Source of the DNA: Novosphingopyxis iocasae
GTDB taxonomy: Bacteria > Pseudomonadota > Alphaproteobacteria > Sphingomonadales > Sphingomonadaceae
DNA length: 64,000 bases
Assembly (NCBI RefSeq): GCF_014334095.1
Contig: NZ_CP060495.1
Coordinates: 1,821,001-1,885,000, forward strand
Direction: 5' to 3'
Shown: positions 1 to 64,000 of the stretch, piece after piece
How the letters are laid out: every line of letters begins with the position of its first letter
Numbering within the stretch: position 1 is the first letter of the stretch
Notes under the pieces: generated by a model
What the model saw: only the letters and a program-made list of their open reading frames with translations
Database searches by the model: none
What the model was told of the DNA's origin: nothing
Position numbers and translations under genes: made by a program

Positions 1-138
1 CACTTCACCGCCATTTTCGCTCCGCTCATCGTTCCCGCAGCGCTAACTCGCCGTAGCGAGCTGTCCACCATGCTGCCAGGTGCCCCTTCACCTTTTTGCC
101 TTCCCCATCCGCATTGCTGCCGCTAGGGCTCGGCAGCG

Positions 139-1473
139 ATGCAGGCCTCTTTCCATCTGCTGAACAAGCGACGTTTTCTGCCATTGTTCGCAACGCAGAG
201 CCTCGGCGCATTCAACGACAATCTGTACAAGACCGCGATGGTGCTGTTCGTCGTCTATGGCGTGTTCAGCGATCCGGAGAGCGAAACGCTGTTCAGCGCG
301 GTGGCGACGGGCGTGTTCGTGCTGCCTTTCTTTCTGTTTTCGGCCATTTCCGGCCAGTTTGCCGATACGCGTGACAAGGCGCGGCTGATCCGCATCATCA
401 AGGCTTGCGAGATCGCGATCATGGTGGTGGGCGGCACCGGACTGCTGCTCGCCTGGGCCGACATAGCGGTGCATCTGCTGGCGATCCCGCTGCTGCTGAT
501 CGCGCTGTTCGCCATGGGCGTCCATTCCACCTTTTTCGGCCCGATCAAATACGCCATCCTGCCGCAGCATCTGCAGCATGAGGAGGTGCTGGGCGGAACC
601 GGCCTTGTGGAGGCGGGCACCTATATCGCGATCCTGATCGGCACCATTGTCGCAGGCATCATTCCGGTGGAGGTCGCCGCCGCGGCGGTAATCGGTATTG
701 CGGTGATCGGCTATCTTACCGGTCGGCAGGTCCCGTCCGCCCCGCCCGAAGCGGGCGACATCCAGCAGATCGATTTCAACATATGGACGGCCTCGCGCGA
801 CCTTGTCTTGCTGGTGCGCGAGACGCCAGCCGTGTGGCTTGCCGTAGTGGCGATCAGCTTCTTCTGGACGATCGGCACCGTGCTGTTCATTCAGTTCCCG
901 CCTTTGGTGAAGAACGTGCTGACCGGCGACAAGACGGTGGCGAGCCTGTTCCTGGCGGTCTTTTCGGTCGGCATTGCAATCGGTTCGGTGGCGATCAACC
1001 GGCTCCTAAAAGGCCAGGTGTCGGCGCGCTGGGCGCCGATCTGTGTCCTGGTGATGGGCGGCTTCGTCGCGCTGTTCTATTTCATCTGCCACGGCTGGCA
1101 GGTCAGCCGGTCCGGCACGCTGTACGATATCCCCGCCTTCCTGGCGCACCCGGACAGCTGGGGCGTGGTGGTGGCGCTGCTGGGCGTTGCGATCGCGGGC
1201 GGCATGTTCGTGGTGCCGCTCTATGCGTTTCTCACCACCACCGTGCCGAAGAGCCAGACGGCACGGGCGGTCGCTGCCAACAATCTGGTGAATTCGGGCG
1301 CGATGGTGGGGGGATCGGTGATCACGCTGGGCATGAGCGCGGCCGGCATTCCGATCACCGAACAGCTGCTTTTCAGCGCCGCGATGTGCCTGGTTTCTGC
1401 TTGGCTCGCGCACCGGCTGCACATGGCCAGCCGCGATATCATTTTGCGAGAGGCCGATGGGCCGATGCTTTAG
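139..1473 (+). CDS. MFS transporter, lysophospholipid transporter (LplT)-like
   Basis: A 444-residue integral membrane protein with about 12 hydrophobic segments. The N-terminal motif QSLGAFNDNLYKTA is typical of the MFS branch that includes LplT and the transporter half of fused Aas-type lysophospholipid flippase/acyltransferases. From family knowledge it may flip lysophospholipids across the inner membrane. Here it stands alone: no acyltransferase or acyl-ACP ligase domain follows, and the next gene is unrelated. The ATG at 139 has no strong ribosome binding site, so the exact start is uncertain. Substrate is inferred; membership in the MFS is secure. Confidence 0.8.
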   Translation: MQASFHLLNKRRFLPLFATQSLGAFNDNLYKTAMVLFVVYGVFSDPESETLFSAVATGVFVLPFFLFSAISGQFADTRDKARLIRIIKACEIAIMVVGGTGLLLAWADIAVHLLAIPLLLIALFAMGVHSTFFGPIKYAILPQHLQHEEVLGGTGLVEAGTYIAILIGTIVAGIIPVEVAAAAVIGIAVIGYLTGRQVPSAPPEAGDIQQIDFNIWTASRDLVLLVRETPAVWLAVVAISFFWTIGTVLFIQFPPLVKNVLTGDKTVASLFLAVFSVGIAIGSVAINRLLKGQVSARWAPICVLVMGGFVALFYFICHGWQVSRSGTLYDIPAFLAHPDSWGVVVALLGVAIAGGMFVVPLYAFLTTTVPKSQTARAVAANNLVNSGAMVGGSVITLGMSAAGIPITEQLLFSAAMCLVSAWLAHRLHMASRDIILREADGPML

Positions 1474-1485
1474 GCAGGCCCGCCT

Positions 1486-1707
1486 TTAAGCGATAAACCC
1501 GTAAATCGCGGTAAAGAACGCCGCGAAACTGATCGCGAACAGATGCGTGTCTTCCTGTCGCCACCACCCTTTGTCCGGATTGCGCGGATCGGATGCCCGC
1601 GCGTCCGGCAACTGATCGGGTTGCGGCACCCGCAGGATATGCGGTTTCAAGGTGCGCCGGAATGGGTGGCCGGCAGCTTCGGATGTCAGAACGAGGGCGC
1701 GTTTCAT
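1486..1707 (-). CDS. small hypothetical membrane-anchored protein
   Basis: A 73-residue protein that fills an otherwise empty gap on the minus strand. It has a basic, proline-containing N-terminal part, then a WWRQEDTHLFAIS segment leading into one hydrophobic C-terminal helix ending IYGFIA. I do not recognise a named family. A weak Shine-Dalgarno (TGGGA) precedes the ATG, and a near-consensus CtrA-like box lies just upstream (1717-1731). Probably a short tail-anchored inner-membrane protein; function unknown. Confidence 0.5.
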   Translation of the reverse strand: MKRALVLTSEAAGHPFRRTLKPHILRVPQPDQLPDARASDPRNPDKGWWRQEDTHLFAISFAAFFTAIYGFIA

Positions 1708-1716
1708 GGTCCCACG

Positions 1717-1731
1717 TTAACGGTTTGTTAG
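1717..1731 (-). promoter_or_regulatory. possible CtrA-type box
   Basis: On the minus strand the bases read CTAACAAACCGTTAA, i.e. CTAA-N7-TTAA, one mismatch from the alphaproteobacterial CtrA consensus TTAA-N7-TTAA. It ends 10 nt upstream of the start of the 73-residue small protein. A short motif like this can occur by chance, so confidence is low. Confidence 0.25.
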
Positions 1732-1838
1732 GATTTTGATCCACCATCAATCGTCGTTAACGCCGCGCTGTCCAATCCGGGGACAGAAAAGGCCGTTAAC
1801 CTTGGCGGCTCGCGGCGCGCCGGCGAAGGCAGACTGCT

Positions 1839-1982
1839 TCAGGCGATCCAGGCGCGGATCAGGAATGCCACGACGCCAAGCGTTGCTACGCTGATCCCCC
1901 AGATCGCCGCCATCCAGCCGACCCGCCGCCACAAGGGCAGCGCCTCCGCCTCATCCGCGCCGTCCAGCGGATCCAGCTTCAT
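1839..1982 (-). CDS. cydX: CydX/DUF2474-type small subunit of cytochrome bd oxidase
   Basis: A 47-codon reading frame translating to a protein that begins MKLDPLDGADEAEALPLW, then RRVGWMAAIWGISV and a single hydrophobic helix ending FLIRAWIA. Its ATG overlaps the cydB stop in an ATGA (1979-1982), so it is translationally coupled. Tiny single-helix proteins with a WRR..GW..A.W motif downstream of cydB belong to the DUF2474/CydX-like group, which associate with and stabilise bd oxidases. The position, the overlap and the motif together make the assignment strong despite its size. Confidence 0.85.
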   Translation of the reverse strand: MKLDPLDGADEAEALPLWRRVGWMAAIWGISVATLGVVAFLIRAWIA

Positions 1983-2995
1983 GAGTGATAGCCTTCCTCA
2001 CCGGTCTTGCCGCGAAACACCCAATAGGCAAAACCGGTGTAGATCAGGATGACCGGCATAATGATCGCGGTGCCGACCAGCATGAAGATCTGGCTGCTTT
2101 CGGGTGCGGCGGCATCCCAGATTGTGATCGCGGGCGGAACGATATGCGGCCACATGCTCACCCCCAGCCCGGCCATGCCGAGCAGGAACAGCGCCAGCGA
2201 AAGCAGGAACGGCTGATGGGTCCGCCGCTTCACCAAGGCGCGCAGCAGCGCAAAGACGATGATTCCCGTCAGCAGCGGCACCTGCGCTGCGAAGAGAACA
2301 TTCGGATAAGTGAACCAGCGCGAATAATAGTTGGCCTCGAGAAAGGGCGTATAAAGGCTGACCGCCACCATAAGGCCCAACGTGACGAAGAAGGCAGGCT
2401 TTGCCATCCTGTAGGCATGGTCGAGCGCGCGCCCTTGCGCCTTGATGATTAGCCATGTGCTGCCGAGCAGCGCATAACCCGCCACCGTGCCGAGGCCGGT
2501 GAGCAGTGTGTAGGGCGTCAGCCAGTCGAACCAGCTGCCTGCATAGGCACGCCCATCAACCTCCACGCCCTGCAACAGCGCGCCGAGGATCATGCCCTGC
2601 GCCATCGCGGCGGCCAGCGATCCACCGAAAAAGGCGAAATCCCAAAAGGTCTGGTGCCGTTCGTCACGCCAGCGAAATTCAAAGGCAACGCCGCGAAACA
2701 CCAGGCCGAGCAGCATGATGATGATCAGCGGATAGGTGGCCGGCAGCACCACGGCATAAGCCAGCGGAAAGGCCGCGAAGAGGCCGCCGCCGCCCAGCAC
2801 CAGCCAGGTCTCGTTCCCGTCCCAGACCGGCGCGATGCTGTTCATCGCCGCGTCCCGTTCCTTGCCCACGGTGATAGTGGGAAACAGAATGCCGATGCCC
2901 AGATCAAACCCGTCCATCACGACATACATGAATACGGCAAAGGCGATGATGAACGCCCAGGCGGTGGCCAGATCGAAATTGTAGAGCGCGCTCAT
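1979..2995 (-). CDS. cydB: cytochrome bd ubiquinol oxidase subunit II
   Basis: A 338-residue polytopic membrane protein. The N-terminus contains VMDGFDLGIGIL and the NETWLVLGGGGLFAAFP stretch characteristic of CydB/CioB. With CydA it forms the quinol oxidase that reduces oxygen to water without proton pumping, usually with high oxygen affinity. Its start overlaps the cydA stop by 4 bp (2992-2995) and its stop overlaps cydX, so the three genes form one coupled operon. The length (about 336-340 aa) fits the cyanide-insensitive CIO branch. Confidence 0.95.
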   Translation of the reverse strand: MSALYNFDLATAWAFIIAFAVFMYVVMDGFDLGIGILFPTITVGKERDAAMNSIAPVWDGNETWLVLGGGGLFAAFPLAYAVVLPATYPLIIIMLLGLVFRGVAFEFRWRDERHQTFWDFAFFGGSLAAAMAQGMILGALLQGVEVDGRAYAGSWFDWLTPYTLLTGLGTVAGYALLGSTWLIIKAQGRALDHAYRMAKPAFFVTLGLMVAVSLYTPFLEANYYSRWFTYPNVLFAAQVPLLTGIIVFALLRALVKRRTHQPFLLSLALFLLGMAGLGVSMWPHIVPPAITIWDAAAPESSQIFMLVGTAIIMPVILIYTGFAYWVFRGKTGEEGYHS

Positions 2996-4452
2996 TCCGC
3001 CATCTCCCGGTCCGCCATGCCGCGTCCTTTTGGTCCGCCGGGCTGCACATTTTCTCCCTGCACCGGTCCGGGCGTGATGCCTGCCGTCCTCACCGGCCCC
3101 TTCTCGCCATGCTTGACGCCACGCTCACCGGGCTGCGGCGGGCTCTTCATCAAGCGCAGGATGTACCAGGTGCCCACCCCGAAAACCGCCAGATAGACGG
3201 CGGCGAATGCGGCCAGCGATATTGCGACCGCCGGCGCATCGAGCGGACTGGCGCTATTCGCGGTGCGCAGCAGCCCATAAACCGTGAAGGGTTGCCGCCC
3301 GACTTCGGTCGTCACCCAGCCTGCAATCACCGCGACGAAGCCCGCTGGCCCCATCACCAACGCCGCCCGGTGCAGCCAGGGCCAGTCGTAAAGCTTTTTG
3401 CGCACGCGCGCGACAAGGCTCCAAAGGCCTAGGCCCAGGATCGCAAAGCCGATGGCGACCATGATGCGGAAGCTCCAGAAGACGACGCCAACCGGCGGCT
3501 GATCCTGATCTGGAATGGTGTCGAGGCCTGGTAAAGGCGCGTCGAGATCGTGCTTCAGGATCAGCGAACTCAGCTTGGGAATGCCGACTGCATAGTCGAG
3601 CCGCTGTTCCTTCTCATTGGGAATGCCGAACAGATAAAGCGGAGCGCCATCGGGATGGCTTTCATAATGGCCCTCCATCGCCATCACCTTTTGTGGCTGA
3701 TGCTCCAGCGTATTGATTCCGTGCGCGTCCCCTGCGAAAATCTGAACGGGTGCCACCAACGCGGCCATCCACATCGCCATCGAGAACATTTTGCGTGCGT
3801 GGGCGTCCGTCTTGTCCTTCAGAAGGTGCCAGGCGCCGACACCGCCCACCACCAGCGCCGTCGTCAGATAAGCCGCGATCACGGTGTGAACCAAGCGATA
3901 GGGAAAGCTGGGATTGAAAATGATCGGCCACCAGCTGTCGCCCGGCAGAAACTGGCCGTTTCCGCTCAGTTCATAGCCCACCGGCGTCTGCATCCAGCTG
4001 TTGACGCTGAGAATCCAGAAGGCGGAGACGGCCGTGCCGGCGGCGACCATCAAGGTGGCGGTAAAGTGCAGCGTCTTGCCCACACGGTTCATACCGAAGA
4101 GCATGACGCCAAGGAAACCGGCCTCCAGAAAGAAAGCCGTAAGCACTTCATAGGCCATCAGAGGCCCCAGGATCGGCCCCGTCCTGTCCGAGAACACCGA
4201 CCAGTTGGTGCCGAACTGATAACTCATGACGATGCCGGAGACGACGCCCATGGCAAAGGCCACCGCGAAGATTTTCAGCCAATATTTGAACAGGTCTTTA
4301 TAGAGACTTTTGCCCGTCTTCAGCCACAGGCCTTCCAGCACCGCCAAATAGCTGGCGAGTCCAATGGAAAAGGCCGGGAAGATGAAGTGAAAGCTCACCG
4401 TGAAGGCGAACTGGATGCGCGCCAATATCAGCGCGTCGGCATTGTCGAACAT
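2992..4452 (-). CDS. cydA: cytochrome bd ubiquinol oxidase subunit I
   Basis: A 486-residue subunit carrying the hemes b558, b595 and d. Recognisable elements are the N-terminal FHFIFPAFSIGLASYLA helix and the conserved GWVTTEVGRQP motif. The periplasmic Q-loop lacks the long insertion of E. coli CydA, placing it with short-Q-loop CioA-type enzymes. The C-terminus carries a Gly/Pro/Lys-rich tail of about 45 residues beyond the last helix. First gene of cydA-cydB-cydX; no cydDC genes lie nearby. Confidence 0.95.
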   Translation of the reverse strand: MFDNADALILARIQFAFTVSFHFIFPAFSIGLASYLAVLEGLWLKTGKSLYKDLFKYWLKIFAVAFAMGVVSGIVMSYQFGTNWSVFSDRTGPILGPLMAYEVLTAFFLEAGFLGVMLFGMNRVGKTLHFTATLMVAAGTAVSAFWILSVNSWMQTPVGYELSGNGQFLPGDSWWPIIFNPSFPYRLVHTVIAAYLTTALVVGGVGAWHLLKDKTDAHARKMFSMAMWMAALVAPVQIFAGDAHGINTLEHQPQKVMAMEGHYESHPDGAPLYLFGIPNEKEQRLDYAVGIPKLSSLILKHDLDAPLPGLDTIPDQDQPPVGVVFWSFRIMVAIGFAILGLGLWSLVARVRKKLYDWPWLHRAALVMGPAGFVAVIAGWVTTEVGRQPFTVYGLLRTANSASPLDAPAVAISLAAFAAVYLAVFGVGTWYILRLMKSPPQPGERGVKHGEKGPVRTAGITPGPVQGENVQPGGPKGRGMADREMAE

Positions 4453-4604
4453 CTCGGTTCGTCCCCGTTGGCGACCGGTATTGGGTCCGGCCCTCCCGAC
4501 CCAGCCCGTCTAAAGGGGAACGGTTCGATCATCTACCCCCCCGAGGGTGGAAAAGCTCCCTCTTCCACTTGCACCGCGCGCAACTGGTATGGGCGCAGTG
4601 TTTC

Positions 4605-5879
4605 TTAGGCAGCTACAGCGGCCGCGCGGTCCTTGCGCCGGTCCGCAAGCCAGGTCACCACCGCGGCGACGGTCAGGAGGGCGACCAACAAGGGCGAATG
4701 GTTCAAGAGCGCATCGATAAAGGCGGCCAGCGGATTTTCCGTCGCAAAAATACGCTCGATCATCCAGCAGATCGCGGCAAAGCCGGCGAAGGCCGCGCCG
4801 CCGAGCCGCAGCCAGTCATAATGGCGGGTGCGCGCAAAAATCATCAGCGCGGGCAGAAACGCCAAAACCACGCCCAGTTGCACGATCTCTATACCGATAT
4901 TGAACCCGAGGATGGAGACAATCTCCCGGTTCACGCCAAGCCCCAGATCTCCGACCAGAGTGGCAAAGGCAAGACCGTGGATAAGGCCGAAAACCACCGC
5001 GATCAGCGGCTCCCGCCCCGGAAAGATCGGTCGCCAAGCGTGGATCGCGGACACCAGAATAGAGATGGCAATGGCCACCTCCACCGGCTGCGCGGGCAGA
5101 TGCAATCCGAGCAGCGGCGCAGCGATCAGCGTCAGACTATGGCCGATGGTGAAGCTGGTGATGATCTTCGTCATGCCCCACAGGGCATCTTTCGGCGGAC
5201 GCGGGCCACCCCAGCGTTTGCGATTGGCGCTCAGCACAAGCGGCATCGGCAGAAAAAGCGCAAGAAGGAAGAGCAAGTGATCGTGCCCCTCCGCAATATG
5301 CTCCCCGCCGAGGCGCACCGCATTGGCAAAGCCGGTCATCGCGCTGGGATGACCGCGATCGACGGCAAGGCGCATCCGGTCGCTACGCACCGCGCCAATG
5401 ATCTCACGCTCATCGCCATACCGACCGTAGAGATCGCGCTTGGCGACGAAGAGCACAAAATGCGCCGGGTTCACGTCGACCACCGCGCGCCAATCGACCG
5501 TGAACTGGCGCACCGGTGCGCCGGCCGGCGGCACCAGCCGCGCAACCGCGTGCAAATCGGGCGGCCCGGCGATCTGCGCAAACTCGGTGTTCAGAAATTC
5601 GATTGTCCAGGCGCGCCCGTCCGGGCTTCGGATGGCGATATGCTGTTTCAGCCAGTCCTGCGCCTTGGCATAATTTTGCGGCGTCCATGCAACCGAATTG
5701 CCGCTCGCCGCGGCATAATCGCCCAGCGGCACTATGATATCGGCGCGCGCTTCGCTGGGTCCGAAGTCGATCTGCACCTCACTATTGGGTGTCACATGCG
5801 CCGCCGCCGCGCCCGAAAGCATCAGCGCGAACAGCGTCAGAAGCAACGCGATCATCCGTGCCACATGCCGCTCAGCCAT
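4605..5879 (-). CDS. HupE/UreJ_2 family membrane protein
   Basis: A 424-residue protein. The start at 5879 (MAERHVARMIALLLT) is preferred because it gives a clean signal peptide ending AAAAH and overlaps the upstream TPR gene by 8 bp. An extracytoplasmic beta-type domain covers roughly residues 30-190, followed by a multi-helix domain with HIAEGHDHLLFLLALFLP and a later IGHSLTL motif. These His-rich helices define the HupE/UreJ_2 group, related to nickel/cobalt permeases. The transported substrate is not established. It is the last gene of the DUF4331-TPR-HupE cluster and may be translationally coupled to the TPR gene. Confidence 0.8.
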   Translation of the reverse strand: MAERHVARMIALLLTLFALMLSGAAAAHVTPNSEVQIDFGPSEARADIIVPLGDYAAASGNSVAWTPQNYAKAQDWLKQHIAIRSPDGRAWTIEFLNTEFAQIAGPPDLHAVARLVPPAGAPVRQFTVDWRAVVDVNPAHFVLFVAKRDLYGRYGDEREIIGAVRSDRMRLAVDRGHPSAMTGFANAVRLGGEHIAEGHDHLLFLLALFLPMPLVLSANRKRWGGPRPPKDALWGMTKIITSFTIGHSLTLIAAPLLGLHLPAQPVEVAIAISILVSAIHAWRPIFPGREPLIAVVFGLIHGLAFATLVGDLGLGVNREIVSILGFNIGIEIVQLGVVLAFLPALMIFARTRHYDWLRLGGAAFAGFAAICWMIERIFATENPLAAFIDALLNHSPLLVALLTVAAVVTWLADRRKDRAAAVAA

Positions 5880-7284
5880 GGCCGAACCAGATATAGCTTT
5901 GTGCCGGATCGAATATCTTGGGATCGATTTTTTCCGCTTCCGCGCGCGCCGCATCGCTTGCCTTGCCATCACCCATCAGCGCTTCGGCTTCGGCGCGCAA
6001 GGCCCAGGCGCGCGCGCTGACCCAGCCGGAGCGATCAACCTGCTTTAGAAGGGCAAGCGCCTTTTCAGGTTGCCCGTTAGCCAATTCCGCCGATGCCAGC
6101 ATGATCGCCGTCTGGCCGTGCGGTCGGGCGGCAAAATCGGCCGCCGCGATGCGCAGCGCCTTGGTGGGATCCCCGAGGGCCAGCTCATGTTCCACGGCAT
6201 GACCGCGCGCCGCGCTGGGCAAGGCGGCCATGCGCCGGTCCCAGATGCCTTGCGCTTTCGCGATCCACGGCTTCGCCTCTGCAATCCGCCCATTGGCGCG
6301 CAGCAATGCGGCCAGAGCGTCCATTACCTGCGGATCGTTCGATTGGTTGGCCGCCTTGGTGTACAGAGCGACCGCACCGTTCACATCGCCTTGCAGCGCA
6401 AGCATCTGCGCCTGATAGGCCTCGGCCAGCCACCAGCCTTCGAAGGCGCGATTGGCAGCGGCGATATTCCTGGCCGCCATCGCCCAGTCTCCGCTCGCCA
6501 GACCGACATCGGCAAGTCGGAGGAAGAAAAAGGCTGCGAGATAGGGGCTCGGCGTTTTGGCGGTGGCACCGGCGCGGCGAATGTCCGCCTCAGCCTCATC
6601 AAAACGGCCATGCTTCAGCTCATAAGTGGACAGGCGCGTCAGGCTGCCGATATCCTCGCTCAGCCGCACCGATGCCCTGTAATAACGCAGCGCCTCGTCA
6701 TAATTGCCGCGGTAAAAGGCGATGTCCCCGCGCATGCCGAGCCATTCGGCGCGCCCGGCATCGTTCGGCTGGACCGCAAACCGATCCGCCTGATCGAGAT
6801 AGCGCTCGGCATCGTCCAGCCGGTGAACGGTTATGGCGTGGGCGGCAGCGGAGACAATCGGGCCAGCGCCCGTCGGCGCGTCCTGAAAGGCGCGCGCCAG
6901 TTCGCGGTCGATCGCTGCGAGATCGGTGTAATTGCCGGTCAGCGAGGCGCGTCGAGAAAGCGCACCGGTATACGCCTCGCGCAGCAGCCATTGGTCGGGG
7001 GCGTTTTCGAGACGCTGGCGCGTATTCGCTACAGTGGTTTCGGTGCGCGCAAGTTCGAGGGCGTAGCTGTCCGGGCCGACCACCCGATCGATGCCGATCC
7101 CTTCCGGCACCGGCGGCGCGTCTTCGCTGCCCCCGAACAGGCGGATAGCCAGCGCCACCAGCGTGGCAGCGGCAAGAAGAAGGATGACGAACTTCCACAG
7201 CCGGCTGGTCGAGCCGCCATGCGGGCGTTCAGGCCCGGTCGAAGGTGGAGGCGCCGTGACGTCCGTCACGCCGCCCCCTTCCAT
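5872..7284 (-). CDS. membrane-anchored tetratricopeptide repeat protein
   Basis: A 470-residue protein with a short cytoplasmic N-terminus, one transmembrane helix (KFVILLLAAATLVALAIRLF, residues ~31-50) and a long extracytoplasmic region of helical repeats. TPR-like signatures recur, such as GNYDEALRYYRASVRLSED and GDVNGAVALYTKAANQS. It probably serves as a scaffold in the envelope. A GTG at 7269 has a better ribosome binding site (GAAGGGGG) than the ATG at 7284, so the protein may be five residues shorter. It lies 18 bp after a DUF4331 gene and overlaps the HupE-like gene, so it is a likely partner of both. Confidence 0.8.
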   Translation of the reverse strand: MEGGGVTDVTAPPPSTGPERPHGGSTSRLWKFVILLLAAATLVALAIRLFGGSEDAPPVPEGIGIDRVVGPDSYALELARTETTVANTRQRLENAPDQWLLREAYTGALSRRASLTGNYTDLAAIDRELARAFQDAPTGAGPIVSAAAHAITVHRLDDAERYLDQADRFAVQPNDAGRAEWLGMRGDIAFYRGNYDEALRYYRASVRLSEDIGSLTRLSTYELKHGRFDEAEADIRRAGATAKTPSPYLAAFFFLRLADVGLASGDWAMAARNIAAANRAFEGWWLAEAYQAQMLALQGDVNGAVALYTKAANQSNDPQVMDALAALLRANGRIAEAKPWIAKAQGIWDRRMAALPSAARGHAVEHELALGDPTKALRIAAADFAARPHGQTAIMLASAELANGQPEKALALLKQVDRSGWVSARAWALRAEAEALMGDGKASDAARAEAEKIDPKIFDPAQSYIWFGHG

Positions 7285-7302
7285 TCAATCATTGTGCACG
7301 CT

Positions 7303-8085
7303 TCACTTGGTGGTGGAGCAGGGCACAAAACCGGCGGTGATCAGATCGTCCCGCAAACCGGCGTGGATTTTCGTGAGTTCACTTGTCAGCTCGTTCACGA
7401 ACTGGCCAGCGACATCGTCCGCAGGATCGGCGTCGTTATACGGGATTTTCTGGTTCGTCCCGATCAGCGCCGTCGCTACCGCAGGCATGCCCATACGGTC
7501 GACACGGACATAGGACGTATCAGGCTGGCTCCGGAAGTTGAAGTTTGCCCCAGCGCTGCTGGCACGCGGCGGCGAACCCTGGGCTTGGCCCAGCCACGGA
7601 TAACCGCCAGCCATGCTGCGGTCTCCCTGCGCATAGGCGACATCGTTGCGCGGAACGTCCAGCGGCAGGTTCTGGAATGTGAGCGCTCCCTGCGTCGCGC
7701 CGCCGCTGGTCTTCGCGCCCAGCTTCAGAAGGATCACCGCTTCGGTGACGTTCGCGACCGGATCACCCACGCGGCGACCGTTCGGGAAGCCTGCTGCCGC
7801 GCCGTAGTTCAGCGTCAGCGTGTCTGGGATGATGAGATCGGCCACCGTGGTACCCGGCGCCACTTCCTGCGTGAGGCATTGCGACACATCGACGGTGCCG
7901 GTCGTGCTCGTGGGCGTGGGCGTGGGCGTCGGTGTGGGCGTCGGCGTTGGCGCAGGGGCCGGAGCCGGTGCCGGAGCCGCAGTTGGCGGCGGCGTAGTGT
8001 TGGCGTTATTGTCATCGCATGCCGTCAGCGTCAGAGCGATGGCAAGCGGGGTGGCGAGTGCGAGTGCACGCTTGGTGATAGTCAT
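7303..8085 (-). CDS. DUF4331-type lipoprotein (C-terminal-half-like), protein A
   Basis: A 260-residue protein with a lipobox (LALTLTAC, Cys ~23), then a Pro/Thr/Ala-rich linker with repeated TP, then a domain. Domain motifs in order are GFPNGRRVGDPV, a YPWL...QGSPPRASS stretch, VDRMGMPAV and a YND..P.DD segment. These match motifs of the C-terminal half of DUF4331 proteins, but the RMGMP motif comes after, not before, the NGRR motif. Its ATG overlaps the stop of the upstream gene by 1 nt and has a GGGAGGA ribosome binding site. Function unknown. Confidence 0.75.
   Translation of the reverse strand: MTITKRALALATPLAIALTLTACDDNNANTTPPPTAAPAPAPAPAPTPTPTPTPTPTPTSTTGTVDVSQCLTQEVAPGTTVADLIIPDTLTLNYGAAAGFPNGRRVGDPVANVTEAVILLKLGAKTSGGATQGALTFQNLPLDVPRNDVAYAQGDRSMAGGYPWLGQAQGSPPRASSAGANFNFRSQPDTSYVRVDRMGMPAVATALIGTNQKIPYNDADPADDVAGQFVNELTSELTKIHAGLRDDLITAGFVPCSTTK
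7908..7975. repeat. hexanucleotide-rich tract in the DUF4331 lipoprotein linker
   Basis: On the plus strand GTGGGC/GTCGGC-type six-base units are repeated around this position. On the coding strand they give an alternating Thr-Pro tract followed by Pro-Ala pairs. The six-base unit preserves the reading frame, so slippage would lengthen or shorten the surface linker and not switch the gene off. Confidence 0.6.
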
Positions 8086-8774
8086 CAGAGCTGTCCTCCC
8101 AGACGCAGGGTTTCGGCCCAGACATCGATCGGAACGGCCTGTCCGTTGGCGCTGTTCTGCGGAATACGGCTGCGCGGAATTTCGATCACGATGGCGGTGT
8201 CATTCGAATTTGCGAAGAAATCGCGCGTGCTCATGATTGAAAGGTTGCCGGTCTGCTTGGATTGGGTGAAGCCCTGCAGATCGAAAAAGAACGGATCGTC
8301 GAATAACCCAGCGCGGAAGCGCACACCGTCGATCGTGTTGTCGGCTTCTACCGGTCCGACCAGCGCGTTGCCGCCATTGGTGTTCGGAATACCGGTGATC
8401 TGCATGCCATAGGCGTTGGCATTGCTCGGATCTTGGCCGAACCGAATGCGGATCGGTATGTTGGTCGCGGTGCGCGGCGCCTGGTTCGAAATGTTGATCT
8501 TATAGAGAACATCGCGGTCATAGGTTGCACCCGCCGTCGTCGGCATCGGGCCGGCAAAGGTCAGGATCAGCACCAGCTTGTCATCGGTGTGGAAAGCGAA
8601 GACGTCGGCGATATCGGCCGCATAATCGGGCGTATTATCGACGGTGGGGTCTGTACGCTGCGGCGGATCGCGGTGATCCGCAGCAGGAGCGAACTGCTCC
8701 GGCAGCATGATGGCCAGCGGCACGGCGAGCGCCATGGCACCCCCCGCGATCGCCAGCTTGGCAAAACGATTCAT
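8085..8774 (-). CDS. DUF4331-type secreted protein (N-terminal-half-like), protein B
   Basis: A 229-residue protein. The start at 8774 (MNRFAKLAIAGG) is preferred because an AGGAGG-type site lies just upstream and it yields a clear signal peptide. The mature part starts with ADHRDPP and contains NTPDYAADIADVFAF, a GVRFRAGLFDDPFFFDL segment and VIEIPRSRIPQ...VDVWAETLR-like segments. These are the hallmarks of the first half of DUF4331 domains. The gene ends just before the second half would begin, and the next gene supplies that half. It lacks a lipobox, so it is probably periplasmic or secreted. Function unknown. Confidence 0.75.
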   Translation of the reverse strand: MNRFAKLAIAGGAMALAVPLAIMLPEQFAPAADHRDPPQRTDPTVDNTPDYAADIADVFAFHTDDKLVLILTFAGPMPTTAGATYDRDVLYKINISNQAPRTATNIPIRIRFGQDPSNANAYGMQITGIPNTNGGNALVGPVEADNTIDGVRFRAGLFDDPFFFDLQGFTQSKQTGNLSIMSTRDFFANSNDTAIVIEIPRSRIPQNSANGQAVPIDVWAETLRLGGQL

Positions 8775-8980
8775 GTGGCTTCCTCCTCTAACGGCGGCGC
8801 GGATGGGGACTTCCCCTTGAGCTACCAATACAAGCCTACGCGGCGGGTCGCGGGATGGATGCTTTTAGCGCGAAAAATTTTCCCGATATTTTAAGCGCTT
8901 ATAAATTTTGTTCAGAACCCAGAAAGGAACGCATCCGAAATGAACTCGTCGACGACGACCTGTTCAAATTGCGACGACAG

Positions 8981-9694
8981 CTATTTCTTGGCGCAAAGCG
9001 CATAGCCCGCCGCCGTAAGATCGTCTGCGAAGGCGTCGGTCAGGGCGCCCAGTTCGTCTTCGATATTGCCGACAAAGTCGCCGTCGACATCATCGCCGGG
9101 GCCTGCGTCATTATAATCGGGCTTCTTCTCGAACGGCACGACCACGGTGGACACCAGCGGCATGCCCATGCGGTCCACCCTGTCATATTGGTCATCGTCC
9201 TCATCGACGAAATTGAAGTTTCCGCCTACAGAACTTGCCCGCGGCGGACTGCCCTGCGCGGGGGCCAGATAGGGGAAGCCGGACGGGAAGGCGACATCGT
9301 TGGAAGCTGGGTTCAACGGAATATCGGCGAACCGACGCGCACCTTCCTTCGAGAGATCGAGGAAGATGTAAGCCAGGAAGATATCACCCACCTGATCGGT
9401 AAGCTTGCGGCCATTGGGGAAGCCGGAGGGGCGCGAATAATCGAGCGTCAGCGTGTCGGGGAAGATTGTCTGCCCAACGGTGCGGCCCGCCGGGACCGTA
9501 TCGCTTTCCGGAATCCGCTGCGTCAGGCAGTCGCGCACCGAATAGCTAACCCCGCTCGGCGCGGGCGGAGGCGGGGGAACCGGAATGTTCGAGAAATCCT
9601 CCTCGGTATCGACGCCGTCATTGCTATTCCCGCAGGCAGGAAGCGCCAACAGCATGGAAACGGCCGCAACGGCGGCAATGGTACGAACGGTCAT
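8981..9694 (-). CDS. DUF4331-type lipoprotein, paralogue C
   Basis: A 237-residue paralogue of protein A with the same order of motifs: lipobox LLALPAC, a short proline run, [60 protein letters not shown] and a [14 protein letters not shown] segment. A Cys-containing C-terminus is shared with A. It is separated from gene B by about 200 bp of AT-richer sequence and has its own weak ribosome binding site, so it may be transcribed with or separately from the rest. Presumably an outer-membrane or periplasmic lipoprotein; function unknown. Confidence 0.7.
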
Positions 9695-9801
9695 CAGGCA
9701 AAATTCCCCGCTACTGGCCTTGGACGGGCATGCTAGCAGAGGAACCGAGCGCTATGGTAGCCCGTAAAACCAGCGCAGACATGATCATGAAGGAGAGAGC
9801 G

Positions 9802-11745
9802 ATGGCGGACGGCAAGCAGGAAGAGGCGCTGGTGGCGCGCCCGCGCGGCGGCAAGACGAATTGCACCGCGGAGGAATATGACCGTCTGTACGAACGCTCG
9901 CTGGCCGATCCCGACACCTTTTGGGGCAAGCAGGCCGAACGGGTGGACTGGATCGAGGAGCCGTCCACCATCTGCAACAGCAGCTTCGATCCGGTCGACA
10001 TCAAATGGTATGAGGGCGGCAAGCTCAACCTCTGTCACAATTGCGTCGATCGCCATGTCGAAGACGGCAAGGGCGATGTCACCGCGCTGATCTGGGAAGC
10101 CGATGAGCCGGGCGACGTGCGCCGCCTCAGCTACAAAGAACTGCACCAAGAGGTGCAGCGCTTCGCCAATGTGCTGAAAGACATGGGGGTTGCGAAGGGC
10201 GACCGCGTGACCTTGTACATGCCGATGATCCTGGAAGGCGCGGTCGCGATGCTCGCCTGCGCGCGGATCGGCGCGGTGCATTCGGTCGTGTTCGGCGGCT
10301 TCAGTCCGGATGCGCTTGCCGGACGGATCGAGGATTGCGACAGCCGCTTCCTGATCACCGCCGATGCAGGCGTGCGGGCCTCCAAGACGGTGCCGCTCAA
10401 GAAAAACGCCGATGCTGCGCTGGGCAAACTGTCCTTCGAGGTAAAGACGCTCGTGATCCGCCACCGCGGCGAGGATGTGGCCATGAAGGAAGGCCGCGAC
10501 ATCTGGTATGACGAGGCGGCGAAGGACGTCTCGCCAAATTGCCCGTGCGAGGAGATGGACGCGGAAGACCCGCTGTTCATCCTTTACACCTCCGGCTCCA
10601 CCGGAAAGCCCAAGGGCGTGCTGCACACGACGGGCGGCTATGCCGTCTGGACCGCGACGACCTTCCATTATGTGTTCGATTATCAGCCCGGCGATATCTA
10701 CTGGTGCACCGCCGATATCGGCTGGGTGACCGGGCACAGCTACATCGTCTACGGCCCGCTACAAAATGCCGCCACCAGCCTGATGTTCGAAGGCGTGCCC
10801 AATTATCCGGACGTCGACCGCTTCTGGGACATGGTGGAACGGCACAAGGTCAACATCTTCTACACCGCCCCCACCGCGATCCGCGCGCTGATGCGCGAGG
10901 GCAGCGATCCGGTGACACGGCATAATCTCTCCTCGCTCAAACTGCTCGGCACGGTGGGCGAACCGATCAATCCGGAGGCATGGCGCTGGTACCACGATAT
11001 CGTCGGCGGTGGCGATGCGCCGATCGTCGACACCTGGTGGCAGACCGAAACCGGCGGCGTCATGATCACCACCCTACCCCATGCACATGACATGAAGCCG
11101 GGCAGTGCGGGCAAGCCGTTTTTCGGCATCGAGCCGCAGCTGCTCGACGCGGACGGCAATCTGCTGGAGGGCGCGAACGAGGGCAATCTCGCCATCGCGC
11201 GCAGCTGGCCGGGGCAGATGCGAACCGTCTATGGCGATCATGAGCGGTTCGTGCAGACCTATTTCAGCACGTATAAAGGCAAATATTTCACCGGCGACGG
11301 CTGCCGCCGCGACGGCGCGGGATACTACACAATCACTGGCCGCGTGGACGATGTGATCAACGTCTCCGGCCATCGCATGGGTACAGCCGAAGTGGAAAGC
11401 GCGCTTGTGCTCCACCCCAAGGTCGCCGAGGCCGCGGTGGTGGGCTATCCACACGACATCAAGGGCCAGGGCATCTACTGCTATGTCACGCTCAACAGCG
11501 GCGTGGAGCCTTCGGAGGAGCTGGAGGCGGAGCTGAAAAACCATGTCCGCAGCGAGATCGGCCCGATCGCCACGCCCGACCATCTGCACTTCACCCCGGC
11601 ATTGCCCAAGACACGCTCCGGCAAGATCATGCGCCGCATCCTGCGCAAGATTGCCGAGAACGACTATGGCGCGCTGGGCGACACCTCCACTCTCGCCGAT
11701 CCGGACGTGGTCGAAGGGCTGATCGAGGGCAGAAAAAACCGGTGA
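9802..11745 (+). CDS. acs: acetyl-CoA synthetase (acetate-CoA ligase)
   Basis: A 647-residue AMP-forming ligase that activates acetate to acetyl-CoA in the cytoplasm. The start at 9802 (MADGKQEE) follows an AAGGAGAG ribosome binding site; longer in-frame starts exist but lack one. Motifs: ATP/AMP-binding [23 protein letters not shown] in the adenylate pocket, and the C-terminal catalytic lysine in TRSGKIMRR, commonly acetylated for control. Length matches the family. It is divergent from the DUF4331 cluster. Confidence 0.97.
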
Positions 11746-11806
11746 GCGGAGGCTCCGTTTGACAATCCCGTCGCTCCGTTGAAGGCTGGGGCGACGGAGG
11801 AATTTC

Positions 11807-13633
11807 ATGACGATAAAGTTCGCGCTTGCTCTGGCTGCCGCATCCGCGCTGACGGCCCAACCCGTATTCGCGCAGGCGCAAGATGCCGCCGCCGATCAGG
11901 CCGCACCCGCCCCGCCCCCGCCCGAACCCTCCTTCACCGAAAGCATCGGTGCGGGGGGCAGGCCTGTGGGCGCGATCTGGTCCCGCAGTCCGGTTTACGG
12001 CGCGAACGGCATGGCCGCGACGGCGCAGCCGCTGGCGAGCCAGGTGGCGATCGATGTCCTGAAGCAGGGCGGCAGCGCGGTGGATGCGGCAATCGCCGCC
12101 AATGCCGCGCTCGGGCTGATGGAGCCGACCGGCAACGGCATCGGCGGGGATCTGTTCGCGATCGTCTGGGACCCGAAGACGAAGAAGCTTTATGGCATCA
12201 ACGGCTCGGGCCGCTCCGCCAAGGGCCGGTCGCTCGACCAGATGCGCGAAAAGGCTGGCGGCAAGAGCATTCCCGCTTTCGGCTCGCTGCCCGTCACGGT
12301 GCCCGGCACGGTCGCCGCCTGGTACGATCTGCACGAACGCTTCGGCAAGCTGCCCATGGCAGACAATCTTGCCCCTGCAATCCGCTATGCCGAGGAAGGT
12401 TTTCCGGTCTCCCCGGTCATAGCCTCTTATCTCAATGGCAATCTGAAGCGCTTCGAGCAGGTGCAGGACCAGATCGAGGAGTTCGACAACGCCCGCGCGA
12501 CCTATTTCAAGGACGGCGCGCCGAAGACGGGCGACATCTTTCGCAACCCGGACCTCGCCAACACGCTGAGCACCATCGCCGAGGGCGGGCGCGATGCCTT
12601 TTACAAGGGGCCGATCGCGCGAACCATCGACGCCTATATGAAGCGGATCGGCGGCGATCTGGCCTATGAAGATTTCGCCGCGCACCAAAGCGAATGGGTC
12701 GAGCCTGCCTGCGTCGACTATCGCGGCACGGACCTGTGCGAACTGCCGCCCAACAGCCAGGGCTTCGCCGCGCTGGAGATGGCGAGCATCCTCAAAAATA
12801 TCGATCTGTCCCGCTATCCGCGCGGCAGCGCCGAGGTGCTGCACTACATTACCGAGGCCAAGCGCCTCGCCTTTGCCGATCTCGCCCGCTTTTATGCGGA
12901 TCCGGCCTTCGCCAAGATCGACTATGATCGCCTGCTCTCCGACGCCTATGGCCGCGAACGCTTCGCGCTGATCGATCCGGAGCGCGCCACACCCGAATTC
13001 GGCCCCGGCGAGGATCTGCTCGAGGGCGAAGGCGACACCACCTATCTCACCGTCGCGGACAAGGACGGCATGATGGTGAGCCTCATCCAGTCCAACTATC
13101 GCGGCATGGGATCGGGCCTGGTCGCCGATGGCTTGGGCTTCATGTTCCAGGACCGCGGCGAGCTATTCTCGCTCGATCCGGCCCATCCCAACGCCTATGC
13201 GCCGGGCAAGCGCCCGTTCCAGACCATCATTCCCGCCTTCCTGATGCGGGGCGGCGCCCCTCTGATGAGCTTCGGCGTGATGGGCGGCGGCATGCAGCCG
13301 CAGGGCCATGTCCAGATCCTGATCAACATGGTCGATTACGGCATGAACGTGCAGGAGGCGGGCGATGCCGCACGGCTGAACCATGATGGCAGCCGCCAGC
13401 CGACCGATCCGCTCGTGGGCGGCGATGGCATCGATCCGCTGGGCGTCCTGGCACTGGAACCCGGGATCTCGAAGGAAACGATCGCACAGCTCGGCGCGAT
13501 GGGCCACAATGTCGAACTGGTCGACAATGGCGTGATCTTCGGCGGCTATCAGGCGATCCTACGCGATCCGCGAACCGGCGTCTATGCGGGTGCCACGGAG
13601 ATGCGCAAGGACGGCACCGTCGCCGCTTACTGA
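11807..13633 (+). CDS. ggt: gamma-glutamyltransferase
   Basis: A 608-residue periplasmic N-terminal-nucleophile hydrolase that cleaves glutathione and other gamma-glutamyl compounds. It has a signal peptide (FALALAAASALTAQPVFAQ) and a good GGAGGA ribosome binding site. The self-cleavage point is at Thr411 in GEGDTTYLTVADKDG, giving large and small subunits; family motifs GNGIGGDLFAIVWD and GGGMQPQGHVQ are present. It follows acs on the same strand by about 60 bp with no functional link, and converges with the Crp-type regulator. Confidence 0.95.
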   Translation: MTIKFALALAAASALTAQPVFAQAQDAAADQAAPAPPPPEPSFTESIGAGGRPVGAIWSRSPVYGANGMAATAQPLASQVAIDVLKQGGSAVDAAIAANAALGLMEPTGNGIGGDLFAIVWDPKTKKLYGINGSGRSAKGRSLDQMREKAGGKSIPAFGSLPVTVPGTVAAWYDLHERFGKLPMADNLAPAIRYAEEGFPVSPVIASYLNGNLKRFEQVQDQIEEFDNARATYFKDGAPKTGDIFRNPDLANTLSTIAEGGRDAFYKGPIARTIDAYMKRIGGDLAYEDFAAHQSEWVEPACVDYRGTDLCELPPNSQGFAALEMASILKNIDLSRYPRGSAEVLHYITEAKRLAFADLARFYADPAFAKIDYDRLLSDAYGRERFALIDPERATPEFGPGEDLLEGEGDTTYLTVADKDGMMVSLIQSNYRGMGSGLVADGLGFMFQDRGELFSLDPAHPNAYAPGKRPFQTIIPAFLMRGGAPLMSFGVMGGGMQPQGHVQILINMVDYGMNVQEAGDAARLNHDGSRQPTDPLVGGDGIDPLGVLALEPGISKETIAQLGAMGHNVELVDNGVIFGGYQAILRDPRTGVYAGATEMRKDGTVAAY

Positions 13634-13643
13634 CTGCCGGGGA

Positions 13644-14384
13644 TCAGCCCTCCGCTGGCGGAAACCAGCTATTGTCCATATCGAAATGGCGGTCACGATA
13701 TTGCGAAATGCGGCGCAGCTGATCTTCGTCGCAAAGTTCGATTTCGCGGCGCGTGCGCTTGATAAGCCCTTCGCGCGTCATCTCTTTCAACAGCCGGTTG
13801 ACGTGAATAGCCGTGAGACCGACCGCATCGGCCAAGTCGCTCTGCGTCAGCGGCACATGCATGACCTTGGTATCCCTTCCCTCCAGCACGCGCAGGCGCT
13901 CGGCGATGGAAAGGAACAACTGCGCGAGCCGCGCTTTGCCATCCGTCCGGCCCAGAGCGCGCAGCCGATCGTTCAGGTCCGCCACTTCCAGCATGCCGAG
14001 TGAATAGAACAGGCTCGCAAGGCGCGGCTGGCGCGCGAACAGCTCCCCCATCCTTCGTCGGGGCACAATGCACAACCTGGCATCCTCCACCGCGCGCACT
14101 GTGCTGGAGGCTTGGTTGAAGCTGATGCCGGCGGTACCGATCAATTCGCCCGGAAAATAGAAGCGTAATATCTGACGCTCGCCCGCTTCCAGGAAGGTCT
14201 CTGAAAGTAGCCACCCTTCCTGCACGATGCATAGGCTGTCACTGTCGCCGCCTTCTTCCCAAAGCTTCTGGCCCGCAGGAATGGTGATGGGCTCCTGCTC
14301 CAGCTCGGCAATAACGGATTTCTCTGCTTCGCTCAGATCCAGATAATGCAGCAGACGCTGCACGAAGCAACTGTCAGACGTCAC
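13644..14384 (-). CDS. Crp/Fnr family transcriptional regulator
   Basis: A 246-residue regulator with an N-terminal cyclic-nucleotide-binding-like beta roll (residues ~25-140, with LWEEGGDSDSLCIVQEGW and YFPGELIG) and a C-terminal winged helix-turn-helix (LTQSDLADAVGLTAIHVNRL). The N-terminal Cys cluster of true FNR is absent, so it is unlikely to bind an Fe-S oxygen-sensing cluster. The start is a GTG at 14384; an upstream ATG is out of frame. Its target genes cannot be read from the sequence. Confidence 0.9.
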   Translation of the reverse strand: MTSDSCFVQRLLHYLDLSEAEKSVIAELEQEPITIPAGQKLWEEGGDSDSLCIVQEGWLLSETFLEAGERQILRFYFPGELIGTAGISFNQASSTVRAVEDARLCIVPRRRMGELFARQPRLASLFYSLGMLEVADLNDRLRALGRTDGKARLAQLFLSIAERLRVLEGRDTKVMHVPLTQSDLADAVGLTAIHVNRLLKEMTREGLIKRTRREIELCDEDQLRRISQYRDRHFDMDNSWFPPAEG

Positions 14385-14610
14385 GGTTACGCATCCCCCA
14401 AAGTGGTATTCCCATCCACGAGTCCGTTCTTCCTAACGCTTTGTTACGGGGAGGCAATCAACCCACGTTAATATCAAATAGCGCGCTATGAGCCAGATCG
14501 GCAAGAATATGCTGCCTTCGGGTTCAAATCCAGCTGGGCGCTGGATTTTCGACGAAACGGTATGGTGAAACTTGCCGCCTGCCCGTGCAACGGCTAGCCC
14601 TTGTCGAGAT

Positions 14611-16350
14611 ATGAGCATGGAAAATCCCCCCGCTTCGCCGCCCGCCTGGCCCGCCGCCACCCTTCCGCAGATCGAGGCCGCGCTTTGCGCGCCCGGTCAG
14701 CGGTTTGAAATGGAGGAAGTGGACGTGCGCGGCGTAACCACGCGCGCTTGGAAAAACGCTCCGCCAACGCTGGCGGCCCTTGCCGCGCTGTCGCGCGAGC
14801 ATGGGGATGTCGACTTCACGGTCTATGAAGGCGAGCGCGTCAGTTATGATGCCTGGCACCGTGCCACCGCCAAGCTCGCGCGCCACTTCATCGAGGAAGG
14901 AATCACCAAGGGAGACCGGATCGCGCTGGCCATGCGCAATCTGCCCGAATGGCCCGTCATATTTTTCGCCGCGACCGCGATCGGTGCGATCGTGGTTCCG
15001 CTCAACGCATGGTGGACCGGTGCAGAGTTGGAATATGCGCTGAAGGATTCAGGCGCGCGGCTGCTGGTGTGCGATGCAGAGCGGCATGAGCGCCTTCACG
15101 ATCATTACGGCGCGCTACCGGGGCTCGAGGCAGTGCTGGTTTCGCGTGGCCATGGCGCCTTGAGCGGCCACGCGCGCGCGCTCGAGGACATTATCGGCAA
15201 GACCGCGGATTATCCCACACTCGCCGACGACGATCTTCCTGTCGTCGATCTTGTGCCCGACGATGAAGCGACGATCTTCTACACCAGTGGCACGACTGGT
15301 GAGCCCAAAGGCGCGCTGGGCACGCATCGCAATATCTGCACTAACATCTTTTCCAGCGCCTATGCCAGCGCGCGCAGCTTTCTGCGGCGCGGCGAGATGC
15401 CGCCCGATCCACCCCCGCGCAATGTTGGCCTGCTGGTGATTCCGCTGTTTCACGTCACCGCCTGCTCGGCGACGCTGACGGGCGGGATGGCGGGCGGGGC
15501 CACGCTGATCTTCATGCACAAATGGGATGCGGAAGAGGCCTTTCGGATCATCGAGCGCGAGGGCGTGACCCTGGCGGGCGGTGTCCCGACGATCGCCTGG
15601 CAGCTGATCGAGCATCCCGCGCGCGACAAATATGATCTCAGCTCGCTGAAGACCATCAGCTATGGCGGCGCGCCGTCCGCGCCCGATCTGGTGCGAAAGA
15701 TCCGCGACGTCATGGGCGCGCTTCCGGGCAATGGCTGGGGGATGACCGAAACGATGGCGACGGTCACCAGCCACAGCGCGGAAGATTATCTCAATCGCCC
15801 CGACAGCTGCGGCCCGCCGGTGCCCGTGTCCGATATCAAGGTGACCGGTCCGGACGGCGAAACCTTGCCGAGCGGCGCGGTCGGCGAGCTTTGGGCAAGC
15901 GGGCCGCAGATCGTCAAAGGCTATTGGAACAAACCGCAGGCTACCGCTGAAACCTTCGTTCATGGCTGGGTGCGCACCGGCGATCTTGCGCGGATCGATG
16001 CGGAAGGCTTCTGCTATATCGTCGACCGGGCCAAGGACATCGTGATCCGCGGCGGCGAGAACATCTATTCCACCGAGGTGGAGAACATCCTCTACGATCA
16101 CCCTGCCGTCACCGATGCTGCGGTGATTGCCCTGCCCCACCGCACTTTGGGCGAGGAGCCCGGCGCGGTGGTCCATTGCGCCCCCGGTCAGGAGGCGAGC
16201 GAGCTGGAATTGCAGGACTGGGTTCGCGAGCATCTCGCCGCGTTCAAGGTGCCGGTACGGATCGTTTTTTCGGACGACACGCTGCCGCGCAACGCCAACG
16301 GCAAGATCTTGAAGGGCGAGCTGAAGGCGCTGTTCGAGCCAACCGCCTGA
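14611..16350 (+). CDS. acyl-CoA synthetase (AMP-forming, FadD-like)
   Basis: About 579 residues. It activates a carboxylic acid to its CoA thioester. Motifs: FYTSGTTGEPKGALGTH (P-loop), GWGMTETMATV, GWVRTGDLARIDAEGF and the catalytic lysine in NANGKILKGELK. Starts at 14611 and 14617 are both possible. It opens a block of acyl-CoA genes (SDR, tandem TetR, paired dehydrogenases, thioesterase), suggesting it feeds a fatty or cyclic acid into beta-oxidation. The chain length or ring specificity cannot be told from sequence alone. Confidence 0.9.
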   Translation: MSMENPPASPPAWPAATLPQIEAALCAPGQRFEMEEVDVRGVTTRAWKNAPPTLAALAALSREHGDVDFTVYEGERVSYDAWHRATAKLARHFIEEGITKGDRIALAMRNLPEWPVIFFAATAIGAIVVPLNAWWTGAELEYALKDSGARLLVCDAERHERLHDHYGALPGLEAVLVSRGHGALSGHARALEDIIGKTADYPTLADDDLPVVDLVPDDEATIFYTSGTTGEPKGALGTHRNICTNIFSSAYASARSFLRRGEMPPDPPPRNVGLLVIPLFHVTACSATLTGGMAGGATLIFMHKWDAEEAFRIIEREGVTLAGGVPTIAWQLIEHPARDKYDLSSLKTISYGGAPSAPDLVRKIRDVMGALPGNGWGMTETMATVTSHSAEDYLNRPDSCGPPVPVSDIKVTGPDGETLPSGAVGELWASGPQIVKGYWNKPQATAETFVHGWVRTGDLARIDAEGFCYIVDRAKDIVIRGGENIYSTEVENILYDHPAVTDAAVIALPHRTLGEEPGAVVHCAPGQEASELELQDWVREHLAAFKVPVRIVFSDDTLPRNANGKILKGELKALFEPTA

Positions 16351-16374
16351 ACAACGCCCCTTCTACTCCCGCCC

Positions 16375-17181
16375 TCAGGCGCCGCGATTGCCGCGCGGTG
16401 CGATAGGATGGCTCGCTGAAAGCCCGCCGTCGACGGGAAGCGCCTGTCCGTTGATGTAGCTGGCCTGATCGCTGGCGAGGAACAGGGCCGCGCGCGCAAT
16501 CTCTTCCGGTTCGCCGCCGCGCTTCATGGGGTTGAGCTGCCCGATCTTGTCGAGCTTTCCGGCCTCGCGCGCATAATCGTAGACCGGCTTCGTCATGCCG
16601 GTTTCGATCAGCCCGGGGCAGATGCAGTTCACGCGCACACCGGTGCCGTCCAGCTGATAGGCCGCGGTCTTGACGAGATTGATGACGCCCGCCTTCGACG
16701 CCGAGTAGCTGGCCGGGCCCGCGCCCGAACGCAGCCCCGCCACCGAAGCGGTGCAGACGATGGCGCCGCCGCCGCGCGCCTGAATCTTCGGCGCAGCATA
16801 TTTGATGGCGAGGAACGGCCCGATCAGGTTCACCCTCAACACTTCGGCCCATTCGGACGCATCGCTGTCGAACAGTCCGCCGGGCTTGCCGCCGGTGATC
16901 CCGGCATTGGCGTACACGATATCGAGGCCGCCGAAGCGGCTCTCCGCCTCCTCCACCAGTGCTTGAACCTGCGCTTCGTCACCGACGTCCATCTGACGCG
17001 CCGCGGCGGTGCCGCCGGCCTCCTCGATCAACTTCAGCGTCTCGTGCACCGCATCGGCCCGGTCCGCGATCAGCACCTGGGCCCCGGCCTGCGCAAACAA
17101 CCGCGCCGATGCCCGGCCGATGCCCGACGCCGCGCCCGTGACGATAGCCACCTTGCCCGAAAGATCGATGGTGACGCTCAT
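16375..17181 (-). CDS. SDR family NAD(P)-dependent oxidoreductase
   Basis: A 268-residue classical short-chain dehydrogenase. It has the nucleotide-binding [10 protein letters not shown] motif, an NAG motif (YANAGITGG), the catalytic Ser and Tyr-x-x-x-Lys (YSASK), and the PGLIETGM segment. A likely role is 3-hydroxyacyl-CoA or ring-alcohol oxidation in the adjacent acyl-CoA block. It converges with the acyl-CoA ligase and is divergent from the tandem-TetR gene across a 259-bp gap. Confidence 0.92.
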
Positions 17182-17440
17182 GCTTCGCTCTCCTAAGCTG
17201 TTTGCCCGGTCTTAGGCTGCCGGACACGCGCTGAGCAACAGGCGAAATCGAAAACGCACCGTACCCCGCCTTCGATGATCCCGGCTGCCTCCAAGTTTGC
17301 CAAACCGCCGTGCTTGTTGCCCAAAGCCCTCACCTTTGGTCCGAAACGTAGCGTAAAGGCCGTCATCGAACCGTATTTCAGATGACGCAATCGCGAAGCT
17401 TTGCTAGCGCCGAAATCTGCCAGGGGAGAATACCGCGCGC
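17182..17440. other. intergenic region between SDR and tandem-TetR genes
   Basis: A 259-bp divergent promoter region. A minus-strand open frame (17193-17390) is present but shows no recognisable domain, signal or ribosome binding site, so it is not called as a gene. The region presumably holds promoters for both flanking genes and possibly the TetR operator, but I see no convincing palindrome. Confidence 0.5.
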
Positions 17441-18700
17441 ATGAATGCCGAGAGCAAGGCCGAAAACGGCAACGACATGGAAGAGCGCACCGACCGGTTC
17501 GAGGCGAAGCGCGAACGGATCATCAGCGCAGCCGCCGAACTGATCAACGAACGCGGCGTGAAGGGCATGACCTTTGTCGATGTCGGCCGCATGGTCGATC
17601 TCAACACCACCAGCATCGCTTACTATTTCAAGCGCAAGGAGAAGCTGGCCGAAGCGGTGTTCCACCGCACGCTCTCGCGGATCGAGCGAGAGGTGGACGA
17701 GGCGGGCGCCGAAGCCACGCCCGAGGCGCGGGTACATCGCTATCTGGAGTTTACCTTCGATCGCATCGCTGCACAGCGTCAGGGCAGTCATCCACCGGAG
17801 GCTGCGCTGTCCGACATCCGCGCGATGCCGGACGAAACGCGCGAACGACTGCTCGGCGAATTTGTCGGCATGTTTCGCAAGGCCCGCCGCTTTTTCGGTA
17901 CGAGCGAAGACCCCGTCGGCCATGCGGACCTGACCGCCCGCGCGCACATCTTTCTGGAATTCACCTACTGGTTGCCGGTGATGCTGAGCGATTATTCGCG
18001 CACCGATTTTGGCCGCCTGCGCGAACGCTGTTTCGAGCTGATCTGTCACGGCATCGCCGCCGAGGGCCGCGAACCGTCAGCGATCGATCTGCCGGCCGAA
18101 GAGGCCGATGGCCCGGATGGGCCGGAACGCGGCCTCAGCGATTTTCTGGGCGCGGCCACGCGGCTGATCAACGAGCGCGGCTATCGCGGCGCCTCGGTGG
18201 AGCGTATCGCGTCGCAACTCAACGTGACCAAGGGCAGCTTCTACCATCATCTCGAGGCGAAGGACGACCTTGTGATGAAATGCTTCGCGGCAAGTTACGA
18301 TCGCGTCTCGGCCACCCAGCGTCTGGCACTGGGTGAAGATGGCAGCTTTCTGGACCGGATCGCCGCCAGCGTGGAAACGCTGGTGCATTCGCAGTTCGAC
18401 GGCAACCGGCCGCTCCTGCGCACCACCGCCATGGGCGTGCTGCCGCCGCGCATGCAGCAATTGGTGCTGGAACGCTCCGACTGGATGGCGCGGCGCTTTG
18501 CGGGGATGATGATCGACGGCATCGCCGAAGGATCGGTCCGCGCGGTCGATCCGCTGGTGGCGAGCCAGCTGGTCATGGTAATGCTGAACGCGGCCTGGGA
18601 CCTTAAGAACTGGGCCGGCAGGCGGGATATGGAGCTGGCGACCCGGCTCTATGCCCGGCCGCTGCTCCACGGTTTCTTTCAGCCGCCCGCCACGGCCTAA
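17441..18700 (+). CDS. tandem-TetR transcriptional regulator
   Basis: A 419-residue protein with two complete TetR/AcrR units. The first HTH is at residues ~27-75 (IISAAAELINERGVKGMTF..., ending in IAYYFKRKEKL). The second is at ~233-285 (RLINERGYRGASVERIA..., ending in GSFYHHLEAKDDL). Each is followed by its own helical ligand/dimer domain. Standard TetR proteins are ~200 residues, so this is a fused duplication and one chain could act as a pseudo-dimer. Its stop overlaps the stop of the convergent MFS gene. It likely controls the surrounding acyl-CoA genes. Confidence 0.92.
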   Translation: MNAESKAENGNDMEERTDRFEAKRERIISAAAELINERGVKGMTFVDVGRMVDLNTTSIAYYFKRKEKLAEAVFHRTLSRIEREVDEAGAEATPEARVHRYLEFTFDRIAAQRQGSHPPEAALSDIRAMPDETRERLLGEFVGMFRKARRFFGTSEDPVGHADLTARAHIFLEFTYWLPVMLSDYSRTDFGRLRERCFELICHGIAAEGREPSAIDLPAEEADGPDGPERGLSDFLGAATRLINERGYRGASVERIASQLNVTKGSFYHHLEAKDDLVMKCFAASYDRVSATQRLALGEDGSFLDRIAASVETLVHSQFDGNRPLLRTTAMGVLPPRMQQLVLERSDWMARRFAGMMIDGIAEGSVRAVDPLVASQLVMVMLNAAWDLKNWAGRRDMELATRLYARPLLHGFFQPPATA

Positions 18701-19920
18701 GCTGCGCGGCGCGGCTCGTTCACACGAAGCCAGAAGGCCAGAAGCGCGGCAACCAGAAAGCCGGCCGTGACACCAAGCAACGCCACATAACCGAACAGAT
18801 GCACGACCGCTCCGGCCAATAATGGCCCGGCGGTGGCGATGAAGCCCTCCACGGTGGTCGAAAGCGCCAGGCGCATCGGCATATTCTCCCGGTCGCCCAG
18901 TTCCAGCACCATCGTCTGCGCGCTCATCATATAGCCCGAATTGGCAGCGCCCAGCCCGACGAAGGAAAGAACCACAAGGGAATCGGTCTGCGCAACGACC
19001 AGGAGTAGGATGGAGCCGATCCAGGCGACGATCGTCAGGAGGAAGGTCAATCGGTATCCGAACCGATCGCCCAGCTGTCCCCACAGAATGTTGGAGGCCG
19101 TGTCTGCGCCCAGATAGGCAAGGCTCAGGATTCCGATGGTATTGCCGTCCAGTTCCATGACCCGTGCGGCATAGAGGATGTAGAAGGGAGCCGAGACCCG
19201 GCCGGTTACGGCGAGCGCCTGCCCGATCAGGAACCAGCGATAATTGCGCTCGGCCAGAAGCGCCGGCAGTTCGGTCAGACGCTCGCGCACCGGCATCCGC
19301 AGCCGGACCGAGGGCGCGTCCGGCTCCTTCATCCCGAATTGCAGCACCACGAGGCCGAGCGACGTCAGCACGAACGCCAGCAGGAAAGTGGTGGCATAGC
19401 CATTGCCGAGCACCTGTTCCTCGATCAGCCAGCGCCCTGCCGTATAACTGAGCGCCGCCGCGATCGCGCCGCCAGCCAAATTGCGCATGCCCTGCAGCCG
19501 CCCCCGCCTGTCCAGCGGGATGACCTTGGCGATAATCATCTGAAAGGCGACGCGCTGGAAGCCCTGAAACAGGCCGAGCAACAGGAACAGCACCATCGTC
19601 GCCACCAGAAGCGAGGTGCCCGAAAGAAAAAAGCCGGCCAATGCGAGGCCGAGCACCTGGACGCGCATGGCCGTGCCGATGCGGACCGAAACGGCAAGGA
19701 TGCGTCGGCGATGTTCGAGCTGCGATGCGCCGATAATCGGCACCGCGAAACCGCCCAGCATCAACAGCGTCTGCCCAAGACCGACGAACAATGCCGAACC
19801 GGTCATCAGCTGGATATAGGCGGGAATGAAGGTCGGGGCGTAAATCAGCCGAAAGCCCGTCATTCCCAGCATGCCGTGAACGAAATTGGCGATGAAATTG
19901 CGGCGGAGATTACCCTCCAC
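18697..19920 (-). CDS. MFS transporter
   Basis: A 407-residue major facilitator with about 12 hydrophobic segments. The sequence begins VEGNLRRNFIANFVHG from a GTG start and has a loop-2-like region QLEHRRRILAVSVR. No clear ribosome binding site precedes the GTG and the frame stays open upstream into the end of the acyl-CoA dehydrogenase gene, so the true start may differ. Its last codon overlaps the tandem-TetR stop, making these convergent neighbours. Possibly imports the substrate of the adjacent acyl-CoA block; the substrate is unknown. Confidence 0.85.
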   Translation of the reverse strand: MEGNLRRNFIANFVHGMLGMTGFRLIYAPTFIPAYIQLMTGSALFVGLGQTLLMLGGFAVPIIGASQLEHRRRILAVSVRIGTAMRVQVLGLALAGFFLSGTSLLVATMVLFLLLGLFQGFQRVAFQMIIAKVIPLDRRGRLQGMRNLAGGAIAAALSYTAGRWLIEEQVLGNGYATTFLLAFVLTSLGLVVLQFGMKEPDAPSVRLRMPVRERLTELPALLAERNYRWFLIGQALAVTGRVSAPFYILYAARVMELDGNTIGILSLAYLGADTASNILWGQLGDRFGYRLTFLLTIVAWIGSILLLVVAQTDSLVVLSFVGLGAANSGYMMSAQTMVLELGDRENMPMRLALSTTVEGFIATAGPLLAGAVVHLFGYVALLGVTAGFLVAALLAFWLRVNEPRRAA

Positions 19921-19999
19921 CTCGCGATCGAACGCGGCCTCGCGCGCGGTTACCTCTTCCCGCTGCGTGGCCGCAGCGGGAACATGGTCGGGCGCCGCC

Positions 20000-21079
20000 T
20001 CAGTAATCGTTGAGGCGCGCGAAGCGTTCGCGGTGGAAGGTAGATGAGCCCCACAGCTGCTCGAGCGTGCGGGCCCGCTTCAGATAGAAGCCGATCGCAT
20101 ATTCGTCGGTCATGCCGATGCCGCCGTGCAGCTGCACCGCTTCCTTGCTCATATGGTGGATAGTGTCGCTGGCCACGGCCTTGGCCTGGCTGGCCAGCAT
20201 GGCGATGTCGGGGCGCTTGTCGTCGAGCGCGGCGAGCGCGGCCTCGACGGCCGAGCGCATGAGTTCGATCTCGCCGAACAGATCGGCCATCCGGTGCTGC
20301 AGCGCCTGGAAGCTGGAGAGCACCTGATTGAACTGCACGCGCTGCTTCAGATAGGCGAGTGTGACGTCGAACGCCTCGGAAGCCATGCCGAGCATTTCCG
20401 CCGCCGCGCCGACGCGCGCGCGATCGAGTACCTGATCGAGCAGATCCTCACCGCCATTTTCCAGCTTTTCAGCCGGTACGCCGTCGAAGGAAATTTCGGC
20501 CCAGCCGCGCTGATCCACCAGCGAACGGTCCGATCGGGTAATGCCGTCCGCCGAACCGTCGACCAGATAGACGCCGTCCTTTGCGGAAACTACGAACAGC
20601 CCCGCGCTCATGCCTTCGGGCACGAACATCTTGGTGCCGGAAAGCTTGCCGTCCGAAACGCTGGTATCGCATTTCGACGGATCGTGGCGCGGGCCTTCGT
20701 CGATGGCGAGGGTACCGATCGCCTCTCCGCTCGCAATCTTCGGAAGCCAGGCTTCCTTCTGCGCATCCGATCCGCCGAGGATCAGCGCGCTCGCCGCGCC
20801 CAGCGCGGAGGCGAGCAGCGGGCTGGCGGTGAGGCTGCGGCCGGTTTCCTCCAGCACGAGGCCAAGGCTCATATAGCCGAAGTCCGATCCGCCCTGATCT
20901 TCGGGAATGATGACGCCGGTCCAGCCCATTTCGGCCATCTGGCCGTAGACGGCGGGATCGAAGCCGCCCTCGAAATCGCCGTCGCGCATCTTGCGGAACG
21001 CGCCGACGGGGTTTTCCTTCTTGGTCCATTCGCGCGCCATATCGCGCAGCATGGTCTGTTCTTCGCTGAGGATTGCCAT
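20000..21079 (-). CDS. acyl-CoA dehydrogenase family protein, small partner
   Basis: A 359-residue flavoprotein of the acyl-CoA dehydrogenase fold. It has the N-terminal helical domain, a central beta domain and a C-terminal HGGIGMTDEYAIGFYLKRA motif. The usual Glu positions for catalysis appear absent: the helix-G region reads LDRARVGAAAEMLG and the C-terminal loop reads WGSSTFHRERF where YEGT/GGTNE is normal. It lies just downstream of a 403-residue acyl-CoA dehydrogenase, as in heteromeric pairs. It is therefore likely the non-catalytic subunit of an alpha2beta2 enzyme; this is inference. Confidence 0.88.
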   Translation of the reverse strand: MAILSEEQTMLRDMAREWTKKENPVGAFRKMRDGDFEGGFDPAVYGQMAEMGWTGVIIPEDQGGSDFGYMSLGLVLEETGRSLTASPLLASALGAASALILGGSDAQKEAWLPKIASGEAIGTLAIDEGPRHDPSKCDTSVSDGKLSGTKMFVPEGMSAGLFVVSAKDGVYLVDGSADGITRSDRSLVDQRGWAEISFDGVPAEKLENGGEDLLDQVLDRARVGAAAEMLGMASEAFDVTLAYLKQRVQFNQVLSSFQALQHRMADLFGEIELMRSAVEAALAALDDKRPDIAMLASQAKAVASDTIHHMSKEAVQLHGGIGMTDEYAIGFYLKRARTLEQLWGSSTFHRERFARLNDY

Positions 21080-21101
21080 GAAAACTCCGAATATTTGGTG
21101 C

Positions 21102-21168
21102 CTGCCAGTGCAGGAATTTTAAGCCTGTGCAGCGCGGGGCCGCCTCAGGCTCCGGCGTTCGCCGGAGC
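21102..21168. repeat. intergenic hairpins between the paired dehydrogenase genes
   Basis: Two small inverted repeats lie in the 97-bp gap. CCTGC-CAGT-GCAGG is at 21102-21115. A perfect GCTCCGGCG-TT-CGCCGGAGC is at 21149-21168. The second resembles short G+C-rich dispersed repeats of sphingomonads. They may modulate mRNA stability between the two genes. Confidence 0.55.
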
Positions 21169-21176
21169 TCGCGGGA

Positions 21177-22388
21177 TTACTGATGGTCCAGCATGCCCAG
21201 GATGCGTTTGGCGATGATGTTGTTCTGCACCTCGGTCGAGCCGCCATAGATCGTGGTCGCCTTGCCGAAGAGCCAGGCGCGGGTCTGGCGCAGCTCGTCT
21301 TCGGAGAAGCCTTCGCCTTCCCAGCCGAGACCGTTCATGCCCATGATCTCGATCATCAGCTCGGCGCGGCGCTGGCCGAGCTTGGTGCCGACCTTCTTCA
21401 GGATCGAACTGACTTCGGAGACGCCGCCCGTCGCCTTCGCCTCGGCCTGCACGCGCATCGCGGTGGCGAGGAAGCTGCGCCACTGCATCTCGAAATCGCT
21501 GATCTGCGTGCGCAGTTCGCTGTCGGCAAGCTCGCCATTGTCGTTCACGCCTACATAGGTCTTGGCCATCGCGTGCAGCGGCATCGCGGGCATGCGGATC
21601 GCGCTGCCGCCGCCGGACAGATTGGTCCGCTCATGCTGCAGCAGGCGCTTGCCGATGGTCCAGCCCTGCCCTTCCTCGCCGACGAGGTTCTCTTTCGGCA
21701 CCTTCACATTGTCGAAGAAGGTTTCGCAGAAGGGGCTCATGCCGCTGATCATGCGGATCGGCTTCACGTCCACGCCGGGCGCGTCCATGTCGATCAGCAT
21801 GAAGGAAATGCCCTTGTGCTTGTCCGACTTGTCCGTGCGCACGAGCGCGAAGCATTTGTCAGCCCACTGGCCGCCGCTGGTCCAGGTTTTCTGGCCATTG
21901 ACGACATAGTGATCGCCCTTGTCCTCGCCGAAGGTCTGGATGTTGGCGAGGTCCGATCCCGCATTGGGTTCGGAATAACCCTGGCACCAGCGGATTTCGC
22001 CGCGGCAGATCGGCGGGATATGCTCCTTCTTCTGCGCTTCGCTGCCATATTCCAGCAGCGTCGGGCCGAACATCATCACACCCATGCCGCCGATCGGGTT
22101 GTAGGCCTGTGCGCGGCTCATCTCCTGATGGAGCACCTTGGTCTGTTCGCGGGTCAGGCCGCCGCCGCCATATTCCTTGGGCCAAGTGGGTGTGCCCCAG
22201 CCGGTTTCGCCCATCGCCTCGCGCCAGGCCTTTTCGTCCGCGCTCTCCTCGGTCGGCCCTTCGACAGAGGACATCGTGTTGTCATGCCCCTTCAGCGATT
22301 CGGGGAAATGGGCATCCAGCCATTCGCGCACCTGGGTGCGGAATGCGTCGAGATCGGATTCGGGGTTTATCGCAGCGGCGCTCGCCAT
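21177..22388 (-). CDS. acyl-CoA dehydrogenase, large partner
   Basis: A 403-residue flavin-dependent dehydrogenase that introduces a 2,3-double bond into acyl-CoA. Motifs are GYSEPNAGSDLANIQT (substrate/flavin loop), HYVVNGQKTWTS and a C-terminal YGGSTEVQNNIIAKRILG. A Glu in the helix-G region (LLQHERTNL) is a candidate base. It is followed on the same strand by a shorter dehydrogenase-like protein, so the two may form a heterotetramer as described for steroid side-chain or ring degradation enzymes. Exact substrate unknown. Confidence 0.92.
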   Translation of the reverse strand: MASAAAINPESDLDAFRTQVREWLDAHFPESLKGHDNTMSSVEGPTEESADEKAWREAMGETGWGTPTWPKEYGGGGLTREQTKVLHQEMSRAQAYNPIGGMGVMMFGPTLLEYGSEAQKKEHIPPICRGEIRWCQGYSEPNAGSDLANIQTFGEDKGDHYVVNGQKTWTSGGQWADKCFALVRTDKSDKHKGISFMLIDMDAPGVDVKPIRMISGMSPFCETFFDNVKVPKENLVGEEGQGWTIGKRLLQHERTNLSGGGSAIRMPAMPLHAMAKTYVGVNDNGELADSELRTQISDFEMQWRSFLATAMRVQAEAKATGGVSEVSSILKKVGTKLGQRRAELMIEIMGMNGLGWEGEGFSEDELRQTRAWLFGKATTIYGGSTEVQNNIIAKRILGMLDHQ

Positions 22389-22482
22389 CTTGCTCTCCTG
22401 AGACTTTTCGTGCTTCCGGTATGCCCGAAAAGAGGGGGGAGCGGCAAGGAAATATCGTGCAGGCTCGAACCATCGCCCCGCC

Positions 22483-23385
22483 TCATTTACGCAGGCGCAT
22501 CATTCCTTCCTGCGTGGCGCTCGCCACCAACCGTCCGTCGCGGGTGTAAAGGCTGCCGCGGTTGAAGCCGCGGGCATGGCCGGACCAAGGGCTGTCGAGG
22601 GCGAACAGCAGCCATTCGTCCATGCGGAAGTCCTCATGGTACCACAGCGCATGATCGATACTGGTCATCATCAGCTTTTCGGTGGCCCAATGGACGCCGT
22701 GCGGCAGCGTGCAGGTGCCCAGCAGAAGCATGTCGCTGGCAAAGGCAAAGAGCGTGCGATGTTCGGCCGCCGGCCCGTCGACCGGGGCCACCGCACGCAT
22801 CCAGGCGTGCTGGAACGGCGGCTGCTTGTTGCCGCCGCCGACGAACCGCGTCTCGACCGTGCGAAACTCGATCGGGCGCGGGCGTGCGCGCATGCGCTCG
22901 AGATAATCGGCGGGCACGCCTTGCTGATTCTCCAGGCGCTCGATTTCGCCGGGCAAATCTTCCGGCCCCGGCACATCGGGCATCGGCAGCTGATGGGTAA
23001 GCCCCTCGGCCGGACGCTGGAAGCTCGCCGAGAAATTGAAGATCGGTCGGCCGTGCTGGATGGCGATCACGCGGCGGTTGGAAATGCTCCGCCCGTCGAA
23101 ATCCCGCTCCACGCGATAGATGATCGGCACGCCTTCTTCGCCGGCGCGCAAGAAATACGCATGTAGAGAATGGACAATCCGGTCCTCCTCCACGCTCTGC
23201 GAAGCAGCGTCGAGCGCCTGCGCAATAACCTGCCCGCCGAAAACCCGTCCGCGATCGTCCTCGCGGTTCAGACCGCGGTAGAGATCGGTATCGAGTCGTT
23301 CCGTTCGCAACAATTTGCGCAGTCCACCGACGAGTCGTTCCGGCGGATAGTGGTTAACGCCCTGCGAAGACTCCGCTTCATTCAT
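22483..23385 (-). CDS. tesB: acyl-CoA thioesterase II
   Basis: A 300-residue double-hotdog thioesterase that hydrolyses acyl-CoA to free acid and CoA. The start at 23385 (MNEAESSQ) has an AAGGGGAACT ribosome binding site; the longer frame upstream is not needed. Motifs: VFGGQVIAQALDAA in the first hotdog, HSLHAYFLRAG, and near the C-terminus GHARGFNRGSLYTRDGRLVA. It ends the minus-strand acyl-CoA block downstream of a divergent RlpA gene. Confidence 0.95.
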   Translation of the reverse strand: MNEAESSQGVNHYPPERLVGGLRKLLRTERLDTDLYRGLNREDDRGRVFGGQVIAQALDAASQSVEEDRIVHSLHAYFLRAGEEGVPIIYRVERDFDGRSISNRRVIAIQHGRPIFNFSASFQRPAEGLTHQLPMPDVPGPEDLPGEIERLENQQGVPADYLERMRARPRPIEFRTVETRFVGGGNKQPPFQHAWMRAVAPVDGPAAEHRTLFAFASDMLLLGTCTLPHGVHWATEKLMMTSIDHALWYHEDFRMDEWLLFALDSPWSGHARGFNRGSLYTRDGRLVASATQEGMMRLRK

Positions 23386-23545
23386 GCAAAGTTCCCCTTG
23401 AACCATTCGTCCGACCTCATCACCGGCACCGCTTGTCGCGTCAAGCGGGACAAGCCGCGGAACGCCTTCTAGCGAACAGTCGACCGCTGGAGGGCGGCCT
23501 GAGGTTGGTTGAGAAAATTTCGGTTTTCTGTTAAAAATCAAAGGC

Positions 23546-24124
23546 ATGAAACAGATGCACATGAAGACGCAGATGATCAGCGCCCGTATTCGCGCACGCG
23601 CCAAAGGCTTCAGCAGCCGCCGCTATATGAGCTACGGCCTCGCCGCATTGGTGCCCGCCATGGGTCTGGTCGGCGCCGCACGCGCAGACGCCCCCGCCCC
23701 GGCAAGCGGCTTCGCGCCGATCGAAATCAGCGCCGATATCGATGCCGACATCACATCGCCTGCTGCTGCGAGTGTCGATCTTCATTTGGAACAGGACGCG
23801 GTCGGCATTGCCGATGAAGCCGAAGACATACTCGAAGATCTCGGCACCGGCGGTGCCAGCTATTACGGCCCGAACCTCAAGGGCAATCGCACCGCTTCGG
23901 GCGAGGTGTTCGATCCCACCGAACTGACAGCCGCCCACCGCACTTTGCCGATGGGCAGCAAGGTGAAGGTGACGCACAAGGGCAAGTCGGTCGTGGTGCG
24001 TATCAACGATCGCGGCCCCTTCCACGGCAACCGCGTGATCGATCTTTCCACTGCCGCAGCCAAGCAGATCGGCCTCTTCCGCGCCGGCACGGGGACGGTT
24101 CACCTCCAGCTGGTGAACGGCTGA
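23546..24124 (+). CDS. RlpA-family septal ring lytic transglycosylase
   Basis: A 192-residue secreted protein. It has a long basic N-terminus (RIRARAKGFSSRRY), a hydrophobic core and a probable AARA cleavage site. The RlpA double-psi beta-barrel is in the C-terminal half: ASYYGPNLKGNRTASGEVF, then AAHRTLPMGSKVKV, RINDRGPFHGNRVIDLS and AAAKQIGL. In RlpA these segments hold the catalytic Asp and His. It cleaves or binds denuded glycan strands at the septum. No lipobox Cys or SPOR domain is visible, so it is a minimal form. Confidence 0.9.
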   Translation: MKQMHMKTQMISARIRARAKGFSSRRYMSYGLAALVPAMGLVGAARADAPAPASGFAPIEISADIDADITSPAAASVDLHLEQDAVGIADEAEDILEDLGTGGASYYGPNLKGNRTASGEVFDPTELTAAHRTLPMGSKVKVTHKGKSVVVRINDRGPFHGNRVIDLSTAAAKQIGLFRAGTGTVHLQLVNG

Positions 24125-24153
24125 GCTTCATTTGCGGACGCCGATAGGGCGCC

Positions 24154-25881
24154 CTAGCCCGCCGCCATCTTGCGGTTATAGGCCGCTTCCTTGTCCTCCT
24201 CGATATCGTGCATCGCTTCCTCCACCGTGGTGAAGCTACGCGCCTGACGCGGGCGATCGCTAGCATTCAGCGCCGCGGCGATGGGTTCGTGCATCGCGGC
24301 GAATGCGACGCGTACATTCTTTTCCTGCAAATTGTCGAGCAGCCGTTCCAGCATCGCCATGCCGCTGGCATCGATGCTGTTGACCGAGCGCATGTCGAGC
24401 ACCAGCCAACGCACGTTCTTGTGGGCCGACACGAAGTTGAGCACCGCATCCTCGCAATAGGCGGCATTGCCGAAATAGATCGAACGGTCGATCCGCACGA
24501 TCAGCACGGGAAGCGTGCGCGGGCCGCCGTCATGCCGGTCGATCGAGCGGTAGACGTGCAGATCGTCCATCCGGTCCACACGCGTTACGCGCGGCACGCT
24601 GGAAAACCATAAGAACGCGGCCAGGCCCATCAGGGTCCCCGCCGCCAGTCCCCACTGAACGCCGAGCAGCAAGGTCACCGCCAAGGTGGCGAACAGCACG
24701 GCGCTCTCCACCTTGCTGTAGCGCATGACCGCCTTGATCGCGCGCAGCTTTACGAGGCCGAACACCGCGCTGATGACCAGCGCGGCGAGCGCGGCCTTAG
24801 GGAGAAAAGCGAGCGCGCCGGTGAGGAAAAGCAGCACGGCCAGGGTCACCAAGCTCGCCACCACCGAACTGATCGGCGAGCGGCTGCCGCTGTCCGCGGT
24901 CAGGGCCGAGCGGCTGAGACTGACGCCGACCGCATAGCCGCCGGTGAGCGCCGCGGCGATGTTCGCCATGCCGAGCGCCAGCGCCTCGCGGTCGCTGCGC
25001 ACCTTGCGCCGGTTGCGGCCCGCCAGCGATTTGGCGACGCCGCTGCCGATCACGAACACGATCAACGCCGCGATCAGCGCCGAGGGGGCCAGCGCGATCC
25101 ACGGGTCCAGACCATATGGCGGCATGCGCAGGGAGGCGAGCCCGCCTTCGACCGCGCCGACACGCGGCACCGGCAGATCCGATCCACCGACCATCGCCGC
25201 CGCGCCGACCAGCACGAGCAAGGGAATGGCCTTCACGATCAGCCCGCGCCAGGGCGGCCGCACGCCCGCCTTCCAGAGCATCGGCCCGGCATAGCGATCC
25301 CCCAGCAGGAGCAGCAGGAGGGCGCCGAGACCGATGAGGACGACATCCGCGTGCAAATCCGGCAGCGCTTCGATCAGCCCCACGAGCGTTCCGATCAGCT
25401 CGCTGCTGCGCGGCACGTCAAGACCCAGCAAGGTCGGCAGCTGGCTCGCCGCGATCAGCACCGCCGCGGCGGCGGTAAAGCCCAGCATCACCGGCTCGCT
25501 GACGAAATTGACGAGGCGGCCGAGCCGAAACAGACCGACGAGCACCAGCATCGCGCCCGCCTCCAGCGCGATCACCATGGCCGCCGTCATCGGCGCGAAA
25601 CCGCTTGCCGCAATGGCATCGCCCACGATCAATGAGACCAGCGCCACGGGGCCGACCGAAACATAGGGACTGGTGCCGAACAGCAGATAGAGGAGCGGCG
25701 GGGCCAGCGCGGCATAAAGCCCGGCCTGCGGCGGCAGTCCGGCAAGCAGCGCATAGGCCATCGCCTGCGGGATCAGCAGGACCGAGAGGACGAGCCCGGC
25801 GATCGCATCGTCGGCCAGGAAGGACGGCTTATATTCCTGCAGCCAGGCGGGCTTGTCCGGAATGAAGCGGGTCACGTCCAT
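24154..25881 (-). CDS. SulP family inorganic anion transporter with STAS domain
   Basis: A 575-residue transporter. The N-terminal ~400 residues are multi-helical with the SulP signatures PQAMAYALLAGLPPQAGLYA and LFGTSPYVSVGPVA. A STAS domain occupies the C-terminus (~residues 445-555), including WLVLDMRSVNSIDASGMAML. Members carry sulfate, bicarbonate or dicarboxylates; the substrate here is not determined. It is convergent with the RlpA gene and no accessory gene (such as carbonic anhydrase) is adjacent. Confidence 0.93.
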   Translation of the reverse strand: MDVTRFIPDKPAWLQEYKPSFLADDAIAGLVLSVLLIPQAMAYALLAGLPPQAGLYAALAPPLLYLLFGTSPYVSVGPVALVSLIVGDAIAASGFAPMTAAMVIALEAGAMLVLVGLFRLGRLVNFVSEPVMLGFTAAAAVLIAASQLPTLLGLDVPRSSELIGTLVGLIEALPDLHADVVLIGLGALLLLLLGDRYAGPMLWKAGVRPPWRGLIVKAIPLLVLVGAAAMVGGSDLPVPRVGAVEGGLASLRMPPYGLDPWIALAPSALIAALIVFVIGSGVAKSLAGRNRRKVRSDREALALGMANIAAALTGGYAVGVSLSRSALTADSGSRSPISSVVASLVTLAVLLFLTGALAFLPKAALAALVISAVFGLVKLRAIKAVMRYSKVESAVLFATLAVTLLLGVQWGLAAGTLMGLAAFLWFSSVPRVTRVDRMDDLHVYRSIDRHDGGPRTLPVLIVRIDRSIYFGNAAYCEDAVLNFVSAHKNVRWLVLDMRSVNSIDASGMAMLERLLDNLQEKNVRVAFAAMHEPIAAALNASDRPRQARSFTTVEEAMHDIEEDKEAAYNRKMAAG

Positions 25882-25980
25882 CGATGTCGCCGTCCCTTCT
25901 GCCGAAGCGGGCAGCCTAGCCGCGCGGCAAAGCGATGGGCAAGCGATGTAGGTTAATCGGACGGCCTTTGGTTGACGCTG

Positions 25981-26850
25981 TCAGCCGAGCACCCGTCCCG
26001 CAACCGCGTCCAGCTTCGTCAGAAGCGCCGGATCGCGGTGCGCGGGATCGGTGATGAGCGCGAAATCGAGTACGCTGTCGAGCGGGCTGGCCTCACGCTG
26101 CGCCGGCAGGGCGGAGACGAAGGCTTCCACCGCCTTGCGCGCAACGGCGCCGTTGGCGGTCATCTGCGCGATTACCTCGCTCACTTCGACGAACGCGGTT
26201 TCTTCGCGCCAGCAATCATAATCGGTGACCATGCCGATGAGCGCGTAGGGCAGCTCCGCCTCGCGCGCCAATTTTGCCTCGGGCATCGCCGTCATGCCGA
26301 TCACGTCGGCGCCCCATTGGCGGTAGAGATGGCTCTCGGCGCGGGTGGAAAATTGCGGCCCTTCCATTGCCAGATAGGTGCCGCCCTTGGCCACATTGCC
26401 GCCCGCTTTGTCGATTGCCTCCGCGGCAAAGGCGGACAATCTCTCGCACACCGGCTCAGCCATCGACACATGGGCCACCATGCCGCTGCCGAAGAAGCTG
26501 GACGGACGGCCCTTGGTCCGGTCGATGAATTGATCCACCACCACGAAATCACCGGGCGGAAGCTCCTCGCGCAAGCTACCGATCGAGCTGATCGACAGCA
26601 GATCGGTGCACCCTGCCCGCTTCAGCGCATCGATGTTGGCGCGGGCGTTCAGATCGGACGGCGCGATCCGGTGGCCCCGTCCATGCCGCGGCAGGAAGCG
26701 CAGTCGCACATCGCCGATGCAGCCGAACAGGATCTCGTCCGACGGCTCCCCCCAGGGCGATTCGACGCGCCGCCATTCCTGATCCTCCAGCCCGTCGATC
26801 GCGTAGAGGCCGGAGCCCCCGATGATGCCGATGGTCCATTGGTCAGACAT
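25981..26850 (-). CDS. mtnP: S-methyl-5'-thioadenosine phosphorylase
   Basis: A 289-residue cytoplasmic phosphorylase that splits methylthioadenosine (or methylthioinosine) into base and methylthioribose-1-phosphate for methionine salvage. Motifs: IGIIGGSGLYAIDGL at the N-terminus, phosphate-binding LPRHGRGHRI, and the substrate loop EGPQFSTRAESHLYRQWGAD with GMTAMPEAKLAREAE. No other methionine salvage gene is adjacent. A dispersed inverted repeat lies directly upstream. Confidence 0.93.
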   Translation of the reverse strand: MSDQWTIGIIGGSGLYAIDGLEDQEWRRVESPWGEPSDEILFGCIGDVRLRFLPRHGRGHRIAPSDLNARANIDALKRAGCTDLLSISSIGSLREELPPGDFVVVDQFIDRTKGRPSSFFGSGMVAHVSMAEPVCERLSAFAAEAIDKAGGNVAKGGTYLAMEGPQFSTRAESHLYRQWGADVIGMTAMPEAKLAREAELPYALIGMVTDYDCWREETAFVEVSEVIAQMTANGAVARKAVEAFVSALPAQREASPLDSVLDFALITDPAHRDPALLTKLDAVAGRVLG

Positions 26851-26860
26851 AGCTCAACTC

Positions 26861-26951
26861 CCGTTCGTCCTGAGCTTGTCGAAGGACCGCTCTTCTCTGG
26901 CGAGAACGCATAAGAACAAGGACGGGGCTTCGACAAGCTCAGCCCGAACGG
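26861..26951. repeat. dispersed intergenic inverted repeat, copy A
   Basis: A ~91-bp element with imperfect 24-bp terminal arms. The left arm is CCGTTCGTCCTGAGCTTGTC followed by GAAG (26861-26884); the right arm CTTCGACAAGCTCAGCCCGA plus ACGG (26928-26951) is its reverse complement at 22 of 24 positions. It sits in the divergent gap between mtnP and an acyl-CoA dehydrogenase. Three related copies occur in this window. Confidence 0.85.
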
Positions 26952-26980
26952 ATTTGGGTTCGAGATAGAAACTGTTACAC

Positions 26981-26996
26981 TTGACGTTCGCGTAAA
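26981..26996. promoter_or_regulatory. palindromic operator candidate upstream of acyl-CoA dehydrogenase
   Basis: TTGACGTTCGCGTAAA forms a near-perfect palindrome, TTGACG-N4-CGTAAA (TTKACG inverted around four bases). It lies 43 bp upstream of the dehydrogenase ATG. The shape recalls MerR-family LiuR-type sites of branched-chain acyl-CoA regulons, but this is resemblance only. Confidence 0.35.
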
Positions 26997-27038
26997 CCTT
27001 CGGTCCAATCGCGCGAAAAGAGACCGAGGAGAGAGACC

Positions 27039-28193
27039 ATGCCGATCGAGACCGCTACCCGCACTGCTTATGACGAGGATATGGAGGCGTTCCGCGATAC
27101 CGTGCGCGCTTTTATGCGGGACCGGGTCCTGCCCAATGCGGACCAGTGGGATGCGGACAAGATCGTGCCCAAATCGATCTGGCGCGAAGCGGGCGAGCTC
27201 GGCATGCTCTGCCCCACCGTGCCGGAAGAATATGGCGGCCTGGGGCTCGATTTCCGGTACAACGCCATCGTCGACGAGGAAGCGGCCTATGGCGCGGGCA
27301 CCACGCTCGGCTTCTCGCTGCAATCCGACATCGTGGCCGATTACATCATCAATTACGGATCGGAAGAGCAGAAGAAGGAATGGCTGCCGAAGATGGTCTC
27401 GGGTGAGGTCGTCACCGCCATCGCGATGACCGAGCCGGGCGTCGGCAGCGATCTGCAATCGATCCAGACCAGCGCCAAGAAGGACGGCAACCATTATGTC
27501 GTCAACGGCTCCAAGACATATATTACCAACGGCCAGAACGCCGATCTGGTGCTCGTCTGCGCGGTCACCAATCCGGATGCGGAAAAGAAGTGGCAGGGCG
27601 TCTCGATCATCCTGGTGGAAGCGGACCGGGAGGGCTTCAAGCGCGGGCGCAATCTCGACAAGATCGGGCAGGATGCCGCCGACACGTCGGAACTGTTCTT
27701 CGACGATGTGCGCGTGCCGATCACCAATTGCCTGGGCGAAGAGGGCAAGGGCTTCATCTATCTGATGAGTCAGCTTGGCCAGGAACGCCTGTCGATCGCG
27801 GTCAGCGCGCAGGCCAGCGCGCAGAAAGCGTTCGACGATACGGTGGCGTTCGTGAAGGAGCGCAAGGCGTTCGGCAAACCGGTATTCGATTTCCAGAACA
27901 CGCGCTTCACGCTCGCGGACCTGAAGGCCAAGCTGCAGGTCGGCTGGGCGCATCTCGACCATTGCCTGACGCTTCACGCCAAGCGCACGCTGACGCCCGA
28001 GGAAGGCGCCGCGGCCAAGCTGTGGCATACCGATCTGCAGTGGGAGATGATGGACAAGTGCCTGCAGCTGCATGGCGGCGCGGGCTATATGAACGAATAT
28101 CCCATCGCCCGCATGTGGCGCAGCGCGCGTGTGACGCGCATCTTCGGCGGCACCAACGAGATCATGAAGGAGCTGATCGGGCGTTCGCTCTGA
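27039..28193 (+). CDS. acyl-CoA dehydrogenase (LCAD/IVD-like)
   Basis: A 384-residue flavoprotein. Motifs: MTEPGVGSDLQSIQT, KTYITNGQNADL, and C-terminal QLHGGAGYMNEYPIARMWR followed by IFGGTNEIMKELIGRS. The C-terminal loop has Gly where medium-chain enzymes have Glu, while Glu249 in QERLSIA occupies the helix-G catalytic position used by long-chain and isovaleryl-CoA dehydrogenases. A GGAGAG ribosome binding site precedes the ATG. Unlike the 20-22 kb pair this looks like a self-sufficient homotetramer. Confidence 0.95.
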   Translation: MPIETATRTAYDEDMEAFRDTVRAFMRDRVLPNADQWDADKIVPKSIWREAGELGMLCPTVPEEYGGLGLDFRYNAIVDEEAAYGAGTTLGFSLQSDIVADYIINYGSEEQKKEWLPKMVSGEVVTAIAMTEPGVGSDLQSIQTSAKKDGNHYVVNGSKTYITNGQNADLVLVCAVTNPDAEKKWQGVSIILVEADREGFKRGRNLDKIGQDAADTSELFFDDVRVPITNCLGEEGKGFIYLMSQLGQERLSIAVSAQASAQKAFDDTVAFVKERKAFGKPVFDFQNTRFTLADLKAKLQVGWAHLDHCLTLHAKRTLTPEEGAAAKLWHTDLQWEMMDKCLQLHGGAGYMNEYPIARMWRSARVTRIFGGTNEIMKELIGRSL

Positions 28194-28197
28194 CCCC

Positions 28198-28290
28198 GAA
28201 GTCCGAAGTCCTGAGCATGTCGAAGGACGGCTCTCGAACAAGAAGCGCCCTTCGGAGTCGTAGACGGCGCATGGCGCCACCGGCTCAGGG
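28198..28290. repeat. dispersed intergenic inverted repeat, copy B (degenerate)
   Basis: The left arm GTCCTGAGCATGTCGAAGGA plus C (28208-28228) matches the other copies closely. The right side (CCTTCGGAGTCG... then CCGGCTCAGGG near 28280-28290) is only partly conserved. It lies between the acyl-CoA dehydrogenase and thioesterase genes. Confidence 0.65.
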
Positions 28291-28306
28291 CTACGGAGAT
28301 AATTGA

Positions 28307-28738
28307 ATGCAAAAACCACCCCGCGATATCGCGGCCTATCCCTTCGCCACGCACACCGAGACGCGATTTCAGGATCTTGATCCGCTCGGCCATATCAACA
28401 ATGTTGCCTATGCCGCGCTGTTCGAGAATGGCCGCGTGCGGTTCAACCATTCGCTGGGCCTGGAGCACCCCCGCGGCACGCGCTGGCTGATCGCGCGCGT
28501 CGAGATCGATTATGTGGCGGAAGGATTTTTCCCGGAAGCCATGGAGATCGCCAGCGGCATCGGCCGGATCGGCAATTCGAGCTGGCAGATTCTGAGCGCC
28601 GCGTTCCAGAAATCCGGATGCGTTGCGACCAGCGTGACGACCTTGGTGCTGACCGACAAGAACGGCTCGATGCCGATGGACGATACCATGCGCGCTGTGC
28701 TGGGACGCGCGCGGGTGAAGGGTTGGGCGGACAGTTAA
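28307..28738 (+). CDS. acyl-CoA thioesterase (4HBT hotdog family)
   Basis: A 143-residue single-hotdog protein with the 4HBT signature TETRFQDLDPLGHINNVAYA, in which the Asp is the likely catalytic residue. It hydrolyses acyl-CoA or hydroxybenzoyl-CoA type thioesters. It follows an acyl-CoA dehydrogenase on the same strand across a dispersed repeat, so co-transcription is possible. The natural substrate is unknown. Confidence 0.88.
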   Translation: MQKPPRDIAAYPFATHTETRFQDLDPLGHINNVAYAALFENGRVRFNHSLGLEHPRGTRWLIARVEIDYVAEGFFPEAMEIASGIGRIGNSSWQILSAAFQKSGCVATSVTTLVLTDKNGSMPMDDTMRAVLGRARVKGWADS

Positions 28739-28745
28739 GGGGCGA

Positions 28746-29132
28746 TCAGGGCAGTCGGTATTCGAAGCTGTAGCGATGATCGCCGGAAGACTGGTCGATC
28801 GTCATGGTCCCGGCAATCCCCTCCAGCTCGCCCGATCCGGAATCCGGGATCACCTGCACACTCAGTGACGGCGCGCCGCGGTCCATGATGCCATAATGCT
28901 GAAGTGCGAACCCGCCGCTCTTGCCGTTCAGCGAGCCTTCGAACCGCTCGATCGCGACATAGCCGGCGGAGCCTTCGGTATCGGTCCGCACCGCCAGCAT
29001 TGCGCCGCGGCTGGTGCCGGTCAGATCGCCCTCGAACGTCTTGGCGATGGTCATCCGCGAAACCGGATCGCCGGCTTCGGAGGCGGGTTTCAGATCGACA
29101 TCGAACCGTCCTTGCGCGGGCATGGTGTTCAA
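28746..29132 (-). CDS. DUF3224 family protein
   Basis: A 128-residue protein with the DUF3224 pattern: FDVDLKPASE, RMTIAKTFEGDLTGTSRGAM, YVAIERFEGSLNGKSGGFAL, QHYGIMDRG and a C-terminal SGELEGIAGTMTI then HRYSFEYRL. The family forms an allene-oxide-cyclase-like beta barrel of unknown role. Its ATG overlaps the stop of the upstream crotonase gene (29129-29132), so the two are translationally coupled. Confidence 0.85.
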   Translation of the reverse strand: MNTMPAQGRFDVDLKPASEAGDPVSRMTIAKTFEGDLTGTSRGAMLAVRTDTEGSAGYVAIERFEGSLNGKSGGFALQHYGIMDRGAPSLSVQVIPDSGSGELEGIAGTMTIDQSSGDHRYSFEYRLP

Positions 29133-29911
29133 TCCGTCCAGTTCGCGGCGCGCTTTTCCATCTGGCTCATCACCGCCTCGATCTGGTTGGGCTGGCGGAT
29201 CACGCGGGCCTGCGCGTCGCTTTCGGCTTGCAGGATTTCGGCTTCATCCAGATCGACCGAACCGTTGAACAGCGTCTTCGCCTCCCGCATCGCCTGGGGG
29301 TTCCTGTCCGCGATGGTCGCGGCGATGGCTTTCGCGCGTTCCAGCGGCGCGTCCTGCACCTCGGTCGCGAAACCCCATTCCACCGCCTCGCGGCCATTGA
29401 ATTCGGCGTTTGTGAAGGTCAGGCGTCGCAGCACATCTTCGCGCACATTGCGCCGCCACAGGGCATAGCCGCCCATGTCCGGCACCAGCCCCCATTTCAT
29501 CTCCATGATCGACAGCAGCGTTTCGGGCGAGACGATGCGCATGTCCGCGCCGCTGGCGATCTGCAGCCCGCCGCCGAAGCAGATGCCGTGCACCGCCGCG
29601 ATCACCGGCATCGGCAGTTCGCGCCAGATCATCGCTACCTTCTGGTAGAGGTTCGCGGTGCCGTGCGTGCGCTCGATCAGCGGCGCGCCGGTGCCGCCGC
29701 TCGCCATGCTGGCCATGTCGAGGCCCGCGCAGAAAGCACGGCCCTCGCCGGACAGCACGACGGCGCGTACGCCCTTCTCCTCGCGCAGCCGCTCGCCGGC
29801 CGCCACGATCCCTTCGAACATCGCGGGGTCGAGCGCGTTCATCTTGTCGGGTCGGTTCAGCCGCACATCGGCGACGTGATCCTGAATGGTGATGCTGACG
29901 CGATCGTTCAT
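29129..29911 (-). CDS. crotonase/enoyl-CoA hydratase family protein
   Basis: A 260-residue crotonase-fold protein. It has the oxyanion-hole segments GEGRAFCAGLDMA and GICFGGGLQIA and the later EMKWGLVPDMGG. Relative to classical enoyl-CoA hydratase, the first catalytic Glu (in GGGCELA) is Gln here while the second (in the PE..LG position) is retained. It may therefore catalyse a different reaction such as isomerisation. It lies in a minus-strand operon after an aminotransferase and before DUF3224. Confidence 0.88.
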   Translation of the reverse strand: MNDRVSITIQDHVADVRLNRPDKMNALDPAMFEGIVAAGERLREEKGVRAVVLSGEGRAFCAGLDMASMASGGTGAPLIERTHGTANLYQKVAMIWRELPMPVIAAVHGICFGGGLQIASGADMRIVSPETLLSIMEMKWGLVPDMGGYALWRRNVREDVLRRLTFTNAEFNGREAVEWGFATEVQDAPLERAKAIAATIADRNPQAMREAKTLFNGSVDLDEAEILQAESDAQARVIRQPNQIEAVMSQMEKRAANWTD

Positions 29912-29934
29912 GGCGGCGTTCCTCTCCTGTCTTT

Positions 29935-31143
29935 TTAGTCTTTTTGGCCGCTCGGCACATTGACGCCGTGCGCGGTCATGAACTTCTTCACGCCGCGCGC
30001 GGCCTGACGAATGCGCTGCTCATTCTCGACCAGCGCGAGGCGCACATAGCCCTCCCCTTCCGAACCGAAGCCCGCGCCCGGCGCAACGGCGACTTTCGCC
30101 TCGCTGAGCAATCGCTTGGAAAATTCGACCGAGCCGAGATGCGCCAGCGCGGGCGGGATCGGGGCCCAGGCGAACATGCTGGCATCGGGCGGCGGGATGT
30201 CCCAGCCCGCGCGCCCGAAGCTTTCCACCATCACATCGCGCCGCGCCTTGTAGAGCTGGCGGTTCTGCTCGACGACGTCCTGCGGCCCGTTGAGCGCCGC
30301 CACGGCAGCAGCCTGGATCGGCGTGAACGCGCCGTAATCGAGATAGCTCTTCACCCGCGCAAGCGCGCCGATCAGCGTGGGATTGCCGACCGCGAACCCG
30401 ATCCGCCAGCCGGCCATCGAATAGGTTTTGGACATGCTGGTGAATTCCACCGCCACATCCTTGCCGCCCGGCACCTGCAGGATCGATGGCGTCGGCTCGT
30501 CCCCATAATAGATCTCCGCATAAGCGAGATCCGAGATGACCCAGAGCCCATGCTCCTTCGCAAAGGCCACGACCTCCCGGTAGAAAGCGAGGTCCGCGGT
30601 GTATGCGGTGGGATTGGACGGATAGCCGATCACCAGAACCTTTGGTTTGGGCACCGAATAGGCCATGGAATATTCCAGGCGCTTGAAGAAATCCGGCCCC
30701 GGCGCGGCAGGGATCGATCGGATCGCGGCGCCGGTGATGATGAAACCGAAGGTGTGGATCGGATAGCTGGGATTGGGTGCCAGCACGACATCGCCCGGCG
30801 CGGTGATCGCCTGCGCCAGATTGGCGAGCCCTTCCTTCGAGCCCAGCGTGACCACCACTTCGCTTTCGGGATCCAGATCGACGCCGAAGCGGCGCTGATA
30901 ATAAGCCGCCTGCGCTTTTCGCAGCCCCTTGATGCCCTTTGACGCGCTGTAGCCATGCGCGCCGGGATCGCGTGCAACCTCGCACAGCTTCTCGATAATA
31001 TGCGGGGCGGGCGCGCCGTCGGGATTGCCCATGCCGAGGTCGATAATATCCTCGCCGCGGGCGCGCGCGGCGGCCTTCATCGCGTTCACCTCCGCGAACA
31101 CATAGGGCGGCAGGCGGCGGATGCGGTAAAAATCGTCGTTCAT
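29935..31143 (-). CDS. class I/II PLP-dependent aminotransferase, AlaC-like
   Basis: A 402-residue cytoplasmic fold-type I aminotransferase. The N-terminus reads FYRIRRLPPYVFAEVNAMK and IIDLGMGNPDG, as in AlaC-type alanine or LL-diaminopimelate aminotransferases. The PLP lysine is in SMSKTYSMAGWRIG, and YPSNPTAY binds the cofactor. It is divergent from phaC, a common neighbour in sphingomonads. Most likely it interconverts glutamate/2-oxoglutarate with alanine/pyruvate, but this is not proven by sequence. Confidence 0.9.
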   Translation of the reverse strand: MNDDFYRIRRLPPYVFAEVNAMKAAARARGEDIIDLGMGNPDGAPAPHIIEKLCEVARDPGAHGYSASKGIKGLRKAQAAYYQRRFGVDLDPESEVVVTLGSKEGLANLAQAITAPGDVVLAPNPSYPIHTFGFIITGAAIRSIPAAPGPDFFKRLEYSMAYSVPKPKVLVIGYPSNPTAYTADLAFYREVVAFAKEHGLWVISDLAYAEIYYGDEPTPSILQVPGGKDVAVEFTSMSKTYSMAGWRIGFAVGNPTLIGALARVKSYLDYGAFTPIQAAAVAALNGPQDVVEQNRQLYKARRDVMVESFGRAGWDIPPPDASMFAWAPIPPALAHLGSVEFSKRLLSEAKVAVAPGAGFGSEGEGYVRLALVENEQRIRQAARGVKKFMTAHGVNVPSGQKD

Positions 31144-31247
31144 AGCCAGGCCGTCATATCGGGCGGAACCGCGCGCGTCATGTGGAACTTCATGTTATGA
31201 CGGCACGAAAGCTTGTAACAAAGCAGGCGCACAGGAGGAGGATGACG

Positions 31248-33083
31248 ATGGCGGACAAAAGCGGCGAGGATGCAGTTGGCCCGGGTCTGGAGCAGGCCGG
31301 GCAGGATCTGATGGAAGGCACGCAGAACCTTCTGGAGCAGATGCAGCAATGGGGCTTTGTAACGCTGCGCGCCCAGCAGCTGTTGGGAGAATTCGCCGCC
31401 GAGCAACTCGCTGACGGACGCCTTGCCGAACAATCGGAAACGATGATGCGCCGCTGGATGGAGGGCGCGGACGCCCCGGCCCGCTATCGCCTGAGCGCGC
31501 AGGACCCGATGGACGTGATGCGCCGGCAATCCGAAATGATCACCTCCAGCTTCGAATATTGGGGCAAGCTGATGACGTCCGGCCTGGACGGCTGGAACCA
31601 GCCCGTTGAAACGCGCGACAAGCGGTTCCGGCATGAAGGGTGGGATAACCATCCGGTTTTCGCCGCGATCGCGCAGGCCTATCAGTTCACCGTCGAACGC
31701 ATGCTGGCCTGGGCGGATGATATCGACGGGCTCAATCCGGACATGAAAGCCAAGTTGCGCTTCAATCTTTCCAACGCGCTCGATGCCGTCTCACCCACCA
31801 ATTTCGCGATGACCAATCCGCAGGTGCTGGAACGCGCCTATGAAACGCGCGGCGAAAGCCTGCTCAAGGGCCTAGAGCATATGCTGAGCGATCTGCGTAA
31901 GGGCCAGCTGACCCATACCGATCCGAACGCTTTCGAACTAGGCGAGAATATCGCGACGACGCCCGGCAAGGTGGTGCACGAAACACCGCTTTACCAGCTG
32001 ATTCATTACGCGCCGACCACCGACAAGGTGCTCAAAACGCCGCTGGTGGTGTTTCCGCCCTGGATCAACCGCTTCTACATCCTCGATCTCAACGAAAAGA
32101 AGAGTTTCGTGAAATGGGTGGTCGATCAGGGCGTGAGCCTGTTCATGGTCAGCTGGAAATCCGCCGATGCCTCCATGGCAGATGTGGAATGGGACGATTA
32201 TGTCGCCGCCCAGATCGATGCGATCGACACCATTCGCGATGCGCTGGGCGTCGAGCAGGTCCATACCATCGGCTATTGCGTCGCGGGCACCACGCTTGCC
32301 GCCACCCTGGCCCTTCTGGCCGAGCGGGATGAGGCCGACAAGGTTGCCAGCGCCACCTTTTTTACCGCCCAGGTGGATTTCGAAGAAGCAGGCGACCTGC
32401 TGCTCTTCACCGGTGACGAGCATATGCAGCTGGTCGAGCAATTGAGCGAGCCGGGCTATCTCGACGGGCGCTATATGGCCGCCACGTTCAACATGCTGCG
32501 CGGGCGCGACCTGATCTGGAATTATGTCGTCACCAACTATCTGCTGGGTGAGGACTATCCGGCGTTCGATCTCCTGCACTGGAACGGGGACACCACCAAC
32601 CTGCCGCGCAAATGGCACCGTTCCTATCTCGACGATCTTTATCGCGAGAACAAGCTGGTGAAACCCGGCGCCATCCGGATCGACGGCACGCCGATCGATC
32701 TCGGCAAGATCGAAACCCCGGCCTATATTCAGGCTGGCAAGGAAGATCATATCGCCCCGCTCGCCAGCGTCTGGAAGCTGATGGACCATCTATCGGGCGA
32801 AAAGCGCTTCGTTTTGGCAGGCTCCGGCCACATCGCGGGCGTCGTCAATCCGCCCGCCGCCGAAAAATACCAGCATTGGACGAACGAGGACGCTGGCGTG
32901 GAAACGCTCGACGAGTTCATCGCCGGGGCAAGCGAGACGAAGGGCAGCTGGTGGCCGGACTGGATCAAATGGCTGCGCGATCAGGCCCCCGAGGAAGTGC
33001 CCGCGAAGGGCGGCCGCAAACCCGGCAAAGGCAAGCTGAAAGCCATCGAGGACGCGCCCGGCCGCTACGTGAAAAGCCGGTAA
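31248..33083 (+). CDS. phaC: class I polyhydroxyalkanoate synthase
   Basis: A 611-residue polymerase that joins 3-hydroxyacyl-CoA units into PHA at granule surfaces. The start at 31248 (MADKSGED) is set by an AGGAGGAGG ribosome binding site. The lipase-box-like motif GYCVAGT contains the nucleophile Cys344; Asp in IQAGKEDHIAPL and His in LAGSGHIAGV complete the triad. N-terminal PhaC_N domain precedes the alpha/beta hydrolase core. A perfect hairpin follows the stop and may end the transcript before the phasin gene. Confidence 0.96.
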   Translation: MADKSGEDAVGPGLEQAGQDLMEGTQNLLEQMQQWGFVTLRAQQLLGEFAAEQLADGRLAEQSETMMRRWMEGADAPARYRLSAQDPMDVMRRQSEMITSSFEYWGKLMTSGLDGWNQPVETRDKRFRHEGWDNHPVFAAIAQAYQFTVERMLAWADDIDGLNPDMKAKLRFNLSNALDAVSPTNFAMTNPQVLERAYETRGESLLKGLEHMLSDLRKGQLTHTDPNAFELGENIATTPGKVVHETPLYQLIHYAPTTDKVLKTPLVVFPPWINRFYILDLNEKKSFVKWVVDQGVSLFMVSWKSADASMADVEWDDYVAAQIDAIDTIRDALGVEQVHTIGYCVAGTTLAATLALLAERDEADKVASATFFTAQVDFEEAGDLLLFTGDEHMQLVEQLSEPGYLDGRYMAATFNMLRGRDLIWNYVVTNYLLGEDYPAFDLLHWNGDTTNLPRKWHRSYLDDLYRENKLVKPGAIRIDGTPIDLGKIETPAYIQAGKEDHIAPLASVWKLMDHLSGEKRFVLAGSGHIAGVVNPPAAEKYQHWTNEDAGVETLDEFIAGASETKGSWWPDWIKWLRDQAPEEVPAKGGRKPGKGKLKAIEDAPGRYVKSR

Positions 33084-33115
33084 CGCCGCTGCAGCATAAT
33101 TTTGATATCGATCCG

Positions 33116-33150
33116 TCGAAACGCCCTGAAACTGCGGCGTTTCGATCTTT
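33116..33150 (+). terminator. terminator after phaC
   Basis: A perfect 10-bp stem TCGAAACGCC...GGCGTTTCGA with a 10-nt loop (33116-33145) is followed by TCTTT. The U-run is short, so termination may be partial. It separates phaC from the phasin promoter. Confidence 0.65.
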
Positions 33151-33210
33151 GTGCAGTGCACAATATCCCTTGACAATCGTCGTCCGAAGGGCTATTGTGC
33201 ATTGCAGCAA
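33150..33210 (+). promoter_or_regulatory. phasin promoter with inverted TATTGTGCA boxes
   Basis: A sigma-70-like promoter is visible: TTGACA (33170-33175), 17-bp spacer, TATTGT (33193-33198). TGTGCAGTGCACAATA (33150-33165) lies upstream of the -35 and TATTGTGCATTGCAGCAA (33193-33210) covers the -10. They are inverted copies of TATTGTGCAYTGCA. TGCA-rich boxes at phasin promoters are typical of the PHA-responsive repressor PhaR, which is the best guess for the ligand protein. PhaR itself is not in this window. Confidence 0.6.
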
Positions 33211-33228
33211 AGAAGGAACGGATTGACG

Positions 33229-33921
33229 ATGACTGATCGTAAGACAGCGCCGAAATCGAAAGCTCCCGCGAAGGGGAAGGCTAGCGCACCCACCAGCCCG
33301 GCCAAGCCGGCGCCCAAGGCCGCGGAGCCTGCAACCAAAGCGGCTCCCGCCAAGGCAGCGGAAGCCGAGAAGCCCGTCCAGACCGCCGCAAAGGCTGGCG
33401 AGACGGCCGTTACCGAAGTGAAAAAAACTCAGGCGGCCACGCAAGATGCTGCCGCCAAGACCATTCAAGAAGGATCAAACACCATGGCTAACACCACCGA
33501 AAAGATGACCGACAAGACCACCGACATGGTCAACAACATGTCCGAGCGCGCCAAGGCCGCTTCGGAAAAGACCACGCAGATGATGAGCCAGGCCGGCGAA
33601 TTCGGCCGTGGCAACGTGGAAGCGTTCGTCCAGGCCGGCAAGATCGGCGCCGAAGGCATGCAGGAAATCGGCCGCGACAACATGGAGTTCGCCAAGAAGA
33701 ACTTCGAAGACGCTTCGAGCGCGATGAAGGACTTCACCTCCGTCAAGTCGCCGACCGAGCTGTTCCAGCTGCAGGGCGAATATGCCCGCAAGAACTTCGA
33801 CGTGATGGTCGAGCAGAGCTCCAAGAACACCGAGAAGATGGTGAAGCTGTGGGGCGACATGTTCCAGCCGATCTCGAGCCGCATGGCCGAAGCCGGCGAG
33901 AAGATGAAGATCGAAGCCTAA
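33229..33921 (+). CDS. phasin family protein
   Basis: A 230-residue PHA granule-associated protein. Residues ~1-80 form a Lys/Ala/Pro-rich, histone-tail-like extension (KSKAPAKGKASAPTS). The remainder is the phasin_2-type helical domain with TTEKMTDKTTDMVNNMSERA and KIGAEGMQEIGRDNMEFAKK. An in-frame ATG at 33484 (MANTTEKM) has its own AAGAAGGA site, so a short form without the basic extension may also be made. It covers granules and controls their number and size; a strong terminator follows. Confidence 0.92.
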   Translation: MTDRKTAPKSKAPAKGKASAPTSPAKPAPKAAEPATKAAPAKAAEAEKPVQTAAKAGETAVTEVKKTQAATQDAAAKTIQEGSNTMANTTEKMTDKTTDMVNNMSERAKAASEKTTQMMSQAGEFGRGNVEAFVQAGKIGAEGMQEIGRDNMEFAKKNFEDASSAMKDFTSVKSPTELFQLQGEYARKNFDVMVEQSSKNTEKMVKLWGDMFQPISSRMAEAGEKMKIEA

Positions 33922-33960
33922 GGCTTTGACCGCATCCGATCGGGCAACCGATTGTACAAG

Positions 33961-33992
33961 GGCCGCTCCTGGAAACGGGGGCGGCCTTTTTT
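33961..33992 (+). terminator. rho-independent terminator after phasin
   Basis: A G+C-rich stem (GGCCGCTCC...GGGGGCGGCC, 33961-33986) is followed directly by six T (33987-33992). This is the clearest intrinsic terminator in the window. Confidence 0.9.
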
Positions 33993-34141
33993 ATGGTGCG
34001 CACCAGCGCAGCCATCCGGATTTCAGCGTGGCATGTCCGGGTTTACCAATGTCGGGGCTTGCCCCAGCGCCACGCGATGCCATATTTTGACGCTGTATGA
34101 CTCAACCAGCCCCTCTCTCGATCCGCCCACTTTCGATCCGC

Positions 34142-34468
34142 ATGGCCAAGGATGACGAGCAGGATCCCGGCGGCCCCTCGGTCGGCCTCGCCACGCGCAC
34201 GCGGCCCAAGACCAAGCAGCCGAGCCAGTACAAGGTGCTGATGCTGAACGACGATTACACGCCGATGGAATTTGTCGTACACTGTCTGAAGCGCTTCTTC
34301 ACGATGGACACGGACGAGGCGACGCGCGTGATGCTGCACGTTCACCAGCGCGGCGTGGGCGTGTGCGGCATCTTCAGTTATGAGGTGGCGGAAACCAAGG
34401 TGAACCAGGTGATGGATTTCGCCCGGCAGAACCAGCACCCGCTGCAATGCACGCTGGAGAAGGCGTAA
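34142..34468 (+). CDS. clpS: ATP-dependent Clp protease adapter ClpS
   Basis: A 108-residue adapter that delivers N-degron substrates to ClpAP. The core has [18 protein letters not shown], the [15 protein letters not shown] segment and a [12 protein letters not shown] helix, all family-typical. An in-frame ATG at 34097 would add 15 residues; neither start has a clear ribosome binding site, so the transcript may have little or no leader. clpA is not in the window. Confidence 0.92.
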
Positions 34469-34514
34469 CCTTCGCTTGTCCCCGGGAACTGTTGAGCACG
34501 CCCGGCTAAAAACC

Positions 34515-34606
34515 CGTAAGTCCTGAGCCTGTCGAAGGACGTTTCTCGGCAACGCTCCACACTCCAAGCCGATAGACGACCTTCGACAAGCTCAGGGCTT
34601 CCGACG
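34515..34606. repeat. dispersed intergenic inverted repeat, copy C
   Basis: The left arm CGTAAGTCCTGAGCCTGTCG plus AAGGACG (34515-34541) pairs with the right arm CGACCTTCGACAAGCTCAGG plus GCTTCCGACG (34577-34606). Core CTGAGCYTGTCGAA is shared with copies A, B and D. It lies between clpS and murA. Confidence 0.85.
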
Positions 34607-34681
34607 TGTCTCAACCATTGGCGGAGGGGAGAAGGCGTTCCCCCACCTTGTTTCAGCCCGCGCAATCGCTATTCCCGTTCG

Positions 34682-35965
34682 ATGGACAGAATTCTCATTC
34701 GTGGCGGCAATCGCCTTTCGGGCCGCATTCCCATCTCCGGAGCCAAGAACAGCGCGCTGACGCTGATCCCCTGCGCGCTCCTGACCGATGAACCGCTGAC
34801 GCTACGCAATCTGCCGCGGCTGGCGGATATCGACAGTTTCCAGCATCTGATGAACCAGTTCGGCGTCTCCACCGCCATCGCCGGTTCGCGGCCCGAGGAT
34901 TTCGGCCGCGTGATGACGCTGCAGGCGACGCGGATCACTTCCACCGTCGCGCCCTATGACATCGTGCGCAAGATGCGCGCCTCCATCCTGGTGCTGGGCC
35001 CGCTGCTCGCGCGCTCGGGCGAGGCCACCGTCTCGCTGCCCGGCGGCTGCGCCATCGGCAACCGGCCGATCGACCTGCATCTGAAGGCGCTCGAAGCAAT
35101 GGGCGCGGAGATCGAAATCGCCTCGGGCTATGTCCGGGCGAGCGCGCCCGATGGCGGCCTTCCGGGCGGCACATACAGCTTCCCGGTGGTCTCCGTCGGC
35201 GCGACCGAGAATGCGCTGATGGCGGCGTCGCTGGGCAGCGGCACCACCATCCTGCGCAATGCCGCGCGCGAGCCGGAAATCGTCGATCTGTGCAAGCTGC
35301 TGGTCGCGATGGGCGCGGATATCGAAGGCATCGGCACGTCCGATCTCACCATCCATGGCGTCAAACGCCTGCACGGCGCCACCTACGAAGTGATGCCGGA
35401 CCGGATCGAGGCGGGCAGCTACGCTTGTGCGGCCGCGATCACCGGCGGCGAGGTCGACCTTGTCGGTGCGCGCGCGGACGAGATGGAAACCACGCTCGAC
35501 GCGCTGCGCGAAATGGGCCTGCATGTCGACGCCTATAAGGGAGGCGTGAAGGTGGCCTCCAACGGCGTGCTGAAGCCTGTGCGCCTGACCACTGCTCCCT
35601 ACCCCGGTCTTGCCACCGACATGCAGGCGCAGCTGATGGCGCTCTTGTGCAAGGCGGACGGCAACAGCGTGCTGACCGAAACGATCTTCGAAAACCGCTA
35701 CATGCACGTGCCCGAACTGGCCCGCATGGGCGCGAATATCGATGTCGACGGGCACACCGCCGTGGTGCGCGGCGTGGAGCGGCTGACCGGTGCGCCGGTG
35801 ATGGCCACCGATCTGCGCGCCTCTATGAGCCTCGTGATCGCTGGCCTCGCCGCCGAGGGAGAGACGCAGCTCAACCGCGTCTACCATCTCGATCGCGGCT
35901 ATGAGCGGCTGGAGGAAAAGCTGGAGGCAGTAGGCGCCGATATCGAGCGCGTGGGCGGAGAGTGA
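34682..35965 (+). CDS. murA: UDP-N-acetylglucosamine 1-carboxyvinyltransferase
   Basis: A 427-residue cytoplasmic enzyme for the first committed step of peptidoglycan precursor synthesis: transfer of enolpyruvate from PEP to UDP-GlcNAc. Motifs: [17 protein letters not shown] at the N-terminus, [14 protein letters not shown], and the catalytic-loop Cys123 in [14 protein letters not shown], the residue targeted by fosfomycin. Length is normal. No strong ribosome binding site is visible. Confidence 0.97.
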
Positions 35966-36080
35966 GTAAAGCGTCTGCGCGGCGACGGTTCCGGAATATT
36001 TATCGGACGTGCTGATCGACAAACTCAATCATTAAATCTGGACAAAACGCCTTTATAAATCTGTCGGGCGGGGTCATATG

Positions 36081-36095
36081 CTGCATTGCACACAG
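36081..36095. promoter_or_regulatory. TGCATTGCA box upstream of ahpC
   Basis: CTGCATTGCACACAG shares TGCATTGCA with the phasin-promoter box at 33193-33210. It lies about 40 bp upstream of the ahpC start, so would overlap the leader or promoter. Coincidence is possible for a 9-bp match. Confidence 0.3.
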
Positions 36096-36130
36096 CGTTT
36101 CTCCCACCCCAACCGACAGAGGAAATATCC

Positions 36131-36694
36131 ATGTCCGTCATCGACAAACCGATCAAACCGTTCAGCACCCAGGCCTATAAGCAGGGCGAATTCGTCACCG
36201 TCACCGACGAGGACACCAAGGGCAAATGGGCGGTCTTCTTCTTCTACCCGGCCGATTTCACCTTCGTGTGCCCGACCGAGCTGGAAGACCTGGCCGACAT
36301 CTACCCCACGCTCCAGAAGATGGGCGTCGAGGTGTACAGCGTCTCCACCGACACGCATTTCAGCCACAAGGCATGGCATGACAGCTCCGAGAAGATCGGC
36401 AAGATCGACTTCTACATGCTGGGCGACCAGAACCACGAAATCGCGCGCAACTTCGAATGCCTGCGTGAAGCCCAGGGCCTTGCCGACCGCGCCACCTTCG
36501 TCGTCGATCCCGACGGCGTGGTGCAGGTGATGGAAATGACCTGCGAAGGCGTCGGCCGGAACGCGGCAGAGCTGCTGCGCAAGGTGAAGGCCGCGCAGTA
36601 CATCCGCGAGCATCCGGGCGAAGTTTGCCCCGCCAAGTGGGAAGAGGGCGAAAGCACGCTCGCTCCCTCGCTCGACCTCGTCGGCAAGCTCTAA
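36131..36694 (+). CDS. ahpC: alkyl hydroperoxide reductase subunit C (peroxiredoxin)
   Basis: A 187-residue 2-Cys peroxiredoxin that reduces hydrogen peroxide and organic peroxides. The start at 36131 (MSVIDKPI) follows a GAGGAAAT site. Peroxidatic Cys47 lies in [11 protein letters not shown] and resolving Cys166 in [10 protein letters not shown], matching the E. coli pattern. It is followed by ahpF, its reductant, after two hairpins that may favour higher ahpC than ahpF expression. Confidence 0.97.
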
Positions 36695-36711
36695 GCCTTC
36701 GCGCTGATTAT

Positions 36712-36740
36712 CAGGGCCTGCCGCCGCCACGGCGGCGGGC
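36712..36740 (+). other. intercistronic hairpin 1 (ahpC-ahpF)
   Basis: GGGCC-T-GCCGCCG-CCA-CGGCGGC-G-GGCCC forms a near-perfect stem (36712-36740) with no following T-run. It is more likely an mRNA 3'-end stabiliser or attenuator than a full terminator. Confidence 0.7.
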
Positions 36741-36756
36741 CCACCCAAAGGAGCGA

Positions 36757-36772
36757 GAGGCCGGACCACCGG
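36757..36772 (+). other. intercistronic hairpin 2 (ahpC-ahpF)
   Basis: GGCCGG-ACCA-CCGGCC is a perfect 6-bp stem shortly before the ahpF start. Together with hairpin 1 it may set the ahpC:ahpF ratio. Confidence 0.55.
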
Positions 36773-36818
36773 CCCCGCTCCGCCCCCCTCTCCCAAATCT
36801 TGATCCGGAACCCAAGCG

Positions 36819-38402
36819 ATGCTCGATGCCGCTCTCCAGAACCAGCTGAAAACCTATCTCGAAAATGTGCGCGAGCCGATCGAGCTTGTGCCGTCCTCGG
36901 ACGATAGCGCAAAATCGCGCGAGATGGCCGAGCTTCTGGCCGAAATCGCCGCACTGTCCGACAAGGTCAGTGTTGCCGCCGAAGAAGCGAACGAGCGCAG
37001 CCCGAGCTTCGCGATCCGCCGCACCGGCACCGACATCGCGGTGCGCTTCGCCGGCCTGCCGATGGGCCATGAGTTCACGTCCCTGGTGCTCGCCCTCCTC
37101 CATGTCGGCGGCCACAAGCCCAAGACGCCCGAGGACGTGCTCGATCAGGTCCGCGCGCTGGACGGCGATTACCATTTCGAAACCTATTTCTCGCTCAGCT
37201 GCCAGAATTGCCCCGACGTGGTGCAGGCGCTGAACCTGATGAGCGTGGTCAACCCGCGCATCCGCCATACCGCGATCGACGGTGGCAGCTTCAAGCAGGA
37301 GGTCGAGGACCGCAAGGTCATGGCCGTGCCTTCCATCTATCTGAACGGCGAACCCTTCGGTCAGGGCCGGATGGAGCTGGAGCAGATTCTGGCAAAGCTC
37401 GACACCGGATCGGAGGCGAAAGCCGCCGAGAAGCTGTCCGCGAAGGAGCCCTATGAGGTGCTGATCGTCGGCGGCGGCCCCGCAGGCGCGGCGGCGGGCG
37501 TGTACGCAGCGCGCAAGGGCATCCGCACCGGCATCGTCGCCGAGCGTTTCGGCGGCCAGGTGCTGGACACCATGGGCATCGAGAACTTCACCTCGATCAA
37601 ATATACCGAAGGCCCCAAGCTGGGTGCCGAACTGGAAGAGCATGTCCGCCATAATGAGGTGGACCTGATGAACCTGCAGCGCGCCGAGGAGCTGATTCCG
37701 GCGGCAGAGGAAGGCGGCTATCACGAACTGCGCCTGAAGAACGGCGCTTCGCTGAAGGCCCGCGCGATCATCTTGTCCACCGGCGCGCGCTGGCGCCAGC
37801 TCGGCGTGCCGGGCGAGGAAGAGTATCGTAACAAGGGCGTGGCCTATTGCCCGCACTGCGACGGCCCGCTGTTCAAGGGCAAGCCGGTCGCGGTGATCGG
37901 CGGCGGCAATAGCGGCGTCGAAGCGGCGATCGACCTTGCCGGCATCGTCAAGGAAGTGACCTTGATCGAGTATGACGGCAGCCTTCGCGCCGATGAGGTG
38001 CTGCAGCGCAAGCTGCGCAGCCTGAAGAATGTGCGCATCATCACCTCCGCGATGACGACCGAGGTCAATGGCAATGGCGAAAAGGTGACCGGCCTGACCT
38101 ATAAGGACCGCGACAGCGGCGAGAGCCATGAGCTGACGCTGGACGGGATTTTCGTGCAGATCGGCCTCGTGCCCAACACCGAATGGCTGCAGGGCACCGT
38201 CGCGCTCACCCAGCATGGCGAGATCGAAGTCGATGCCAAGGGCGGCACCAGCGTGCCCGGCGTCTATGCCGGGGGCGATGCGACGACCACGCCGTTCAAG
38301 CAGATCGTCATCGCCATGGGCGAAGGCTCCAAAGCAGCGCTCGGCGCGTTCGATTATCTCATGCGCCTCGCCCCGCCGGAGGAACAGCGCGAAGCGGCCT
38401 GA
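36819..38402 (+). CDS. ahpF: alkyl hydroperoxide reductase subunit F
   Basis: A 527-residue flavoprotein that passes electrons from NADH to AhpC. The N-terminal tandem thioredoxin-like domain holds CxxC at Cys128/Cys131 ([10 protein letters not shown]). The FAD domain starts at ~209 ([20 protein letters not shown]) and the redox-active pair Cys344/Cys347 lies in [11 protein letters not shown]; the NADH-binding [14 protein letters not shown] follows. Residue spacing agrees with E. coli AhpF. It converges with the TonB receptor gene. Confidence 0.97.
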
Positions 38403-38425
38403 GCGCCGCCCCGCCGCCGCTGTCG

Positions 38426-40531
38426 TCAGAAGGTGTAGCGAAGGCTCGCGCGCAGCTGACGTGGTTCGACGGGATGGAAATGCCGGTCCGCAACCGGGGC
38501 CGGTTCATCGCGCAGCCGCGATTGGTAGAGATAGGTAATGTCGGCATCTTCGGCATCGAAGACGTTGAAGATGTCGACGCCCAGCCGCAGCCGCCCGAGC
38601 TTGTAATAGCCGCCCAGATTGACGAGCGTCGTCGGATCGCTGCGCACGCTATTGTCCTCGATCAGCGGAGCGGAGCCGAAATGGCGCAGCCGTGCGGTCA
38701 GGCTGAGCGCGCGTAGCGGGCTCCAGGTCACGCCGCCCGAAATCACCTCGGGCACCGCGTTCGGGATGTAGAATTCGCCGTCCGGCACATCGACGAAGCG
38801 CGCATCGGTATAGGCATAGTCGGCATCGACGGTCAGGTTCGGTAGCGGCCGCCAGAACAGGCTGGCCTCCACGCCGTAGCGGCGCGATCCGTCGTTCGCT
38901 TCCGTATTGCCGGCATCGCCCACGAATACGAGTTCGCTCGCCAGCGAAAGATAATAGCCGACAAGCGATGCCGTAAGGCCGCCGCGTTCGACGCGCGCGC
39001 CCAGTTCCACGCCGTCCGCCGGGGCAATCACGCCAACCGGATCGGCCGGATCGCCGCTCGCCGGATCGATGCTGATCGCCGCGCCGCGCACGTCATTCGA
39101 ATGAAAACCGCGCCCGTAATTCGCATACAGTTCCAGCCCGCGGGCAGGCTGCCAGGCCAGCGCCAGCTTGGGGGCCAGCAGATCGCCATGGCCGCTGCCC
39201 GAATTGACCGCGAGATCGGCGGAAACATCATAACTGATCCGGTCGTAGCGCAGCCCGCCGATCGCGCGCAGCCCCGGCGCAAGCCGCACCTCCGCCTCGC
39301 CGTAAAGACCGAAGCCGAATTCATCGACCTGATCCTGACGGATGGTGTTGGTCGCCACGCCGCCCACGCTTTCGTAAAGCCCGACGCGGTCGATCGCATC
39401 ATAGCGCAGATCGCCGCCCAAAGTGACGCTGAACCATCGGCCGAGCGCGATGCCGTGGCTTACCGCACCACCATAGGTCATGCGCCGGTCACGCTGGATG
39501 AATTCATCCCCGTTCACCGGATCGTCGAGGAAATAGGTGAAGTTGGAGGTCAGCTGGAAGTCGTAATAGGTCGCGAAGGCATTCAGCCGGGTGTCCCCCA
39601 GCGCGGCGTTGGCGACCGCGCCGATGCGCGTCGTGCTGCCACCCAGATCCGGATCGACGAAGCCGAAGCGCCCGATCCGTCCGCTTTCCACGGCGCGTTC
39701 GGGCACCTGATCGGTGGAGGTCCAGCGGCTGTCATAGCCGTTGAGCTGCACCGAATATTCGGTGCCGCCCGCCGCAGCGCTGCCGCCGCCGCTATATTTC
39801 ACCAGACCTGCGATGCGGTAAAGGTCTTCGGGCAGCTCCCAAGGTCCGTCATATCCCTGTATCTCGGCGGCGGCGAGGAGGTTGCCACCGCCGAGAGGGG
39901 TGCTGCCCGCGGCCACGCCGCGGACATAGCCGAAGGCGCCCACTTCGCCCTGAACGAAGGGCTCTATGGTGTCGCGCGTTACGAAGGAGACCGTGCCCGC
40001 GGCCGAAAAATCGCCGACATCGGCGAAATAGGGCCCCTTGCGGTAATCGATCCGCTCCAGCGTTTCGGGAATCACGAAGTTGAAATCGAGATAACCCTGG
40101 CCATGGCCATGCGTGCGCATGTTGATCGGCACGCCGTCGACGAAACCGGCGAAATCGGTACCGTGATCGAGGTTGAAGCCGCGCAGGAAATACTGGTTCG
40201 CCTTGCCCGATCCCGAATGCTGCGTGGCGATGACGCCAGGCACATTCTCCACCAGCTCACCCGTCCGGCTGATCGGCACATTGTCGAAATCGGCATAGCC
40301 GACGGTGCCCTGCGATCCCGAAACGGCGATGCCGATCTGTTCGATCGCGCGGCCATATACGATGATGGGATCGCGTTCGGCAGCCGGATCGGCACCGGCG
40401 GGTGTGCGGGGGCCCGCTGTCTGCTGCTCGTCGGGCGAGGGATCGTCATGGGCAAACAGCGGCGGCGTCCAGCCGAGCGCCACCGGAGCCGCTAGAAACA
40501 GGATCGTCCGTGCGCGTACCGCTTTCACCAT
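38426..40531 (-). CDS. TonB-dependent outer-membrane receptor, possibly metal uptake
   Basis: About 701 residues with signal peptide (ARTILFLAAPVALGW), plug domain (residues ~60-190, with NVPGVIATQHSGSGKANQYF and MRTHGHGQGYLDFNF) and a C-terminal barrel ending LRYTF. It probably imports a metal complex. The upstream region is shared with a divergent nikR-like gene and holds a NikR-spaced palindrome, so nickel or a related metal is the best guess. Starts at 40552 and 40570 are also in frame, but they overlap the palindrome; 40531 is preferred. Confidence 0.85.
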   Translation of the reverse strand: MVKAVRARTILFLAAPVALGWTPPLFAHDDPSPDEQQTAGPRTPAGADPAAERDPIIVYGRAIEQIGIAVSGSQGTVGYADFDNVPISRTGELVENVPGVIATQHSGSGKANQYFLRGFNLDHGTDFAGFVDGVPINMRTHGHGQGYLDFNFVIPETLERIDYRKGPYFADVGDFSAAGTVSFVTRDTIEPFVQGEVGAFGYVRGVAAGSTPLGGGNLLAAAEIQGYDGPWELPEDLYRIAGLVKYSGGGSAAAGGTEYSVQLNGYDSRWTSTDQVPERAVESGRIGRFGFVDPDLGGSTTRIGAVANAALGDTRLNAFATYYDFQLTSNFTYFLDDPVNGDEFIQRDRRMTYGGAVSHGIALGRWFSVTLGGDLRYDAIDRVGLYESVGGVATNTIRQDQVDEFGFGLYGEAEVRLAPGLRAIGGLRYDRISYDVSADLAVNSGSGHGDLLAPKLALAWQPARGLELYANYGRGFHSNDVRGAAISIDPASGDPADPVGVIAPADGVELGARVERGGLTASLVGYYLSLASELVFVGDAGNTEANDGSRRYGVEASLFWRPLPNLTVDADYAYTDARFVDVPDGEFYIPNAVPEVISGGVTWSPLRALSLTARLRHFGSAPLIEDNSVRSDPTTLVNLGGYYKLGRLRLGVDIFNVFDAEDADITYLYQSRLRDEPAPVADRHFHPVEPRQLRASLRYTF

Positions 40532-40544
40532 TCCTGCCCCCGCT

Positions 40545-40572
40545 TTATGCATTTTCTGCTCATTGTGCATAC
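40545..40572. promoter_or_regulatory. NikR-type operator candidate
   Basis: TTATGC (40545-40550), a 16-bp spacer and GCATAC (40567-40572) form a dyad with exactly the half-site spacing of the E. coli NikR operator (GTATGA-N16-TCATAC). It lies between the divergent TonB receptor and nikR-like genes, so could repress both. Confidence 0.65.
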
Positions 40573-40656
40573 GCGCGGCGGCCGAGAGACGGATGCAGCG
40601 GTTTGACGCTTTTTTTGCCCGGTGGCATGAGGTGGGCCGCAAGGGAGCCACGCACG

Positions 40657-41130
40657 ATGCAGCGGATCACCATATCGATCGACGACGGCCTCGCCGGGGA
40701 AATGGACGCCATGGCGCGGGCACGCGGCTATAACAGCCGGTCCGAGGCGCTGCGCGACATGCTGCGCGCGCAGACCGAGCGCTGGCGGCAGGAAGACAGC
40801 AGCGCCGCCTTTTCGGTCGGCAATCTGTCCTATGTCTATGATCGGCGCGTGCGCGCTTTGCCCGAACGCTTATCCGAACTGGAGCATGCGCATCACGATC
40901 TGGTGGTTTCGTCCACGGCGATGCGGCTCGACCATCAGGACAGCCTGGTATCGGTGATGCTGAAAGGGCGCACCGAGGCGCTGCGAAAGCTGGTGGACCA
41001 TATCGTCACCCAGCGCGGGGTGCGGCTCGCTCAGCTGAACCTGATCGCCGTGCAGCCGGGCGACGATCACGAGCATCCGGGCGATCACGAACATCACGGC
41101 CACGAGCATCTCTCCCCCGTGACCAGCTGA
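40657..41130 (+). CDS. nikR: NikR-like ribbon-helix-helix metalloregulator (atypical)
   Basis: A 157-residue protein. N-terminal ribbon-helix-helix MQRITISIDDGLAGEMDAMA and GYNSRSEALRDMLR, then the ACT-like metal domain with YVYDRR and a later TQRGVR, align with NikR along their length. Of the high-affinity nickel ligands in E. coli (His76, His87, His89, Cys95) only His76 is kept; the other positions are Ala, Arg and Ser. A His/Asp/Glu-rich tail (DDHEHPGDHEHHGHEH) is added. A metal response is plausible but specificity is unclear. AAGGGA precedes the ATG. Confidence 0.88.
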   Translation: MQRITISIDDGLAGEMDAMARARGYNSRSEALRDMLRAQTERWRQEDSSAAFSVGNLSYVYDRRVRALPERLSELEHAHHDLVVSSTAMRLDHQDSLVSVMLKGRTEALRKLVDHIVTQRGVRLAQLNLIAVQPGDDHEHPGDHEHHGHEHLSPVTS

Positions 41131-41154
41131 GCTGGATCGGCACGGAGGGTTTCG

Positions 41155-41421
41155 TCAGGGGCGTGAGGATGCCGCCTCGTCATCACCGCCGAGCCAGCGA
41201 TCTGCGAGCCATAGCCGGATGGCACCGGCAAGGCCGGGCGGGGTGTCCGATTCCAGCCGTTCGACATCGATCCGGGCGATGAGCGCGCTGAGCGGCTCGT
41301 CCCGCTCTTCCGCCGCCCTTTTCAGGAGCTGCCAGAAGAGCGGTTCGAGGCTGATCGACGTGGGGTGCCCCGCGATCGTCACCGATCGCTTGACCGGCGG
41401 ATGGTAGCGCTCCGGGGTCAT
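41155..41421 (-). CDS. ribbon-helix-helix domain protein
   Basis: An 88-residue protein. The start at 41421 (MTPERYHPPV) is chosen because the domain begins soon after it: KRSVTIAGHPTSISLEPLFW, then LLKRAAEERDEPLSALIARI. This is the RHH_4-type DNA-binding fold found in small alphaproteobacterial regulators. It is convergent with the nikR-like gene and just downstream of phbB on the same strand. Targets unknown. Confidence 0.8.
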   Translation of the reverse strand: MTPERYHPPVKRSVTIAGHPTSISLEPLFWQLLKRAAEERDEPLSALIARIDVERLESDTPPGLAGAIRLWLADRWLGGDDEAASSRP

Positions 41422-41446
41422 CCTACCTCCATCCGCCGGCGAAGGC

Positions 41447-42169
41447 TCAATACATGTGCTGACCACCATTAATGCTCATGGTCGAGCCGGTGACGAAGCC
41501 CGCATCCTCGGAGGTCAGGAAGCACACGCCGCGCGCGATCTCGTCCGCCTGGCCGAGGCGGCCGACCGGGATCTTGGCGACGATCTTCTCCAGCACCTCT
41601 TCGGGCACCGCGGCGACCATGTCGGTATCGATGTAGCCCGGCGCGATGGCGTTGACGGTGACGCCCGTGCGCGCGCCTTCCTGAGCGAGCGCCTTGGTGA
41701 AGCCGTGGATGCCGGACTTGGCGGCGGCGTAGTTCACTTGGCCATATTGCCCGGCCTGCCCGTTGATCGAGCCGATGTTGACGATGCGGCCCCATTTGCG
41801 CTCGCGCATGCCGGGATAGACCGCCTTGGCCATGTTGAAGCAGCCGCCGAGGTTGACGCGCATCACCTCGTTCCAGTCCTCGAAGCTCATCTTGTGCATG
41901 GTGCCGTCGCGGGTGATCCCGGCATTGTTCACCAGGACGTCGATCGGGCCGACGGACTGCTCGATCTCGGCGCAGCCGTCCATGCAGGCCTGATGGTCGC
42001 CCACGTCCCATTTGCGCGTTTCGATGCCGGTGCGCTCGGTAAATTCCTGCGCCGCCTGGTCGTTGCCCGCATAGATTGCGACGACCGTCATGCCCTTGTC
42101 CTTCAGCGCGCAGCTGATCGCCTCGCCTATGCCGCGACTTCCCCCGGTGACCACTGCGATACGTGCCAT
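41447..42169 (-). CDS. phbB: acetoacetyl-CoA reductase
   Basis: A 240-residue SDR enzyme that reduces acetoacetyl-CoA to (R)-3-hydroxybutyryl-CoA with NADPH for PHB synthesis. Motifs: VVTGGSRGIGEAIS, LVNNAGITRDGTMHKM, the Ser-Tyr-Lys triad in GSINGQAGQYGQVNYAAAK, and GYIDTDMVAAVPEEV. The ATG at 42169 is preferred over an upstream TTG, with GAGGAG about 10 nt ahead. It supplies monomer for phaC at 31 kb; no thiolase gene is in this window. Confidence 0.93.
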   Translation of the reverse strand: MARIAVVTGGSRGIGEAISCALKDKGMTVVAIYAGNDQAAQEFTERTGIETRKWDVGDHQACMDGCAEIEQSVGPIDVLVNNAGITRDGTMHKMSFEDWNEVMRVNLGGCFNMAKAVYPGMRERKWGRIVNIGSINGQAGQYGQVNYAAAKSGIHGFTKALAQEGARTGVTVNAIAPGYIDTDMVAAVPEEVLEKIVAKIPVGRLGQADEIARGVCFLTSEDAGFVTGSTMSINGGQHMY

Positions 42170-42268
42170 ATGCTTCAAGCTCCTCTTCCTAGGCCGCCCG
42201 TGGAATCGACCGGCTTCCTCTAGGGAAAGGCTTAAAGCGCGCCGGGGTTGCCGACAAGCCGCGCTTTT

Positions 42269-43267
42269 TCAGCGCGTCCAGCCCATCAGCTCGCGCCGCA
42301 GCAGCGTCTCCAGCATGGCAATGCCGGGCGCGCTGTCGTTAAGGCAAGGGAGATACGCAAAACGCTCCCCGCCCGCTTCGAAGAACTGCTCCTGCCCGCG
42401 AATGGCGAGCTCTTCCAGCGTCTCGAGGCAGTCCGACGCGAAGCCCGGCGCGGCGATGGCGACGCGTTTGATCCCCTCGCCCGGCATGGCTTCCAGCACC
42501 GCGTCGGTGGCGGGTTCCAGCCATTTGGCGCGGCCGAAACGCGACTGGAAGGCCACGCGCACATCGCGGCCCATCGCCTCGCCCAGCAGCCGCGCGGTCT
42601 TGCGGCAGTGGCAGTGATAGGGATCGCCCAGTTCCAGCGTGCGCTGCGGCATGCCGTGGAAGCTGAGAAGCAGCGCGTCCGGGCTGAAGTCCAGCGTCTC
42701 CAGCGCTCCGCCGATCGAGGTCTTCAGCGCATCGATATAGGCCGGATCGTCATGATAGGGCGGCAGGCTGCGCAGCGCCGGTTGCCAACGCATGGCGGCA
42801 AGCGCGCGGTAGCACTCGTCCATCACCGTCGCCGTGGTCGCCGCGCAATATTGCGGATAGAGCGGCGCCACCAGAATGCGTTCGCACCCGTCCGCCTTCA
42901 TCTGCGTCAGCACCTCGCCCACCGCAGGCTCGCCGTAACGCATGGCCCAGCGGATATCGACTTCCGCGCCGAAGCGCGCGGCCAGTTCCTCCGCCTGCCG
43001 CTTGGTATAATGAGCCAGCGGGCTGCCTTCCTCCATCCAAACCTGTTCATAGGCTTCGGAAGATTTCTTCGGGCGGGTTTGCAGGATGATCCCGCGCAGG
43101 ATGGGCTGCCAGAGCAGCCGCGGGATTTCGACAACGCGGCGATCGGATAGAAACTCCCCCAGATAACGCTTCACCGCCTTCGGCTCCGCAGCCTCGGGCG
43201 TGCCGAGATTAACGAGCAGCACGCCGATACGCGGCGGCGGGATCTGGAGATGGTCGGCAGGTTTCAC
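42269..43267 (-). CDS. hemH: ferrochelatase
   Basis: A 332-residue enzyme that inserts ferrous iron into protoporphyrin IX to make protoheme. Motifs: GVLLVNLGTPEAAE at the N-terminus, YPQYCAATTA, and the catalytic His in LLSFHGMPQRTLELGD. The C-terminal GFASDCLETLEELA segment is also typical. It follows the molybdopterin oxidoreductase gene on the same strand by about 60 bp and has no functional link to it. Confidence 0.95.
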   Translation of the reverse strand: MKPADHLQIPPPRIGVLLVNLGTPEAAEPKAVKRYLGEFLSDRRVVEIPRLLWQPILRGIILQTRPKKSSEAYEQVWMEEGSPLAHYTKRQAEELAARFGAEVDIRWAMRYGEPAVGEVLTQMKADGCERILVAPLYPQYCAATTATVMDECYRALAAMRWQPALRSLPPYHDDPAYIDALKTSIGGALETLDFSPDALLLSFHGMPQRTLELGDPYHCHCRKTARLLGEAMGRDVRVAFQSRFGRAKWLEPATDAVLEAMPGEGIKRVAIAAPGFASDCLETLEELAIRGQEQFFEAGGERFAYLPCLNDSAPGIAMLETLLRRELMGWTR

Positions 43268-43327
43268 GGCTCACCCGTTGGCACATCGGGCGCGAAAGCG
43301 AAAGCCGTGAGCGGCACCGAGCGCCGC

Positions 43328-45610
43328 CTACAGCCCATCAGAAAGCAGCGGCAGATTGCGCATGCGCACGCCGGCTGCGGAGAACAGGGCGTTGGAGACC
43401 GCAGGGGCCACCGCGGGCACGCCAATTTCCCCGATACCGCCAGGGTCCGCGTCGCTGCGCACAAACTCCACTTGCACCTCCGGCATATCGGCAAGCGTCG
43501 GGAGATTGGCATCGCGCAGCCGCCGCACATTCGCCAATCCGCCTTCGAATCCTGTTGCAACGCCCAGCGCCTGCGCAAGTCCCCAGACGATGCCGCCCTC
43601 AATCTGCTGCCGCGCGATGTCCGGATTGATGAGGCGCCCGGCATCCACCATCGCCGAGATGCGGCTGACACGGACGCCGCGGTCTCCGGTGCGGGCGCTG
43701 GCGATCACCGCGATATAGGAGCCGCGCGCTACGTGACAGGCGATGCCCTGCCCCTCTCCTCCGGCGCCACCGGTCCAGTTCGCCATCGCCGCGACGCCGT
43801 TGATACAGGCGGCAAGGCGCGGCTGTCCGGTAAGCATCTGCATGCGGAAGGACAGTGGCTCGATCCCCGCAGCGCGCGCCAGCTCATCCAGAAAGGATTC
43901 CACGAAGAAAGCCGTGTAGCTATCCGCGTTGCCGCGCCAGCGCCCGGTCGGGATGCCGACATTTGCAGGATAGTGATCGATCGCGATGTTCGGGATCGCA
44001 TAAGGCGGCATGGCCCCTTCGACGGCCAAGGGATCACGCTCATCGGCAGCTTCCTGCCAAGCCTGATAGGGCAGATCGCCGCGGATCATCCGGCGCAGCT
44101 GTTCGCGCATCGTTGCTGGCACGGCGATCTTGGCGGCGAAACCTGCAAGCTGTCCCGCGCCGTCGATCGCGCCGATCATGCGCGCCTTGGCGGGCGCGCG
44201 ATAATGGTCCTGCAGGCATTCTTCGGCGCGCGACCATGTAAGTTGCACCGGCCTGCCCATCTGGCGGCTGATCAGCGCCGCCTCCACCGCAACCGCGGGA
44301 TTGAGCGCGCGCCCGAACGCTCCGCCCGCCATCATCGGATAAAGGATCACGTCGCTGGCCGAAAAGCCCAGCGCGCTCGCCACCGCCTCGCGCGCTGCGG
44401 CGGGCGCCTGCGTCGCAACCCAGATTTCCGCCTTGGCGCCGCGCACCGATGCGGTGGCGCAGCGCGTCTCGATACCGGCATGGAGCGCGGGCGCGACATT
44501 ATACTGCGCCTCAAAAACGCGCGTGCCCGCGCTCTTTTCCAGCGATTTCAGCAAGGAACCGCGACTGTCGATCTGCCAGCCCTTGCCGGTTCTCAGCGCC
44601 TCGGCAAGCGCGGTCTCGATGGATTCGTCGGATGGCAGACTACCGCTTGTCACGAACACGGGCGCCAGCCGATCGAGTGCCTTGTTCGCCGCCCACCAGT
44701 TGGTTGCCACCGCAGCAACCCAGCGATCATTTGTCACTACATCGACCAGCCCGATGATATCTTTCGCACCGGCGCTGCGCAGCGCTTTCAGGCGGCTGTC
44801 ACCGATCGGGCCGTGCCGGATCGAGGCGTACAGCATCTCCGGCAGGCGGACATCGCCCGCGAATGTGGCGCTGCCGTCCAGCTTGGCCGGTACGTCGAGC
44901 CGCAGCTGGTCCGTTCCCGACAAAATGTTGCGCGGACTAGGCAGCAAAGGCACCGGATCGGGCGGGTCCAGCGCGGCGGCTTCGTCCACCAGCACTCCGA
45001 ACCGCAGGCGCTTCTGTTGAAAGACGACGAAGCCGTCCTGCGCCTGGCAGCTCTCCCAAGCCACGTCCCATTGCGCGGCGGCGGCCTGACACAGCATCGC
45101 GCGCGCTACGGCACCGGCCTTACGCGCCGGCTCCTCGAACATACGGATCGAAGTCGATCCTGCCGTGACCATGAATGTGCTGCGCGTCGCCAGCTTGTCG
45201 ATGGCATCGGCGATTATCGGCTCCTCGCCCGCACGGTCTGCGCCCACCGGCAACACCGCAGGCGCCCACTGCCGTGCCAGCAGATCGTTGGCGAACAGCG
45301 GATTGATCGCGGCCGGCTGCACCGCCACCGTGCGCCAGTCCGCGCCGAGTTCTCCCGCGACGATCTGCGCGAGCTGCGTATAGACGCCCTGCCCCAGTTC
45401 CGCCTGTGGCACGGCGACCGTCACCTGCCCATCGCGCGCGATCTTGAGCCAGGCATCGAATACCCGTTCATCCTCCGTCGCGGCGAGCCCCGGCCGATAC
45501 TGTCGTGGCCATAGCGACCAGCCGACGACGAGCCCGCCCGCAGCGAGCCCGCCGATCAGCAGCGAGCGGCGGCTGAGGCCCTCTTTCGTGCGGTCAGGCT
45601 TTGCGGACAC
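43328..45610 (-). CDS. molybdopterin-binding oxidoreductase, IorB-like
   Basis: A 760-residue xanthine dehydrogenase-family subunit with a Tat-type signal (LSRRSLLIGGLAAGG), so periplasmic. It holds the molybdenum-cytosine-dinucleotide site; IGEIGVPAVAPAV near the C-terminus contains the likely catalytic Glu. The duplicated domain order resembles isoquinoline 1-oxidoreductase beta subunits. The [2Fe-2S] partner (IorA) is not adjacent. Its start overlaps the CoA-binding gene by 17 bp. Substrate unknown: an aldehyde or N-heterocycle is likely. Confidence 0.88.
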   Translation of the reverse strand: MSAKPDRTKEGLSRRSLLIGGLAAGGLVVGWSLWPRQYRPGLAATEDERVFDAWLKIARDGQVTVAVPQAELGQGVYTQLAQIVAGELGADWRTVAVQPAAINPLFANDLLARQWAPAVLPVGADRAGEEPIIADAIDKLATRSTFMVTAGSTSIRMFEEPARKAGAVARAMLCQAAAAQWDVAWESCQAQDGFVVFQQKRLRFGVLVDEAAALDPPDPVPLLPSPRNILSGTDQLRLDVPAKLDGSATFAGDVRLPEMLYASIRHGPIGDSRLKALRSAGAKDIIGLVDVVTNDRWVAAVATNWWAANKALDRLAPVFVTSGSLPSDESIETALAEALRTGKGWQIDSRGSLLKSLEKSAGTRVFEAQYNVAPALHAGIETRCATASVRGAKAEIWVATQAPAAAREAVASALGFSASDVILYPMMAGGAFGRALNPAVAVEAALISRQMGRPVQLTWSRAEECLQDHYRAPAKARMIGAIDGAGQLAGFAAKIAVPATMREQLRRMIRGDLPYQAWQEAADERDPLAVEGAMPPYAIPNIAIDHYPANVGIPTGRWRGNADSYTAFFVESFLDELARAAGIEPLSFRMQMLTGQPRLAACINGVAAMANWTGGAGGEGQGIACHVARGSYIAVIASARTGDRGVRVSRISAMVDAGRLINPDIARQQIEGGIVWGLAQALGVATGFEGGLANVRRLRDANLPTLADMPEVQVEFVRSDADPGGIGEIGVPAVAPAVSNALFSAAGVRMRNLPLLSDGL

Positions 45611-46025
45611 CGAGGCGCGGAATCTCGATCTTGGGACAACGGTCCATCACGACGTCCAGTCCGGCCTCCTCTGCGCGGGCCGCCGCGTCCTCATTGATCA
45701 CGCCCAGCTGCATCCAGACCGCGCCGGCACCGATCGATATCGCCTGATCCACCGCATTGGCCGCATCCTCGCTGTTGCGAAAGATGTCGACCAGATCGAC
45801 CTTTCCCTCGATATCGGCAAGCGATGCCACCACCTCGGCTCCGTGGATTGCTGACCCGGCGTGACCGGGATTAACCGGTATTACCTCATACCCCTGATCC
45901 AGCAGGAATTTGAGCACGCCGTTGCTGGCGCGATTCGCCTTGGGCGATGCGCCCACCATCGCGATCCGGTTTGTACGTTCGAGCAGGCTCTTGATTTCGT
46001 CTGCGCTCTCAAGCGGCATGTCCAT
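45594..46025 (-). CDS. CoA-binding protein (YccU type)
   Basis: A 143-residue Rossmann-fold protein. It has NRIAMVGASPKANRASNGVL at the N-terminus, VIPVNPGHAG and a C-terminal GLDVVMDRCPKIE, which define the small CoA_binding/YccU group. Its biological role is not established. It overlaps both neighbours by 17 bp (mrp upstream and iorB-like downstream), making a three-gene coupled set. Confidence 0.88.
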   Translation of the reverse strand: MDMPLESADEIKSLLERTNRIAMVGASPKANRASNGVLKFLLDQGYEVIPVNPGHAGSAIHGAEVVASLADIEGKVDLVDIFRNSEDAANAVDQAISIGAGAVWMQLGVINEDAAARAEEAGLDVVMDRCPKIEIPRLGVRKA

Positions 46026-46980
46026 GTCCTTCCATCCAGTCGATCACCTTATCGGCAATGGACAGGAACGCACGTCCCTGCACGCTGTCTCCCGCAGCGG
46101 GTGGAATACCGGCATCGCTAGCCGTCCGGATCGCAATGTCCAGCGGCACGCGGCCCAAGAAGGGCAAGTCCAGCGCCTTAGCCGCGGCTTCCGCTCCGCC
46201 CGAACCGAAGGGATCGCTCAGTTCACCGCAATGCGGGCAGACATAGCCCGCCATATTCTCGACCAGCCCGATCACCGGCACGCCCGCTTTGTCAAAAAAG
46301 GTGATCGCGCGGGTCGCATCAATGAGAGCAAGATCTTGCGGGGTGGAGACGATCACGGCGGCGGCCGGTTTATGGCTCTGCACCATAGACAGCTGGATAT
46401 CGCCGGTACCGGGCGGGAGATCGACCACCAGCTCCTTCGCCTGCCAGTGCGCATCGATCAACTGGGTGAGCGCCTTGCCCGCCATCGGCCCGCGCCAGGC
46501 CACCGCCTGCCCTGCATCCACCAATTGGCCCATCGAAAGAAACGGCACGCCGTAATCGCTGTCGACCGGATGGAGCTTCTGATTTTCCGCCTCGGGCTTC
46601 ACACCCTCACGGCCCAGCAATGTCGGCACGGAAGGGCCGTAGATATCGGCATCCACCAGCCCTGCGGAACGGCCACGCCGCGCAAGGGCCACCGCCAGAT
46701 TGGCCGCAAGCGTGGATTTGCCGACGCCGCCCTTTCCGCTGCCGACCGCGATCAGCCGCGGTTTGGAGCGCTCAGCCGTCAGCGCGATGCGCAGCTTTCG
46801 CTCGCCCCGCAGCGGCTCGACCGCGCCGCGCACGGCCTGTTCGATCGCGTCATGATCTGAGGCCTTCACCCCGGCGACATCGACGGTCACCGTAATCGCG
46901 TCGTCATCCAGCCGCACGAGCCGCGCCCGTTCGGCGGCCGCATCGCGCAGCGCGGTCTCAATTGCTTCAGAGGTCGCCAT
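46009..46980 (-). CDS. mrp: Mrp/ApbC-type Fe-S cluster carrier ATPase
   Basis: A 323-residue P-loop protein that carries and delivers Fe-S clusters. The start at 46980 (MATSEAIE) begins the N-terminal MIP18-like domain; the longer frame is not needed. The Walker A motif is GSGKGGVGKSTLAANLA and the cluster-bridging CxxC is in GYVCPHCG. It is divergent from hflK and overlaps the CoA-binding gene. An Fe-S delivery role for downstream metalloenzymes is possible, not shown. Confidence 0.95.
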   Translation of the reverse strand: MATSEAIETALRDAAAERARLVRLDDDAITVTVDVAGVKASDHDAIEQAVRGAVEPLRGERKLRIALTAERSKPRLIAVGSGKGGVGKSTLAANLAVALARRGRSAGLVDADIYGPSVPTLLGREGVKPEAENQKLHPVDSDYGVPFLSMGQLVDAGQAVAWRGPMAGKALTQLIDAHWQAKELVVDLPPGTGDIQLSMVQSHKPAAAVIVSTPQDLALIDATRAITFFDKAGVPVIGLVENMAGYVCPHCGELSDPFGSGGAEAAAKALDLPFLGRVPLDIAIRTASDAGIPPAAGDSVQGRAFLSIADKVIDWMEGHGHAA

Positions 46981-47107
46981 GGGCGCGTGGCATAGGGACC
47001 AATTTCGTGCTTGGCACTGTTTTTCTGGCCGCACGCTTCCTATAGCATGGGGCATGAGGGAAATTTCCAGCACGTCCGGCTCGGTTGGGGCCGGAACAGG
47101 CAGCAAT

Positions 47108-48175
47108 ATGAACGATCAAGGCCCGTGGGGCGGTCCGCGCAAAGGCGGCAGCGGCGGAGGTGACGGCAGCGGCGATGGCGGCGGCGACGGTCCGCGCAAT
47201 CCGTGGAGCCCCCCGCCGCAGGGACCTGGCGGCGGCGGTCCGCGCAAGGGCCGCGGCCCTTCGTTGGAAGATCTGTTGAAAAGTCGCGGCAGGTTTAACG
47301 TACCCGGCGGCCCGGCAAACAAATCCATCTGGCTGCTGGCGGTTGTGGCGCTGGTGGCGCTTTGGCTCGCCTTTTCGAGCATTCACGTGCTCGGCGCCGA
47401 AGAAGAAGGCGTTATCACCCGCCTCGGCGCATATGATCGCACGGTTGGCCCCGGCGTTCAGTTCACTCTGCCCGCCCCGATCGAGAAGCTGCAGAAGGTG
47501 GACACGCAGGCCATCCGCACCACGCAGATCGGCTCCACCGGCGCATCCCAGGAAAATCTGATCCTGACGAGCGATCAGAACATCATCGACATGGCCTATG
47601 AAGTCCGCTGGTCGGTCCGCAATCCCGCACGCTATCTCTTCCAGTTGGAAGATCCTGCGCAGACCGTTGCCGAAGTGGGCGAAAGCGCCATGCGCGCCGC
47701 CGTTGCGAACTTCGACCTCATCTCTGCGATCGGCCCCGGTCGCGGTGAGATCGAAGCGCAGGTACGCGAGCGCATGCAGCAGATTCTGGACAGCTACGGC
47801 GCGGGCATAACGATCGAGGCGATCTCGATCCTGCAGTCCGATCCGCCGGCCGAGGTGAACGAGGCCTTCAAGGAAGTGAACGCGGCCAAGCAGGAACGCG
47901 AATCGGCGATCAACAACAGCCGCGCCTTTGCGCAACGGGTGATCGAGCGCGCGCTCGGCGACACCGCACGGTTCGACAAGGTTTATGCCGAATATCGGCT
48001 CGCGCCCGAGGTGACCCGCCGCCGCATCTATTATGAAACCATGGAAGGCGTGCTGGGCGATGTCGACAAGACGATCGTCGATACCGATGGATCGGTGACG
48101 CCCTATCTGCCCCTTCCCGAAATCAGGAAACGCGCCGAACAGCCCGCGGCTGGTGCGGAGGCGAGCAACCCATGA
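47108..48175 (+). CDS. hflK: HflK, FtsH modulator (SPFH family)
   Basis: A 355-residue membrane protein. A Gly/Pro-rich cytoplasmic N-terminus (MNDQGPWGGPRKGG) precedes one transmembrane helix (SIWLLAVVALVALWLAF) and a periplasmic SPFH/band-7 domain with EEEGVITRLGAYDRTVGPG. The helical C-terminal part contains QERESAINNSRAFAQRV. With HflC it forms a large cage around the FtsH protease and limits its activity. An alternative ATG at 47054 would add 18 residues. Its stop overlaps hflC. Confidence 0.95.
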   Translation: MNDQGPWGGPRKGGSGGGDGSGDGGGDGPRNPWSPPPQGPGGGGPRKGRGPSLEDLLKSRGRFNVPGGPANKSIWLLAVVALVALWLAFSSIHVLGAEEEGVITRLGAYDRTVGPGVQFTLPAPIEKLQKVDTQAIRTTQIGSTGASQENLILTSDQNIIDMAYEVRWSVRNPARYLFQLEDPAQTVAEVGESAMRAAVANFDLISAIGPGRGEIEAQVRERMQQILDSYGAGITIEAISILQSDPPAEVNEAFKEVNAAKQERESAINNSRAFAQRVIERALGDTARFDKVYAEYRLAPEVTRRRIYYETMEGVLGDVDKTIVDTDGSVTPYLPLPEIRKRAEQPAAGAEASNP

Positions 48176-49026
48176 ACCGCAACAATCTGACAAGTCCGCT
48201 GGCGATCGCCCTGTTCGTCCTGGCCGCGATCATCCTGTTGGTGATGACGGTCTCGATCGTACCGGAAACCAAGCAGGCGATCATCACCGCCTACGGCAAG
48301 CCGGACCGGATCGTGAATCCCTATCGCACAAACGAGGAATTCGGTGAAACGCCGGGCAATCTGGTCGCGCGCATTCCGTTCATCGAGCAGATCCAGTTCA
48401 TCGACAAGCGTATCCGCCGCGTGGAAATGGCGCGGCAGGAAGTGCTTTCGACCGATCAGCTGCGCCTGCAGGTGGACGCCTATGCGCGTTATCGCATCAC
48501 CGATCCGCTGCGCATGTACACCACCATTCGCACCGAGGACGCCTTGGGCGACCAGCTGCGTACCATCCTAGGCTCCTCTTTACGCAACGAGCTGGGTAAG
48601 CGCGCCTTTGCGACGCTGCTCAGCCCGGAGCGCGGTCAGGTGATGGAGAACATCCAGGACGCGCTGAATATCGAGGCCAACAAATATGGTGCGCAGGTAA
48701 TCGATGTGCGGATCAAGCGCGCCGATCTGCCCGAAGGCACGCCCCTGCAATCGGCCTATGAGCGGATGCGCACCGCGCGTCAGCAGGAAGCGGTCGCGAT
48801 CCGGGCCGAAGGCGAGAAGCAGGCGCAGATCATCCGTGCCGATGCCGAAGCGCAGGCCGCGCGCACCTATGCCGAGAGCTTCGGCAAGGACCCGGAATTC
48901 TACGATTTCTATCGCTCGATGGAATCCTACGCCCGCACGTTCGAACAGGGCAAAGGCAACACCAACATCGTGATGTCCCCCAAGAACGAGTATCTGCGCA
49001 ACTTTGAAAATGGTGGCGGCCGCTGA
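48172..49026 (+). CDS. hflC: HflC, FtsH modulator (SPFH family)
   Basis: A 284-residue partner of HflK with a start codon overlapping the hflK stop (ATGA). It has an N-terminal membrane helix (LAIALFVLAAIILLVMTVSI), the SPFH region with VPETKQAIITAYGKPDRIV, and the DVRIKRADLPEGTP and RQQEAVAIRAEGE segments typical of HflC. It anchors the periplasmic face of the FtsH complex. The DegP-type protease follows on the same strand. Confidence 0.96.
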   Translation: MNRNNLTSPLAIALFVLAAIILLVMTVSIVPETKQAIITAYGKPDRIVNPYRTNEEFGETPGNLVARIPFIEQIQFIDKRIRRVEMARQEVLSTDQLRLQVDAYARYRITDPLRMYTTIRTEDALGDQLRTILGSSLRNELGKRAFATLLSPERGQVMENIQDALNIEANKYGAQVIDVRIKRADLPEGTPLQSAYERMRTARQQEAVAIRAEGEKQAQIIRADAEAQAARTYAESFGKDPEFYDFYRSMESYARTFEQGKGNTNIVMSPKNEYLRNFENGGGR

Positions 49027-49187
49027 TGTCGTTCATCGAACTGTCGCGCCCGAAAGCCTGAAAATCGGCGAGGTGGCGAGGGATATTCAATCGATGTTCA
49101 GCGTTGTGCGTGCATCCATTCGTCTCCCGTTGGGGGCAGTCGACCGCAGCTTTTCATGAGGACCCAATTTTGAGAGGACATTCCAAA

Positions 49188-50735
49188 GTGCGCTACGCTT
49201 ATGCCTTCACCGCAGCACTTCTACTCGGCGGAAGCACGATCGCGCTGGTGAACGGCACGCCCGTAACCGCGCAGACCGCGCAAAACGAGGATCATGTGAT
49301 GCGCGCCCTGGCGCCCGCTGGCGCTCCCGTCAGCTTCGCCGATCTCGCCGCGCAGGTTTCCCCCGCCGTCGTCAACATTTCCACCAAGCAGACCGTGAAG
49401 GTGGAGCAGAACCCGATGGCAGGCCTGTTCGGCCAGTTCTTCGGCCGACGCGGACAGCAGCCGCAGCAGCCCAGCACGCAGGAAGCGCAGTCGCTCGGCT
49501 CCGGTTTCATCGTGTCCTCGGATGGCTATATCGTCACCAACAACCATGTGGTGGCACCGGGCAACGAGAATGCGACGGTGGATTCGATCACCGTCATCAT
49601 GCCCGATCGCACCGAATATCCTGCGAAGCTCGTGGGCCGTGACGAGGCATCGGACATTGCCGTCCTCAAGATCGACGCGGGCAAGACTCTTCCCTTCGTG
49701 AAACTGGGCGACAGCACCAAAACCCGTGTGGGCGACTGGGTGATGGCCATCGGCAATCCGCTGGGCCTTGGCGGCACCGTCACGAGCGGCATCGTGTCCG
49801 CGCTCTACCGCAATGTCGGTCAGGGCGGCGTGGACACGGGCGGCGCCTATGATCGCTTCATCCAGACGGACGCTGCGATCAACCAGGGCAATAGCGGCGG
49901 ACCGATGTTCAACCTCAATGGCGAGGTTATCGGGATCAACCGCGCGATCCTGTCGCCCACAGGCGGCAGCGTAGGCCTTGGTTTCGCGACGCCGTCCGAA
50001 GTGGCTGCGCCGATCATTGCGCAGCTCAAGGAAGGCAAGGAAGTCGAGCACGGCTATCTGGGCATCCAGTTCCAGCCTTTGTCCGAAGACTTTGCCGCTT
50101 CCATTCGCGGTATCGACAACAAGAACGAAGGTGCATTCGTTCAGAGCGTCGTGCCCGGGGCATCCGCTGACAAGGGCGGTGTCGAAGCCGGCGACGTCAT
50201 CACCGCAATCAACGGCCAGCAGGTTACGCGGGACAATACGCTGGCTTACATCGTGGCGAACATCCCGGTCGGCCGGACCGTCCCCGTGGATGTGATCCGC
50301 AATGGGCAACGCAAGCGCCTGAACGTCACAATTAGCCAGCGTCCATCCGATGAGGAACTTGCGAAGCTTGCGGGCGGTGACGAGCAGGACTTCTCCGAGC
50401 CCGACGAATCGGTGAACGAGCAGGCTGCCGAGGCCGATATGGGCATCGCTGTGCTCGATCTGACGCCGAACCTGCGCCGCCAGCTGCGGCTGGGTGCGGA
50501 CACGCAGGGCGTGGTTGTGAACGGGGTTGATCCCAGCAGCGATGCGGCCCGCAAGGGTATCCAGCGCGGCATCGTCATCCTGTCGGTTGACGGACGCCCG
50601 GTGACATCGGCCGAGGCGTTCTCCAATGCGGTGAATGCGGCACAGCGTTCGGGCAAGGCAGCCGTGCTGCTTCGCGTGCAAGCGCCGGGCGGACAACAGC
50701 CGGTGTTCATTCCGGTGCGCATCCAGGGCGACTGA
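49188..50735 (+). CDS. Do-family periplasmic serine protease (DegP/HtrA)
   Basis: A 515-residue protease/chaperone for misfolded envelope proteins. The GTG start at 49188 (VRYAYAFTAALLLGG) follows AGAGGA; a TTG at 49170 is also possible. The catalytic triad is His120 (NNHVV), Asp156 (SDIAVLK) and Ser236 (QGNSGGP). Two PDZ domains occupy roughly residues 265-360 and 410-510. The long LA loop (FGRRGQQPQQPSTQ) is Gln-rich. Its place after hflKC supports a joint role in membrane proteostasis. Confidence 0.96.
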   Translation: MRYAYAFTAALLLGGSTIALVNGTPVTAQTAQNEDHVMRALAPAGAPVSFADLAAQVSPAVVNISTKQTVKVEQNPMAGLFGQFFGRRGQQPQQPSTQEAQSLGSGFIVSSDGYIVTNNHVVAPGNENATVDSITVIMPDRTEYPAKLVGRDEASDIAVLKIDAGKTLPFVKLGDSTKTRVGDWVMAIGNPLGLGGTVTSGIVSALYRNVGQGGVDTGGAYDRFIQTDAAINQGNSGGPMFNLNGEVIGINRAILSPTGGSVGLGFATPSEVAAPIIAQLKEGKEVEHGYLGIQFQPLSEDFAASIRGIDNKNEGAFVQSVVPGASADKGGVEAGDVITAINGQQVTRDNTLAYIVANIPVGRTVPVDVIRNGQRKRLNVTISQRPSDEELAKLAGGDEQDFSEPDESVNEQAAEADMGIAVLDLTPNLRRQLRLGADTQGVVVNGVDPSSDAARKGIQRGIVILSVDGRPVTSAEAFSNAVNAAQRSGKAAVLLRVQAPGGQQPVFIPVRIQGD

Positions 50736-50761
50736 GCCCGCAGACGAAACAGTGACAGCAA

Positions 50762-50798
50762 GGCCCCGACGGATAGCGATCCGCCGGGGCCTTTTCTT
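50762..50798 (+). terminator. rho-independent terminator after degP
   Basis: GGCCCCGACGGAT...ATCCGCCGGGGCC forms a 13-bp stem with one mismatch (50762-50791), followed by TTTTCTT. It ends the hflKC-degP transcript. Confidence 0.9.
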
Positions 50799-50852
50799 AT
50801 GGCGCGCCATCTGCCAATTCCCGGCCATCATCGGCGATGAAAGGCCCGGCGC

Positions 50853-52463
50853 ATGGCAAGCGATAGCAACGAAGCGATCTTCATTGGCCAGAGCGAAGAA
50901 CCGGATGGCGGGCATCCGCAGTTCCTGAATCTGAAGCGCGCCAATCGCCACGGGCTGATCGCGGGCGCGACCGGTACCGGCAAGACCATCACGCTACAGG
51001 GCCTTGCCGAAAGCTTTTCGCAGCAGGGCGTTCCGGTCTTTCTTGCCGATGTGAAGGGCGATCTGGCCGGTATGGCGATGGCAGGCTCACCCGATGGCAA
51101 GCTGCACGAACCCTTCACGAAGCGCGCCGCCGAAATCGGCTATGACGACTTCTCCTACGCCGACAATCCGGTCGTCTTCTGGGATTTGTTCGGCGAACAG
51201 GGCCATCCCGTCCGCACCACCATCTCCGAAATGGGTCCGCTGCTGCTCGGGCGGCTGCTGCAACTCAACGATACGCAGGCAGGCGTGCTCGAAATCGCGT
51301 TCCGCGCGGCAGACGACGAAGGCCTGCTGCTGCTCAATCTGGCCGATCTGCAATCGCTTCTGCAGTGGACCGCAGAAAACCGCGCCGATCTTTCGAAGAA
51401 ATACGGCCAGGTCTCCTCCGCCAGCGTCGGAGCGATCCAGCGCGCCCTGCTCCAGCTCGATGCGCAGGGCGGCGCGCGCTTCTTCGGCGAACCGGCCATG
51501 GAAATCGCTGACCTGATGCGCGTGGAGGAAGACGGGCGCGGGCAGGTCAATATCCTCGCCGCGGACAAGCTGATGCAGAGCCCGCGGCTCTATTCCACCT
51601 TCTTGCTCTGGCTGCTGTCCGAACTGTTCGAGGCGCTTCCCGAAGTGGGCGACCCCGACAAACCCAAACTCGTCTTTTTCTTCGATGAGGCGCATCTGCT
51701 GTTCGACGATGCACCCAAGGTCTTGCTCGACAAGGTGGAGCAGGTGGTGCGCCTCATTCGCTCCAAGGGCGTCGGCGTCTATTTCGTCACGCAGAACCCT
51801 GTCGACATTCCGGAAGAGGTGGCAGGCCAGCTAGGCAACCGCGTGCAGCATGCGCTGCGGGCGTTCACGCCGCGCGATAAGAAGGCGATCCGGGCCGCGG
51901 CGGAGACCTTCCGCGAGAACCCGGACCTCGACGTCGAGACCGCGATCACGCAGCTGAAAGTGGGTGAGGCGCTGGTTTCCACGCTGATGGAAGACGGCGC
52001 GCCGTCCGTCGTGCAGCGCACGCTGGTGAAGCCTCCCCGTTCGCGCGCGGGGCCGCTGACGGCGAAGGAGCGCGCCATCATCCGCTCGATATCGCCTTTC
52101 GGCGACAAATATGATCACGAGGTGGACCGGGAAAGCGCGTCCGAAGTGCTCGCCGCCAAAGCTGCCGACGCCGCGAAAACCGCCGAGGCGGTGGAGCAAA
52201 AAGGCGTGGAAGAAGTTCGCAAGGAGCCGCGCCGAACGTCGTCCATCTGGGAAAAAGCGGGCAAGGCCGCAGTCGATGCGGCGGCGGCTTCCGCTGGCGG
52301 AATGATCGGGCGGAAGCTGTCCGGCCGCACCAGCCGCGCTGCGCCCACCAAAAGCGCCGCGGGTGCCGCAGCCGGAACGATCGGGACCGAGCTGGGCAAG
52401 GCGATCGGCTTTCCCGGCCTTGGCCGGTTTGCGCGCGGTCTGCTCGGTGGACTGATGCGCTAG
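50853..52463 (+). CDS. HerA-like helicase/ATPase, DUF853 (YjgR) family
   Basis: A 536-residue P-loop ATPase. N-terminal [13 protein letters not shown] and Walker [17 protein letters not shown] are followed by [10 protein letters not shown] and Walker [30 protein letters not shown] motif and an Arg-finger region follow, as in the DUF853 proteins. The C-terminus is Ala/Gly/Lys-rich and may be flexible. Members are related to HerA translocases, but their DNA role is not settled. It is not part of an obvious defence operon here. Confidence 0.9.
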
Positions 52464-52467
52464 CGCT

Positions 52468-52512
52468 AAAAAAAAAAACGGGACCCCGGTTTGCACCGAA
52501 GCCCCGCCTTTT
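52468..52512. terminator. bidirectional terminator between convergent genes
   Basis: Eleven A (52468-52478), then an imperfect stem CGGGACCCCGGT...ACCGAAGCCCCG, then TTTT (52509-52512). The A-run serves the minus strand and the T-run the plus strand, fitting its place between convergent HerA-like and aminopeptidase genes. Confidence 0.7.
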
Positions 52513-52529
52513 AGTTAAAACTGCCAGCC

Positions 52530-55232
52530 TTAGCCTGCGTTCGCGGCCAGCCACTGGCGCGTCTGATCCATGATGCGCTGGCGGCGATCGAGCCGCGCCT
52601 TGATGATCGAGATCGTCTGGTCGACCGGCTTGCGGGCCTCCTCGCCCAGATTGGCCTTTGCATAGGCGTCCAGCTTGTCGATCGTTGCCGGGTCGTCCGA
52701 GCCCTGTGCGATGCGCGCGACGAAGCGGGACTGAGCGCTATTATCGACGATGCGATCGATCTCGACCGGGTGCGCCAGCGCGAAGTCGAGCGCCAGCTCC
52801 GGATTGTTCGCCGCCACGGCCGAGATGATCGACGCGCCGATGGTCGCGCCGGGTTCGTCGGTGATGGCAAGGTCCAGCGCTTTTTGCGCCAGCGCCGGAT
52901 CCTTCACGCCGCCCAGGGCGCCGTAAAGTGCCGAGCGTTCGGTATAACCGCCTGCATTCTGCGCAAGCTGATGCAGAGTGTCCCAATCCGCCGCATCGGC
53001 ATCGCGGGCGATCAGGCTGAGCCATGTGGTCTTCAGCGGCCCGTCCAGCGCGGTGGAATTCTTCGACAATTCGCCAAGCAGGCGCACTCGCTCCGCCTTG
53101 ACCGACTCCAGCCCGGTGGAGCCGAGCACCGAGATCAGCGCGGGCCGTAGCAACGTCTCGCCTGCCGCCTCGCCATCGCGCACCGCAAATCCGATGCGAT
53201 CGAGTTCGGGCGCATATTGCGTCTGGATCAGCTTGCCGATCTGCGCCTGCACGCCCGGCTCGCCGTCGAACATGCCATAGAGGCCGGACCAGGTGCCCAG
53301 CCCCTCTCCGAGTACCTTGGGATTGGCATCGGAAGGGATGGCCGCCGTAAGATCCAGCGCGGGGGCAAGCGGCTGATAACCGGTATAGGCCAGCGCGATA
53401 TTGTCGTTCAGCAGGCCATATTGGTCGATCGGCTGCAGGCTGGCGAAGTTCTGCGCCAGCGTGGCGAGCTGTGGCGCCTGATAGAGCGAGCGATAATAGC
53501 CCGTCTGCCCGGCGTTGAGCAGCAGCGGACCGCAGCCCGGCACCGTCATCTGCGTGGACGGCCCCTCGGTCACGGCGCGCACCAGGGCACCGCCCGCCGT
53601 CGCCGCGTTGACCGGCACGTTCCAGCTCTGCGGATTGGCGGTCACTTCTGCGCGCCGATCCGATGAAAACTCGCTCTGGCGCAGTGTGACCAAGGTGTTG
53701 CCGCCCGTGCACTGCGCGTCCGTCACCTGGATCAGCGGCACGCCCGGCTGCAGCGTGAACTGATGCGCGATGCGCGTGAGGTCCGTCGCCCCGGCAGCTT
53801 CCACCGCGTTCCACAGATCGTCGGTGCGGGTGTTCTGATATTGATGCGCCTTGATGTAATCCTGCACGCCCTTGCGCCACACCTCGGCGCCGGCATAGCC
53901 CTCCAGCATTGCGATCACCGCCTCGCCCTTGGAATAGGTGATGGTGTCGAATGCCTGGTTGGTCTGCTCCACCGTTCGAATCTTCTGCACGATCGGATGC
54001 GTGGCGGCATAGCTGTCCAGCCCCATCGCCGCCTCTCGCGCGCTGACGCGGTCGATATCCGCATTCCATTCGGGATGCAGCGTGGCGGTGGTCTTGTTCT
54101 CCATCCAGCTGGCGAAGCCTTCGTTCAGCCAGAGATCGTCCCACCACGCCATGGTGACGAGATCGCCGAACCACTGATGCGCCATTTCATGCGCCGCGAC
54201 CGAGAAGATCGACTGGCGGTTGCCCTCCGACGTGATCGTCGGATCGTTCAGCAGAATGCGCTCGAAGGTGAAGATCGCGCCCCAATTTTCCATCGCACCG
54301 AAGAACTGCGACTGGCCCGGCCCGGCAATGTTATCCAGCTTGGGCAGCGGATAGGGCGTGCCGAAATAATCATTGTAGAAGGGCAGGATCGCAGAGGCCG
54401 CATCCAACGCGTATTGTCCCTGGTCCGCCTTGCCCTTGCTCATCACGATGCCGACATCGGTGCCGCCCGCCTCGCGGTGGATGCGCTCGAAGTCGCCAAG
54501 ACCGAAGAACAGCAGATAGCTGGACATGGGCGGCGTGGTGCCGAAGGTAACCTTCGACATGCCGTTGCCGACATCCTCGCTGGCCTTGATCGGCATATTG
54601 CTGAGCGGCATCTGGTCGCTCGGCACGGTCGCCGTCAGATCGAACACCGCCTTGTAATCGGGTTCGTCCCAGCTGGGCACGAAACGCCGCGCATCGGGCG
54701 CTTCGAACTGCGTGAACAGGCCGCGGCGCTGGGTGCCGTCCGGGTCCTTGTAGTCCAGAGCAAACAATCCGTTCGCCTGCGTGTTGATCTTACCGGTGTA
54801 GGGAATGTCGAGATAATAGGCGCCCGTGGGCAGGGTCTCGCCGAAATCGAAGCTTGCGGTCTGTGCGCCGGCGTCCAGCACAGCCTTCGCCCGGTGCGGC
54901 TTGCCGTCGGCGCCGTAGAGCGTCGCGCCGTCGATCGCGAGATCGGCCGCGTTCAGTACCAATGTATCGGTGGGCTTCACGATATCGAGTGCAATGCGCA
55001 CCGCTCCGCCGAAAGTCAGCGCCTCGGCATTGGGCACCACCTGGATGCTGTAACGGTGCGGCACGGCGGTGCGCGGCAGCTGCGTGGGCAGGCTGGGATC
55101 GACGCTATCCGCCTGGGGCGCGGGCCGCGCGTCTGCGGCGGAACCTTGCGCCATTTGGGCCGCGGCGGGAACGGCCAGCGACAGCAGGGAAGCGGCGGCC
55201 AGTAGGCGGCCAGCGGGGCGGATCATGGACAT
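52530..55232 (-). CDS. M1 family metallopeptidase (aminopeptidase N type)
   Basis: A 900-residue zinc aminopeptidase with a signal peptide (LLAAASLLSLAVPAAAQ), so periplasmic or secreted. The zinc motif HEMAHQWFGD places the zinc His348, catalytic Glu349 and His352, and the second zinc Glu lies in LNEGFASWMEN. GAMENWGA upstream binds the substrate N-terminus. The C-terminal ERAP1-like helical domain fills the last ~350 residues. It degrades peptides in the envelope. Met3 is an alternative start. Confidence 0.95.
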   Translation of the reverse strand: MSMIRPAGRLLAAASLLSLAVPAAAQMAQGSAADARPAPQADSVDPSLPTQLPRTAVPHRYSIQVVPNAEALTFGGAVRIALDIVKPTDTLVLNAADLAIDGATLYGADGKPHRAKAVLDAGAQTASFDFGETLPTGAYYLDIPYTGKINTQANGLFALDYKDPDGTQRRGLFTQFEAPDARRFVPSWDEPDYKAVFDLTATVPSDQMPLSNMPIKASEDVGNGMSKVTFGTTPPMSSYLLFFGLGDFERIHREAGGTDVGIVMSKGKADQGQYALDAASAILPFYNDYFGTPYPLPKLDNIAGPGQSQFFGAMENWGAIFTFERILLNDPTITSEGNRQSIFSVAAHEMAHQWFGDLVTMAWWDDLWLNEGFASWMENKTTATLHPEWNADIDRVSAREAAMGLDSYAATHPIVQKIRTVEQTNQAFDTITYSKGEAVIAMLEGYAGAEVWRKGVQDYIKAHQYQNTRTDDLWNAVEAAGATDLTRIAHQFTLQPGVPLIQVTDAQCTGGNTLVTLRQSEFSSDRRAEVTANPQSWNVPVNAATAGGALVRAVTEGPSTQMTVPGCGPLLLNAGQTGYYRSLYQAPQLATLAQNFASLQPIDQYGLLNDNIALAYTGYQPLAPALDLTAAIPSDANPKVLGEGLGTWSGLYGMFDGEPGVQAQIGKLIQTQYAPELDRIGFAVRDGEAAGETLLRPALISVLGSTGLESVKAERVRLLGELSKNSTALDGPLKTTWLSLIARDADAADWDTLHQLAQNAGGYTERSALYGALGGVKDPALAQKALDLAITDEPGATIGASIISAVAANNPELALDFALAHPVEIDRIVDNSAQSRFVARIAQGSDDPATIDKLDAYAKANLGEEARKPVDQTISIIKARLDRRQRIMDQTRQWLAANAG

Positions 55233-55337
55233 GGGAAACGGCTCCGGGGTGGGCAGGCAATTGCGGCGAACCCTATGCCTACCCCCGCCGTCTCACAAGG
55301 CGGGATCACTTACCGAAATGTCGCTGGTCGAAACGCG

Positions 55338-55739
55338 TCAGTCGTCCGTCTTTGGGAAGAAATATTCCGAAATATCCTGCGCGATCCGGGTGGGGCGCAG
55401 CGTCTCGGCATCCAGGCAGCACCAGCTCGACTTCACCTCGGCCAGCACCTCTTCGCCGCGCTTGATCACCGTATCGTAGAAAGCGCGCGCGCCGTGCACC
55501 TTTTGCAAGATCACCTCGGCAAACACCTCGTCATTCAGGAAGGCGGGCTTGCGATAGGTGATCTCATGCTTCAGCGCGACCCAGAGATGCTCGGCAACCG
55601 CCTGGGAAGGCGCAATCTTCTGCCAATGCGCAACCACCGCGTCCTGCACCCAGGACAGGTAGTTGGCGTTGTTCACGTGCCCCATGAAGTCGATATCTTC
55701 AGGTGTGATGTCGATGGCGTGGCTGTGGCTTGCGGTCAT
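55338..55739 (-). CDS. acyl-CoA thioesterase (4HBT family)
   Basis: A 133-residue hotdog thioesterase with the motif ITPEDIDFMGHVNNANYLSW, where the Asp is the likely catalytic residue. The start at 55739 is chosen because the domain begins immediately after; no ribosome binding site is visible, because a perfect palindrome occupies that place. Substrate is probably a short acyl-CoA or hydroxybenzoyl-type thioester. It is unrelated in position to the other 4HBT gene. Confidence 0.87.
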   Translation of the reverse strand: MTASHSHAIDITPEDIDFMGHVNNANYLSWVQDAVVAHWQKIAPSQAVAEHLWVALKHEITYRKPAFLNDEVFAEVILQKVHGARAFYDTVIKRGEEVLAEVKSSWCCLDAETLRPTRIAQDISEYFFPKTDD

Positions 55740-55742
55740 GAT

Positions 55743-55760
55743 ACTGACAATAATGTCAGT
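55743..55760. promoter_or_regulatory. perfect palindrome at the thioesterase start
   Basis: ACTGACA-ATAA-TGTCAGT is a perfect 7-bp inverted repeat lying 4-21 bp upstream of the thioesterase ATG and in the 67-bp gap to queF. The size fits a TetR-family operator, and its position could also block ribosome access. Confidence 0.5.
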
Positions 55761-55806
55761 CGCACATGAAAGATAGATGAAGGACGCAAGAAATCTGCGA
55801 AAAAAC

Positions 55807-56265
55807 TTATCCGCGCCCTCGGTAAGAGGCAACGCCGGTGTCCGGCACCCACAAGCCGCGCGGGGCCTCTCCGCTCTGCCAGAACACATCGATGGGTATG
55901 CCGCCGCGCGGATACCAGTATCCGCCGATTCGCAGCCATTCGGGCTGCATTTCCTCGAACAGGCGAACGCCGATACCGACGGTACAGTCTTCGTGGAAGG
56001 CACAATGGTTGCGGAAGCTGCCCAGGAACAGTTTCAGCGACTTCGATTCGACAATCGTCTTGCCAGGCGCGTAATCGATGATCAGATGCGCGAAATCGGG
56101 CTGGCCGGTAACCGGGCAGAGCGAGGTAAATTCAGGCGCGGTAAATCGGACGCAGTAGAGTTGCCCGGCGCGCGGATTGGGGACATAATCCAGCTCCGCT
56201 TCGTCAGGCGACGAGGGAAGCGGGCTATCCTGTCCCAGGAAACGGGGTTTTGAATTTTCGGCCAT
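55807..56265 (-). CDS. queF: NADPH-dependent 7-cyano-7-deazaguanine reductase
   Basis: A 152-residue type-I QueF that reduces preQ0 to preQ1 for queuosine in tRNA. The catalytic Cys50 lies in [13 protein letters not shown], with Asp57 close by, and the [15 protein letters not shown] motif follows. The start at 56265 (MAENSKPRF) overlaps, on opposite strands, the ATG of the next gene; in-frame starts at 56277 and 56295 also exist. No other que genes are adjacent. Confidence 0.93.
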
Positions 56266-57736
56266 GGCGGCATCCATAAAGGCGGGCAGGCCCATCTGTC
56301 ATTCTCGAAAATCACGCGCACCGGCGGTTATGCTGCCGCTGGCGCTAATCGTGTATCCGCTGGCGCCAGCCGTCGCGCAGCAGAATAGCGGGCAGACCAA
56401 CGATGCCAGCGGCGGCTTCCGGCTCGATCCGACGCCTGCACCCACACCGGCGCCGATCATTGCACCTCTGCCCAGCCCTTCGCCCCGTCCCGCCCCACTG
56501 AACGTTCCCATTCTGGACAAGGCGCCGCGCGCAACACCGACACCGGCGCGCCCTGCTCCCGCGCCGTCTCCTGCACGTATGCGTCCGGCCCCCACGCCTC
56601 CACCCCGACCTGCGCCTCCACCTCCGCCGCGCCCTGCACCGAGCCCGGCCGCGCGTCCCGCGCCTGCCCCTGCCGCACAGCCGGCTCAGATAGAAACCGC
56701 ACCGCAGGCTGAACCGACGGCCCAGGCGACGCCGGAAACGATGCCCGCGGCAGGCCCGCCCGCGCCGGTGATCACACCGCCGCAAATCGCCCCGGATACA
56801 TCTGCCGATGCCGTGCCGGTGCAGGAAGAACAGGGCAGCACCGACATTTTGAACATGCTGCCTTGGCTGGTGCCGCTGCTGCTAATTCTGGGCGTCGGCC
56901 TGATATGGCTTTTCGCCAGGCGAAAGGAGAAGCCGGGGGCTGCGTATGAAGCCGCTACTGCTCCTGCTGCTGCGCCGCCCCCTGCCCCGCCCAGCCAGAC
57001 CGGGCCGCCCGCGCGTCTCCCCACACCTCCAGAACCGGCCCCCGCCCCGCCCCCGCCGCCGGCAGCGCCCGCACCGGAACGCGCTTCACCGCCCAGCGGA
57101 ACGGTCACGTCCAGCGCAGGCGCCGCGGCCAGATCAGCGGGCGGGACGGTCCGCGCCTTCTCTGGCCTTACCGGAGCGCCGCCACCTGCGGCCCCCGCGG
57201 CTGCACCGGCCGGCCTTGTCACGACGCGTTTGTCGCAACCGGCCGCCGCCCGCCCGACGCTGCAAGCGCGGCTGGAAATCCTGCGGGCCGAACAGACGGC
57301 AACGCATTTCGAGCTTCACTACCGGCTCTGGCTGGCCAACACCGGGCCTGCGCCGGTCGACGGCGCGGTCCTGCGGCTCGACGCACTGCCCGGCGGACAG
57401 GATACGCAAGGACAGGTCGATCGCTTCTTCTTGCGCGAGGCATTTACCGGGCAAAGCGTCACCATCCCACCCATCGGCGCGGGCAGCCGCATGCCGGTAG
57501 AGGGCGAAATGCGCGTGCCGCTGGACAGCTCGTCCGCCTTCCGCATGAACGATCGCACCGTGATCATCCCACTCGTCGCCATCGATTGCGATTATCGCTG
57601 GCATGACGGCCAGGATCGTCTGCAAAACAGTTTCGTGATCGGCCGCGCCGGGGCTGCCGGTCAGGACAGGCTCGGCCCCATCCCGATCGATCCCGGCCCC
57701 CGCATCATCCAGGAAGTCGCCGCCAAGCCTGTCTGA
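56264..57736 (+). CDS. proline-rich membrane protein of unknown function
   Basis: A 490-residue protein. A hydrophobic segment ([18 protein letters not shown]) serves as a signal or anchor, followed by ~180 residues rich in Pro and Ala. A transmembrane helix (~residues 205-222, [20 protein letters not shown]) leads to a second Pro/Ala linker and then a folded C-terminal domain of ~170 residues ([34 protein letters not shown]). I recognise no family. The start is uncertain: 56264 overlaps the queF start codon, 56330 lies at the hydrophobic segment. Confidence 0.7.
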
Positions 57737-57787
57737 CGGCACGGTTGCGCGGGGAACCTGCATGCGCCTGCCGCGCTTTTGATCGGC

Positions 57788-59329
57788 ATGGCCATCAAAA
57801 CACTCATTCCTATTCTGGGCGATCAGCTTTCGCTCAACCTGCCCTCGTTGGATGGCATGAAGACTAAGGATTGCGTCCTCCTGATGATGGAGGTGGCGGA
57901 CGAAACCGAATATGTCCGCCATCACAAGGCCAAGATCGCCTACATCCTCTCGGCCATGCGTCATCATGCCGCGCGGCTGGAGGATAAGGGCTGGACGGTC
58001 GATTACATCAAGCTCGACGATCCCGATAACAATGGCAGCTTTTCAGGGGAGCTTGCGCGCGCGATCGAGCGGCACGAGCCGGAGAGCATCCGGGTCACCG
58101 AAGCGGCCGAATGGCGCGTGCGCGAAATGCTGGAAAATTGGGAAGACCAGTTCGGCCTGCCGGTCACCATCTGTACCGACACCCGCTTCCTCGCCACCCA
58201 CCAAGAATTCGAGGAATGGGCGGAGGGCAAGAAACAACTACGCATGGAATTCTTCTATCGGGAGATGCGCCGCAAGACCGGCATCCTGATGGAGGAAGAC
58301 GGAGAGCCTGCCGGCGGCCAGTGGAATTACGATCAGGAAAACCGCAAACCTGCGCCCGGCGGCGATTTGCTGATGCCCCGGCCTATCCGGTTCCGGCCCG
58401 ATAACGTCACGCAAGACGTGATCGCGATGGTGAACGAGCGGTTCGGGGATCATCCGGGCACCACCGAGAATTTCCATTTCGCCGTCACGCATGAAGAGGC
58501 GATGCGCGCACGCCGCCAGTTTCTGGACGAAGCGCTCCCCTGCTTCGGCGATTATCAGGACGCAATGCTGCGCGGAGAGCCGTTCCTGTGGCATTCGGTG
58601 CTGAGCCCCTACATCAACTCCGGCCTGCTCGATCCGGTCAATCTCTGCCGCGATGTCGATTCGCTGTACCGCGATGGCAAGGTGCCGCTGAACAGCGCGG
58701 AAGGCTTTATCCGCCAGATCATCGGCTGGCGCGAATTTATGCGCGGCATCTACTGGCGCGAAGGCCCCGATTATGTGGAGCGCAATTTCTTTGAGGCGGA
58801 CCGCGATCTACCGCGTTTCTATTATGATGGCGAAACGGACATGGAATGCCTGTCCCAGGCTATCGGCCAGACGCTGGATTATGCCTATGCGCATCACATC
58901 CAGCGGCTGATGATCACCGGCAATTTCGCGATGCTGGCGGGGATCGACCCTAAACAGGTCCATGCCTGGTATCTCGAAGTCTATGCGGACGCCTATGAAT
59001 GGGTGGAACTGCCCAATGTTCTGGGCATGAGCCAGTTTGGCGATGGCGGGCTTCTCGCGTCGAAGCCTTATGCCTCGTCGGGCAATTATATCGACAAGAT
59101 GTCCGATTATTGCGGGGCCTGCCGTTACAATGTGAAAACCAAGACCGAGGACGATAGCTGCCCGTTCAATTCGCTTTACTGGGATTTCCTGGCGCGGAAC
59201 GAGGACAAGCTGAGCGGCAACAGCCGGATGGCGCTCGCCTATCGCAACTGGGACAACAAGGAGACCGGCGAAAAAATCTCGCTGCGCGCAAAAGCCCGCG
59301 CAGTGCTGGACTCGCTCAATGAACTCTGA
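57788..59329 (+). CDS. FeS-cluster photolyase/cryptochrome (PhrB/FeS-BCP class)
   Basis: A 513-residue flavoprotein of the bacterial (6-4) photolyase class. The N-terminal photolyase-related domain opens with LIPILGDQLSLNLPS. Four Cys that bind a [4Fe-4S] cluster are at 354 (DMECLSQ), 442 and 445 (YCGAC) and 458 (SCPFN), with spacing identical to PhrB of Agrobacterium. It repairs (6-4) photoproducts or acts as a blue-light sensor. It follows the proline-rich protein by about 50 bp on the same strand. Confidence 0.95.
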   Translation: MAIKTLIPILGDQLSLNLPSLDGMKTKDCVLLMMEVADETEYVRHHKAKIAYILSAMRHHAARLEDKGWTVDYIKLDDPDNNGSFSGELARAIERHEPESIRVTEAAEWRVREMLENWEDQFGLPVTICTDTRFLATHQEFEEWAEGKKQLRMEFFYREMRRKTGILMEEDGEPAGGQWNYDQENRKPAPGGDLLMPRPIRFRPDNVTQDVIAMVNERFGDHPGTTENFHFAVTHEEAMRARRQFLDEALPCFGDYQDAMLRGEPFLWHSVLSPYINSGLLDPVNLCRDVDSLYRDGKVPLNSAEGFIRQIIGWREFMRGIYWREGPDYVERNFFEADRDLPRFYYDGETDMECLSQAIGQTLDYAYAHHIQRLMITGNFAMLAGIDPKQVHAWYLEVYADAYEWVELPNVLGMSQFGDGGLLASKPYASSGNYIDKMSDYCGACRYNVKTKTEDDSCPFNSLYWDFLARNEDKLSGNSRMALAYRNWDNKETGEKISLRAKARAVLDSLNEL

Positions 59330-59404
59330 GGCAAGCCAAGGGTTTTCACCGCTCCGGTATGGCGCTAGTCCTGCCGGCCCACTCCAAAGCAGGAACGCGA
59401 ATCG

Positions 59405-60241
59405 ATGGACCAATTAGTTTCGACCGAATGGCTGGCAGGCGAAATGGGCGCGAGCGATCTGCGCGTGGTCGACGCAACCTATTTCCTGCCCGACGCCGGA
59501 CGCAATCCGCGCGCTGAATATGAGGGCGGCCACATCCCCGGCGCGGTGTTCATGGACCTCGCCGAACTGGCCGATCCGTCGGGCGATCTTCCCAACATGC
59601 TGCCCAGCGCGGAAAAGTTTGCCAGCCGCATGCAGTCGCTGGGGCTTGGCGACGGCAGCCGCATCGTGCTGTATGACGATTCGCCGCTCAAGAGCTCAGC
59701 GCGCGCCTGGTGGATGCTGAACATGTTCGGCGCGCACTCCGTCGCCATCCTCGACGGCGGCCTTGCCAAATGGAAGGCGGAAGATCGCCCGCTGGAAACC
59801 GGCAAGCCCGATCTTCGCCATCGCCATTTCACCGTCTGGAAGGATGAAAAGCAGGTCGCCAAGAAGTCCGACGTGCTGGCAAACCTGCACGACAAGGGCG
59901 CCGAAGTGGTCGATGCCCGCCCCAAGGGTCGCTTCGACGGCACCGAGCCGGAGCCGCGTGAAGACCTGCCGAGCGGCCACATCCCCGGCTCGCACAGCAC
60001 GCCGCATGGCCAGTTCTTCCACGAAGACGGAACCTGGAAGACCGGTGACGAGCTGAAGACGGTGTTCAAAGACGCCGGCGTCGATCTCGACAAGCCGATG
60101 ATCACCAGCTGCGGCAGCGGCATGACGGCCGCCGTCCCGCTGTTCGCCGCGCATCTGCTCGGCAAACAGGATGTGCGCCTCTATGATGGCGCATGGTCCG
60201 AATATGGCGCGGACAAGGACGCTCCCAAGGCGACCGCATAA
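59405..60241 (+). CDS. sseA: 3-mercaptopyruvate/thiosulfate sulfurtransferase
   Basis: A 278-residue two-domain rhodanese. The N-terminal inactive domain contains EYEGGHIPGAVFMDL; the C-terminal domain carries the active-site Cys236 in TSCGSGMTAAV, the CGSG.TA motif of mercaptopyruvate sulfurtransferases. It transfers sulfur from mercaptopyruvate to thiols or cyanide. A dispersed inverted repeat separates it from metC, another sulfur amino acid gene on the same strand. Confidence 0.92.
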   Translation: MDQLVSTEWLAGEMGASDLRVVDATYFLPDAGRNPRAEYEGGHIPGAVFMDLAELADPSGDLPNMLPSAEKFASRMQSLGLGDGSRIVLYDDSPLKSSARAWWMLNMFGAHSVAILDGGLAKWKAEDRPLETGKPDLRHRHFTVWKDEKQVAKKSDVLANLHDKGAEVVDARPKGRFDGTEPEPREDLPSGHIPGSHSTPHGQFFHEDGTWKTGDELKTVFKDAGVDLDKPMITSCGSGMTAAVPLFAAHLLGKQDVRLYDGAWSEYGADKDAPKATA

Positions 60242-60260
60242 GCGCATCAAGAATACGAAA

Positions 60261-60356
60261 TCCGTTCGGGCTGAGCTTGTCGAATCGTTGTCCTTCCCTC
60301 TAAGCCAAGGCCAAGAGGGAGCGAGGCAGCTGCTCGACAGGCTCAGGGCGAACGGA
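60261..60356. repeat. dispersed intergenic inverted repeat, copy D
   Basis: The left arm TCCGTTCGGGCTGAGCTTGT plus CGAATCG (60261-60287) pairs with the right arm GCTGCTCGACAGGCTCAGGG plus CGAACGGAG (60329-60356). It shares the CTGAGCTTGTCGAA core with copies A-C. It fills the gap between sseA and metC. Confidence 0.85.
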
Positions 60357-60366
60357 GTTCAAAAAA

Positions 60367-61584
60367 TTGGCAGATAGCGGCTCGTCGAAAAAACCGGCCA
60401 CGCAGCTTGTAACCGGCGGTCGTCGGCGCGAGTGGACGGGCGGGGCGGTGGTTAATCCGCCGGTCTGGCGCGGCAGCACGCATCTTTATGACAGCACAGC
60501 GGATCTGCGCGCCGCCAAAGGCCCGGTGCAGGAAGGCAAGTTCTTCTACGGCCGCCGCGGCGGCCCGACGCACTGGGCGCTCGCCGAAGCGCTAACCGAG
60601 CTGGAGCCGGGTGCGGCGGGAACTTATCTGTTCCCCTCCGGCGTGGCCGCCATTTCCTGCGCGCTTCTCGCCGTTCTGAAACCCGGCGATACGCTGCTGA
60701 TGACGGACAATGCCTATGATCCGTCGCGCAGTTTCGCCGCTCAGTTTCTAAAACCCTGGGGCGTCACGACGCGCTGGTTCGATCCGCTCGCCAGCGTGGA
60801 GGAGATCGCGGCGCTGATGGACGGTGAGGGGGATGAAGGCCCGGCCGCCGCAATCCTGCTCGAAAGCCCCGGGAGCCTGACCTTCGAGGTACAGGACGTG
60901 CCCGGCATCTGCGCCGCCGCGAAGGAACGCGGCATGGTCACACTGCTCGACAACACCTGGGCGACGCCGCTGTTTTTCCCGGCGATCGAAAAAGGTATCG
61001 ATCTCACGATCCTGGCCGGCACCAAATATATCGGCGGGCACAGCGACGTCATGCTGGGCACCGTCTCCGCAACGAAACGCTGGTGGCCTGCCCTGCGCCG
61101 TACCGCGTTCCAGTTCGGCCAAGTCATCAGCCCGGATGACGCCTATCTGGCCCATCGCGGACTGCACACGCTGGATGTGCGCCTGCGGCGGCATGAAGCG
61201 AACGCGCTCGCCGTGGCGCGCTGGCTCGCCGATCGTCCGGAAGTCGATGCCGTTTTCCACCCCGCGCTGCCCGGCTGCCCGGGCCATGAGACCTGGAATC
61301 GCGACTTCGCCGGATCGTCGGGGCTATTCTCCTTCGTACTGCACGATGTACCGACCGAAACCGCCGACGCCTTTATCGACGCGCTGCATCTTTTCGGCAT
61401 CGGCTATAGCTGGGGCGGGTTTGAGAGCCTTGCCTTGCCGGTCGATCCCGCGCCGGACCGGACGGCGACGCGCTGGTCCGCCGGCGGACCGCTGATCCGG
61501 CTCAACATCGGTCTGGAAGATCCCGAAGACCTGATCGCCGATCTTGAACGCGGTTTCGCCGCGTTGCATGATCGCCGGGCATGA
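60367..61584 (+). CDS. metC: cystathionine beta-lyase
   Basis: A 405-residue PLP enzyme that cleaves cystathionine to homocysteine, pyruvate and ammonia. The start is a TTG (60367) with CGGAG upstream. Motifs: FYGRRGGPTHWALAEAL, the cofactor segment LLDNTWATPLFF and the PLP lysine in LAGTKYIGGHSDVMLG. The repeat between it and sseA could affect its leader. Its stop overlaps the MscS gene (ATGA, 61581-61584), so the two are coupled despite unrelated functions. Confidence 0.93.
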   Translation: MADSGSSKKPATQLVTGGRRREWTGGAVVNPPVWRGSTHLYDSTADLRAAKGPVQEGKFFYGRRGGPTHWALAEALTELEPGAAGTYLFPSGVAAISCALLAVLKPGDTLLMTDNAYDPSRSFAAQFLKPWGVTTRWFDPLASVEEIAALMDGEGDEGPAAAILLESPGSLTFEVQDVPGICAAAKERGMVTLLDNTWATPLFFPAIEKGIDLTILAGTKYIGGHSDVMLGTVSATKRWWPALRRTAFQFGQVISPDDAYLAHRGLHTLDVRLRRHEANALAVARWLADRPEVDAVFHPALPGCPGHETWNRDFAGSSGLFSFVLHDVPTETADAFIDALHLFGIGYSWGGFESLALPVDPAPDRTATRWSAGGPLIRLNIGLEDPEDLIADLERGFAALHDRRA

Positions 61585-62924
61585 AGGACTTCGAACAATG
61601 GCTGGCTGATCTCGGTATCAGCGTCAATCTGGATGTCAGCACCGCGCTGATCGCCCTTGGGTTCATCGTCGCCGCCTGGATCATCGGTTGGGTTGCGGGC
61701 GCCGCTTTGGCGCCGCGCATTGAAAACTTCGTCCAAAATCGGCTGAAGCAGGATGAACATCCGCAGCGCTGCAAGCGGATCGAGCGCGTGGCCCGTTTCC
61801 TGATTGCCGCGATCCTTCTGTTCATTCTGTTCCAGTCTCGCAATTGGGGCCAGCTGTCGATCGCGCTGATCGGCCTCAACCTTGCCGCTGCGTCCACCCT
61901 GGTCATCAACCGGGCGATCCGCTTTCTCCACATGCCGCAATGGGCCGCGCTGCTCTTGTCCGGCGCGGTCTTCCTATTCGTCGTCAACGGCCTGATCGAG
62001 GGGTTACAGGGGATTGAGCCGCTCAGTCACGAGCTTGACCGGATCGGCTTCGATGCCGGCAAGACGCGCGTGTCCGTGCTCACGGTGCTGCAATGGGCCA
62101 TCACCGGTATCCTGCTGTTTGCCATGGTGCGCTTCGTCAATCGTCTGACGCGCCACTTTATCGAAGGCGCCAACCGCTTCGATCCTGCGCAGAAACTGCT
62201 GATTGAAAAGCTAGCCGGCATCGCCGTCATAATCGTCGCCTTCTTTGCAGGCATCGACTTTCTGGGGATCGATCTTACCGCGCTCGCGGTCTTCTCCGGC
62301 GCCTTCGGCCTCGCCATCGGTTTCGGCTTCCAGAAGACCTTCGGCAACCTGATCTCGGGCATCATCCTCCTGATGGACCGCTCGATCAAGCCGGGAGACG
62401 TCATCGCGGTGGGCGACAGCTTCGGCTGGGTGAACAAGATCGGCGTGCGCGCGGTTTCGATCGTCACGCGGGACGGCAAGGAGCATCTGATCCCGAACGA
62501 GATCCTGATGACGGAAGAGGTGGAGAACTGGAGCTATTCCAGCAAGAATGTCCGCGTCCGCATTCCGGTTGGCGTGTCCTACAATTCGGACATGGAACTC
62601 GTCGTAAAGCTGATGGGCCAGGCTGCTGAGGAAAGCCCGCGGGTGCTCGATCTTCCCAAGCCTAATATCTGGTGGATCGGCTATGGCGACAGCAGTGTCG
62701 ATTTCGAGATTCTGGTGTGGATCAGGGACCCTGAAGAGGGCGTTGGCAATGTGCGTTCGGATGTGCTGAGGCGCCTCTGGTTCCTGTTCAAGGACAACGG
62801 CATCGAAATCCCGTTCCCGCAGCGCGACATTAATCTGCGCAATCCACCGGCGGAGATTATCGAACGGCTGGCAAAGGCGCAGGCGCAGGACCGCGAGGGG
62901 CCGCCCGCGCCCGCCGACGGCTGA
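61581..62924 (+). CDS. MscS-type mechanosensitive ion channel
   Basis: A 447-residue membrane protein with several N-terminal helices, then the MscS pore region with SGAFGLAIGFGFQKTFGNLI (Gly/Ala-packed TM3) and the beta domain LMDRSIKPGDVIAVGDSFGW, IVTRDGKEHLIPN. It relieves turgor on hypo-osmotic shock. The extended N-terminal membrane part is longer than E. coli MscS. Start overlaps metC; convergent with the pterin dehydratase. Confidence 0.93.
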   Translation: MKDFEQWLADLGISVNLDVSTALIALGFIVAAWIIGWVAGAALAPRIENFVQNRLKQDEHPQRCKRIERVARFLIAAILLFILFQSRNWGQLSIALIGLNLAAASTLVINRAIRFLHMPQWAALLLSGAVFLFVVNGLIEGLQGIEPLSHELDRIGFDAGKTRVSVLTVLQWAITGILLFAMVRFVNRLTRHFIEGANRFDPAQKLLIEKLAGIAVIIVAFFAGIDFLGIDLTALAVFSGAFGLAIGFGFQKTFGNLISGIILLMDRSIKPGDVIAVGDSFGWVNKIGVRAVSIVTRDGKEHLIPNEILMTEEVENWSYSSKNVRVRIPVGVSYNSDMELVVKLMGQAAEESPRVLDLPKPNIWWIGYGDSSVDFEILVWIRDPEEGVGNVRSDVLRRLWFLFKDNGIEIPFPQRDINLRNPPAEIIERLAKAQAQDREGPPAPADG

Positions 62925-62929
62925 TCCGA

Positions 62930-63223
62930 TCAGCCTTCGGCGAGGGCGTCGATCGTCTTTGCCAGCCTCACGTCCTTTTCGCTGAGACCATCGCAATCAT
63001 GCGTCGTCAGCGTGATCTCCACCTTGTCGTAAACGTTCGACCATTCGGGATGGTGGTCCATCTTTTCGGCATGCAGCGCCACGCGGCTCATGAAGCCGAA
63101 GGAACCCACGAAATCGTCGAACTGAAAGGACTTCGTGATCGCATCGCGCTCGGCATCGTGCGTCCAGTCCGCTAGCTCGGAAAGGGCGGTCTCGCGCTGG
63201 CTGTCGCTCAATTTCTGGACCAT
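62930..63223 (-). CDS. phhB: 4a-hydroxytetrahydrobiopterin dehydratase
   Basis: A 97-residue pterin-4a-carbinolamine dehydratase that regenerates the pterin cofactor of aromatic amino acid hydroxylases. Motifs: [37 protein letters not shown] (His-His pair) and [13 protein letters not shown]. It stands alone; phhA is not in the window. It is divergent from ccmA across ~50 bp. Confidence 0.93.
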
Positions 63224-63274
63224 CGGTCATCTCTCCGGCTTGGCATGGGGGTGCGTCCATGCGTAAATCGCGCG

Positions 63275-63874
63275 ATGGAGGAGCGTCAAGCAGGGCCTGC
63301 GATCAGCATCGAGAAGCTTGCCTGCCTGCGCGGCCAGCGGCTGGTCTTTTCCGGCCTGGACTGGCGGGTGGAACGCGGCACCTTGGGCTTGCTGACCGGA
63401 CCGAACGGTGCCGGAAAATCCAGCCTGTTGCGCATCCTCGCCGGGCTGTTGAAACCTGCCGCGGGCCGGGCCGACATCACAGGCAGCGTCGCGCTGGCGG
63501 ATGAGCGCCGCGCCTTCGACCCGGAATCGAGCGTCGAAAAGGCATTGCGTTTCTGGGGCGCGATCGACGGACGCAGCGCCTCCGATACAGCCGGGGTTCT
63601 GGCAGAATTGGGTCTGGACACGCTCGCGGAGGTGCCAGTGCGGATGCTGTCCACCGGGCAGACCAAACGCGCGGTGGCCGCGCGCGCCCTGCAATCGGGC
63701 GCGGACATATTGTTGATGGACGAACCGATGAACGGGCTCGATCAGCCGAGCGCCGAACGGATGGCCACCGCGCTCGCACGGCGGATCGCGGGGGGCCAGA
63801 CGATCATCATTGCCTCGCATATTCCGATTGGCCTCGAGCCGGCGACGACCCTGAACATGAGCCCGCCCGCATGA
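63275..63874 (+). CDS. ccmA: heme ABC exporter ATP-binding protein
   Basis: A 199-residue ABC ATPase for cytochrome c maturation. The start at 63275 (MEERQAGP) is preferred to 63245. Motifs: Walker A GPNGAGKSSLLRILAG, signature LSTGQTKRAVAARAL and Walker B DILLMDEPMNGLD. Working with CcmB and CcmC it drives release of holo-CcmE. Its stop overlaps the ccmB start (63871-63874). Confidence 0.95.
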   Translation: MEERQAGPAISIEKLACLRGQRLVFSGLDWRVERGTLGLLTGPNGAGKSSLLRILAGLLKPAAGRADITGSVALADERRAFDPESSVEKALRFWGAIDGRSASDTAGVLAELGLDTLAEVPVRMLSTGQTKRAVAARALQSGADILLMDEPMNGLDQPSAERMATALARRIAGGQTIIIASHIPIGLEPATTLNMSPPA

Positions 63875-64000
63875 ACGCCGTGCGCCTGATCGCGCGCGAT
63901 CTTCGTCTCGCCTGGCGCGGGGGCGGCTTGTGGCTGCCGGTGCTGTTCTTCTTGGGTGTCGCCATCCTTTATCCCTTCGCCGTCGGCCCGGATCTGAAGC
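63871..64000 (+). CDS. ccmB: heme exporter protein CcmB (partial, cut by window edge)
   Basis: The first 43 codons are visible: a basic N-terminus with VRLIARDLRLAWRGGG followed by the first membrane helix (LPVLFFLGVAILYPFAVG). The ATG overlaps the ccmA stop, as in ccmAB operons. The remainder lies beyond the window. Confidence 0.9.
   Translation, partial: MNAVRLIARDLRLAWRGGGLWLPVLFFLGVAILYPFAVGPDLK

Follow-up and report, generated by a model that had tools for sequence, protein, structure and literature searches.

The window, a 64,000-nucleotide stretch of the Novosphingopyxis iocasae genome (NZ_CP060495.1, positions 1,821,001 to 1,885,000), contains a cluster of genes that are all encoded on the minus strand and transcribed in the order C, B, A, TPR, and HupE_UreJ_2 (Table 1). 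The stop codon of B overlaps the start codon of A in the sequence TGATG. The lipobox of A is LTAC with the lipidated Cys23, and B has a signal peptide of the ordinary type, cleaved between APA and ADH by the -3/-1 rule. A first-pass annotation of this DNA had claimed the overlap, a lipoprotein A and a secreted B, together with the motifs ADHRDPP, DPFFFDL, and IEIPRSRI in B and second-half motifs in A, and we found each of them where it had been placed. The PF13795 assignment of the HupE_UreJ_2 protein passes at 136.4 bits against a Pfam cut-off of 24.5 bits. Two A-type lipoproteins (A and C) and a single B are encoded at the locus, and C is also present in the sister Novosphingopyxis genome (L024/L132). 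Two A-type chains for one B suggest alternative partners or a three-chain unit. At 9694-9802 of the window, an acetyl-CoA synthetase-like gene (family judged by eye) runs divergently from the operon; its ORF opens at 9730 and its likely start is at about 9802. Promoter and terminator scans at the locus gave nothing beyond chance level.

Table 1. Genes and protein features of the DUF4331 locus; positions are those of the window.
Feature	Position	Strand	Description
Gene C	8981..9694	-	Paralogue of A, 39% identity, also permuted, without its own B
Gene B	8085..8774	-	Secreted N-terminal half of DUF4331 (PF14224 about 10-237)
Predicted mature N-terminus of B, Ala-Asp-His	8673..8681	-	Loose -3/-1 rule
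Gene A	7303..8085	-	Lipoprotein, circularly permuted C-terminal half of DUF4331
Lipobox Cys23 of A	8017..8019	-	Invariant, 40/40 A-type proteins
Segment N of A (FPNGRR ... FPYL-like; profile about 360-421)	7564..7890	-	First in A, last in one-chain proteins
Cys70 of A (terminal Cys pair, N-terminal side)	7876..7878	-	Invariant in 40/40
Segment R of A (VDRMGMP ...; profile about 244-316)	7312..7548	-	Last in A, precedes N in one-chain proteins
Cys256 of A (terminal Cys pair, C-terminal side)	7318..7320	-	Invariant in 40/40
TPR protein	5872..7284	-	Pfam TPR matches; one N-terminal membrane segment by eye
HupE_UreJ_2 (PF13795) membrane protein	4605..5879	-	Start at 5879 likely; ORF opens at 5972

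We compared the three proteins with the Pfam profile PF14224 (DUF4331), which has 421 positions and a gathering cut-off of 27 bits. The results showed that the whole-protein scores of A (38.6 bits, E 1e-9), B (52.9 bits, E 5e-14), and C (51.8 bits, E 1e-13) were all above this cut-off. The matched stretches of B were colinear with the profile, 10-94 followed by 161-237, and those of A (359-390, then 244-292) and C (364-420, then 248-301) were swapped. This profile comparison, proposed in the first-pass annotation, gave complementary coverage by B and A with permuted stretches in A and C, and bore out two of its claims: that B is the first half of DUF4331 and ends where the second half begins (PF14224 10-237), and that the second-half segments of A are reversed. 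The standard DUF4331 architecture, with 421 positions in order on one chain, was found in none of A, B, and C, and the three are classed here by sequence as homologous DUF4331 halves, not as standard members. The weakest stretch is 359-390 of A (E 0.017), which is weak if taken alone; its assignment holds because A is 39% identical to C and because one profile fits 40 A-type proteins of the same bacterial family (A and C included), covering nearly the whole of their domain. Using a profile made from 7 one-chain proteins of this family, we detected two stretches in 39 of the 40 A-type proteins, swapped in all 39; the 40th protein (L071) was absent from the match list. A PF14224 search of the source genome (3.19 Mb, one contig) found no other DUF4331 genes at E up to 1. 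Together with the gene order described below, these profile matches put both the split and the reordering of the segments on firm ground.

Direct alignment to colinear relatives gave the position of the break. By blastp, residues 183-260 of the window A aligned with residues 139-216 of the L201 protein at 58% identity, and residues 57-137 aligned with residues 210-290 at 55%. The break in A maps to L201 residues 210-216, where the reference chain is continuous, and the old ends of the C-terminal half are joined in A by about residues 166-182. Both A and C also aligned with L203, L208, L256, and L264 in two blocks each, always swapped, and the identity was about 39-58% in both blocks against the five colinear relatives. 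The colinear split A of L203 matched PF14224 247-421 as a single stretch (E 2e-19). A therefore shows the features of a circular permutation, namely swapped homologous blocks, new ends inside a continuous reference chain, and a linker at the old ends.

PF14224 matched in 44 of 298 sampled genomes of the same bacterial family, and 7 of the 44 carried a full-length colinear one-chain protein. The loci were annotated with custom profiles, which gave 38 split loci (including that of the window). These encode 38 B proteins and, with two C genes included, 40 A-type proteins; one match (L074/G171) was left without a locus assignment. The first-pass annotation had made its reading depend on co-occurrence of the two halves across genomes, and at each of the 38 split loci with an A in this family, B directly precedes A. 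At L072 (G249) and L093, a genome with a full-length DUF4331 gene also keeps a truncated B; the 6 kb fetched there contain no A, and the pair seems to be decaying. PF14224 matches were found in 9 of 147 genomes of the order, 8 of 289 of the class, and 22 of 398 of the phylum of the source genome (the source genome counted in each), in 48 of 188 genomes of Myxococcota (the phylum of the L201 genome), and in 25 of 274 genomes of the class of G844 (by inference Gammaproteobacteria).

Scanning of named contigs with the A alignment gave 137 confirmed matches, the best 80 of which fell in 78 loci. Among those best 80 of 137 matches, most loci were permuted B-A pairs of Sphingomonadales and Caulobacteraceae, and the permuted loci of Caulobacteraceae (L186, L195, L196, L198, and L199) all came from metagenome-assembled genomes. 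Colinear B-A lipoprotein pairs were found at L201, L203, L204, L205, L207, L208, and L209, titled in this order Sandaracinaceae, a "bacterium", a "proteobacterium", Granulosicoccaceae (twice), Nannocystaceae, and Planctomycetota. A second, colinear B-A operon was found in two Phenylobacterium loci, L195 and L196. In these bins the permuted and the colinear B-A-TPR operons lie side by side and are convergent (L195:3026-9246 and L196:5240-10829). The 39 newly fetched loci contributed 18 scored pairs (all colinear, many already counted), 2 one-chain proteins, and 19 loci without a profile-passing frame pair. After collapsing copies whose A proteins agree in all of their last 100 residues, and after excluding five A-like frames with no B immediately ahead of them (the C genes of L001 and L012, and L120, L213, and L319), we obtained 112 distinct scored B-A pairs, 85 permuted and 27 split but colinear. 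Judged by title or group code, all permuted pairs belonged to Sphingomonadales or to metagenome-assembled Caulobacteraceae, and the colinear pairs were mostly from Myxococcota.

Counting the frames with both segments in all fetched loci, we found 87 with N then R (the 85 paired with B and two C genes), 58 with R then N (including one-chain proteins whose B part was below the threshold), 32 with B-R-N, and none with B-N-R, the single-chain permuted form. Among the fetched loci, therefore, only split forms are permuted. None of these loci had a duplicated intermediate (N-R-N or R-N-R), and no permuted A had a second N or R segment; the sole extra segment matches came from L195/L196, where an insert interrupts an R segment. 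The one-chain and colinear split forms were found in Myxococcota, Gammaproteobacteria, other Alphaproteobacteria, and one planctomycete bin, and both full-length and compact one-chain DUF4331 forms exist. One compact form of 351 aa (L097, G332) joins B and A in one chain without the Cys pair, and is a good natural stand-in for modelling the B-A complex. Novosphingobium lentum has two consecutive B-A pairs in the order B-A-TPR-B-A-HupE (L172:1944-7973). Adjoining A and B relatives (H1-H4) were also seen on large plasmids of Croceicoccus marinus, NZ_CP019603.1 and NZ_CP060053.1, and on NZ_CP019603.1 both are annotated as "DUF4331 family protein".

Three Cys residues were invariant in the first set of 40 A-type proteins: that of the lipobox, one immediately ahead of segment N, and one where segment R ends. 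A Cys was found near each end of the domain in 85/85 permuted A of the pairs. In colinear A, the two Cys are adjacent between R and N as CX4-18C in 25/27 proteins, the two without it being L209 and L299, so the Cys pair is not essential in the colinear form. Only 2/59 one-chain proteins had two Cys between R and N, and 12/59 had at least one. Since permuted A keeps a Cys at both ends and colinear A has the CX4-18C loop, the new termini lie inside a pre-existing loop, which is probably closed by a disulfide. For a break placed anywhere in the domain (about 170 residues), we estimated the chance of landing in a loop of 4-18 residues at roughly 2-10%; this estimate covers a single event, so the evidence from it is modest.

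The AlphaFold2 model of mature B was mostly beta, with pLDDT 89 and pTM 0.84. Permuted A modelled alone gave pLDDT 73 and pTM 0.66, with residues 86-125 mostly below 50. The two ends of the A model were among its best-predicted parts (block means of 88-89 and 93-95), and a short strand or bridge is present at each of them. In the Foldseek search, the A model matched nothing in PDB with E up to 10, and none of the 3 chains that were re-aligned to it reached a Z of 2. The fold matches of the B model were weak, with a best Foldseek E of 0.01 and a best Z of 6.1, which falls below the best Z of 7-8 typical of models without a clear match. The CBM9 module at rank 8 among these matches (E 0.21) is not claimed. 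The sequence search of PDB gave for A only low-scoring matches to its Pro/Ala-rich linker part and for B one match at E 0.013; NCBIfam gave no match for B and C, and for A only low-complexity matches below the cut-off.

The distance from the stop of B to the lipobox Cys of A had a median of 72 bp in the permuted pairs (78 of 85 measured) and 73 bp in the colinear pairs (22 of 27), being measured only where a lipobox was found. Because the stop of B thus sits about one signal peptide before this Cys, B and A are likely translationally coupled. The two halves co-occur as a pair, and in other genomes they are fused as one chain. Since the same halves make up one chain elsewhere and the pair is conserved and closely spaced, B and A likely reassemble as a two-chain DUF4331 unit at the membrane. 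We consider it probable that they are two halves of one membrane-tethered DUF4331 unit, in which A is circularly permuted and opened in the Cys loop. B and A would be made as separate exported chains from the overlapping genes. In A, the old ends of the C-terminal half are connected by a short linker and the chain is open inside the small two-Cys loop, and a putative Cys70-Cys256 disulfide would tie the new ends, so that the fold would be retained despite the changed chain order. The lipid-anchored A would bind B non-covalently and rebuild the DUF4331 unit at a cell-envelope membrane, where it would sit beside the TPR protein and the HupE/UreJ-type permease. C, the second A-type chain, may share B or compete for it.

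The neighbouring genes were surveyed at the 64 permuted loci with at least 3.5 kb fetched after A and at the 7 colinear loci with enough sequence. A TPR relative was found in the fetched stretch at 61/64 permuted and 6/7 colinear loci, and a HupE_UreJ_2 relative at 38/64 and 1/7. At L096, the genes for a TPR protein, a one-chain DUF4331 protein, and a HupE_UreJ_2 protein lie in a row. The loose -3/-1 rule allows a conserved His at mature position 3 in 81/85 permuted B, 27/27 colinear B, and 58/62 placed one-chain proteins (3 further one-chain proteins were not placed in this count). Other mature positions for the His were allowed less often, except position 1 in 57/62 one-chain proteins; in B, position 1 is excluded because Asp precedes the His. 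In most sequences the rule permits a mature N-terminus of A-D-H or S-S-H, and cleavage elsewhere is possible. An N-terminal X-X-His is also a feature of copper/nickel ATCUN sites (a term used in PMC7701195). The putative N-terminal X-X-His of B together with the HupE/UreJ neighbour hints, at low confidence, at copper or nickel handling. The B-A unit most likely works with the TPR protein and often with a HupE/UreJ-type permease, perhaps in this role.

As an addition to the two-half unit, B-A, the TPR protein, and HupE_UreJ_2 could make up a system for copper or nickel capture and delivery, in which the X-X-His of B hands the metal to the permease. The His at predicted mature position 3 and the HupE/UreJ neighbours, both found with the split and the one-chain form, are consistent with it. 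However, the cleavage site comes from the -3/-1 rule only, and in one-chain proteins the rule allows the His at position 1 almost as often; HupE_UreJ_2 was not seen at 26/64 permuted loci, and the invariant Asp residues could equally mean calcium or a structural role. We therefore hold this addition to be doubtful.

Alternatively, B and A may share DUF4331 ancestry and yet be independent envelope proteins, with A and C folding and acting alone. The high confidence of the model of B alone indicates that B may fold by itself, and C is without its own B. Covariation also bears on this question. One of the first runs used the 74 permuted pairs (of 85) whose fetched stretch includes a TPR gene. Of its top 100 couplings, 43 linked A to B, compared with 2 and 1 between A and the two halves of the TPR protein, and 14 and 4 between B and these halves. 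After outliers were removed (71 rows) and rare residues were masked, the counts were 45 for A-B, 35 and 32 for A-TPR, and 39 and 30 for B-TPR, and shuffled pairing gave 8-14. Because the TPR controls rose to near the A-B value, most of the covariation signal between A and B is shared ancestry, and the strong A-B signal of the first runs counts neither for nor against a two-half unit; a signal only slightly above that with the TPR protein fits independent proteins. On the other side, B and A are adjacent and in the same order in 38/38 split loci of the family with an A and in 112 pairs over several phyla, and A alone is poorly predicted, as expected if a partner is needed, although this is a weak argument. 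Independent action of the two proteins is unlikely on balance.

For the two-half unit, the B tree offers an order of events. It contained 49 permuted rows (thinned from 85), 27 colinear rows, and 18 one-chain rows, which were sparsely filled and included only those with a well-scoring B part; the permutation trait itself is not in B. The results showed that the permuted rows were one side of one branch (SH-aLRT 96; quick search, no bootstrap, arbitrary root), and that the colinear rows required 3 changes and the one-chain rows 2. In the simplest reading, one chain would have given rise to the colinear split, which was followed by one permutation toward Sphingomonadales and Caulobacteraceae; since the root of the tree is arbitrary, the direction from one chain to split comes from parsimony on the distribution of the forms. 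A single change fits either direction on an unrooted tree, so the permuted form could also be the older one and the colinear and one-chain forms derived, but permuted pairs were found only in Sphingomonadales and Caulobacteraceae and the other forms in several phyla of the sampled genomes, and we regard this direction as very improbable. That the swapped order is an artefact of repeats, low complexity, assembly error, or a frameshift has a negligible probability, even though A matches over short stretches, one of them weak by itself (E 0.017), because the order is conserved across genomes (identical in 85 distinct pairs from many assemblies), both blocks keep about 39-58% identity to the five colinear relatives, and the frames are intact, each permuted A having a single N and a single R segment.

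A wider reading joins these points: the natural series is complete (one chain, two colinear chains, and two chains of which one is permuted), the prior disulfide loop allowed the cut, the lipid anchor of the permuted unit moved sides, and the whole is a membrane-tethered copper/nickel-binding module for a HupE/UreJ-type permease. We put it forward tentatively, as possible in its entirety. According to PMC3320104, there are two published models of permutation, by duplication and by fission/fusion, and both could apply to A.

The one-chain DUF4331 proteins (for example L029/G011, 543 aa) resemble B-A in that both halves are homologous and an X-X-His follows the predicted signal peptide, and at L096 they also share the TPR and HupE_UreJ_2 neighbours. 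Unlike B-A, they are a single colinear chain that is longer than both mature halves together, and, unlike permuted A, 57/59 of them have no Cys pair between R and N. The split colinear pairs (L203, L201, L205, L208, and the Myxococcota loci) are like the pair of the window in having a B and an A lipoprotein, in gene order and spacing, in the TPR relative (6/7 loci), and in the Cys pair CX4-18C (25/27). Their A differs from that of the window in its one-chain order R-N and in its lipid anchor, which precedes R rather than N. Circular permutation is known to occur naturally in saposin/swaposin, in transhydrogenases (fission and fusion), and in DNA methyltransferases, for which intermediates are documented (PMC3320104). 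In these proteins, as in A, the two segments of a homologous domain are swapped. In contrast to them, what is permuted here is only a half of a domain that was already split, a colinear split stage still exists, the break is inside a Cys-Cys loop, and no partly duplicated intermediate was found.

In the library searched, no paper named DUF4331, PF14224, PF13795, or HupE UreJ, and among the papers listed on circular permutation with gene fission or disulfides, as judged from their listings, nothing was recognised as this case. Circular permutation and gene fission are each already known; what is unusual here is that a half within a split domain is permuted, that the colinear stage persists, and that the break falls in the Cys loop. 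Permuted halves would explain the partial and out-of-order DUF4331 profile matches in Sphingomonadales. The one-chain, split-colinear, and split-permuted forms of one domain coexist in related operons, so that the steps of the rearrangement may be traced. A half permuted after fission is a stage different from the permutation intermediates documented in some families such as DNA methyltransferases (PMC3320104), and a specific model, in which fission was followed by the disulfide loop and then by permutation, is thereby made testable. The operon partners and the N-terminal X-X-His may provide a handle on DUF4331, a widespread family of unknown function.
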